DNA from: a virus
IMG/VR virus record: IMGVR_UViG_3300049810_001004
Coordinates: 1 to 33,713 of that record
Strand: one strand, 5' to 3'
DNA: 33,713 bases
The notes under the pieces were generated by a model. The model saw nothing but the letters and a program-made list of their open reading frames with translations, was not told the origin of the DNA and did not search any database. Of the stretch, positions 1 to 33,713 are shown in pieces (position 1 is the stretch's first letter; every line of letters begins with the position of its first letter). The position numbers were made by a program, and so were the translations under genes.

Positions 1-127
1 GATTGTAAAATTTTGCCTGTGGGAATTCTGCACCTAAGATATTAGCCCATGTACCCCAAAGGTATTTTGTAAAACTACAGCCAAAGGTAAAGATTCGTTT
101 GGGTTCTTTTTGTATTAATGGTTGCAT
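1..127 (-). CDS. SGNH/GDSL-like hydrolase, N-terminal fragment running off the window
   Basis: The minus strand is open from an ATG at base 127 to the window edge and encodes about 42 residues. After a short basic lead-in the fragment reads RIFTFGCSFT and then KYLWGTWANILG. A beta-strand followed by G-(C/D)-S-(F/L)-(T/S) is block I of SGNH hydrolases, and the FGCSFT form is familiar from marine phage proteins. The serine would be the nucleophile, with substrate probably an ester or acetylated glycan. The catalytic Asp/His block is outside the window, so function is inferred from the N-terminus alone. The start faces the next gene divergently. No good ribosome binding site is visible. Confidence 0.55.
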   Translation of the reverse strand, partial: MQPLIQKEPKRIFTFGCSFTKYLWGTWANILGAEFPQAKFYN

Positions 128-144
128 CCACATATTTACACACT

Positions 145-477
145 ATGACACCGCAGATCTTTTCATTTAAATTTTTTTTTGCTACAGTTTTTTTTTGGGC
201 TGTATACTGTTTCGTTAACACATTAAATATGTATATGAAAATACGTTACTATAAAAATTTAGATAAATGGAGATGGATAGGATTCTTACTTGCAATGATC
301 AGTGCATTTATTCTAAGTGGAGGTAACCCTAATACACAATGGCACGGATGGGTATTTGCTTGTGCTAGTTGTGTAATATGGATTTATATGGGATATAAAG
401 ACCGAGACGTACCTCGAAGTTTAATGGAAGTGATGTATTTGTTGCTTGCCTTTAGAGGAATATATGAATGGTTTTAA
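145..477 (+). CDS. small multi-spanning membrane protein, unknown function
   Basis: This is a protein of about 110 residues with three to four hydrophobic segments (roughly 9-29, 44-60, 68-83 and 94-107) joined by short basic or polar loops. It is probably an inner-membrane protein. I do not recognise a family. An in-frame ATG at 118 would add nine residues, but it would overlap the start of the divergent SGNH-like gene and also lacks a Shine-Dalgarno sequence, so I prefer 145. The gene ends just before a consensus promoter and is probably not co-transcribed with the UV endonuclease gene. Confidence 0.55.
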   Translation: MTPQIFSFKFFFATVFFWAVYCFVNTLNMYMKIRYYKNLDKWRWIGFLLAMISAFILSGGNPNTQWHGWVFACASCVIWIYMGYKDRDVPRSLMEVMYLLLAFRGIYEWF

Positions 478-481
478 AAGG

Positions 482-510
482 TTGACAACAAGAGAATTGG
501 GTGCTATACT
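482..510 (+). promoter_or_regulatory. consensus sigma70-type promoter
   Basis: TTGACA at 482-487 is followed by exactly 17 bases and then TATACT at 505-510. The -35 box is perfect and the -10 box differs from consensus at one position. It lies 36 bases upstream of the UV endonuclease start, so it would drive that gene and probably the next two. The preceding GG (GGTTGACA) recurs at two other promoters in the window. Confidence 0.75.
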
Positions 511-545
511 GTGAGTATAATTGAAGCTCTAGCAAAAGGTATCCA

Positions 546-1577
546 ATGTTTTCTCAAGATGTACAAAGAGTTGGTTTTGCATGTAAGTATATGCATCCAG
601 ATCAAACACAAAAGCCTAAGATTCTCAAAGAAATACAACACCGTTACACAGAAGCACAAACAACTGTTGCTTGGCTAAAACGACAGACTGTAGAAGTTGC
701 TGAGCAAAAGATGTGGGATATTATGATTCATAATATTGACAGCATGTACAACTTGATTGAGTGGACAGGTAATCAACCAGAACAACACCGTATGGTACGA
801 CTAGGTAGCAATCAATTGCCTATGTACACACAACCTGACTTTAGATACTTTTGGTCTAAGCCAGACGTAAGAGCAGAGTGTGCAAAAGGTTATGCACGAG
901 CAGGTGAAATTGCTAGAAAATTAGACGTACGAGTGAGTATGCACCCTGGACAGTTTTGTGTACTAGCAAGTGACAGTGAAGATATAGTAGAACGTTCAAT
1001 AGAAGAATTTGAATATCATGCAGATATTATTAGATGGATGGGCTATGGCCAAACATTCCAAGACTTCAAGTGCAATGTACATATCTCAGGTAGACAAGGT
1101 CCAGATGGTATTAGACGAGTATTGCCACGTCTTAGTCCAGAAGCAAGAAACACTATCACTATCGAAAATGACGAAAACAAATGGGGTATTGAAGCAAGTC
1201 TTGAACTAGCCAAAGATGTACCGCTAGTGCTTGACATACACCATCACTGGGTCAACTCAGGAGAGTATATTGAACCCTCAGACGATAGAGTAAGTCGCAT
1301 ACGTGATAGCTGGCGTGGCATACGTCCTGCAATGCACTACAGTCAATGTAGAATTGATTACTTGACGGATCATCCTGCTGATGTAAAGCCTGATATGAAC
1401 ACACTACTTGAAGCTGGATACAAGAAACAAAAACTTCGTGCCCACAGTGATTACATGTGGAATGATGCATGTAATGAGTGGGCAGTACAGTTCAACGAAC
1501 ATTTTGATATTATGGTAGAAGCAAAGTGCAAGAACCTTGCAAGTAAACAACTAGCAGAGACAAAACATGCACATTGA
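546..1577 (+). CDS. uvsE: UV damage endonuclease (UvsE/UvdE family)
   Basis: This 343-aa TIM-barrel nuclease nicks DNA 5' to UV photoproducts and starts excision repair without light. Family landmarks appear in order: RVGFACKY at the N-terminus, RLGSN near residue 86, SMHPGQF near 133, HISG near 178, IENDE near 205, DIHHHWVN near 230, RAHSDYMW near 299 and a C-terminal FDIMVEAK. These supply the His/Glu/Asp metal ligands of the family. The length matches bacterial UvsE. The start is supported by AAAAGG six bases upstream of the ATG and by a consensus promoter just before it. The gene overlaps the next one by 11 bases. For a surface-ocean phage it would protect viral DNA from sunlight damage. 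Confidence 0.9.
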   Translation: MFSQDVQRVGFACKYMHPDQTQKPKILKEIQHRYTEAQTTVAWLKRQTVEVAEQKMWDIMIHNIDSMYNLIEWTGNQPEQHRMVRLGSNQLPMYTQPDFRYFWSKPDVRAECAKGYARAGEIARKLDVRVSMHPGQFCVLASDSEDIVERSIEEFEYHADIIRWMGYGQTFQDFKCNVHISGRQGPDGIRRVLPRLSPEARNTITIENDENKWGIEASLELAKDVPLVLDIHHHWVNSGEYIEPSDDRVSRIRDSWRGIRPAMHYSQCRIDYLTDHPADVKPDMNTLLEAGYKKQKLRAHSDYMWNDACNEWAVQFNEHFDIMVEAKCKNLASKQLAETKHAH

Positions 1578-1905
1578 TTGTTTGCATTATAAAGATAAAA
1601 GATCAGATAAGATATGGGGATATACTATAGACAAAGATCGATGTATTGTGTTTTATGGTAAAACAAAAGGCACTCTTAGTTTTATTGAACACACGGGTCA
1701 ACACCTACCCCGGTATCCATTGCTTGGTGTTGCAACTGGTGATTTATCTATTCCTTATACAACACAAAAAGCAAGAAAGACAAAACTGTCTAAAGGTTAT
1801 GTGCCTGTGCTGGAAAATGAATTAAATGATTACCTTCCGGACTCATTTAAAGAAGCATTGATGTTGGCAAAACTTGGAATGGGTCTGCGAGAAGCAGTCC
1901 GCTGA
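1567..1905 (+). CDS. WGR-domain-like small protein
   Basis: The protein has 112 residues. The first half reads DKIWGYTIDKDRCIVFYGKT followed by KGTLSFIEHTGQ, and a later stretch reads QKARKTKLSKGYVPV. The order of an aromatic-rich strand, a (W/Y)G(R/K) turn, a glycine turn, then A-x-K-x(n)-K-x-KGY resembles the WGR domain of PARPs and of several bacterial and phage DNA-repair-linked proteins, which binds nucleic acid. That is a pattern match by eye, not a firm assignment. The start lies inside the 3' end of the UV endonuclease gene, which implies translational coupling and a possible repair-related role. Confidence 0.5.
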   Translation: MHIDCLHYKDKRSDKIWGYTIDKDRCIVFYGKTKGTLSFIEHTGQHLPRYPLLGVATGDLSIPYTTQKARKTKLSKGYVPVLENELNDYLPDSFKEALMLAKLGMGLREAVR

Positions 1906-1918
1906 CATATATAAACTT

Positions 1919-2947
1919 ATGTCAATAATAGAAAAACCAACAAAAGATAAAATATTAATTGTAAGCGAACCAAGATCAGGATCAACTGCTCTGTGGACTT
2001 ATCTGTGGGCAAGATATTATCAAAATGGTGTAAGCGGAAAGCCAATGAGTTCTTGGTTAGAACCTTTTAATTACCAGTTTCATTTAGAATCAAAAACCGA
2101 CACAGAGGTAAATGAATTAAAAGCAGATTGGTTAATGAGAATGATTTTAAAAAAGCCAAATAATCCTTGGTTAACCAAAATACTTCTTCCTACATTACTT
2201 CCAATTGAACATATACCAATGCATCATAAAGTACTTGCAGAGATAAATGGTAATAGGATGCACATTGATAAATGGTTTGAAGACGAAAAGAATCCAACTG
2301 AAGATGAATTAAAAGAAAGAACCAGATGCTGGGATATCTATTTTAATGAAATGAAAGTAAAGACTGTACAAAATAAAGTAGTAGGAGATATCTATTTTAA
2401 TGATCCTAGTGTATATAGAATTAAATTGTATAGAAAAGACTTTATAGCATCATTAATGTCTACAATGGATTTAAAGATACGTCAGTCAGTTAGAAAAGAA
2501 CAAGGTGAAGAAGATGAAAAACTAGATTGGCATGCAAGAAAAGATGAACTTGATAAAAGGCCAGTATATGAATATCCTGATCTGTCAGATATGTCTACCG
2601 CAGAGATAGCTGACTTATGTGGGTTTTGGCAAAAAACATTTTTACGAGAAAATCTATTAAGGTTTAATAGCACATCTACTCCTAGTATGAGGTTTGATGC
2701 TGAATATGCTTATGAAGATATTAAAGATGAATTATTAAATTTTAATCCAGTTATTGAATTTGACGAAGATAATCGTATGCACAACGGCAATCGCGAAATG
2801 CTTGTAAAGAAGTCTGGCATAACAATAACTAAAAAAGCACAGAACTACCAAGAAACATATGAGAGACTTAGTAAGGCATATAGACAATGGCATAAACGTT
2901 GGCCAGATATTTGGGAAAAAAGAGGCTTACAAAGATTTAGTGTATAA
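1919..2947 (+). CDS. sulfotransferase-like P-loop protein (first of three)
   Basis: The protein has about 342 residues. Near the N-terminus ILIVSEPRSGSTALW carries the PRSGST loop that binds the 5'-phosphosulfate of PAPS in sulfotransferases. Around residues 164-172 YRKDFIASLMS fits the 3'-phosphate-binding motif of the same fold. The substrate cannot be read from sequence. An upstream in-frame ATG at 1874 would add 15 residues, but they precede the fold and overlap the previous gene, so 1919 is preferred. Neither start has a clear ribosome binding site. A hairpin follows the stop directly. The other two copies, near 9.8 and 10.8 kb, share the loop motifs but have little obvious similarity to this one elsewhere. 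Confidence 0.65.
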   Translation: MSIIEKPTKDKILIVSEPRSGSTALWTYLWARYYQNGVSGKPMSSWLEPFNYQFHLESKTDTEVNELKADWLMRMILKKPNNPWLTKILLPTLLPIEHIPMHHKVLAEINGNRMHIDKWFEDEKNPTEDELKERTRCWDIYFNEMKVKTVQNKVVGDIYFNDPSVYRIKLYRKDFIASLMSTMDLKIRQSVRKEQGEEDEKLDWHARKDELDKRPVYEYPDLSDMSTAEIADLCGFWQKTFLRENLLRFNSTSTPSMRFDAEYAYEDIKDELLNFNPVIEFDEDNRMHNGNREMLVKKSGITITKKAQNYQETYERLSKAYRQWHKRWPDIWEKRGLQRFSV

Positions 2948-2949
2948 CA

Positions 2950-2971
2950 CTTGCGGAAATTAATCCGCAAG
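2950..2971. terminator. bidirectional hairpin between convergent genes
   Basis: A perfect 8-bp stem, CTTGCGGA with TCCGCAAG, encloses a 6-base loop. It starts three bases after the stop of the sulfotransferase-like gene and lies just beyond the stop of the minus-strand micro-gene. There is no long T-run on either side, so it may act as a weak terminator or as an RNA 3'-end stabiliser. Confidence 0.6.
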
Positions 2972-2983
2972 CATATCACATTA

Positions 2984-3097
2984 TTAACTATAATGTACGT
3001 GGTGAGATCTACGTCTCGCATTTAAGAATCTGCAAAGCATATCACGACGATATTTTTTGTAAAGCTTCTTAAATTGATATAGTGTAAATGAATCCAT
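2984..3097 (-). CDS. basic 37-aa micro-protein downstream of a glutamine riboswitch
   Basis: The minus strand carries a strong Shine-Dalgarno sequence, AAAAGGAGG, seven bases before an ATG that opens a 37-codon frame ending in TAA. The peptide is strongly basic (MDSFTLYQFKKLYKKYRR, then a middle with DMLCRFLNARRR) and likely helical. It has no membrane segment. It lies directly downstream of the riboswitch, matching the known 'downstream peptide' arrangement in cyanobacteria and cyanophages. In cyanobacteria this riboswitch class controls small Arg-rich proteins that bind and inactivate glutamine synthetase. A similar role here is an inference from context and charge, not from demonstrated homology. 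Confidence 0.75.
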   Translation of the reverse strand: MDSFTLYQFKKLYKKYRRDMLCRFLNARRRSHHVHYS

Positions 3098-3121
3098 ATC
3101 ACATCCTCCTTTTACAAAGAA

Positions 3122-3173
3122 TGCGTTCCTTCGGCTTTCGGCCTACTTCCGTCCTATGTTATGGATGAACGTG
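3122..3173 (-). ncRNA. glutamine riboswitch, glnA RNA type
   Basis: On the minus strand the RNA reads CGTTCATCC, a short hairpin, GGACGGAAGTAGGC, a CGAAA loop, then GCCGAAGGAACGC. P1 pairs CGTTC with GAACG. P2 pairs TCC-TA with TA-GGA around a 3-base loop with one bulged A. P3 pairs GGC with GCC. The junction bases GGAAGTAGGC and CGAAGGAACG match the conserved core of the glnA / downstream-peptide glutamine aptamers. The strong Shine-Dalgarno sequence of the 37-aa gene begins about 15 bases after P1 closes. Cyanobacterial members of this class that have been studied raise expression when glutamine binds. Confidence 0.85.
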
Positions 3174-3176
3174 CTT

Positions 3177-3184
3177 TTATTTAG
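3177..3184 (-). promoter_or_regulatory. late-type promoter box before the riboswitch
   Basis: The minus strand reads CTAAATAA here, one base from T4-like late boxes (NATAAATA), and it ends five bases before riboswitch helix P1. A start about six bases downstream would put the transcript end right at P1. The same CTAAATA core recurs at 15770 and 19853. A sigma70-type -10 (TATGCT, minus 3188-3183) overlaps it, but no -35 is recognisable. Confidence 0.4.
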
Positions 3185-3211
3185 CATATAATTATTTAAA
3201 AAGGAGCCAGA

Positions 3212-3394
3212 ATGCCTATACCTGAAAGAATAACAATAACAATAGAGGAGAATAAAATGGACGAAGACTTTGATTATATGAAAGAAATGGATCCTAGAAA
3301 GAAAGATTATCATGTAGTATATCCATTAGTAAAGCTATGGCATATACTATTATTCTTTGCAATATGTTTACCACTAGTGTGGTACTTTAAATGA
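3212..3394 (+). CDS. small membrane protein with acidic N-terminus
   Basis: The protein has 60 residues: a polar N-terminus rich in Asp/Glu, a basic DPRKKDYH stretch, then one transmembrane segment near residues 42-57 ending in WYFK. AAAAAGGAG six bases upstream supports this start. A second start at 3257, with its own GAGGAG, would give a 45-residue product that keeps the acidic and membrane parts. It heads the run of small overlapping genes that follows, with its stop overlapping the next ATG. I do not recognise the family. Confidence 0.6.
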   Translation: MPIPERITITIEENKMDEDFDYMKEMDPRKKDYHVVYPLVKLWHILLFFAICLPLVWYFK

Positions 3395-3498
3395 AAGTTG
3401 ATAGTTTTTTAGTAGGAGCAATTATCTATCCTGCGATATTTTTTATTTTAGTAATAACAGTATTTGTTATTCTACCACTTATGGAGAAGTCTTTATGA
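3391..3498 (+). CDS. 35-aa single-span membrane micro-protein
   Basis: The gene starts with ATGA overlapping the previous stop and ends overlapping the next start. The product is almost entirely one hydrophobic helix (IIYPAIFFILVITVFVILPL) with a short MKVD head and MEKSL tail. It is probably inserted in the host inner membrane. Overlap on both sides and uninterrupted frame make it likely to be real despite its size. The function is unknown. Confidence 0.55.
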   Translation: MKVDSFLVGAIIYPAIFFILVITVFVILPLMEKSL

Positions 3499-3644
3499 AC
3501 TGTTATCAATGTCAAACTGAATTAATCGTAGGCGGTGACCACGATTGTGAAGAAGACGAAGATCATTTAATTGTAACTAACCTAAGTTGTCCTAAATGCG
3601 ACTCACTGGTTTATGTATATTGGGGATCTAAAGAAGATAAATGA
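3495..3644 (+). CDS. 49-aa zinc-ribbon-like protein
   Basis: Two Cys pairs frame the protein: CYQC at residues 3-6 and CPKC at 32-35, with an acidic loop (DCEEDEDH) between them. The spacing fits a small zinc ribbon, a fold phages use for nucleic-acid binding or for capturing host transcription factors. It overlaps its neighbours by four bases on both sides, so it is translated within the same polycistron. There is no further clue to its partner. Confidence 0.6.
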   Translation: MNCYQCQTELIVGGDHDCEEDEDHLIVTNLSCPKCDSLVYVYWGSKEDK

Positions 3645-4003
3645 AATACTTTACTAGAAAAATGATAGCCCATAAAGATTTAAACAGTAACGGAACTCTT
3701 TTTGGAGGCAGAGTACTAGATTGGATTGATGAAGAAGCATACATTTATTGTAGTTGTCAACTTAATAATGATAGAGTTGTAACAAGAAGCATGAGTAATA
3801 TTGATTTTAAGCATAGTGCAATAAGAGGAGATATTATTGAAATAGGAATGGAAACAGTTAGTATAGGAAGAACTAGTATTACAATTAAATGTGATGTAAG
3901 AAATAAACGTACAGAAGCAACAATTACAAGTGTAGACGAAATTGTATTTGTTAATTTAGGTCCAGACGGAAAACCAGCAAGACACGGAGTAGAAAATGGA
4001 TAA
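3641..4003 (+). CDS. hotdog-fold acyl-CoA thioesterase
   Basis: This 120-aa single-hotdog protein has the YciA/ACOT-type signature HKDLNSNGTLFGGRVLDWID at residues 11-30. D30 sits where family members carry the catalytic acid. SMSNIDFKHSAIRGDIIEI follows as the second conserved strand region, and the protein ends near the usual length for the family. It would hydrolyse acyl-CoA thioesters in the cytoplasm, perhaps to adjust host membrane lipids or CoA pools. It overlaps genes on both sides within the small-gene operon. Substrate chain length cannot be inferred. Confidence 0.8.
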   Translation: MKYFTRKMIAHKDLNSNGTLFGGRVLDWIDEEAYIYCSCQLNNDRVVTRSMSNIDFKHSAIRGDIIEIGMETVSIGRTSITIKCDVRNKRTEATITSVDEIVFVNLGPDGKPARHGVENG

Positions 4004-4217
4004 AGAAATGACAAACAGTCGTCCTAAGTTCTGGGAAAGAGTTGGCAGGTATTATGAAGTAACATATCCAAGTGGACAAAAGGTTACCTGGTCAAACATA
4101 ACTATAACAGATTGTTTAACCAAGTATAACGGACATAATAGTATGTACGACAACCAGTTACAAATTAGAGAAATAATTGGAAAAGAATTAGCACTACTTA
4201 AGGTAAAAGAAAAATAA
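3996..4217 (+). CDS. hypothetical 73-aa protein
   Basis: This is a small soluble protein of mixed charge. A central segment (RYYEVTYPSGQKVTWSNIT) looks like a beta hairpin, and the C-terminal half looks helical (QLQIREIIGKELALLKVKEK). It overlaps the thioesterase gene by eight bases and is followed one base later by the next gene, so it belongs to the same transcript. I do not recognise a family. Confidence 0.6.
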   Translation: MDKEMTNSRPKFWERVGRYYEVTYPSGQKVTWSNITITDCLTKYNGHNSMYDNQLQIREIIGKELALLKVKEK

Positions 4218-4218
4218 A

Positions 4219-4566
4219 ATGTACAACGGCGACGAATTATCAGGATGGGGGCAATTATTTGCACTATTCCTTGTGATAGGTTTACCTTGTTTAATCTTTT
4301 GGTGGTTGGGTTGGTTCAAACGTGATAGTGTAATGATGTCAGCAGAGAAAACTGACTTTGGATTTGACAAGCCTAAAAAGATGCGTAGTTGGGAAGGTTT
4401 GTTATATGTATTATGGAACTGGAAAAGTTATGCGGCAAAAACCATATGGTTAGTAGGCGTACCTTTGGTGTGGTATGAATCAGACATGGGTAATGCTATA
4501 CTGTGGTTTATATTCGGAGGCATTCTAGTAGTAATGGGAAAATTCTGGGAGTTATTTAAAAGATAA
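4219..4566 (+). CDS. small membrane protein, unknown function
   Basis: The protein has 115 residues with an N-terminal transmembrane helix (about 11-32, rich in Trp/Leu/Ile), a polar middle with FDKPKKMRSWEG, and one or two hydrophobic segments near 75-110 ending in KFWELFKR. It is probably inner-membrane with the polar middle in the cytoplasm. Its stop overlaps the ATG of the DUF2061 gene. No family is recognised. Confidence 0.6.
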   Translation: MYNGDELSGWGQLFALFLVIGLPCLIFWWLGWFKRDSVMMSAEKTDFGFDKPKKMRSWEGLLYVLWNWKSYAAKTIWLVGVPLVWYESDMGNAILWFIFGGILVVMGKFWELFKR

Positions 4567-4763
4567 TGGAAAGCAATAAAAGAAGTATAGCAAAAGCTAT
4601 TTCTTGGAGAATAGTTGGTACTGTAGCAACAGGAGTAATAGGATATATCCTCACAGGATCTATGGTTGTTGCTAGTAGTCTTATGAGTATTGATTTTGTT
4701 ATTAAGTTTATTCTTTATTATCTACATGAAAGAGCCTGGAATAAAATAACGATACTCAAATAA
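4566..4763 (+). CDS. DUF2061 family membrane protein
   Basis: The 65-aa protein matches the DUF2061 layout: SIAKAISWRIVGTVATGVIG forms the first helix with its K-A-x-(S/T)-(W/Y)-R entry motif, and IDFVIKFILYYLHERAWNKI forms the second helix with the closing YYLHERxW motif. Family members are tiny two-helix inner-membrane proteins of unknown function found in bacteria and marine phages. The start codon shares its A with the stop of the preceding gene. A second, more diverged relative lies at 30035. Confidence 0.85.
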   Translation: MESNKRSIAKAISWRIVGTVATGVIGYILTGSMVVASSLMSIDFVIKFILYYLHERAWNKITILK

Positions 4764-4767
4764 AAGG

Positions 4768-4796
4768 TTGACAAACCTAAAAAAGTATGTTAGTAT
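4768..4796 (+). promoter_or_regulatory. consensus sigma70-type promoter
   Basis: TTGACA at 4768-4773 is separated by 17 bases from TAGTAT at 4791-4796. It sits in the 63-base gap after the DUF2061 gene and would start transcription about 25 bases before the next ATG. The GGTTGACA form matches the promoters at 482 and 11996. Confidence 0.7.
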
Positions 4797-4826
4797 ATAC
4801 ATAACAATAAAAATACAGGAGGCACT

Positions 4827-4961
4827 ATGTTTACTATTTTAGCAATCTTAGCATTTGTTGCTGGTGTATATGCATTTAAAGAAGATCTAAATGCTGGTTA
4901 TGCATACGGACTTATGGGATTTATTGTAGCATGGTTGTTATGGATGCAATATGTTGGGTGA
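4827..4961 (+). CDS. 44-aa two-span membrane micro-protein
   Basis: CAGGAGG five bases before the ATG is an excellent ribosome binding site. The product has a hydrophobic N-terminal helix (FTILAILAFVAGVYAF), a short KEDLNAG turn and a second helix (GLMGFIVAWLLWMQYV). It is the first gene after the 4768 promoter, which suggests high early expression. It overlaps the next gene by 11 bases. The function is unknown. Confidence 0.6.
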   Translation: MFTILAILAFVAGVYAFKEDLNAGYAYGLMGFIVAWLLWMQYVG

Positions 4962-5046
4962 AATTGATTTACAAGCATGGCTATCATTTGGATTAGTCGG
5001 TGGTATTATTATATCTATAATATGGTCTCATTGGAAAAATAAATGA
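4951..5046 (+). CDS. 31-aa single-span membrane micro-protein
   Basis: This short frame overlaps both neighbours (11 bases before, 4 bases after). It encodes an acidic head MLGEIDLQ, one membrane helix (AWLSFGLVGGIIISIIW) and a basic tail HWKNK, which follows the positive-inside pattern. There is no separate ribosome binding site, so coupling to the preceding gene is likely. The small size leaves some doubt that it is translated. Confidence 0.45.
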   Translation: MLGEIDLQAWLSFGLVGGIIISIIWSHWKNK

Positions 5047-5546
5047 AGCCTATTAAAATTTACGAAACAACATTAAAAGATGTCTTATTAGATAATCCAC
5101 AAGGTAGTTATATCTACAGAATAATGTTTAATGATGATATTCCTTTTTATGTTGGTATAACACTTAAAGGTGTTAAAGATAGATTTAAAACACATATAGC
5201 AAAGTTTGCAGGTATTAAAAAATATAACGATAGACCTAAATGCCAAGAAATGGTATTTGAAAGTAAAGAATTAAAATTTAAATGTATTGGTAGACAAACA
5301 TATGGCTATAATACCATACGTGATATATTAAAAAAGAATAAAGTAAAATATGATATGCTTAATGCTAAAGTAATATTAGAACAATTTAGCAACGAAGCAT
5401 TAAATGATTACGGAACTGATATTGGTGAATTAACTAATAAATTCTATTTTGAAAAATATGAATCTAATATTATTGAAAAAGAATTACCATTAGCAAATGA
5501 TGAAACTATTCATTTGGCTAATCAACAAATAATGGAGAGCAAGTAA
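5043..5546 (+). CDS. GIY-YIG domain nuclease-like protein
   Basis: In this 167-aa protein residues 22-53 read GSYIYRIMFNDDIPFYVGIT and then RFKTHI, the pattern of a degenerate GIY-YIG core (YIY, then YVG, then the catalytic Arg on the following helix). A conserved Glu expected near residue 110 could be the one in VILEQFSNEAL. Phage GIY-YIG proteins include free-standing homing endonucleases and DNA-damage or restriction nucleases. No zinc finger or separate DNA-binding domain is seen, though the tail is charged. It overlaps genes on both sides in the small-gene operon. Confidence 0.7.
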   Translation: MKPIKIYETTLKDVLLDNPQGSYIYRIMFNDDIPFYVGITLKGVKDRFKTHIAKFAGIKKYNDRPKCQEMVFESKELKFKCIGRQTYGYNTIRDILKKNKVKYDMLNAKVILEQFSNEALNDYGTDIGELTNKFYFEKYESNIIEKELPLANDETIHLANQQIMESK

Positions 5547-5785
5547 TGGATATGTATCCAGCTGAAAGGCAAAAAGAAATTATTTCTAAATTTCAAGAGC
5601 TTTTAAAAGAAGCAGATAACTTTCCAATGAGAAGTGATCCTGTTGAATATAGAAAGTTCTGGAGTGGAATCAGAGGAGAAGGTTCTAGTTTACTTGGATT
5701 ATGTAATCATTTATCAGACCAACTAAATGTTGCCGCTGATGTAATATCAAAAATGCAAGAGGAAAAGAAAAATGGAACCAGTTGA
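5546..5785 (+). CDS. hypothetical 79-aa helical protein
   Basis: This is a soluble, probably all-helical protein. It has ERQKEIISKFQELLKEA at the start, a conserved-looking RKFWSGIRGEGSSLLGLC centre and a final helix ending EEKKNGTS. The start shares its A with the GIY-YIG stop. The tail overlaps the next gene by 14 bases. I do not recognise a family. Confidence 0.55.
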   Translation: MDMYPAERQKEIISKFQELLKEADNFPMRSDPVEYRKFWSGIRGEGSSLLGLCNHLSDQLNVAADVISKMQEEKKNGTS

Positions 5786-5933
5786 TGTAAGTAAAAAGCA
5801 CTTTTATTTAAGTTTGGTTAAGAGTGCAGTTAGGCTATCAGGTTGTTTAGCCTCCGCCTACACAGGGTCAGTTATCATGTTAGCCGCTTTTCTTGCAGTA
5901 GCAGAATTTATAGGGATATGGGAAGAGCTATAA
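5772..5933 (+). CDS. 53-aa membrane protein of a type seen in marine myoviruses
   Basis: After a polar head (MEPVDVSKKHFYLSLVKSAV) comes RLSGCLASAYTG and one long hydrophobic helix (SVIMLAAFLAVAEFIGIWEE). The ending A-E-x-(L/I)-G-I-x-EEL is a pattern I associate with short membrane proteins of T4-like cyanophages and pelagiphages, from memory only. The start lies in the previous gene and the stop overlaps the next start (TAATG). Reading this frame means the next gene starts at 5933, not further upstream. Confidence 0.6.
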   Translation: MEPVDVSKKHFYLSLVKSAVRLSGCLASAYTGSVIMLAAFLAVAEFIGIWEEL

Positions 5934-6160
5934 TGGCTGACATCATAGATTTCAAACCAAAAGAAACAGTATTCGTTTTAAACTTTACTAGTCCTAGTCC
6001 TTTAAAAATGACAAAGACAGGTGGCGAGAATATTGCAGTTGAAATCCGTAAAGTTGATGATGCCCATGGTGTAGGACAAGCATGGGTGCCTGCAGTAAAT
6101 ATAAGACAAGCAAAAGACAAATTACAAAAAATGATTGAAGTGTTGGAGTTCCAAGACTAG
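5933..6160 (+). CDS. hypothetical 75-aa beta-rich protein
   Basis: From the TAATG overlap the product reads MADIIDFKPKETVFVLNFTS, then several strands and a C-terminal helix (ARQ-type KDKLQKMIEVLEFQD). It is compact and soluble. An upstream in-frame start at 5843 would add an unlikely Ser/Arg-rich lead entirely inside the 53-aa gene, so 5933 is chosen. The family is not recognised. Confidence 0.6.
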   Translation: MADIIDFKPKETVFVLNFTSPSPLKMTKTGGENIAVEIRKVDDAHGVGQAWVPAVNIRQAKDKLQKMIEVLEFQD

Positions 6161-6176
6161 TATAGGAGGAGTTATA

Positions 6177-6416
6177 ATGGAAAAATTTGATTGGCCAAGA
6201 ATGTACAAAGTTGAAGAGTACATTGAACGAGAGGCATATAATGCAGTAGAAGAGTTTGTTGTTGACTTTTATAATGTTGAAGAAATAGGTTTAATTCCTA
6301 AACAACAAATTGATGAAATGATGGCATGGCGAGAAGAACATGTTAACGAGTATTCTGCTATGTGGGGAGCATTTACAGATGTCTACAATGTTTGGGAAAT
6401 GGAAAATGAATTATAA
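6177..6416 (+). CDS. hypothetical acidic 79-aa protein
   Basis: TAGGAGGAG about six bases before the ATG is one of the best ribosome binding sites in the cluster and fixes the start here rather than at the in-frame ATG at 6135. The product is acidic and helical, with MEKFDWPRMYKVEEYI at the start and many Glu, Tyr and Trp residues. No motif is recognised. Strong acidity and small size would suit a decoy or inhibitor of a nucleic-acid-binding host protein, but that is speculation. Confidence 0.6.
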   Translation: MEKFDWPRMYKVEEYIEREAYNAVEEFVVDFYNVEEIGLIPKQQIDEMMAWREEHVNEYSAMWGAFTDVYNVWEMENEL

Positions 6417-6558
6417 AGTTATGTATATTCCTAAAATTGAGGATGAAGTTGCAGTAGCACAATTTGAAACTAAACAAGAAGCAGATGCACACATGGAGCA
6501 TATTGCAAAAGTAAAGCCTAGAGTTTTACCATTTCATTATATAAAGGAGACAAAATGA
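6406..6558 (+). CDS. hypothetical 50-aa protein
   Basis: The gene starts inside the end of the previous one (GGAAATGGAAA precedes the ATG) and ends overlapping the next start. The product has a beta segment (MYIPKIEDEVAVAQFETK) then a helix (QEADAHMEHIAKV) and a terminal strand. Such a beta-alpha-beta micro-protein may need a partner to fold. An in-frame ATG further upstream at 6340 would overlap the neighbour by 77 bases and is less likely. The family is unknown. Confidence 0.5.
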   Translation: MNYKVMYIPKIEDEVAVAQFETKQEADAHMEHIAKVKPRVLPFHYIKETK

Positions 6559-6839
6559 AATTTGATGATTTACAATTTAAAGCAGATCCAAATGGGTTAC
6601 CATTAATTAGAGCCAGAACAGAGATTAACGGCTTTGAGTTATCTGTGCTTAAAGAACCAAACGATCCTAACAAATATGAGTTTGCAGTCTTTAATGCTTT
6701 GGGAGAAATGATCCTAATAGAAGGCATACATAATAATGAGTACGATACAGTTATTAGATATCAAACATCTGACGATGTTGAACTTGTTATGAAAAGGCTA
6801 GAACATGGGATTGAAGCTACAGGAACTTTTTACAGATAA
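6555..6839 (+). CDS. hypothetical 94-aa protein
   Basis: AAAGGAG lies seven to eight bases upstream of the ATG and supports the start. The product is mostly beta strands (MKFDDLQFKADPNGLPLIRA, then NGFELSVLKEP, YEFAVFNALGEMILIEGI) with a final helix. It looks like a small soluble beta-sandwich or barrel. It overlaps the next gene by 35 bases. I do not recognise a family. Confidence 0.6.
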   Translation: MKFDDLQFKADPNGLPLIRARTEINGFELSVLKEPNDPNKYEFAVFNALGEMILIEGIHNNEYDTVIRYQTSDDVELVMKRLEHGIEATGTFYR

Positions 6840-6993
6840 TAGAATTATAATTCTATATGTTTTATTTGCTTTTTTATTAGGTGCTCTTTTCTTAATTGCA
6901 TCACATCACTTACATCAAATTCCAGCAATACAATATGCATGTGAAATGGCTAGAGATGTAAGACCAGTCCCGCCTCCTATGATTTGTCCTTAG
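6805..6993 (+). CDS. 62-aa single-span membrane protein
   Basis: After a polar head (MGLKLQELFTDNR) there is one strong transmembrane helix (IIILYVLFAFLLGALFLIAS) followed by a His- and Pro-rich tail with two Cys residues (one in YACEMARD, one in the final ICP). It is the last gene of the small-gene cluster and its stop overlaps the end of the convergent minus-strand gene by four bases. The function is unknown. Confidence 0.5.
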   Translation: MGLKLQELFTDNRIIILYVLFAFLLGALFLIASHHLHQIPAIQYACEMARDVRPVPPPMICP

Positions 6994-7829
6994 TCTCTTA
7001 TTATTTCTGTAATACTTTGTTTCTTAAAAATATACGATAAGTCTTCATCAGACAACGGCGTTTCTAAATCACCTATCTCTGCTGTCATTGAGCCAGTTTT
7101 ATTATAAGGTAAACTCATGTCAATATAACTATGTAAATTATTTCTTTCAATCCATTCTTCTGTTTTGCCCACACTATTAAATGGAGCTGGATTGTAAGTT
7201 TCTGATACCCAACTAGGCTTATTAAGGTTTGCAATAATCTCACAACTAGCATGTAACTGTGGTCGTACCATATCCTGCTTAACTGTATCTATATCATTAT
7301 CCATTGCACAATGTCCTATATTCTTTCCCACAGTATTATAACCCATCATTAATTTACTATACTCAGATTCTTTAAAGTATTGATAGTCGCTATACTCTAA
7401 AGGTATCTGATAATGCATATCTTTATTATACTGGTATGCTCCAAACTTAGGTGTCCATCTATAACTTGGTGCAGATTGTATATTTGCAACAGATTCTACT
7501 AAATGTATTTGTGTGTTAACTGCGGCCATGTCCTCCATTACAGAATTACTAGGTTCTACGTTTGCATGGAAGTCTCTGTGTAAATCATTTAATACTTTTG
7601 CATCATACTGATCGCTTATAGGTAAGTTACATTTATTTGCAAACACAATTAGTTTATTCCATTCCTCTTCCATTGATAGCTCACCTAGATTAGGTCTCCA
7701 CCATGTTGTCCAATCAGGAATTGGTTGTCCTTTCATGTAGTCTGCAATTTCTATAAACTTTTTAGTTACTGGATTGTCATTTAGTTTATATGTGATATTG
7801 ACATGATCTATAATTATTGTGAGGTGCAT
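6990..7829 (-). CDS. hypothetical 279-aa protein, orphan minus-strand gene
   Basis: This is a soluble protein without signal peptide or membrane segment. It starts MHLTIIIDHVNITYKLNDNP, contains aromatic-rich stretches (WTTWWRPNLGELS, EYSDYQYFKESEY), a possible metal-binding NLHRDFHAN near residue 83, and ends with an acidic helix. No family is recognised. It is the only minus-strand gene between the riboswitch unit and the far right end. A perfect TATAAATA lies just upstream on the same strand, so it could be a late gene, although the ATG would then be at or very near the transcript end. Confidence 0.65.
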   Translation of the reverse strand: MHLTIIIDHVNITYKLNDNPVTKKFIEIADYMKGQPIPDWTTWWRPNLGELSMEEEWNKLIVFANKCNLPISDQYDAKVLNDLHRDFHANVEPSNSVMEDMAAVNTQIHLVESVANIQSAPSYRWTPKFGAYQYNKDMHYQIPLEYSDYQYFKESEYSKLMMGYNTVGKNIGHCAMDNDIDTVKQDMVRPQLHASCEIIANLNKPSWVSETYNPAPFNSVGKTEEWIERNNLHSYIDMSLPYNKTGSMTAEIGDLETPLSDEDLSYIFKKQSITEIIRD

Positions 7830-7834
7830 ACTGA

Positions 7835-7842
7835 TATTTATA
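7835..7842 (-). promoter_or_regulatory. T4-type late promoter box, minus strand
   Basis: The minus strand reads TATAAATA, the exact T4 late -10 consensus. It ends five bases before the ATG of the 279-aa gene, so the transcript would be leaderless or nearly so. In such AT-rich DNA a chance match is possible. Confidence 0.35.
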
Positions 7843-7882
7843 ATTGGTATCTTTAGTTGGAATAACCGATATACATAAGTGT

Positions 7883-8323
7883 ATGTTTATTCGTAACGTT
7901 GAACACCTGTTGACAGGATTTGTGTTTTTATTAGTAGGAACGTTCTTCGGAGCATACGGATTACTCTTTTACGAAACAGGAACAATAGAAGAAATGGGTC
8001 CAGGGTGGTTTCCTTTCTTTATTAGTCTTGGTTTAATAGTACTAGGTGTAATACAAGTGTTAAGATCTATAGCCACAACAACATACGGTGTTGTTAGTTT
8101 TGAGATTGCTAGACCTATTTTTATCACAGCATTGATTATAGGAATGTCTTATGCTTGGCCGTATATTGGTGCCGCTACTGCATTGGGATTAATAATGAGT
8201 GGTAGTGGATTACTTAATCCGAAATATGAACTCAAATGGTTTCTAGTAAGTTGGCTTTTTATTATAGCACTACTAGTGGCATTTAAATATGGCTTAGGAA
8301 TGAGTGTTGTAATATGGAACTAG
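7883..8323 (+). CDS. TctB family small subunit of a tripartite tricarboxylate transporter
   Basis: The 146-aa protein has four hydrophobic helices. It starts FIRNVEHLLTGFVFLLVGTF and then carries ETGTIEEMGPGWFPFFISLG, whose G-(T/P)-x-x-x-MGPG-(W/Y)-FP motif is diagnostic of TctB. TctB is the small membrane subunit that pairs with TctA to import carboxylates using an ion gradient. An upstream TTG frame extends to 7844, but the first ATG at 7883 gives the usual N-terminus. The gene overlaps tctA by 10 bases. No periplasmic TctC binding protein is encoded nearby. Confidence 0.85.
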   Translation: MFIRNVEHLLTGFVFLLVGTFFGAYGLLFYETGTIEEMGPGWFPFFISLGLIVLGVIQVLRSIATTTYGVVSFEIARPIFITALIIGMSYAWPYIGAATALGLIMSGSGLLNPKYELKWFLVSWLFIIALLVAFKYGLGMSVVIWN

Positions 8324-9777
8324 TATACTTAGGAATTGAAACGGTCTTTTCCAATTACACTTGGCTGTACTGTATCTTTGGTATTGTACTAGGAACACTT
8401 GTAGGTGTATTACCAGGGCTTGGTCCTACTGCTACAATTAGTATGCTACTACCAGTAACATACGGACTTGGTCCAATACCAAGTATTATAATGTTAGCAG
8501 GAATATACTACGGATCACAATACGGCGGAAGCACTACTGCAATATTACTAAACACACCTGGCGAGAGTAGTGCAGTAATGACTTGCATAGACGGAAACAA
8601 AATGACTAGAAAAGGCAAAGCAGGACCGGCAATATTTGCCGCAGGCTTTAGTTCTTTTATTGCTGGTGTGTTTGCTACGATACTATTGGTAACGTTATCA
8701 CCTATGCTAAGTGTACTTGCATTAAAGTTTGGACCAGCAGAGTATTGTGCATTGATAGGTTTGGGCTTTTTAAGTGTTGGCATATTAACAACAGGAGATA
8801 TTTTTAAAGGGATAGGCATGTGCTTTATTGGTGTGCTTATAGGAACTATAGGAACAGATATACAAACCGGGGTAATACGTTTTGCGTTCTTTGATGAACT
8901 AGAAGACGGTATATCGTTTCCTATTGTTGCTATTGGATTATTTGCATTTGCGGAGATCATTAAGAACATAACTAAAGATGAAGCAATGCAACTATACAAA
9001 GGAACTATTCAACTATTTCCAAGTAAAGAAGAATTCAAACGTATTATTCCACCAAGTATAAGAGGATCCTTTATTGGATCTTTCCTTGGACTAATCCCAG
9101 GAGGCAGTAGTACTATTAGTTCTTATGCGGCCTATGCTGTAGACAAGAAGTATGGCAATAAAGATGCTGAATACGGTGAAGGTGCTATTGAAGGTGTAGC
9201 CGCTCCTGAGAGTGCAAACAATGCCGCAAGTCAAACAGGCTTTATTCCATTGTTGTCATTGGGCATTCCGGAAAATGCTACAATGGCACTAATGCTAGGT
9301 GCATTGTTGCTAACAGGTATTGTACCCGGACCAGATATTGTTAGTAGAGAACCTGAACTGTTTTGGGGACTGGCAATTAGCATGTTGTTTGGTAATTTAC
9401 TGTTGGTGATACTTAACATTCCTTTTATTAAGATATGGGTAACAGTATTGCGTATTCCTTACAATACATTGTATCCTATCATAATTGCAATTTGTTGTAT
9501 TGGCATTTACTCAATTAATAGCAATGTAAATGATGTTGTGATAACTGCCGTGCTTGGACTTGCAGGTTACATATGTTTAATGTTACGATTAGAAGTAGCA
9601 CCGTTGATGTTAGGACTTATACTAGGTCCTATGCTAGAAGAATATTTTAGACGAGCAATGATGTTTAGCGACGGATCGTTTATGATTTTTGTAGATCGTC
9701 CTATTGCATTCGCACTAATACTTTGTGCAGGTGTATTAGGAGCATACGGACTCTATAACACGTTAAGAAATAAGTAA
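8314..9777 (+). CDS. TctA family large subunit of a tripartite tricarboxylate transporter
   Basis: This 487-aa protein has about 11-12 membrane helices. GVLPGLGPTATISMLLPVTY near residue 30 is the first TctA signature. It is followed by GGSTTAILLNTPGESSAV and, in the second half, the mirrored GLIPGGSSTISSY and PLLSLGIPENATMALMLGAL, which together form the inverted-repeat transport core. The length and motif order look complete, with no frameshift or missing segment. It would work with TctB in the inner membrane. The substrate is normally captured by TctC, so here host-encoded TctC proteins would be needed or another mode used. It is followed after four bases by the sulfotransferase-like pair. 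Confidence 0.9.
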   Translation: MELVYLGIETVFSNYTWLYCIFGIVLGTLVGVLPGLGPTATISMLLPVTYGLGPIPSIIMLAGIYYGSQYGGSTTAILLNTPGESSAVMTCIDGNKMTRKGKAGPAIFAAGFSSFIAGVFATILLVTLSPMLSVLALKFGPAEYCALIGLGFLSVGILTTGDIFKGIGMCFIGVLIGTIGTDIQTGVIRFAFFDELEDGISFPIVAIGLFAFAEIIKNITKDEAMQLYKGTIQLFPSKEEFKRIIPPSIRGSFIGSFLGLIPGGSSTISSYAAYAVDKKYGNKDAEYGEGAIEGVAAPESANNAASQTGFIPLLSLGIPENATMALMLGALLLTGIVPGPDIVSREPELFWGLAISMLFGNLLLVILNIPFIKIWVTVLRIPYNTLYPIIIAICCIGIYSINSNVNDVVITAVLGLAGYICLMLRLEVAPLMLGLILGPMLEEYFRRAMMFSDGSFMIFVDRPIAFALILCAGVLGAYGLYNTLRNK

Positions 9778-9781
9778 CAGC

Positions 9782-10822
9782 ATGATAGTGATTTCACATC
9801 CTCGTAGCGGTAGTAGTGCATTTTGCAGAATGCTACATTATGCACTTAACCCAACGTACAAAGGCGGAGTTGGAACAAGGCTATCAGAGTTTTTAAACTT
9901 TGGCTCCAATGGAGATGGCAACAATAATGGCTGGCACTTTAATACATTTCCTGTTATACAACATTTTATAATTGGCAAAAACAAAGAACCTTTTCTGTGG
10001 AATCTAAATGTACTAGACCAAGGAGTATATGATATTCCAGTAGACAATAACTGGCAGGATGGAATAAATGAATATTTGGCAGGCCGCTGGAAGTCGCCAA
10101 TGGTTAAGAAAGAAATATTGTTTACCAAAGACAACTGGCGCGGCATAATTTTAGATCAGCTTAGAGCAAGAGTACGGTATATTGATCATTTACACAACAA
10201 TCAAATACCTTTTACATGTAAACATTTCCTGCGTAACGGGACCAGCCATTTTATAGACAAAGGAAGCAAGTACTATGAGATAGGACTCATTGAGCCCGAT
10301 CGTCAACCCGAGATCAAGAAGTATCCGCCTCTGTTGGATGATTGTTTTGACTTTAGGAAATACGATCATATTTTTCTACTAGCAACTAACCCTGCTCGTA
10401 GTGTAATGAGCGGAGCATTACTAAACAACTACAAACTAAAAGCAAGAGCACACAATTACGAAACGGCTGAATACGAGCCACTAGTACCAGATGCAAATCC
10501 TCCTGAGATACAGCAAGTGTCAGTAAGAAACAGACTAGGAGCAATACTAGCCTTATATCATGAACTGAGACACGGTTGTAAAGATTCAACTGTGATCACA
10601 AACACACAGCTATTCAAAGACAATGCAGTTTTACACAAAGGCAAAACAATATCCTTTGATGAGTATGCAGAGAAAGACTCTTATAAAGAAATTCCTATAC
10701 CTTATGCAAACCCAATAGAAGACTACCATAGCAACTCTGCAGAAATAGTTAAACAAGTCAAGCATATTGTAACTTCTAGATATCCAGATATAGTAGACAA
10801 GTATGGGATAACATTCGAATGA
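9782..10822 (+). CDS. sulfotransferase-like P-loop protein (second of three)
   Basis: The 346-aa protein starts directly with MIVISHPRSGSSAFCRML, placing the PRSGSS phosphosulfate loop at residues 7-12. FLLATNPARSVMSGALL near residues 200-216 fits the 3'-phosphate-binding R-x(n)-S motif. The rest is aromatic-rich and charged, with WRGIILDQLRARVRYIDHL in the middle. It overlaps the following paralogue by four bases (ATGA). The two share total length, the N-terminal loop, the LxEFLNFG / LGEWLNFG segment near residue 36-42 and a closing H-I-x(3)-YPDI motif, so they arose by tandem duplication. The acceptor molecule is unknown; surface glycans or small metabolites are both possible. Confidence 0.65.
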   Translation: MIVISHPRSGSSAFCRMLHYALNPTYKGGVGTRLSEFLNFGSNGDGNNNGWHFNTFPVIQHFIIGKNKEPFLWNLNVLDQGVYDIPVDNNWQDGINEYLAGRWKSPMVKKEILFTKDNWRGIILDQLRARVRYIDHLHNNQIPFTCKHFLRNGTSHFIDKGSKYYEIGLIEPDRQPEIKKYPPLLDDCFDFRKYDHIFLLATNPARSVMSGALLNNYKLKARAHNYETAEYEPLVPDANPPEIQQVSVRNRLGAILALYHELRHGCKDSTVITNTQLFKDNAVLHKGKTISFDEYAEKDSYKEIPIPYANPIEDYHSNSAEIVKQVKHIVTSRYPDIVDKYGITFE

Positions 10823-11859
10823 TAATATATTCCCATCCACGTAGCGGTAGCACGGCCATGCTTAAAATATACAAATGGCTACAAAAGAATGTGCATGGTA
10901 CACCACAGGTTCTTGATTTAGGAGAGTGGTTAAATTTTGGTGCTATGCATAATAATAAGCAGGAACAAGGATTGCCTGCATGGTTAGACAGAGGCAGAGA
11001 CAGCGAACACAAATGGAGACCCTTTTACCAAAGTCTAGTTCAGCACTTTATACATGATGAACGCACAGAAGCCGTTGAGCATACCTATTGCGTTGTAGAC
11101 ACTGATGTATTTGATTTGGACTTTGACGATCCGGATTTTCTAGTTCGTAGCGAAGAACGTTGGGAGAGCAAGGGATATGGACTTGCACACGGAGATCCCG
11201 TAGGACATCCTCTAAAAGAAGTCACTAGAACTTTCAACAGCAAAGAAGATTTATTGCTCAGTATAATAGAAGAGTATAATCATCGTGTGCAGTATATACA
11301 AAAACTAAAAAAGCACAGAGTACCTTTTGTAGTAAAAATATTTCCAAATACAGAACGTCCATTCTTTGTCAAGCAAAATTTACAACAACACATGTTAGTC
11401 TCAACACCACAAAGAGATGACATTATTATAATAGCCAATGATATCAGCAGAAGTGTACTCTCACTTGCTGTACTACTTGAATACAAAACTGAAGGTACAG
11501 TACATAACTATCAGGATAAAAAACCTCCTGTTGAGCCGGAAGAAGGTAAAAGAATAAAAGAAAACTTTATGCAAGTGCGTCTACTACAACTGGATTGCTT
11601 GTACAATTTTATTTCACAAGACACATCAAGTAATATAATAACCAAAGATGATTTGTTTGTTAAACAAAAGATTTGTATCAACGAAGTAGAATACAATTTA
11701 AAAGAGTACTTTGAAGCTGAGACAAATAGAGAATATGCAATGCGTTACACAGAAGATCTTGCAAATTACTTTGTCAACACCAAAGAATCAATAGCTAAAC
11801 TACACAAGCATATACTAGAACACTATCCAGACATAGCACAAAAGTATCTAAAGTTTTAG
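10819..11859 (+). CDS. sulfotransferase-like P-loop protein (third of three)
   Basis: The 346-aa protein is a tandem paralogue of the preceding gene. MIIYSHPRSGSTAMLKIY carries the P-loop at residues 7-12, and IIIANDISRSVLSLAVLLEY near 200-219 matches the second nucleotide-binding motif. The LGEWLNFGAM segment near residue 36 and the final HILEHYPDIAQKY align with its neighbour. Divergence elsewhere suggests different acceptor molecules or partner subunits. It closes the tct-sulfotransferase unit. A 337-base non-coding region follows. Confidence 0.65.
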   Translation: MIIYSHPRSGSTAMLKIYKWLQKNVHGTPQVLDLGEWLNFGAMHNNKQEQGLPAWLDRGRDSEHKWRPFYQSLVQHFIHDERTEAVEHTYCVVDTDVFDLDFDDPDFLVRSEERWESKGYGLAHGDPVGHPLKEVTRTFNSKEDLLLSIIEEYNHRVQYIQKLKKHRVPFVVKIFPNTERPFFVKQNLQQHMLVSTPQRDDIIIIANDISRSVLSLAVLLEYKTEGTVHNYQDKKPPVEPEEGKRIKENFMQVRLLQLDCLYNFISQDTSSNIITKDDLFVKQKICINEVEYNLKEYFEAETNREYAMRYTEDLANYFVNTKESIAKLHKHILEHYPDIAQKYLKF

Positions 11860-11995
11860 ACCACTTGACGGATTAACGTCTTGATTTTAGTGGACAGCGA
11901 AACCTCGTCGGCAAGAGCTATAGGCATACTCTAAGTATGACATAGCAGTAGAACACACAAAAGACTCGCTCAAACGAAAAAGACACAGATACAGG

Positions 11996-12024
11996 TTGAC
12001 AAACACTCCGGATCAGTGTACACT
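11996..12024 (+). promoter_or_regulatory. consensus sigma70-type promoter
   Basis: TTGACA at 11996-12001, a 17-base spacer, then TACACT at 12019-12024. This is the third GGTTGACA promoter in the window. The predicted transcript starts near 12031 and leaves a leader of about 165 bases before the radical SAM gene, much longer than for the other two promoters. Confidence 0.7.
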
Positions 12025-12129
12025 AACTATACTAGTACGGTATAGGTGCCGTGGTTTTAGCAAGTATTAAATAAAAGTGCGTAGTTAACTAATAAAAAAA
12101 TTTAAGCTACCGCTTATAAAAATACTGTA

Positions 12130-12149
12130 AAGCGAGGCGGGCCTCGCTT
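12130..12149. terminator. GC-rich hairpin in the leader of the radical SAM gene
   Basis: AAGCGAGGC and GCCTCGCTT form a perfect inverted repeat with two bases between the arms, so the real hairpin has an 8-bp stem and a CGGG loop. It stands out strongly in this AT-rich region. No T-run follows on the plus strand, while on the minus strand TTTACAGTATTTTT follows. It may be an attenuator, an RNA-processing site or a minus-strand terminator. Confidence 0.5.
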
Positions 12150-12196
12150 GACGGGGTTTGGTAAGTACATATGCACCGGCCAACCAAAGGAATGAA

Positions 12197-13243
12197 ATGC
12201 AATATAACGAACAACAATCACAATCTAACAGAAAAGTAATTAAAATTAAAAAAGCCAGCAATGCATTTATTATGTTTTGGCATCTAACTGACTTCTGTAA
12301 CTATAACTGTACTTACTGCCCTCCATGGCTAAAAGCCGGAGATTATCATATGGGCCGTAAACCTGGACATCCTACTAATGAAGAAATTGATATCTTCTTA
12401 CATAGATTGCAATATGATATATTAAAAGACAATCGACGATCACATATTATGCTATCTGGAGGAGAACCAACAGTACATAAAAGGTTTGGAGAAATAGTTC
12501 ATAGGCTATCAGTTGATATGGGTAGTGATGTATGTATTACTACTAATCTAAGTCGACCATTAAAGTTTTGGGAAGGGCTAGAAACATTACCTGCTGGAAT
12601 GAATATATCATTACATCATGAAACAACAAACATGGATCAGATTAATGAAAAAATGGAATTCCTTGTTCCTGCTGGAGTACAGACTCAATTTAACTTAGTT
12701 TGCGATCCAGGTAACTGGGAAAAAGGAACTATGGAAATGTTTAATGGTTTAGATCCTAAATTTCAAAAGTATATACATGCTTGGCCTTTACACGACAATA
12801 GTCATAAAAGAAATAGACACATCTACGAATATAGTGCAGAGCAGAGTAGATGGATGAAAGAACGTAACATAATTTATAGAGCAACTCGTAAAAGAGAAAA
12901 GTCTAAATTTAAACAAGAAAACTCTTTTGTATATTTTAGTGACGGAAGTACTTCTACTATTAAGCAAGTTAGCGAAACAACATTTAAACAAGGTGGACAA
13001 AACTGGTTTAATGGATGGAAGTGCAGAGCTGGGCAACAAGCAATTGATGTTAATTTTAGTGGCGAGGTATGGTCTAGTGTATGTAAGTTTGTCAAGCTCG
13101 GTCGTATAGATGATTTTAAGTTATTAGAAGATGCAGTAGTATGTAATAGAGACATTTGTATTCATCCTATGGATTTAGGATTAGATAAAATTGCGCCAGG
13201 GGAAGCGGAGTTTGATACCTGGGGAAAGTTGCTAGTAGGTTAA
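12197..13243 (+). CDS. radical SAM enzyme
   Basis: The 348-aa protein has the radical SAM [4Fe-4S] motif CNYNCTYC (C34, C38, C41) after WHLTDF, the SAM-binding MLSGGEPTVHKRF near residue 92, and NISLHHETT on a later barrel strand. Extra cysteines in GWKCRAG, SVCKFV and VCNRDICIHP in the last quarter resemble a SPASM or twitch auxiliary cluster. Such enzymes often modify peptides or RNA. The start at 12197 has AAAGGA six bases upstream; the frame extends further to 12158 but without a good ribosome binding site. It is fed by the 11996 promoter through a structured leader. The substrate is unknown. Confidence 0.85.
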   Translation: MQYNEQQSQSNRKVIKIKKASNAFIMFWHLTDFCNYNCTYCPPWLKAGDYHMGRKPGHPTNEEIDIFLHRLQYDILKDNRRSHIMLSGGEPTVHKRFGEIVHRLSVDMGSDVCITTNLSRPLKFWEGLETLPAGMNISLHHETTNMDQINEKMEFLVPAGVQTQFNLVCDPGNWEKGTMEMFNGLDPKFQKYIHAWPLHDNSHKRNRHIYEYSAEQSRWMKERNIIYRATRKREKSKFKQENSFVYFSDGSTSTIKQVSETTFKQGGQNWFNGWKCRAGQQAIDVNFSGEVWSSVCKFVKLGRIDDFKLLEDAVVCNRDICIHPMDLGLDKIAPGEAEFDTWGKLLVG

Positions 13244-13250
13244 ATACAGT

Positions 13251-14789
13251 ATGATCAATAATAACACTAAAATTTATCTAGACATGGATGGCGTACTTGC
13301 AGACTTCTTTGGAGCATGGTCTGAAAAGGCAGGCGTTAAAAATTGGAAAGATATTCCGCCTGATCAAGTTAATACTACATTAGATGATATGATAGGAACT
13401 GATTTCTTTAACACACTTCCTAAGTTTCCTACTGCTAATACACTAGTTGATTTAGCAAAATCATATACTGGAGAGTATCATATTAATAGCTCTCCGTTGC
13501 GTAACGACCATGAGAATAGCGGACAATGGAAGAAAGTTTGGATTAAAAGAGAATTAAGCACACAACCTAAAACCATTATACTTACAAATACAAAAGAGAA
13601 GTATGCAGTAAATCCAGATGGTAGTGCTAATATATTAATTGACGATAGAGGTGCTAACATACAAGCATGGGCTCACGCAGGCGGCATTGGCCTCAAGTAT
13701 CAAGCAGATGAAAATACCATTGCTGAACTTAGAGCAAAATTAGATAAAGTTTTTAATATTACTCCAGGGCAAGATCCTAAACTAACAGAAGGCAAAATTA
13801 AAAAGCATCCTGAAGAAGATGGTGCATACTTACTAGACTACAATGGTAAGGAATACAAAGTTTCAAAATTTCTCAATAATAATTTAAGACATGCCGGCGA
13901 GTGGAGTATTTTTCAATTAGAAAATAACGAATGGGAATGGGTAGATACTGTAACCGGTAGAAACTATGCTATTGAAAGAATACGACAGATAAATGAAGAT
14001 GCAGTAGCATTAAGAGTTATAGATCCAAAACTACCTAACTGGAAAGAACCAAAAAAGCCTACCAAGCATCAAAGACGCAAAGCATTAACAAAGCAATACA
14101 ATAAAACTGTAAAAGAGGACCCAGAGCTTAATGACGTTGAAGTCAGCTTACACGGAGATGCTAAAAAAGGTTATGTATTAAGTAAAATTGCTGTACCAAA
14201 AGAATTGCGTAATACAGGTATTGGCTCTAAGGTAATGAACGACTTAACAGACAAAGCAGATGCAGAAGGTGCTATTATCGCACTAACACCAGATAACACT
14301 TACGGTGGATCTAAAACAAGACTTACACAATTTTATAAACGTTTTGGGTTTGTTCCTAACAAAGGAAGAAATAAAGACTTTCGTTATAGAGAAACTATGA
14401 TACGTTATCCTGTTACAGAAGATATAGATTACACTCGACCAGATTTTGATAGCGAATGGGAAGAAGCTATGCGTTATCCTCAATTTGAAAAAATGGGTAA
14501 AGAGGCATGGATTGATCTTGCTAGTAGCGGAAGAATAATTAATATTAATGATGCATTATCTAATTTAATGTACAATACAGATGCCGGCGAAAAGTTTAGA
14601 AATACATGGCACGAATTAGATGCAGACAAGAAGAAAAGATTTGTACAAGCTCTAGATAAAGAAAGAGTTGAATTACCTATTATTGCCCGTTGGCCAGATG
14701 GTGGTTTAGAATTAATAGGTGGTAATACTCGTTTAACAGGATTAATGTTAAACAAAGGCGAAGCAAAGGCTTGGATATTTAACGCATAA
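13251..14789 (+). CDS. three-domain fusion: HAD nucleotidase-like, GNAT acetyltransferase-like, ParB-like
   Basis: The 512-aa protein starts KIYLDMDGVLADFFGAW, the DxD motif (D11, D13) of 5'(3')-deoxyribonucleotidases, with the closing LIDDRG motif near residue 130. A small domain near 195-250 (KEYKVSKFLNNN, EWVDTVTGR) is not recognised. Around 310-375 KIAVPKELRNTGIGSKVMND gives the R-x-x-G-x-G acetyl-CoA loop of GNAT enzymes, followed by FYKRFGFVPN, a typical GNAT last strand. Near 470-512 ELPIIARWPDG and GGNTRLTGLML match the ParB/sulfiredoxin-like nuclease fold (GGN-x-R motif). No stop or frameshift interrupts it. A nucleotidase-acetyltransferase-ParB combination is unusual and may act on nucleotides or modify a phage or host protein. 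Confidence 0.75.
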   Translation: MINNNTKIYLDMDGVLADFFGAWSEKAGVKNWKDIPPDQVNTTLDDMIGTDFFNTLPKFPTANTLVDLAKSYTGEYHINSSPLRNDHENSGQWKKVWIKRELSTQPKTIILTNTKEKYAVNPDGSANILIDDRGANIQAWAHAGGIGLKYQADENTIAELRAKLDKVFNITPGQDPKLTEGKIKKHPEEDGAYLLDYNGKEYKVSKFLNNNLRHAGEWSIFQLENNEWEWVDTVTGRNYAIERIRQINEDAVALRVIDPKLPNWKEPKKPTKHQRRKALTKQYNKTVKEDPELNDVEVSLHGDAKKGYVLSKIAVPKELRNTGIGSKVMNDLTDKADAEGAIIALTPDNTYGGSKTRLTQFYKRFGFVPNKGRNKDFRYRETMIRYPVTEDIDYTRPDFDSEWEEAMRYPQFEKMGKEAWIDLASSGRIININDALSNLMYNTDAGEKFRNTWHELDADKKKRFVQALDKERVELPIIARWPDGGLELIGGNTRLTGLMLNKGEAKAWIFNA

Positions 14790-14792
14790 ATA
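14785..14792 (+). promoter_or_regulatory. late-type promoter box
   Basis: CATAAATA overlaps the stop of the fusion gene, 26 bases upstream of the next ATG. It fits the NATAAATA late consensus reported for T4-like marine phages, and its distance leaves room for a normal leader containing AAAGGAG. Confidence 0.5.
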
Positions 14793-14817
14793 AACTTAGC
14801 AGTTAAAGGAGTTGTCA

Positions 14818-15777
14818 ATGGGTATACCTAAAATTGAGTCTTATCAGATTCAAGATCTATCATTATTAGACGAAATAAACAAACATGTCAATAACACAGA
14901 TTGGTATGCAATGACAGAAAGAAATGATTCATATGAACAAGCAGTAAACGAAGGATTACTAACTGAAACAAAACTTGCCCAATTAAAAAAAATACACAGT
15001 ACCAACCTAAACATGCAACTGCTTATAAAAGCAAGAATTAATGAGCAAGGTTTGTGGCCACACCACCATCTCCTGCCTGAAGAAGACGACGGTATTCTTA
15101 AATTGCGTAGTATTGTTAGACAAGCATACGGCTGGGACGAAACTAGTGTTAAAAGAAGAGCACTTCCAGTCTGGAATCTATTTGACTATATGAATAAAAC
15201 ATTCTTTAACAATGAACTTACATTAGATGGGCATGGCGAAGAAGTATCCGGTGCTAGGCATATATGGTACGATAAAGATAATATGGATATTCCAGGTTGG
15301 GGAGATGACACCGGGCCAAATGGAAAATTTGATGAACGAGATCCAACTCCTGTCTTTGTAGCATATGCTAATGGCAAGTCTAGTTCAACTAGACGTATCG
15401 CTGGTGCCAATGCTAGAGGTTTAAGCAACGGTGTACATAGAGATTGGGATCAGGATTGGAGAGAAGATGAAATTGAGGATAATGGATATTATTCTTTGTT
15501 AGTTCATATTAATAAAGAATGGGCATACTCTGAAGCAGGCGAGCTACTATTTTACGAAACCATAAGCCCTGATAATGCTTTATCTGTACATGAGAGAAGA
15601 GGATACGGAGTTGGCAGACCGACTCATATGTTTGGGCATGTTCCTGGATCTGTAATTTTATACCCTGCAACAGCATTACATGCTACACATGGCATTCAAG
15701 CTAAAGCCGCAACATCCAAGTCGTTTTCTAAAAAGATAGTTTACAGGGTTCAACGCAGGTCTACACTTGCTAAATAA
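14818..15777 (+). CDS. 2OG-Fe(II) oxygenase-like protein
   Basis: The 319-aa protein has the facial triad arranged as in 2-oxoglutarate/iron oxygenases: HRDWD with H207 and D209, then YYSLLVHINKEW, GELLFYE and FGHVPGSVILYP strands of the double-stranded beta helix, a distal His in LHATHG (288 or 291) and the 2OG-binding Arg in KKIVYRVQRR near 313. Phage members hydroxylate proteins or modified bases; the substrate here is unknown. AAAGGAG places the start at ATG 14818 rather than at the TTG six bases earlier. A late-type box sits upstream, so it is probably expressed with the virion genes. Confidence 0.65.
   Translation: MGIPKIESYQIQDLSLLDEINKHVNNTDWYAMTERNDSYEQAVNEGLLTETKLAQLKKIHSTNLNMQLLIKARINEQGLWPHHHLLPEEDDGILKLRSIVRQAYGWDETSVKRRALPVWNLFDYMNKTFFNNELTLDGHGEEVSGARHIWYDKDNMDIPGWGDDTGPNGKFDERDPTPVFVAYANGKSSSTRRIAGANARGLSNGVHRDWDQDWREDEIEDNGYYSLLVHINKEWAYSEAGELLFYETISPDNALSVHERRGYGVGRPTHMFGHVPGSVILYPATALHATHGIQAKAATSKSFSKKIVYRVQRRSTLAK
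15770..15777 (+). promoter_or_regulatory. possible late-type promoter box
   Basis: CTAAATAA overlaps the stop codon of the oxygenase-like gene and lies 29 bases before the next ATG. It repeats the box found before the riboswitch (minus strand, 3184-3177). Because TAA is the stop codon, part of the match is forced by coding. Confidence 0.3.
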
Positions 15778-15806
15778 GTATAGAATTAAGATAGGAGAAT
15801 AATTCA

Positions 15807-16100
15807 ATGGGATTTTTTAAAGCAATTAAGTCTTTTTTCAGTGGACCAGAAGAAACCAAAGAAGATAAGAAACTTGCTAAGGCTTATAGAAAAGTAGTAG
15901 AGGTAAAACCATCTGCTATTACTGAGCCAATTGTTTTGGTTACTAAAGCCAAGACTTCAACCGAACTAAAAAAGATGACAAAGAAAGCACTTGACACATA
16001 TGCCAGAGAAGAGCATAATATTGAACTCGATGGTCGTTTGACTAAAGATAAGATGATTATTTCTTTTAATAAAGAAATTAAAAAGAAAAAGAAGAAGTAG
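15807..16100 (+). CDS. hypothetical 97-aa lysine-rich protein
   Basis: The protein is highly basic. It begins with an amphipathic helix (MGFFKAIKSFFSGPEETKED), has a central helical region and ends in a run of lysines (EIKKKKKK). AGGAG lies about ten bases upstream of the ATG. The late-type box before it and its place at the head of a block of probable virion proteins suggest a DNA-associated or capsid-internal role. No family is recognised. Confidence 0.6.
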   Translation: MGFFKAIKSFFSGPEETKEDKKLAKAYRKVVEVKPSAITEPIVLVTKAKTSTELKKMTKKALDTYAREEHNIELDGRLTKDKMIISFNKEIKKKKKK

Positions 16101-16102
16101 AT

Positions 16103-16915
16103 ATGTTACTCAGGGATCTATTAGTACCAACAGCAGATGTTGAAACTATTTTAATAAGACGTATACCTATCAACGAAGGTGGACATGCGTTCAAGGACCC
16201 TACAACTAAAGAACTTCTTACTAAACAGAATGCTACGACAGCAGAAGTAGATGCCACCCTAAAAGCATTAGGTTCACGTCTAGGCATAGACTTAATTAAA
16301 AATAAAACAGGGAGTACAATCTATCCAAACAAAATTACAGGCGATGGTGACACTAACTTAGATCCAACTGACTTTATGAAAGTTGATCCTAGTGAAGATG
16401 CTAAAGTTAGTATGAACAAGTTCAGGGAATGGTTGACTAGCAAACTACTTGGAGCAGGCATCCAAGATACACATATTAAAAAGGGAGGTGACGGTCTTGC
16501 AGTTATGTCACCCATTCCCGGAACTGACGAATACTTACAAGTAGACTTAGACATTAGCACACCAGGAGATGGACAATTTGCTAGGTGGTCTAGAAGAGGA
16601 GAGCCAGGATCAGCAAAAGGTGTTTTTAGGCATATACTTAAAAGTGCTATTGCAAGAGGTATTAATCCAAACTTAAAATGGTCTTTTAAGAATGGTTTAG
16701 TAGATGAGGTTACTGGAGAAGCTACAAAAGATCCAGAAACTATTGCCAAGAGATTATTTGGCGATAAAGGAAAAGCAACAGACCTAGATAATATAGGTGC
16801 AATCTTAAATGCACTAAAGAGTTACAGACCTGATATTGCTGATGATGTAATTGAAAAGGCACAACAAGGTGTTGCTAACATGAAGTTTGATTATAAATAC
16901 GGAGAAGAAAAGTAA
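16103..16915 (+). CDS. hypothetical 270-aa phage protein, possible capsid-internal protein
   Basis: The protein begins MLLRDLLVP, a short amphipathic lead like those of several neighbours, and carries PINEGG near residues 23-28, which fits the I-x-E|G site cut by T4 prohead protease gp21. The middle has MNKFREWLTSKLLGAGIQ, then GDGLAVMSPIPGTDEYLQVD and LDISTPGDGQFARWSRRGEP. Paired acidic strands (QVDLDI) next to a GDG turn recall nucleotidyltransferase folds, but the fit is weak. It overlaps the next gene by one base. It is probably part of the virion or packaged with DNA. Confidence 0.55.
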   Translation: MLLRDLLVPTADVETILIRRIPINEGGHAFKDPTTKELLTKQNATTAEVDATLKALGSRLGIDLIKNKTGSTIYPNKITGDGDTNLDPTDFMKVDPSEDAKVSMNKFREWLTSKLLGAGIQDTHIKKGGDGLAVMSPIPGTDEYLQVDLDISTPGDGQFARWSRRGEPGSAKGVFRHILKSAIARGINPNLKWSFKNGLVDEVTGEATKDPETIAKRLFGDKGKATDLDNIGAILNALKSYRPDIADDVIEKAQQGVANMKFDYKYGEEK

Positions 16916-17220
16916 TGTGGGATATGTTAACACAATTAGCAACTGATAGGCTATGGATATACACAGGTATTGCTGGAAGTATTTTTGGAGCCTTGTTTCT
17001 ATTTTGGGTTAAAGATACATATATTGCATTTTGGGTGTTTACCAAATGGGATAACATATTAAATTTTCTTGTTGACAGATGGGGTTGGACTTGGTTTAAA
17101 CACGATCCAGAGGGATGGAAAAAGATAAATCCAAAACTAACATCTAAGGTTGAAGATTTAGAAAACCGTATTAGGAAGTTAGAAAAAACAAAAAAGATTA
17201 TTATTAAGAATAAAGGTTAA
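16915..17220 (+). CDS. 101-aa single-span membrane protein with C-terminal coiled coil
   Basis: A transmembrane helix near residues 13-35 (WIYTGIAGSIFGALFLFWVK) is followed by a Trp-rich amphipathic stretch (FWVFTKWDNILNFLVDRWGW) and a basic coiled coil at the end (VEDLENRIRKLEKTKKII). The layout of one helix with a charged coiled-coil tail would suit a holin, a spanin-like or a membrane-anchored virion protein; none can be chosen from sequence. It lies between two probable virion genes with almost no spacing. Confidence 0.6.
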   Translation: MWDMLTQLATDRLWIYTGIAGSIFGALFLFWVKDTYIAFWVFTKWDNILNFLVDRWGWTWFKHDPEGWKKINPKLTSKVEDLENRIRKLEKTKKIIIKNKG

Positions 17221-17225
17221 AGTAT

Positions 17226-18263
17226 ATGTTACTAAGAGAGTTACTTAAAGAAGACGAAGAAACTAAACAGGCTATTATTGCAAAGATTTCTGGCCTTCAG
17301 GCAGATAACGAACAGGATGCTGAGATACTTGATAGAATTTTTAGAACATTGCATAATGATGATATATCAGGTAAGATTGCACAAGCATTTGGACCTCCAA
17401 CAGAAGATGATACTTTCCAACTTGAACCTCTTTTAAAAACACTTACACAAATTATATTCCATGCAGGTGTTAATTATAAAAGCCTAAGTACATTTCTAAG
17501 CAAACTAGAAAAAGGCAATGTTGTTGATGTTGGCAAAATTGTTAATCCGGGTGTAGGAAGTGTTAGAGACTTCTTTGGCGGTGACGAAACAGCAACACGA
17601 GTATTTCAATCTATGGCAACATTAGGTGCAGGTAAAAAACAAAAAGGCCCTGGTGAATATGCACTTGCTATGCTATCTAATAAAATCAGATTAAAAAGCG
17701 ATGGTGGAGATATTGAAGCCGCAGGTAAAGGGATTGAAGTTAAAGCCGAAACATCTACTGGAGGCGGACGTCTTGGTGAAGGTGGACCTACTAACATAGT
17801 AGCAAAAGAATACTGGAGCCAACTTCCTAGTATGGCCCAACACTTTGAGAACGGTGGTAAAGGACTTGGACTTAAACGAGCAGTTCCTTACCTTGCATTA
17901 GATCTTCCACTTAACGATCCTGAAAAGAAGAAACAAAGACAAGATATACTTACAAAATGGTTTTCACAAGTCTTTAAAGACCCAGCTCCGTTTGTTGCCG
18001 CAATGATGCAAGACGATCCGGTTGTAGCAGAAAGAATGTACGGTAAAGCAAACTATGAGGCTTATAAAGCAAATTATGGATGGGACGGATTATTAGGCAT
18101 TAACTTTCCACAATTAAAATATGTGATGGTTAATACAGGTGACGAGTTTGTTAAGATGATAGAAGCAGGACATTTCTCTAGTCTTAGCATAAGTTTAGTT
18201 CCTAGTAGTGCTAGGCCGTCAGAGGTATATGCACAATTAAGTCTTACAAAAGCAAAAGCATAA
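17226..18263 (+). CDS. 345-aa phage protein with a possible PD-(D/E)xK nuclease core
   Basis: The N-terminus MLLRELLKEDEETK resembles the capsid-targeting peptide of T4 Alt and the starts of nearby genes. Residues 142-180 read GPGEYALAMLSNKIRLKS, then GGDIEAAGKGIEVKAETSTG. D159 or D162 followed by E171-V-K173 fits the D...(D/E)xK metal site of many nucleases, and it is followed by a Gly-rich loop. If the core is real, this could be a nuclease carried in the capsid and injected with the DNA. Alternatively it is a plain structural protein. The remaining regions are helical. It ends 83 bases before the secreted protein gene. Confidence 0.55.
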   Translation: MLLRELLKEDEETKQAIIAKISGLQADNEQDAEILDRIFRTLHNDDISGKIAQAFGPPTEDDTFQLEPLLKTLTQIIFHAGVNYKSLSTFLSKLEKGNVVDVGKIVNPGVGSVRDFFGGDETATRVFQSMATLGAGKKQKGPGEYALAMLSNKIRLKSDGGDIEAAGKGIEVKAETSTGGGRLGEGGPTNIVAKEYWSQLPSMAQHFENGGKGLGLKRAVPYLALDLPLNDPEKKKQRQDILTKWFSQVFKDPAPFVAAMMQDDPVVAERMYGKANYEAYKANYGWDGLLGINFPQLKYVMVNTGDEFVKMIEAGHFSSLSISLVPSSARPSEVYAQLSLTKAKA

Positions 18264-18314
18264 CTCGTATGCTTTAAACACATAAACTTTAGGTTTATAT
18301 CATCAACATGTTAA

Positions 18315-18322
18315 TATAAATA
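18315..18322 (+). promoter_or_regulatory. T4-type late promoter box
   Basis: TATAAATA is an exact match to the T4 late promoter consensus. It is 24 bases upstream of the secreted protein ATG, with AAAGGAG between. An AT-rich hairpin (ATAAAC/GTTTAT) at 18282-18298 precedes it and may end the upstream transcript. Confidence 0.65.
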
Positions 18323-18346
18323 AAGTGTAAGCACAAAGGAGCCGCT

Positions 18347-18763
18347 ATGAATAAATTTAATATTGCGGTTGCTATGATGATAGGTATATTAATAGCTTTT
18401 GCTAGTCAAAGTAGTGCCGCCCCAACTGATAACGAAATTAAACCGGAAGCACCATCGCAACCGGTCGTACCACAGCCACAACAATCTTTTAAACCAGTGA
18501 TTTGCCAAGTCACGGCAATAGTTGTTGATAATCTCAAAAACAAATATAACGAATTACCAGTATTTGTTGGAGACGGCCAGGATCAAGCAGGAACTAGTTA
18601 TGTTGTCTCTCTAAATCGAGACAATGGGGAATTTACTATTGTACAATTTTCAGCAGACAGAGGTACTGCATGTATTATTGGTTCTGGTACAGGAGCAAAA
18701 GTAACTATGATTCCATCAGAGAAAACGAAAGGTATGCCTGTTATTTTTCCAATAAGTAATTGA
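18347..18763 (+). CDS. secreted or periplasmic protein, unknown function
   Basis: The 138-aa protein has a clear Sec signal peptide: MNKF, a hydrophobic core (IAVAMMIGILIAFASQ) and a likely cleavage after SSAA near residue 25. A Pro/Gln-rich linker (PEAPSQPVVPQPQQ) leads to a compact domain of about 90 residues with two cysteines (PVICQVTAIV and TACIIGSG) that could form a disulfide. It is the only exported protein with a clear signal peptide here and is preceded by an exact late promoter box and AAAGGAG, so late expression is likely. A role in lysis or in altering the cell envelope is possible. No family is recognised. Confidence 0.65.
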   Translation: MNKFNIAVAMMIGILIAFASQSSAAPTDNEIKPEAPSQPVVPQPQQSFKPVICQVTAIVVDNLKNKYNELPVFVGDGQDQAGTSYVVSLNRDNGEFTIVQFSADRGTACIIGSGTGAKVTMIPSEKTKGMPVIFPISN

Positions 18764-18788
18764 CAATGACAGACAAATATACTATAAT
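18760..18788 (+). promoter_or_regulatory. perfect-consensus sigma70 promoter overlapping gene starts
   Basis: TTGACA at 18760-18765, a 17-base spacer and TATAAT at 18783-18788: both boxes match consensus exactly. It overlaps the stop of the secreted protein gene and the start of the small membrane protein. Transcription would begin near 18796, downstream of the ATG at 18766. It therefore probably serves the 2OG-like gene at 18920 or a shorter form of the membrane protein. A chance match is possible but unlikely for all twelve positions. Confidence 0.5.
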
Positions 18789-18963
18789 GTTTTATATGCT
18801 TAACACTTTCTATTTGACAATAGTTATAGGAATGGTGTTAGGGTTTTATATTTTCTTGGGTTCATACTTCTTGATTATTACAATAATGTGTGTTCCTTTC
18901 TGGATTGCTGGAGAATTATATGGGCAAGAAAAATCTAATTTGGAACCTACAAGAAGAGATTAA
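18766..18963 (+). CDS. 65-aa small membrane protein
   Basis: The product is mostly two long hydrophobic helices (about residues 8-30 and 32-50) with a charged tail (GQEKSNLEPTRRD). It overlaps the following gene by 44 bases. No ribosome binding site is seen. The first in-frame codon is a TTG at 18760 inside the -35 box; ATG codons at 18766, 18787 and 18796 are also possible starts. If the overlapping promoter is used, only the last would be in the transcript, and the protein would be leaderless or not made. Function unknown. Confidence 0.4.
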   Translation: MTDKYTIMFYMLNTFYLTIVIGMVLGFYIFLGSYFLIITIMCVPFWIAGELYGQEKSNLEPTRRD

Positions 18964-19654
18964 TTACAATCAAGATTTTTTTATTCCACTTGACTTAAAG
19001 TTAGATCCAGAAGAGAAGAATAACTTTGCAATGCATTTTGCAAAAGAGTATCTACCTGGAATGAGCAAGATGACAAACTTGTCTGTTGCTGATGGTAATG
19101 TAAAGGAATTTTTCCCAAACTCATATAAACAAGCCAACGACTTGCTAAGGCCATTAGGTTTATGTGCTAGAGCTATGACTTTATTTGTTTCTCCTCCTAC
19201 TCCTGATATAGAACAATGTAGAAACGTACATATAGATTCTACTAAAACAAGAGAAGGAGATGTATTTCCTTTAGAAGCAAGACTTAGTTATTACGAAATG
19301 GCAGAGGTACCAGGGATTATAAGATGGTATCCTTCAAACAAAGATGAGGTTGAGTATGTTAAACTTCCTCAAGCTGATAGTGCTATATTTGAAGGAAAGA
19401 ATAGTAGAATATATGCAACAGAATGGATAACCGCATTAAGACAAGGCAGACTTTCTTGGGAGGATGCACCAGACTACATACACTCTACAACTACTTCTGT
19501 ACCTAGTGCATTACTAAGAACTAACCTACCTCATCATGTTATACAAGGTCCAGGTGTTAGAATAACAGTTTCATGTCAAATACAATGGATACATTCAAAG
19601 AGTCCCGTAGGTACATGGCAACACATACGGGATAAGTATCTATATGAACAATAA
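18920..19654 (+). CDS. 2OG-Fe(II) oxygenase / cupin-like protein
   Basis: The 244-aa protein reads NVHIDSTKTREGDVFPLEAR with H104 and D106 as a candidate HxD pair, then LSYYEMAEVPGIIRWYPSNK, and further on LPHHVIQGPGVRITVSCQIQ where H205 or H206 would be the distal ligand and R214 the 2OG contact. This order matches the aspartyl-hydroxylase-like branch of 2OG oxygenases. GGAGA seven bases before ATG 18920 fixes the start; the frame extends to 18890 without support. It shows little visible similarity to the oxygenase-like protein at 14818. Substrate unknown. Confidence 0.55.
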   Translation: MGKKNLIWNLQEEINYNQDFFIPLDLKLDPEEKNNFAMHFAKEYLPGMSKMTNLSVADGNVKEFFPNSYKQANDLLRPLGLCARAMTLFVSPPTPDIEQCRNVHIDSTKTREGDVFPLEARLSYYEMAEVPGIIRWYPSNKDEVEYVKLPQADSAIFEGKNSRIYATEWITALRQGRLSWEDAPDYIHSTTTSVPSALLRTNLPHHVIQGPGVRITVSCQIQWIHSKSPVGTWQHIRDKYLYEQ

Positions 19655-19673
19655 AAAACAAAGAGAATTATCT

Positions 19674-19820
19674 ATGGATTACTGTAACAACTGCGGTCGG
19701 GGTAGCCACTGTGGTGTGCCAGTAATGGAAGACTTTAGACGAGAGCCATATAATCATGGTATCGAAGGACAAATATGTGTTTGTAAGTATTGTATGTGCG
19801 GAAGATGTGCAACTAAGTAA
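19674..19820 (+). CDS. 48-aa cysteine-rich zinc-binding-like protein
   Basis: Eight cysteines in 48 residues form clusters: CNNCGRGSHC near the start and CVCKYCMCGRC at the end, joined by a polar linker (MEDFRREPYNHG). This is dense enough to bind one or two zinc ions or an iron-sulfur cluster. AAAGAGA lies upstream of ATG 19674. An in-frame ATG at 19644, overlapping the preceding gene, would add ten polar residues. Its place just before a virion-protein block does not reveal the function. Confidence 0.6.
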   Translation: MDYCNNCGRGSHCGVPVMEDFRREPYNHGIEGQICVCKYCMCGRCATK

Positions 19821-19852
19821 ATTACAAGAAGGTATTAACCACTTACATTTGA

Positions 19853-19860
19853 CTAAATAT
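19853..19860 (+). promoter_or_regulatory. possible late-type promoter box
   Basis: CTAAATAT lies 38 bases upstream of the 315-aa gene and repeats the CTAAATA core seen at 3177 (minus) and 15770. A TTGACT overlaps its left end without a matching -10 box. Confidence 0.35.
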
Positions 19861-19898
19861 AATGAAAGTAGTTACTTAAATAGACGAGGAATAAAACT

Positions 19899-20846
19899 AT
19901 GAAATTTAGAGATATTGTACATGAAGACGGAGAGGGTGGCGGTGGCGCCGCTAGTACTTCTACTGCTTCTGCTGATGTTGGTGGACTTGCTTATCCTTTA
20001 TTTGTTAAAGGTAAAACCCGCAGACAAAAAAGAAAAAATGCAAAAAAAGCAGTAGGACAAAAGAATTACGGTGGACCTAGTTATATAGGTAAAGGCGTAT
20101 ATGAATCCGAAGGTGCAGATCTAATTGAAGCTGAAATTAATGAAATATTTGGTCTAGGCCAAAAGAAAAATCCAGCTGTTAAGCAAAGTAGTGTATATAG
20201 AGTACTACAACAAATTTCTACAAACACAGATCCTTCGCCAAAAGATGTTAAACTAGATGACGGACAGATTATTGCTGTTACTCCAGATCAAGCAACAAGA
20301 ATTGTTAACGCCGCAACATTACAAGGTAGTGCTGGTGGATGGGAAAAACAATTAGGCGACTGGGAAATTTTTAAAAAAGTTGTTCAGTTTGCTAAAGTAC
20401 CTTTAGCCAAACTTCGTAAAAGTACACCAGGAAAACATTGGACAGAAGAGAGTGCAAAATTAGGTGAAGCTAACATAGTTGACCATGATGGTGTTATTTA
20501 CAAAATGGATAGACAAGATCCAATGAACAAAACCGAAGTAGCAGTATTAGGTGGAGCAGGACGTTATACATTAGAAGGGCTAAGAGAGAAAGCAAGAACC
20601 GAAGCACAAGCACTAGCAAATGATCTCAAAGAAGGTGGAGCAAGTGGAATGACATTTCTTACAGCCAAACAAAATATCTATCAATTATCCAATACTATAG
20701 AAACTATTGTATCAGCATACAACCAACTAGAACGTATTAGACGTAAAGGCGGAAGAGGATCAAGAGGAATTACAAGAGAACATATTGAACCAGTACAGAT
20801 TGGTATTAAAGTTTTAACTGAAGCAAAGGAAAAGTTTAAGCTATGA
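19899..20846 (+). CDS. 315-aa probable virion or capsid-internal protein
   Basis: The N-terminus MKFRDIVHEDGEGGGGAAST resembles T4 capsid-targeting peptides, with an amphipathic lead followed by VHE|D-like and then low-complexity Gly/Ala/Ser sequence. A strongly basic segment follows (KTRRQKRKNAKKAVGQKNYG), which could bind DNA. The later parts are mixed and helical (WEIFKKVVQFAKVPLAKLRK, then YNQLERIRRKGGRGSRG). GAGGA precedes the ATG. It overlaps the next gene by four bases. I do not recognise a named family; a packaged DNA-associated protein is an inference. Confidence 0.6.
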   Translation: MKFRDIVHEDGEGGGGAASTSTASADVGGLAYPLFVKGKTRRQKRKNAKKAVGQKNYGGPSYIGKGVYESEGADLIEAEINEIFGLGQKKNPAVKQSSVYRVLQQISTNTDPSPKDVKLDDGQIIAVTPDQATRIVNAATLQGSAGGWEKQLGDWEIFKKVVQFAKVPLAKLRKSTPGKHWTEESAKLGEANIVDHDGVIYKMDRQDPMNKTEVAVLGGAGRYTLEGLREKARTEAQALANDLKEGGASGMTFLTAKQNIYQLSNTIETIVSAYNQLERIRRKGGRGSRGITREHIEPVQIGIKVLTEAKEKFKL

Positions 20847-21544
20847 TACAGATAAGACTCATGCATGAAGGTAAATTAATTAAAAAGATCTCTAGCAGAG
20901 TCAGTGAATCTGTTGTGCTTCAACACTTAGATAATTTTGTAGGGGATTATGATGAAATTCATTATTACGGAAACGTGACAGAAGACTTTAAAGATACAAT
21001 GAAAAAAGTAGGTAAGAAGATTGTTCCTGCCGCAATGGCGGCTGGTATTGCAATGGGTGCCGCAGATAATGCAGGAGCACAGACATTTGATTTGGATCAA
21101 AATATTGGTTCACTTATTGGACAGGTATTCTCACCAAACTATCAACAATTAAAAAGAGAACGTGATGCTAATAGACGTGTTGAAAGAAGAGCATGGGAAG
21201 CAAAACGTAGAGAGCTTGACAGAGCAAGAGTTAGAGCCGCAAGAGAAGCTGGTAAGAGAGAAGCTGAAAGAATATATGGTGCACCTTCGTCAAATAAAAA
21301 GAGTGCTGTAGTTTATGATCAGGCCCGTCTTTCAAAAAGCGGAAGAACTATGTACTTGTATAAACCAAATGGACAAGTACTTGCAATTAAAACAAAAGAC
21401 TTGGAATGGATTGCAGGAGACTCTAAGAGAATGGGACATTACCTTAGTCCTACAGGAAAAGTATACTATGTTAAGAATGGTGTTCCGTTACCAGAAGGAA
21501 GAGGAAGAGCTACACATAAAAAAATAAAGGACTTAGTCAAATGA
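20843..21544 (+). CDS. 233-aa basic protein with internal hydrophobic segment
   Basis: The protein begins MIQIRLMHEGKLIKKI, with an E|G step similar to prohead-protease sites. Residues 55-80 hold a signal-like segment (KKIVPAAMAAGIAMGAADNA, then GAQTF) that could be a membrane helix. A long Arg/Glu-rich helix follows (near 98-150, RRVERRAWEAKRRELDRARV), probably a coiled coil. The C-terminal third is beta-rich with SKSGRTMYLYKPNGQ. It could be an injected or tail-associated virion protein. It overlaps its neighbours by four bases each side. Confidence 0.6.
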   Translation: MIQIRLMHEGKLIKKISSRVSESVVLQHLDNFVGDYDEIHYYGNVTEDFKDTMKKVGKKIVPAAMAAGIAMGAADNAGAQTFDLDQNIGSLIGQVFSPNYQQLKRERDANRRVERRAWEAKRRELDRARVRAAREAGKREAERIYGAPSSNKKSAVVYDQARLSKSGRTMYLYKPNGQVLAIKTKDLEWIAGDSKRMGHYLSPTGKVYYVKNGVPLPEGRGRATHKKIKDLVK

Positions 21545-22125
21545 AAAATATGAGACAATTAATTAATGCCGTTATGGTTACAGAAGGCACCTGGGCTTTA
21601 CCAACTACTGATGATCAAGTAGCTAAGATGAATATGTTAATGCAAAATCCTATAGCATTAGGTGACGGTGGCGAAAATGCAACAAATCAAATTTCTTTTG
21701 CATTTGGTGACGATACATTGTATGACAATTTAGGAGATGCTGGAGATCAAGATCCAACTGCAGATGCTAGGCCAATCATAATGAAATGGTTAGATGGTGT
21801 AGTAGGAACTTTTGGTGTTGAATACGACAAGTATATGTCTGCTATAGCTGATGCAAACAGAATGGGACAAATGGAATTACCTCTAGACGAAGATAGTGTT
21901 GATGATGATAAGACTGATCAATTAAACAACCTCTTCATGTCAGTAGATGCATTAAAGCAAGAAGTTGAAGAACTAGCAAAACTAGATACTCAGGAAGGTG
22001 CTTCAGGGGTTGGAGACTTGCATGATCAGATTACTACAATGTACAATCTATTAGATAAATTTGATGATGTAATTGACAGGTCAACTAATATTGTACCAAC
22101 AGGATTAAGACAAGGAAAGTATTAA
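21541..22125 (+). CDS. 194-aa acidic probable capsid-internal protein
   Basis: The N-terminus MKNMRQLINAVMVTEGTWAL is nearly the same as that of the next gene (MNMRKLINIVEADPAVG). In both, a basic-hydrophobic lead is followed by E|G or E|A, as in T4 capsid-targeting peptides cut by gp21. The remaining protein is very acidic (DEDSVDDDKTDQLNN) and helical, with a coiled-coil-like stretch near 140-185. This suggests a pair packaged by the same signal. The gene follows the preceding one by a four-base overlap. No enzymatic motif is seen. Confidence 0.6.
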   Translation: MKNMRQLINAVMVTEGTWALPTTDDQVAKMNMLMQNPIALGDGGENATNQISFAFGDDTLYDNLGDAGDQDPTADARPIIMKWLDGVVGTFGVEYDKYMSAIADANRMGQMELPLDEDSVDDDKTDQLNNLFMSVDALKQEVEELAKLDTQEGASGVGDLHDQITTMYNLLDKFDDVIDRSTNIVPTGLRQGKY

Positions 22126-22127
22126 TT

Positions 22128-24944
22128 ATGAACATGCGTAAACTTATTAATATTGTCGAAGCTGATCCAGCAGTAGGAACTATACCTGCTTCTGGTGCTA
22201 CTCCAGTAACGGCTAGTGTTAAGCCTACGCCACCAGCTAAAGGTTCCGCCGTTCGCAAACAAGAAAAAGATGCCGCACAAGATCAATCAGCTTTACCAGG
22301 TGGTAAAGAAGATCCAAATGCAGTTGAACTTGATAAAGATAACGGATTAGATAAAGGTACACTTGATGCTATTGAAAAAGCAGGTGTTACCATTAATGTA
22401 AAAGAAGCAGATATTAATTCACGTGATGACGATATTTTAAAAGATATACTTGCAAATAATCAAGAGGCGTGGAATAATTTTAAAGAAGGAAATGACATTA
22501 CAGATAATGATGATTTCTATCAACAATTAGTTAGTCACTTTATTAGTACAGATCAACTTTCACAAGATGATGTTGATAAAGGGGTTGCTGTTGAACGTAT
22601 TACAGGATGGCTAGACACACTAGCTAACAACGTGGAGGTTGTAGAAATGGACGACAACGATTTTGAAAAGTACGGTGACGAAGCCGATAGAGATGAAAAG
22701 GCATCTGATAGTGATCGTAAAAATGCTGATAAGAATGTTATCATGCAGATACGAAGAGCCGCAGATGGACAAAAACCTACAAAAATATTTGTAGATGATG
22801 GTGAGATTATATTAGACCCAGCAACTGCTAAGAAAGTAAACTATGCATTTGATAATATTCGCCCACAAGCAAAAGGTCAATTTCAAGGTATGCTACAAAC
22901 CAAAGCAGGCCTAACTGATGTGATTAAGATGGTTGACGGCAAAACAATTCCAGAGGCTACCTCCACAGCCGAATCTGAGATTGCTATCAAAGAAGATAAT
23001 ACAGCTAATATGCCTTTCATGGAAGTTATATATCAATACGTAGATGAAGAAGAAGATTCGGATGGTACTATGTACCTTGATAGTAGTAGATTAATTGCTG
23101 ATGTTGAGTATATGATTAAACAAGACAATCCAGGTGTAGAAATTATGTCTGAAGATGTTCAAGAATCTAGAATGGGATTTAAAGACTTAGATAAACTAGG
23201 CAAAGAAAATGCAAGTAAAGTTGACCAAGAGGCACGCCGTCAAGGTAGTGCTGATATGGAGCCTGGTGATGCAGATCAGCTACGTTATAAGATTGCTAAA
23301 AAGATGGGTCTTGCAGAAAATGAAGGAAGTATTAACGAAGGAAGTCTTAACGAAGGAACTATGTCTAATGACGTTGATTCAGATGAATTTATGAACTTTC
23401 TTCAAACAAAAAATTTAGCAGTTGGTCCAGACCCGTTTGCAAATGCTGACGGCGATGAGTATGGCGAAGAAGAAATGGTAAAAATTATGAAGATGGGTGC
23501 AGAAGATAAAGTTGGTGCATTCTTTTTTGATGATGAGCTATGGGACGACCTGCATGTATTAAGAACAGAGCAAGGTGCAGATGCAAATGCTATGCCATTA
23601 ATTGTAAAGAGAGCTAAAGAGTTATTTGTTGATGAATCAGTTCAAGAAGAAAAGGCTCCTCGTACTGCAAAAGATATTGCACAAGAGATTAGACAAAAAG
23701 AATTAGAACTACAGAAACTATACAAAACAGCAACTATCAAGGATTTAGAAGGTGCTAAAGACTTAATGAATAGAACTAAATCATTAGACCGTATTAAGAT
23801 TGGCGAGAGCTACGAAGGTGCTACAGCAGAAGAAGTAGCTGATGCAATTAAGCAACGTATGTTTGTTAATGGTATGATAGAGAAAGCACTTGAAAAAGGA
23901 CAAGATCCTCAGACAATTATGTTAGCAATCGAAGATGTTGCACAATTTCACGAAGGTGCAGAAGAGCTAGGTTCAAGTGATATTAGCATTATGTGTAAAG
24001 AAGTTATGCAACAATTAGGCGGAATGGACGAAGCATATATTGATGATAATCAAATGGATTCAATTTACGAAGCCGCAGATATTAAACCAAAGTTAACATA
24101 CGAAGACATTACTAGAGAATTAGAAGAAGGCCAAGTAGTTGATAAAGATATGGCATATCAAATTATGATGATAGGCGATAACGACGCAGAATTATATCAA
24201 CAACAATTCCTTCCAATCATTAAAAACTTAATGAGAAAACGTGATAAAGGCATTTACGAACCTGAAAAGGCTGTTAAGTTATGGCGTTATTGGGTTGACA
24301 ATGTTGTTAAGAAACATGCCAAGGATCTTGGAATTGTATCGTCTAGACAAGTTAGCGGAGCCACTCGTAATGAGGTTGCTAAAGAAAAAGAAGAACAAGA
24401 ACGTATGGAAATGGATTTAGGTAATTGGGACAATAACAAGTCAGCTGGAACTGCTAAAGAATCAGTTGAACAAGTTAACGAAGCAGAAATGTATAAGTCA
24501 TTAGAAGATGTATATCCAGCAGGTCCTACAGAGATTTGGTTTTGGAAACAAGACAATGGTAGAGATTTTATGATGGGAATGAAATGGTTATCTGAACGTG
24601 GTGTAGAAGTTACTAAAGCCACATTACAAGATACACATGTAAAGATTGGTACTATTGCAGAAACTGATCCAGAAAAAGTTTATGGTATGATGCAAGGCGA
24701 AAACTGGTCACCAGAAGGTGAAGCAAGAGAGCTTATTAGTAAGTCCGGTTCTGGACATACTAGTATGAGTGTTGGAGATGTTCTCGTTATTGGAGGCAAA
24801 CTACAAATGGTAGATAGATTTGGATTTGTTAATCCAGAAGATGAGAAAGAAGTTTCCATGGCAGAGAGTACACTTTACTCACCAGAAAAAACAGCCGCAC
24901 TAATAACAGATAAGATCTTTGAGGAGACTAAAAATGCAAAATAA
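22128..24944 (+). CDS. 938-aa acidic multi-domain probable virion protein
   Basis: This is the longest gene of the window. The lead MRKLINIVEADP resembles a capsid-targeting peptide. Residues 398-411 carry tandem NEGS-INEGS-LNEGT repeats, which are ideal (I/L)-x-E|G protease sites, and further candidates include IYE|A, LEE|G and VNE|A. The middle is acidic and helical, with AVKLWRYWVDNVVKKHAKDL near 716. Near 876-900 GHTSMSVGDVLVIGGKLQMV and DRFGF resemble the YodL-type domain found in phage DarA-like proteins. It may be made as a precursor and cut into several packaged fragments. The gene overlaps the next by 11 bases. Confidence 0.65.
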   Translation: MNMRKLINIVEADPAVGTIPASGATPVTASVKPTPPAKGSAVRKQEKDAAQDQSALPGGKEDPNAVELDKDNGLDKGTLDAIEKAGVTINVKEADINSRDDDILKDILANNQEAWNNFKEGNDITDNDDFYQQLVSHFISTDQLSQDDVDKGVAVERITGWLDTLANNVEVVEMDDNDFEKYGDEADRDEKASDSDRKNADKNVIMQIRRAADGQKPTKIFVDDGEIILDPATAKKVNYAFDNIRPQAKGQFQGMLQTKAGLTDVIKMVDGKTIPEATSTAESEIAIKEDNTANMPFMEVIYQYVDEEEDSDGTMYLDSSRLIADVEYMIKQDNPGVEIMSEDVQESRMGFKDLDKLGKENASKVDQEARRQGSADMEPGDADQLRYKIAKKMGLAENEGSINEGSLNEGTMSNDVDSDEFMNFLQTKNLAVGPDPFANADGDEYGEEEMVKIMKMGAEDKVGAFFFDDELWDDLHVLRTEQGADANAMPLIVKRAKELFVDESVQEEKAPRTAKDIAQEIRQKELELQKLYKTATIKDLEGAKDLMNRTKSLDRIKIGESYEGATAEEVADAIKQRMFVNGMIEKALEKGQDPQTIMLAIEDVAQFHEGAEELGSSDISIMCKEVMQQLGGMDEAYIDDNQMDSIYEAADIKPKLTYEDITRELEEGQVVDKDMAYQIMMIGDNDAELYQQQFLPIIKNLMRKRDKGIYEPEKAVKLWRYWVDNVVKKHAKDLGIVSSRQVSGATRNEVAKEKEEQERMEMDLGNWDNNKSAGTAKESVEQVNEAEMYKSLEDVYPAGPTEIWFWKQDNGRDFMMGMKWLSERGVEVTKATLQDTHVKIGTIAETDPEKVYGMMQGENWSPEGEARELISKSGSGHTSMSVGDVLVIGGKLQMVDRFGFVNPEDEKEVSMAESTLYSPEKTAALITDKIFEETKNAK

Positions 24945-26685
24945 AGAATTTAATAAAATGTATGCTAAAATAAGAGATCTTAATGATGATACTATTTTAG
25001 ATGAAGGAGCCTGGTCAGATCTGTGGCATGGTACCAGACAGGAAAAGAAATCAGACCAAGCAACAAAAGATGCTTATGATGCATATAGATTAGAAAAGAT
25101 TACTAAGAAGTTTGAGAAAGACGGTTTATCTCCTGAAGATGCTCGCAAGTATGCATACCGTAAAGTGTACGGTGCTCCGGTAGAAGAAGCAGATTCAATT
25201 GACTTCGCAAAAAAGAAGCAATTGAAACTACCAGATAATTTTTTTAGAAATATTGCGATGATGGATAATCCCCATGCAGAAATAGAAAGATTACTAAATG
25301 ATCCAAGCAGTCAAGGTGAAGTAGTTAGAAATTATTATACTTCTTATTCACAAGAATATGAGTTAGATCCTGTAAAAGATAAAGAAGAAATTATTGATTA
25401 TGTTGTCCAAGATTTTGGAGATACAACAGTTGAAGAAGCAGAACCTCTACAAATTGGAACAACATCAGAAATAGAAGACAAATACTATCCGATCACATAT
25501 ACTGCTGATATTTCATATGATAGCAGAGATCGTATGGAAGTTGATAATATAGTAATACACGATAAAAATGGAGAGATGTTACCACCAGACCATCCAGTAT
25601 ATCAAGCAGAGGTAGGATTTATTGAAGACGAAGTAAAACGTACTGGAGAAGAAGATGGAGAAGTAGTTGGTGAAAGCATTACTAACGAAGCAGAACAGAT
25701 TAATAATGAGTTAAATAGAATTCTAAAACTTTCTGGACTGTCTGAAGCTACAAGTCCGCCTGAAGTAATTAATCCTACTAAAGATAGTTCGCCAGCAGAT
25801 CTCAAAGCCGCAATCAAGTATGCAAAATACATGAAGGCAAAGATGGATACTGACAAAGCAACAGCAACATATGATAAAGAAATTGATCAATTAGAAGGTT
25901 GGTTAAAATCTAAGTCAACAATGAAAACAGAAGGCAAGATGTCAGGTGTGCACCAAGACGCACAAGAAAATGACAAAGAAGATTTTATTGCAATGCACAA
26001 AGATCACATGTCAGCAGAAGAAGCTGGCAAGATGTGGGACGAAGTACAAAAACAAATGAACGAAGATTTTGATAGTAGTCACCCTGACTTTCCTAAAGCA
26101 CAGGCTTACGCCAGTGAAAAAGATGCTGTAAAAGATATAATTGCAAAGCATCCAGAAGCCGCAAAGACACTTCAGCAATCCGGTGATGTATTTTCTATTT
26201 ACGACACAGACTTATATTTAGATTTGTTTGATCACTTTGCAGAGGACATGCCTTATGGAACACAAAAAGGTAGAGACGGAGATCCAGTAGAGTGGATCAA
26301 TGATGAATTAGATACAATGGGAATACTTGAAAGTATTGTTGCTTATAAAGTTGAAGAAGGTACACAGAAACCTTTTGTCTCATTAACTAAAGGTATTTGG
26401 ACTGTTACTGATGGTAATGGAAATGATGTTAATGGCTTTGATAATAAAGAAGAAGCCTTTCTATATCTCGAAAAACATTATGATGAGTTATTAGATCCTC
26501 AACCAATTAGATTAAAACGTACACAATCTGATATTGACTATATGAAGCAGATGGATAACTCACACGCATTAATATACGGAGAGAGCAGAAACACTTACTT
26601 CCATAAAGGAGATAAGGAATTTAAAGTTATCCCTGAAGGTTATAAGAAAACTAAAAACGGAACAATTACTAAAGTATTGAAATAA
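24934..26685 (+). CDS. 583-aa acidic probable virion protein
   Basis: AGGAGA eight bases upstream fixes ATG 24934; an in-frame TTG at 24919 is less likely. The N-terminus has RDLNDDTILDEGAWSDLWHG, with LDE|G at about residue 23 matching the gp21 site, and ending with the same E-G-(A/T)-W step as the 194-aa protein. Other candidates are LSE|A, VEE|G and IPE|G. The protein is acidic with Asp/Glu-rich helical regions and a repeated-looking S-(H/E)-D-x-I-x-x-(H)-P segment near 395. The final 40 residues are basic (KVIPEGYKKTKNG). A packaged structural protein is likely. No catalytic motif is visible. Confidence 0.6.
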   Translation: MQNKEFNKMYAKIRDLNDDTILDEGAWSDLWHGTRQEKKSDQATKDAYDAYRLEKITKKFEKDGLSPEDARKYAYRKVYGAPVEEADSIDFAKKKQLKLPDNFFRNIAMMDNPHAEIERLLNDPSSQGEVVRNYYTSYSQEYELDPVKDKEEIIDYVVQDFGDTTVEEAEPLQIGTTSEIEDKYYPITYTADISYDSRDRMEVDNIVIHDKNGEMLPPDHPVYQAEVGFIEDEVKRTGEEDGEVVGESITNEAEQINNELNRILKLSGLSEATSPPEVINPTKDSSPADLKAAIKYAKYMKAKMDTDKATATYDKEIDQLEGWLKSKSTMKTEGKMSGVHQDAQENDKEDFIAMHKDHMSAEEAGKMWDEVQKQMNEDFDSSHPDFPKAQAYASEKDAVKDIIAKHPEAAKTLQQSGDVFSIYDTDLYLDLFDHFAEDMPYGTQKGRDGDPVEWINDELDTMGILESIVAYKVEEGTQKPFVSLTKGIWTVTDGNGNDVNGFDNKEEAFLYLEKHYDELLDPQPIRLKRTQSDIDYMKQMDNSHALIYGESRNTYFHKGDKEFKVIPEGYKKTKNGTITKVLK

Positions 26686-26697
26686 GGATCTAAGTAT

Positions 26698-28017
26698 ATG
26701 GCATTTTGCAGGTTACCCTGGCAGGGATTAATGATCACTCCACTTGGCGACTTTAGACTCTGTGCATTAACTAACGGGTTAGATTACAATCAGGGCATGT
26801 CGACAGATGAAGATGGCAAGCTCATGAACATAATGACTCATTCCCCAAATGAAGGTTTAAACGGAAAGTGGCATCGTGAAGTAAGAAAGAACGATGTGCA
26901 ATCTGATGGCTCTTGGCATGACATATGTAGTTGTTGCAGAGATAGAGAAATTGCTACTGGTAGTGACATTAAACACATTGCCGCTAGTAGAAGACAAAGT
27001 ATGGAACGTAGAAATCCTAGCACACATATTGTTGATGGTAGCACTTATAAAGACGTTAAAATGGACAAAGACGGATATGTAGATTGGATGCCTACTACAC
27101 TAGATATTAGATTTGGTAACCTGTGTAATATGGCTTGTGTACAATGTGGACCTAACTATAGTAACAAATGGTATGAGGACTGGGTAGGCTTTTATGGAGA
27201 AAATGCTCCATGGGGTTTTGGACGTAGCAGACAACGTTTATCTAGAAACGAGCATAATAAACTTGTTAACAAACAAGAAGTAAAATGGTGGGAGACACAA
27301 ACATGGTGGGACAAATTTGACCAGATGCTTCCTAACTTAGAACACATTTACCTCACAGGAGGCGAACCTATGATTGTTCCTGCACATGATGAGATGCTTG
27401 ATCGTATTATTGCTTCAGGTCGTGCTAAAGATGTTTACTTAGACTACGACACTAACCTAAGTGTTATTAATACTAAGTTAGCAAAACGTTGGGACCACTT
27501 CAAGCATGTAGAGATTGCTGGTAGTATTGATGCAAGTGAAGACAATTATGAATTTGTAAGACATGGTGGTAAGTGGGAAAAGTTTGATGAAAACGTTACC
27601 CGTATTAAAGAATTTGAGAAGAACGGAGTTGTCAAACTTTATAGACTTACTGCTTGTATGCAACCTACAACAATATTTTCTATATTACAAACTGAACAAT
27701 ATTGTATGAACAAAGGTATTCCGTTTCAAATAAGATTTGTAGATAGTCCTAAGATGCATAGTATAATGAGCTTACCTCGTTCAGCTAAAGAAGAAATTAT
27801 AGAGATATATAGTAAAGTAGATACTATTACATCGAGACTTGTAGTTGAATGGACTACTGATCACTTAGATGAGAAATACGAAAGTCCAGAAGATGTTAAA
27901 CGTTATGTAAGAATTATGAATTATCTAGATACATCTCGTGGTACAGACTGGAAAGTACAGACAAAAGGTACATGGGAAATGCTAAGTAAGCATTGTAACT
28001 TAGGAGAATTAAAATAA
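26698..28017 (+). CDS. N-terminal-twitch radical SAM enzyme (first of two)
   Basis: The 439-aa protein starts FCRLPWQGLMITPLGDFRLC, and CSCCRDRE follows near residue 80. These N-terminal cysteines resemble the auxiliary cluster of twitch/SPASM domains, placed before the core instead of after it. The core motif CNMACVQC is at C143, C147 and C150, then HIYLTGGEPMIVP provides SAM contacts, and LDYDTNLS is a later barrel strand. The C-terminus ends LSKHCNLGE with another Cys. A close relative is on the opposite strand at 32271. It lies between the virion block and the endolysin and is one base-overlapped with the latter. Likely a peptide or protein modification; substrate unknown. Confidence 0.85.
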   Translation: MAFCRLPWQGLMITPLGDFRLCALTNGLDYNQGMSTDEDGKLMNIMTHSPNEGLNGKWHREVRKNDVQSDGSWHDICSCCRDREIATGSDIKHIAASRRQSMERRNPSTHIVDGSTYKDVKMDKDGYVDWMPTTLDIRFGNLCNMACVQCGPNYSNKWYEDWVGFYGENAPWGFGRSRQRLSRNEHNKLVNKQEVKWWETQTWWDKFDQMLPNLEHIYLTGGEPMIVPAHDEMLDRIIASGRAKDVYLDYDTNLSVINTKLAKRWDHFKHVEIAGSIDASEDNYEFVRHGGKWEKFDENVTRIKEFEKNGVVKLYRLTACMQPTTIFSILQTEQYCMNKGIPFQIRFVDSPKMHSIMSLPRSAKEEIIEIYSKVDTITSRLVVEWTTDHLDEKYESPEDVKRYVRIMNYLDTSRGTDWKVQTKGTWEMLSKHCNLGELK

Positions 28018-28646
28018 TGGCAGACGCAAAAGATATTGATTTAGCAACATTAAAGGAGTGCTTGCCTAAAGCTAAAGAAGCTAACCTTGCTAAATTTATA
28101 GAAGGTATCAACGAAACATTTGATACATTTGATATGATTAACCCACAACGTCAAGCAATGTTCTTGGCACAGACTGCACACGAGTCAGGAAACTTTAGGT
28201 ATACAGAAGAAAATCTTAACTATAGCGGTTCTGCTTTGATGCGTGTATGGCCTAGACATTATCCGACTAAAGAGATTGCCGCAGTCTACAATCGTAATAA
28301 AGAAATGATTGGTAATAGAAGTTATGGCGGACGTATGGGTAACGGAGATGAAGCAAGTGGCGAAGGATGGAAGTATAGAGGTAGAGGTATTATTCAGTTA
28401 ACTGGTAAAAATAATTATCGTGCTTGTGGTAAAGAACTAGGTATTGATTTATTAGAAAATCCAGAAATGGCCAAGGATAATCCAGTTGCAGTTTTAAGTG
28501 CTGGCTGGTTTTGGGAAACTCGTAGACTTAATAGATGGTGTGATAAAGGTGACGTTAAGAAAGTAACTAGACTTATTAACGGAGGCACCAACGGACTTAA
28601 GGATAGAGAACAGCATTATAATCATATACTACACGTCTTATCTTAG
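28017..28646 (+). CDS. GH19 family endolysin
   Basis: The 209-aa chitinase-class GH19 domain fills the protein. TAHESGNFRYTEENLNYSG holds the catalytic Glu (E56) and the second acidic residue (E64 or E65). GWKYRGRGIIQLTGKNNYR is the signature substrate-cleft motif, and WFWETRRLNRWCDKGD and RLINGGTNGLKDR finish the fold. In phages this domain cleaves peptidoglycan glycan strands at lysis. No signal peptide or cell-wall-binding domain is present, so a holin would be required. It starts by sharing a base with the end of the radical SAM gene. Confidence 0.9.
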   Translation: MADAKDIDLATLKECLPKAKEANLAKFIEGINETFDTFDMINPQRQAMFLAQTAHESGNFRYTEENLNYSGSALMRVWPRHYPTKEIAAVYNRNKEMIGNRSYGGRMGNGDEASGEGWKYRGRGIIQLTGKNNYRACGKELGIDLLENPEMAKDNPVAVLSAGWFWETRRLNRWCDKGDVKKVTRLINGGTNGLKDREQHYNHILHVLS

Positions 28647-28649
28647 TCT

Positions 28650-30038
28650 ATGCAAAATACAAGGAAACGTAATAGGCCTCCTAAAGCAAAATGGATAGCT
28701 GATAGAAACTCTGCTCTTGAAAAATTGCCAGAGAGGAACACTAGTAAGAAACAAACTCCAATTAATTTTTATTGTGATGAAATTGGATTTCCGTTGGACC
28801 ACAAACATTGTTTAAGTAGATGGTGCTATCAGTATGTGCTAAACTTAACAGGTACAGTAGACCAACATCACTTTACAAAAAACCCATTAATAGATCATGT
28901 TGCATTACTAAGCACTAACAGAGAAGTAAATGTTAAACTGTTTGAACAAGGTTTATCTAGTACAGGTTCTAATGTAGTTGTTATAGGATTAATGGGAGGC
29001 TGGTCTAGTTATAAACTTGATGCAATTACAAAATGGTTTACTCATGAATCTCGTAAAAGTTTTTGGAATAATGAGGATTGCCAAATAGTTTTAGATTATA
29101 GTCAAGAAGGTTTTGACGAATACTTTGGCTCTATTCATAATTGGGTAAACGAACATAGTTTACATAACAGAGTTACAGTAGTATCTGGATCTTATAATTG
29201 TAAAAAAGTTTTAACTAATTGGGAACATATGGTTTCTAGGCAAAACAATTTTAATATAGTATGGTATGGATTTTTTGCAGAATGGATTAGTAATAGAGTT
29301 GAAAGTAAACCACAACCAGTTAATTATATTGCAGGCAACAAACGCCTTATGTGTCTTAATCGTAGACCTCATCCGCATAGAATGGTACTAGCTTCTATGT
29401 TAGAAAGAGAAAGCCTAATTGATAAGATAGAAATAAGTTTTCCTAAACATATGTCTGAGGCTGGACCTTATCGAACAGCTGGGCATGATAATGTACGTTT
29501 ATTCTGGGATCGTACTGTAGATTATCAGAATGGTTTTATTGATCACTTAGTAGAACCTTTTAATAGTTTATTTAAGAAACTACCTTTAATAGCAGATACA
29601 GATGACTTTGCTACTAATCATGCTACAGATTTTAATGTTGATTTATATAAAAACTTTCCAATTAATATTGTAACAGAAACATTATTTTTTACACAGAATG
29701 TTTTTCCTAGCGAAAAGTTATGGAAGCCAATGGCACAAGGACAGCTATTTTTAGTAATGGGTGCTAAAGACTTTTTACCTTCTTTACGTTCTATGGGATT
29801 TAAAACTTTCTCTCCTTTTATTAACGAAGAATACGATACTATTGTAGACCATTTAGAACGTGCAGAAGTACTAGTTCGAGAGATTAAAAGAATAATCGAA
29901 TTACCAGAAAAAGAATTTAAAGATATTTTAATTAACTGTCAAGAAGCGATCAAACATAATCAGAGTTTGATATTAAATAATAGCGAAGTTAAAAGACTAA
30001 CTTCAAAAAATATTATTGAATGCCTTGAGAGTATATGA
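28650..30038 (+). CDS. glycosyltransferase-like protein (GT-B / exostosin-like C-terminus)
   Basis: In this 462-aa protein the C-terminal half contains TETLFFTQNVFPSEKLWKPM and then GQLFLVMGAKDFLPSLRSMG, FKTFSPFINEEYD near residues 340-400. The order of (T/S)-E, x(8), (S/T)-EK-x-(W/F/Y)-KP, then G-x-x-x-x-L-x-x-(G)-(F/Y)-x-TF and a final (I)-(D/N)-E-x-YD is characteristic of nucleotide-sugar-binding domains of alpha1,3-fucosyltransferase-type and exostosin-like enzymes found in phages and giant viruses. The N-terminal half is less conserved, with CLNRRPHPHR near 228. It overlaps the next gene by four bases. It may decorate virion or host glycans together with the sugar dehydrogenase downstream. 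Confidence 0.65.
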   Translation: MQNTRKRNRPPKAKWIADRNSALEKLPERNTSKKQTPINFYCDEIGFPLDHKHCLSRWCYQYVLNLTGTVDQHHFTKNPLIDHVALLSTNREVNVKLFEQGLSSTGSNVVVIGLMGGWSSYKLDAITKWFTHESRKSFWNNEDCQIVLDYSQEGFDEYFGSIHNWVNEHSLHNRVTVVSGSYNCKKVLTNWEHMVSRQNNFNIVWYGFFAEWISNRVESKPQPVNYIAGNKRLMCLNRRPHPHRMVLASMLERESLIDKIEISFPKHMSEAGPYRTAGHDNVRLFWDRTVDYQNGFIDHLVEPFNSLFKKLPLIADTDDFATNHATDFNVDLYKNFPINIVTETLFFTQNVFPSEKLWKPMAQGQLFLVMGAKDFLPSLRSMGFKTFSPFINEEYDTIVDHLERAEVLVREIKRIIELPEKEFKDILINCQEAIKHNQSLILNNSEVKRLTSKNIIECLESI

Positions 30039-30244
30039 GAAGAGAAACTAGAACACGAACAATAGTAAAAGCATTAATTTATAGATTATGGATTATACTA
30101 ACAATATGGATAATGTTAGTTCTTATGGGCGAAGAAACCGACGAAGCCCTAGGTGTTTCAGTTGTTACTAATATAGGATGGACCATTGTATATTATTACT
30201 ACGACAGACTTTGGTTAAAAATTAAATGGGGAATGGAAGAATGA
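30035..30244 (+). CDS. DUF2061-like membrane protein
   Basis: The 69-aa protein has the two-helix DUF2061 layout: RTIVKALIYRLWIILTIWIM forms the first helix with its K-A-x-x-(Y/W)-R entry, and NIGWTIVYYYYDRLWLKIKW ends the second with Y-Y-x-x-(E/D)-R-x-W, matching the YYLHERxW ending of the copy at 4566. It starts inside the glycosyltransferase-like gene and overlaps the sugar dehydrogenase start by four bases. Two copies in one phage window are notable. Family function is unknown. Confidence 0.75.
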   Translation: MRRETRTRTIVKALIYRLWIILTIWIMLVLMGEETDEALGVSVVTNIGWTIVYYYYDRLWLKIKWGMEE

Positions 30245-31512
30245 AAGTTGGATTTATTGGACTAGGTAAACTAGGAATGCCTTGTGCAGAAGTTATGGCA
30301 GAAAAATATGATGTTACAGGATACGATATTGCAAAAGTATCTTCGATTAAAGTTAGTGTAAGACATACTATTAAAGATACTGTAAAAGATAGAGACATTA
30401 TATTTGTTGCTGTACCTACTCCACATGATCCTGCTTACGGAGGAAGTACTCCAATTGCAGATAAAGAACCAAAAGACTTTGATTATAGTATAGTTAAAAG
30501 AGCATTAGATGAAATTGATCTTCATGTAAACAAAACACAGTTAGTAGTTCTTATTAGTACAGTATTACCTGGAACAGTTAGAAGTGAATTAGTAGACCAT
30601 ATTAAACATGCTCGTTTTATTTACAATCCTTATTTGATTGCTATGGGTAGTGTTGCCTGGGATATGGTAAATCCTGAATGTTTAATTATAGGAACAGAAG
30701 ACGGAACAGAAACTGGTGATGCTAAAATACTAGTTGATTTTTATAAACCTTTATTAGAAAACAATCCAGAAATTAATATTGGTACCTGGGACGAAGCTGA
30801 AGCAATTAAAGTTTTTTATAATACTTTTATTTCAGTTAAGATTGGTTTAGTCAATATGATACAAGACGTTGCAGAAGCAAATGGAAATATTAATGTTGAT
30901 GTTGTTACTGATGCATTAAAGAAAGCAACTCAACGTATTGTTGGTCCAAAATATATGACTGCTGGAATGGGAGACGGAGGAGCCTGCCATCCTAGAGATA
31001 ATATTGCACTACGTTTTCTTGCACAGAAATTAAATTTAGGATATGATCTATTTCATTCTATTATGCAGTCTAGAGATATGCAGGCGAAAAAAATGGCAGA
31101 ACGTTTACTTGAACTATCAACAGAATATAACTTGCCTATTGTTATACATGGTCGTGCATATAAGCCAGGAGTTGAATATACAGTTGGTAGTTATAGCGAA
31201 CTAGTAGCACAATATGCCGCACACGAATTAAATCAAGTATACTATGTTGATCCATTAACTGGTGACAACTTACCTAAAAAGAATATGAAAGCAGTTATAT
31301 TATTAGCACACAATGAACAAGTAACATATGCTGGTACGGGTGTAAAAGCAACAGAATCAGGATATTATTTTAAGTTTGCTAAAGGTAGTATAGTTGTTGA
31401 TCCTTGGAGGACAACAAAAGAGATTCCAGGTTGTGCTGTTGTACACTACGGTAATCCTAGAAAGATATGGTCTGCTCAAAGTCAAAGGAAGAAATTTCTT
31501 GGTCTGTTTTAA
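30241..31512 (+). CDS. UDP-glucose/GDP-mannose dehydrogenase family enzyme
   Basis: The 423-aa protein begins MKVGFIGLGKLGMP, the NAD-binding Rossmann loop. VAVPTPHDP and ISTVLPGT follow as family motifs. EAIKVFYNTFISVKI carries the conserved E-x-x-K-x-x-x-N helix, and MGDGGACHPRDN contains the catalytic Cys (C249) in place of the usual GFGGSCFPKD. The C-terminal third has HGRAYKPGVEYTVGS, the third family domain start. The enzyme would oxidise the C6 hydroxyl of a nucleotide sugar to a uronic acid. The 30226 ATG in frame would add five residues, but 30241 fits the fold and overlaps the previous gene by four bases. Its 3' end overlaps the opposite-strand pyrB by 56 bases. Confidence 0.85.
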   Translation: MKVGFIGLGKLGMPCAEVMAEKYDVTGYDIAKVSSIKVSVRHTIKDTVKDRDIIFVAVPTPHDPAYGGSTPIADKEPKDFDYSIVKRALDEIDLHVNKTQLVVLISTVLPGTVRSELVDHIKHARFIYNPYLIAMGSVAWDMVNPECLIIGTEDGTETGDAKILVDFYKPLLENNPEINIGTWDEAEAIKVFYNTFISVKIGLVNMIQDVAEANGNINVDVVTDALKKATQRIVGPKYMTAGMGDGGACHPRDNIALRFLAQKLNLGYDLFHSIMQSRDMQAKKMAERLLELSTEYNLPIVIHGRAYKPGVEYTVGSYSELVAQYAAHELNQVYYVDPLTGDNLPKKNMKAVILLAHNEQVTYAGTGVKATESGYYFKFAKGSIVVDPWRTTKEIPGCAVVHYGNPRKIWSAQSQRKKFLGLF

Positions 31513-32296
31513 GAAGTAATACTAATAGAGCCATTCTAATATATAATCCATTTTCCATTTGCTCAAAATATTTTGCTCTTGGATCTTTATCAAACCAAAC
31601 AGGTATTTCTTCGTTGCGTGGGAACGGATGCATAACTATTGCATCTTCTGGTATGTGATGTATATGTTCTTTCTTCATACTGTAACTACCACTACTTCCT
31701 CTTTCTTTTTGTACTCTCGTTAGATAGTAAACATCACTCTTTGGCCATATACTCTTATCGTATGTATCTATAAAATGCTTTTTGCAATTAGGTAATGCTT
31801 TATCTAAACTATGTACTGTTCTGCCGTTTTCTATATCTCCAATAAATGTAATTGTAAGATCTTTGATCTTGTTAAATTTTTTATAGATTGTATACAAATC
31901 TAAAAGTGTTTGTGTAGGATGTTCTCCATTGCCATCACCTGCGTTTATTATAGGAACCTTACTTACTTTTGATGCTATTGATGCATCACCTGCTTGTTGA
32001 CTTCTCAATACAATTAAGTCGCAATAGTTAGACATTGTAATAATAGTATCTTCTAGATTTTCTCCTTTAGACACCGAACTATAGTTTACATCATTAATTG
32101 AAATTACTTGTCCGCCAAGTTTATACATTGCACTAGCAAAAGAACTGCTAGTTCTTGTACTTGGTTCGTAAAATAAGTTAGTTATTATTTTACCTTTTAA
32201 ACTTTCTTGAAATTCTGTAGGAGCTGACTTTATATTATTTGCTAATTTAAATATTGAAATAAAATCAATTTTATTCAGTTGAACTAGGTGTTGCAT
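31457..32296 (-). CDS. pyrB: aspartate carbamoyltransferase catalytic chain, shortened
   Basis: All catalytic landmarks of PyrB are present in the 279-aa protein: YEPSTRTSSSF (residues 43-53) for carbamoyl phosphate, the S-x-x-K loop (SSVSKGENLEDT), LRSQQ, HPTQTLLDLYT, NGRTVHSL, YYLTRVQKERG and MHPFPRNEE. It would make carbamoyl-aspartate, the first committed step of pyrimidine synthesis. It is about 30 residues shorter than E. coli PyrB, mainly between GRTVHS and TRVQKER (about 20 fewer) and in the loop after TRVQKER. Its start overlaps the upstream radical SAM gene by 26 bases. A phage copy would raise nucleotide supply during replication. Missing regulatory subunit suggests no allosteric control. 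Confidence 0.9.
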   Translation of the reverse strand: MQHLVQLNKIDFISIFKLANNIKSAPTEFQESLKGKIITNLFYEPSTRTSSSFASAMYKLGGQVISINDVNYSSVSKGENLEDTIITMSNYCDLIVLRSQQAGDASIASKVSKVPIINAGDGNGEHPTQTLLDLYTIYKKFNKIKDLTITFIGDIENGRTVHSLDKALPNCKKHFIDTYDKSIWPKSDVYYLTRVQKERGSSGSYSMKKEHIHHIPEDAIVMHPFPRNEEIPVWFDKDPRAKYFEQMENGLYIRMALLVLLLKTDQEISSFDFEQTISF

Positions 32297-33707
32297 GTAA
32301 GTTCTCTATCTTTTCCGGATCACAATGTTTAGAAAGTAAATCGTATACGTCATGTAATACAACTCTCCATTTATGTTTTCTACGTTGATCAAGTATGTCC
32401 ATGTATTTTATATATTCGTTTAAATGAAAGTATTGGTCTTCTAATTTATCATCATCAATATATTTTTCTAACAATCTAATCATTGAGAAGATCCAATTTC
32501 TATATTTCTGTGAATGTTCGTATGTTTCGTTGAAGTGATAAAAGTTTTGAATAATTTCTTCTTTAGCACTTCGTGGCAGATATCTAACATCCAACCATTT
32601 AGGTCCTTCTAAAAATCTAAAGTTAGCCTTAACTTGGTATTTCTCGCATAGCTCAATTACTCTAAATATAGCATAAGGACTTTGTATTCCTACACAACTA
32701 CTAAGGTACTCAATTTCTAATCCAGGAAATTCTTGAACCATCTCTAAATTTCTAATAAACCTTTCCCAATTACCAGGGTTACGAATTAATGTATATCTTT
32801 CTTCTGTATCATCGACACTTATACATAAGAATACCTGTTTAAACTTAGTTAACTTTTCTAGTAATCTTTTGTTAATGATTGTTAAGTTAGTGTCAAATCT
32901 TAATGTCATTTCTTTTGCTGTATCGGCTTCAATTAGTTTATCTAACGTTTGCTCTAGTTCAGGAACAACAAAGGGTTCTCCGCCTGTGAAGTATATGTGT
33001 CTTAGTCTAGGAATGATTGCTTCAAACTTGTCTCTCCAAGTTTGTGTCTGCCACCATTTCTCTGAATTTGCAATATCAGTTTTACCATTCTTATCAGGTA
33101 GTAAGTAAAATGTTTTATATTTTCCTAGTTTAAAGATTGGTTCCCCGTCGTAGTAATCAAATGCAATCCAGTCGTCATACCACATACTACTATGCTGAGG
33201 GCTACACATCACACATCTCATGTTGCATAAGTTACCAAATCGTATGTGCAGGTTAACTACTCTTGATGTTGTTGAACCATCTGGTTGCATATAGTAGTGT
33301 GCTTGGCTTGGAACTACATAACCTTTAGTACGTTGGGCTGTACCAATTGAAACTCTCATTCTCTTACTAATGCCACGTTCTCTTAACTTCTTCCCGTAAC
33401 GTGTGCCTTTCATTCCTTTAGTAGCTTCTTCTGACTCATAGCAATTACGACAACGTTGTGGTTTTTCATTTCTAGATAATTGTAGTCTGTGATCTTTGTG
33501 TGTTTTACTGTTTAGTGCTTCGTCAAAGTCATGTGTCATTACATTCATAACTTGATCGTCTTCATCTCTAGCCATCCCAAACGTTTCATCATAGTTTGCT
33601 AAACAACAGATACTAAAATCTCCGTTTGATGATATTTCAAGTTGGCTCCAAGGTTCAGAACAAAAGCTGTCCTCGCTGAAGTTATAAGGGCTTGGTTTAT
33701 AATCCAT
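32271..33707 (-). CDS. N-terminal-twitch radical SAM enzyme (second of two)
   Basis: The 478-aa protein has an N-terminal Cys set (C16 in FCSEPW, C34 and C35, then CRNC at 86-89) like an auxiliary-cluster twitch domain, followed by the core motif CNMRCVMC (C161, C165, C168). HIYFTGGEPFVVP and LRFDTNLTIINKR follow, then SVDDTEERYTLIRNPGNWER and LSKHCDPEK at the C-terminus. Motif order and the HIRFGNLCNM / DIRFGNLCNM lines show it is a paralogue of the enzyme at 26698 with an additional charged segment near 100-150. The ATG lies six bases from the window edge, so an upstream start cannot be excluded. It is followed by pyrB on the same strand with a 26-base overlap. Confidence 0.85.
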   Translation of the reverse strand: MDYKPSPYNFSEDSFCSEPWSQLEISSNGDFSICCLANYDETFGMARDEDDQVMNVMTHDFDEALNSKTHKDHRLQLSRNEKPQRCRNCYESEEATKGMKGTRYGKKLRERGISKRMRVSIGTAQRTKGYVVPSQAHYYMQPDGSTTSRVVNLHIRFGNLCNMRCVMCSPQHSSMWYDDWIAFDYYDGEPIFKLGKYKTFYLLPDKNGKTDIANSEKWWQTQTWRDKFEAIIPRLRHIYFTGGEPFVVPELEQTLDKLIEADTAKEMTLRFDTNLTIINKRLLEKLTKFKQVFLCISVDDTEERYTLIRNPGNWERFIRNLEMVQEFPGLEIEYLSSCVGIQSPYAIFRVIELCEKYQVKANFRFLEGPKWLDVRYLPRSAKEEIIQNFYHFNETYEHSQKYRNWIFSMIRLLEKYIDDDKLEDQYFHLNEYIKYMDILDQRRKHKWRVVLHDVYDLLSKHCDPEKIENLHATPSSTE

Positions 33708-33713
33708 AAATTT

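Follow-up and report, generated by a model that had tools for sequence, protein, structure and literature searches.

What does a virus gain from a short minus-strand unit that appears to join a glutamine-sensing RNA to a tiny basic protein? The unit lies in IMG/VR record IMGVR_UViG_3300049810_001004, whose 33,713 nucleotides are referred to here as the window. An initial annotation, made by reading the sequence alone, had described a stand-alone, phage-borne glutamine riboswitch in front of a 37-residue peptide, and had proposed that this peptide resembles the factors that inactivate glutamine synthetase (GS) in cyanobacteria. The questions are therefore whether the RNA and the peptide are real, in which direction the switch works, and what the peptide might do.

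A single sequence in the window matches Rfam: a type-1 glutamine riboswitch aptamer (glnA motif, RF01739) at 3173-3120 on the minus strand, with 55.5 bits where the gathering score is 35 (E 9e-10 over the whole window). In the alignment, P1, P2, and P3, the CGGAAGUA core, and the C that follows P1 (C60) are all present, as judged from the invariant columns. P1 is formed by CGTTC (3171-3167) and GAACG (3128-3124), and in a residue numbering matched to the crystal construct quoted in PMC5393176 the equivalents of G22 and G23 are 3150 and 3149, and that of C60 is 3123. The Downstream-peptide motif (type 2, RF01704), a search for which had also been suggested, had no match in the window even at E ≤ 10. 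A 37-codon frame, MDSFTLYQFKKLYKKYRRDMLCRFLNARRRSHHVHYS, follows on the same strand at an aptamer-to-frame distance of 25 nt, running from an ATG at 3097 to a stop at 2984, led by a Shine-Dalgarno (SD) sequence, AGGAGG, at 3110-3105, and encoding a peptide with a net charge of +8. The unit is closed by a perfect stem of 8 bp (2971-2950; -12.4 kcal/mol, z -5.6) directly beyond the stop of a convergent gene at 1874-2947; this stem-loop is common to the unit and the convergent gene and is assigned to neither strand in particular. The initial annotation is thus upheld in its riboswitch, in its SD-led basic micro-peptide, and in the stand-alone arrangement of box, aptamer, SD, frame, and stem-loop on the minus strand; the tie to host nitrogen assimilation that it suggested is likely as well. 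Its terminator hairpin fared less well: the stem is stable, but neither strand has a T-run beside it, so that the label is only partly supported.

The late-type promoter box was seen where it had been noted, although the match is inexact. The sequence GCTAAATA (3185-3178, minus strand) agrees with the T4-late motif TATAAATA at six of eight positions and lies 14 nt before the aptamer, the same position at which TATAAATA boxes cluster in related phage loci. A TAAATA core occurs at -12 or -13 in 49 of 179 viral aptamer loci, compared with 3 of 161 host loci, and is rare at other positions; late motifs with at least seven of eight matches are found in 42% of loci vs. 16% of shuffles. This clustering in viral and not in host loci suggests that the phage units are probably transcribed late. 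The leader of a phage unit probably starts almost at the aptamer itself.

RNA folding places the SD region of most leaders in a helix with the bases that follow P1. In the window this SD-sequestering stem spans 3123-3102 on the minus strand, with CATTCTTT (3123-3116) facing GGAGGATG (3109-3102). Covariation supports it: among 51 distinct leaders, the two informative pairs are formed in 50 and 51, where permutation yields 38 and 41, in a test whose register is set only by the GGAG motif and two outer bases and whose counts ignore the kinship of the leaders. The first base of the stem is C3123, the equivalent of C60 in the crystal structure, and this residue takes part in the closing pair of the SD stem in 78 of 108 viral and 50 of 53 host leaders. 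The G23-C60 pair forms only when glutamine is bound (PMC11477058; PMC5393176), so a leader should be unable to bind its ligand and form the closing pair of its SD stem at the same time, the pattern expected of an ON switch. Without glutamine, the 3' tail of the aptamer, from the C60 equivalent on, would pair with the SD region and block translation; bound glutamine would engage that C in pairing with G23 at the base of P1, and the SD stem would open, although folds predicted with P1 forced retain this stem. The opposite direction, in which glutamine stabilizes a P1 stacked on the SD stem, keeps the SD closed, and leaves the peptide to be made when glutamine is scarce, draws on the fact that P1 and the SD stem adjoin directly and are both present in predicted folds, and on an alternative fold, found for the window only, that pairs the SD region with the 5' strand of the aptamer. 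We regard it as improbable, because the closing pair competes for the C60 equivalent with a ligand-dependent pair in most leaders and because the type-1 and type-2 switches of cyanobacteria are reported to be ON (PMC6316151). The SD stem fits a glutamine-ON translational switch, and we infer both glutamine binding and the ON direction for the window RNA.

The frame is under selection. Its closest relative, 61% identical (MDSFTLYQFKRLYKQYRRDM...), lies in another phage contig (L339, IMGVR_UViG_3300046532_001321), and dN/dS between the two is 0.49; pooled over three pairs of the window group it is 0.25, and in four other peptide groups it ranges from 0.28 to 0.46. Further direct relatives (L306, L326/L328, L313, and L355) were, like L339, found by a pattern search for LYQ behind the aptamer. 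The possibility that the RNA is the functional product, and the frame a leader or non-functional, gains something from the shortness of the frame and from its first 30 bases, which are identical in the window and L339 and may reflect a constraint on the RNA. It is nevertheless very improbable, since dN/dS falls below 0.5 in five groups, an SD is in place, residues are conserved across distant phages and hosts, and no large gene is read after the frame. The window and L339 also have 24 of 25 leader bases in common, yet they share no sequence after the stop of the frame, and no window protein matched the part of L339 that was compared; the unit looks like a cassette that has moved between unrelated phages. 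In L339, the unit is adjoined by apparent genes of a queuosine/deazapurine pathway. AlphaFold predicts a single helix over residues 3-32 of the window peptide (mean pLDDT 84). An argument from amphipathicity was dropped, as the helical moment does not exceed that of shuffles. Comparison with solved structures found no kinship for the peptide, and tblastn found no relatives of it in INPHARED.

Units of this kind are frequent in marine phages. An unbiased pattern scan of IMG/VR for the aptamer by itself found at least 120 contigs. Among the matches listed, 111 of the 118 aptamers with enough downstream DNA have an ATG frame of 15-110 codons, led by an SD, no more than 45 nt behind them; of the other seven, one is the upstream member of a tandem, and six, all of one class, seem to start with GTG. 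At random positions in those phage contigs such a frame occurs in 3.1% of cases, and no large gene lies directly behind a phage aptamer among the loci checked, where both this baseline and the set examined for large genes contain some ten loci taken from a scan requiring SD and ATG. The phage riboswitches nearly always precede peptides of 16 to 87 residues. These fall into several classes, and 89 of the 90 distinct peptides among the matches listed are basic overall; for the set, the median net charge is +7 and the median length 39.5. One class belongs to DUF4278 (PF14105, 1e-6), with its YRG motif; the window peptide has no match to that PirA-like model. Tandem aptamers occur in 30 of 143 phage units and in 13 of 14 genomes with chromosomal peptide units (L360-L365, L410-L417, L429-L443). 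In the cyanophages DSL-LC02 and S-CAM9 (L271 and L272), the aptamer looks interrupted, with a frame of 50-57 codons between its 5' part and a later GACTGAAGGAACG; the frame behind the interrupted aptamer in DSL-LC02 is a DUF4278 frame.

When GTDB genomes were scanned, the aptamer turned up not only in cyanobacteria but also in SAR86, SAR92, SAR116-type, Pelagibacterales-labelled, and marine Burkholderiales genomes. In four SAR116-type genomes, peptides of the form MTY..YQWK...HKILNYR are encoded between ordinary genes, in a non-phage context, with conserved gene order where two genomes could be compared; a homolog outside prophages, as expected for a host-derived auxiliary gene, is therefore found in SAR116/MED-G100-type chromosomes with conserved synteny. 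The class has 12 members, phage and host, of which four are chromosomal; every one reaches 12-27 bits with the profile of the window group, which is at the shuffle-test floor. The window peptide by itself is only weakly similar to the class (1.2 bits, p 0.2), and its link to the class runs through L339, L306, and L326. In profile-profile comparison, the window family aligns with a Burkholderiales/Melnitz-type group over 31 columns (probability 91%, E 1e-6). The family, as delineated by these sequence comparisons, is common to marine phages and the chromosomes of marine Alphaproteobacteria, and extends more distantly to Burkholderiales. At a further locus (L428, genome G437), which could be phage DNA in a metagenome-assembled genome, two riboswitch-peptide copies are fused: a single frame of 72 codons continues across the leader between them. 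The idea that the peptide replaces GlnE in hosts was dropped. A GlnE match is absent from 10 of 15 peptide-bearing genomes, but among 20 genomes of a SAR116-like family only three have the riboswitch, and most have GlnE with or without it, so that the presence of GlnE does not track the riboswitch.

The proposed kinship with cyanobacterial GS inactivating factors did not survive comparison. The NCBIfam IF7A model, which recognizes a cyanobacterial riboswitch-linked peptide at 5e-10, matched neither the window peptide nor its relatives; profile-profile comparison aligned neither the window family nor the Burkholderiales/Melnitz-type group with IF7-like proteins; and a shuffle test of the window peptide against those proteins gave p 0.19. 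That the peptide is a true IF7/IF17 member carried by a cyanophage, as the shared riboswitch class, the short IF7-like proteins behind cyanobacterial type-1 aptamers, and the small, basic character of both peptides might have suggested, is thus extremely improbable. Its relatives, moreover, are found in proteobacterial and not cyanobacterial chromosomes, and as those chromosomes belong to marine Alphaproteobacteria, a cyanobacterial host is not indicated.

In a genome submitted as Pelagibacterales SP81 (G009), glnA, amt, and a tiny basic peptide each lie behind a riboswitch of this class, which makes a peptide of this sort part of a glutamine regulon together with the enzyme and the ammonium transporter; in a second genome (G196) it precedes GS and amt. 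The G009 peptide, of the L218/L195 class, resembles the window peptide only marginally (p 0.02-0.06). Elsewhere in marine proteobacteria, type-1 aptamers also occur before gltB/gltD, amt, and GS (L135, L144, L147, L157, L163, L418, L419, L422, L423), mostly with longer spacers that suggest a different expression platform. Because the same unit occurs in marine phages and in bacterial chromosomes, once beside nitrogen-assimilation genes, it is probably a nitrogen regulator borrowed from a host.

On the model of cyanobacteria, whose glutamine switches yield small GS-inactivating proteins, the simplest function for the peptide would be that of a brake or tuner of ammonium assimilation, and a role functionally similar to that of GS inactivating factors is plausible. 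In the host, it would act by protein contact as a glutamine-induced regulator of nitrogen assimilation; through it, the phage would tune that process late in infection, when glutamine is plentiful. The target could instead lie outside nitrogen assimilation, in the ribosome, RNA polymerase, nucleic acid, or the virion, with a real peptide under the same riboswitch and glutamine as a general cue of amino-acid supply. Strong basic charge and a single predicted helix are typical of nucleic-acid binding too, and the late-type promoter positions would suit such a target, yet chromosomal relatives are under the same glutamine switch, the tiny peptide in G009 has that switch in common with glnA and amt, and the cyanobacterial products behind glutamine switches are GS inactivators or DUF4278 proteins (PMC6316151); we consider an outside target unlikely. 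We infer a target in nitrogen assimilation, and favor, with moderate confidence, a stand-alone late cassette in which a single aptamer translationally controls a helical basic peptide that serves as a host-derived regulator of nitrogen assimilation. More speculatively, marine heterotrophs may own glutamine-induced micro-protein inhibitors of ammonium assimilation that evolved apart from IF7/IF17, and many marine phages may have captured them along with the riboswitch, setting host nitrogen flux by direct glutamine sensing in late infection; we offer this broader proposal only tentatively.

The window encodes a GH19 endolysin (phrog_181, 1e-81) and phage-like nucleotide and auxiliary genes. No match and no close relative was found when 25 kb of the window and two of its proteins were compared with INPHARED, and the neighboring gene at 1892-2947, used as a probe for related phages, confirmed none. 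Positions 7844-9777 encode TctB (PF07331, 3e-7) and TctA (PF01970, 1e-143) of a tripartite tricarboxylate transporter, with no TctC seen. Auxiliary genes at 546-1577, 12158-13243, 26698-28017, 31457-32296, and 3641-4003 include those for a UvdE endonuclease, radical-SAM proteins, a short aspartate/ornithine carbamoyltransferase, and a 4HBT thioesterase.

According to one review of the field, glutamine riboswitches are confined to cyanobacteria (PMC6316151), and a pelagimyophage survey reported that it had found no riboswitches (PMC7029224). Against these accounts, we find that marine phage contigs often have glutamine riboswitches, nearly always in front of peptides that annotation is prone to overlook, and that the switches occur in several lineages of marine proteobacteria too. 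The logic of riboswitch plus small frame is already known from cyanobacteria; the peptide family, its occurrence in phages and hosts among heterotrophs, and its frequency in phages appear to be undescribed in the literature that could be searched. If the peptides control nitrogen assimilation, then phages would be using RNA to sense a host metabolite and so direct the flow of nitrogen in the host, and in streamlined marine bacteria nitrogen control would include a layer of micro-proteins.

Among known systems, the type-1 switch before gifB/IF17 in Synechocystis has the same aptamer, a small basic protein behind it, and a proposed glutamine-ON action; the window unit differs in being phage-borne, in its late-type box, and in a 37-residue peptide unrelated in sequence to IF7-type factors. 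IF7 and IF17 are themselves small and arginine-rich, and some are under a glutamine riboswitch (PMC6316151), but neither sequence nor profile comparison links them to the window peptide. The type-2 switch of marine picocyanobacteria (RF01704), an aptamer followed by a frame of 17-100 residues (PMC2864571), is arranged much as the window unit is, although the window RNA matches RF01739 instead and its peptide lacks the YRG motif of DUF4278. PirA and the DUF4278 proteins are likewise small regulators of nitrogen metabolism, the latter linked to riboswitches (PMC6316151), but the window peptide is not a DUF4278 protein. Another comparison is with the OM43 phage Melnitz (MZ577097; locus L273), which, like the window, has a type-1 aptamer in a marine phage of heterotrophs. 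Its authors assigned the glutamine switch to tmRNA (PMC9004378); the aptamer, at 46398-46446, lies 8 nt beyond the end of the Rfam tmRNA match. The aptamer is followed by GGGGAG and an SD-led 32-codon frame, MTLYQQWCYLKAQKEYRRRQKILMYFRIRLKG, at 46471-46569 (1472-1570 of L273), which is unannotated, the record having a minus-strand CDS there instead, and whose peptide is a distant relative of the window family. Pelagibacter phage Mosig has its aptamer before Mosig_00116, a basic protein of 51 residues. Both phages are in culture, and their riboswitch-peptide units are therefore open to direct testing.
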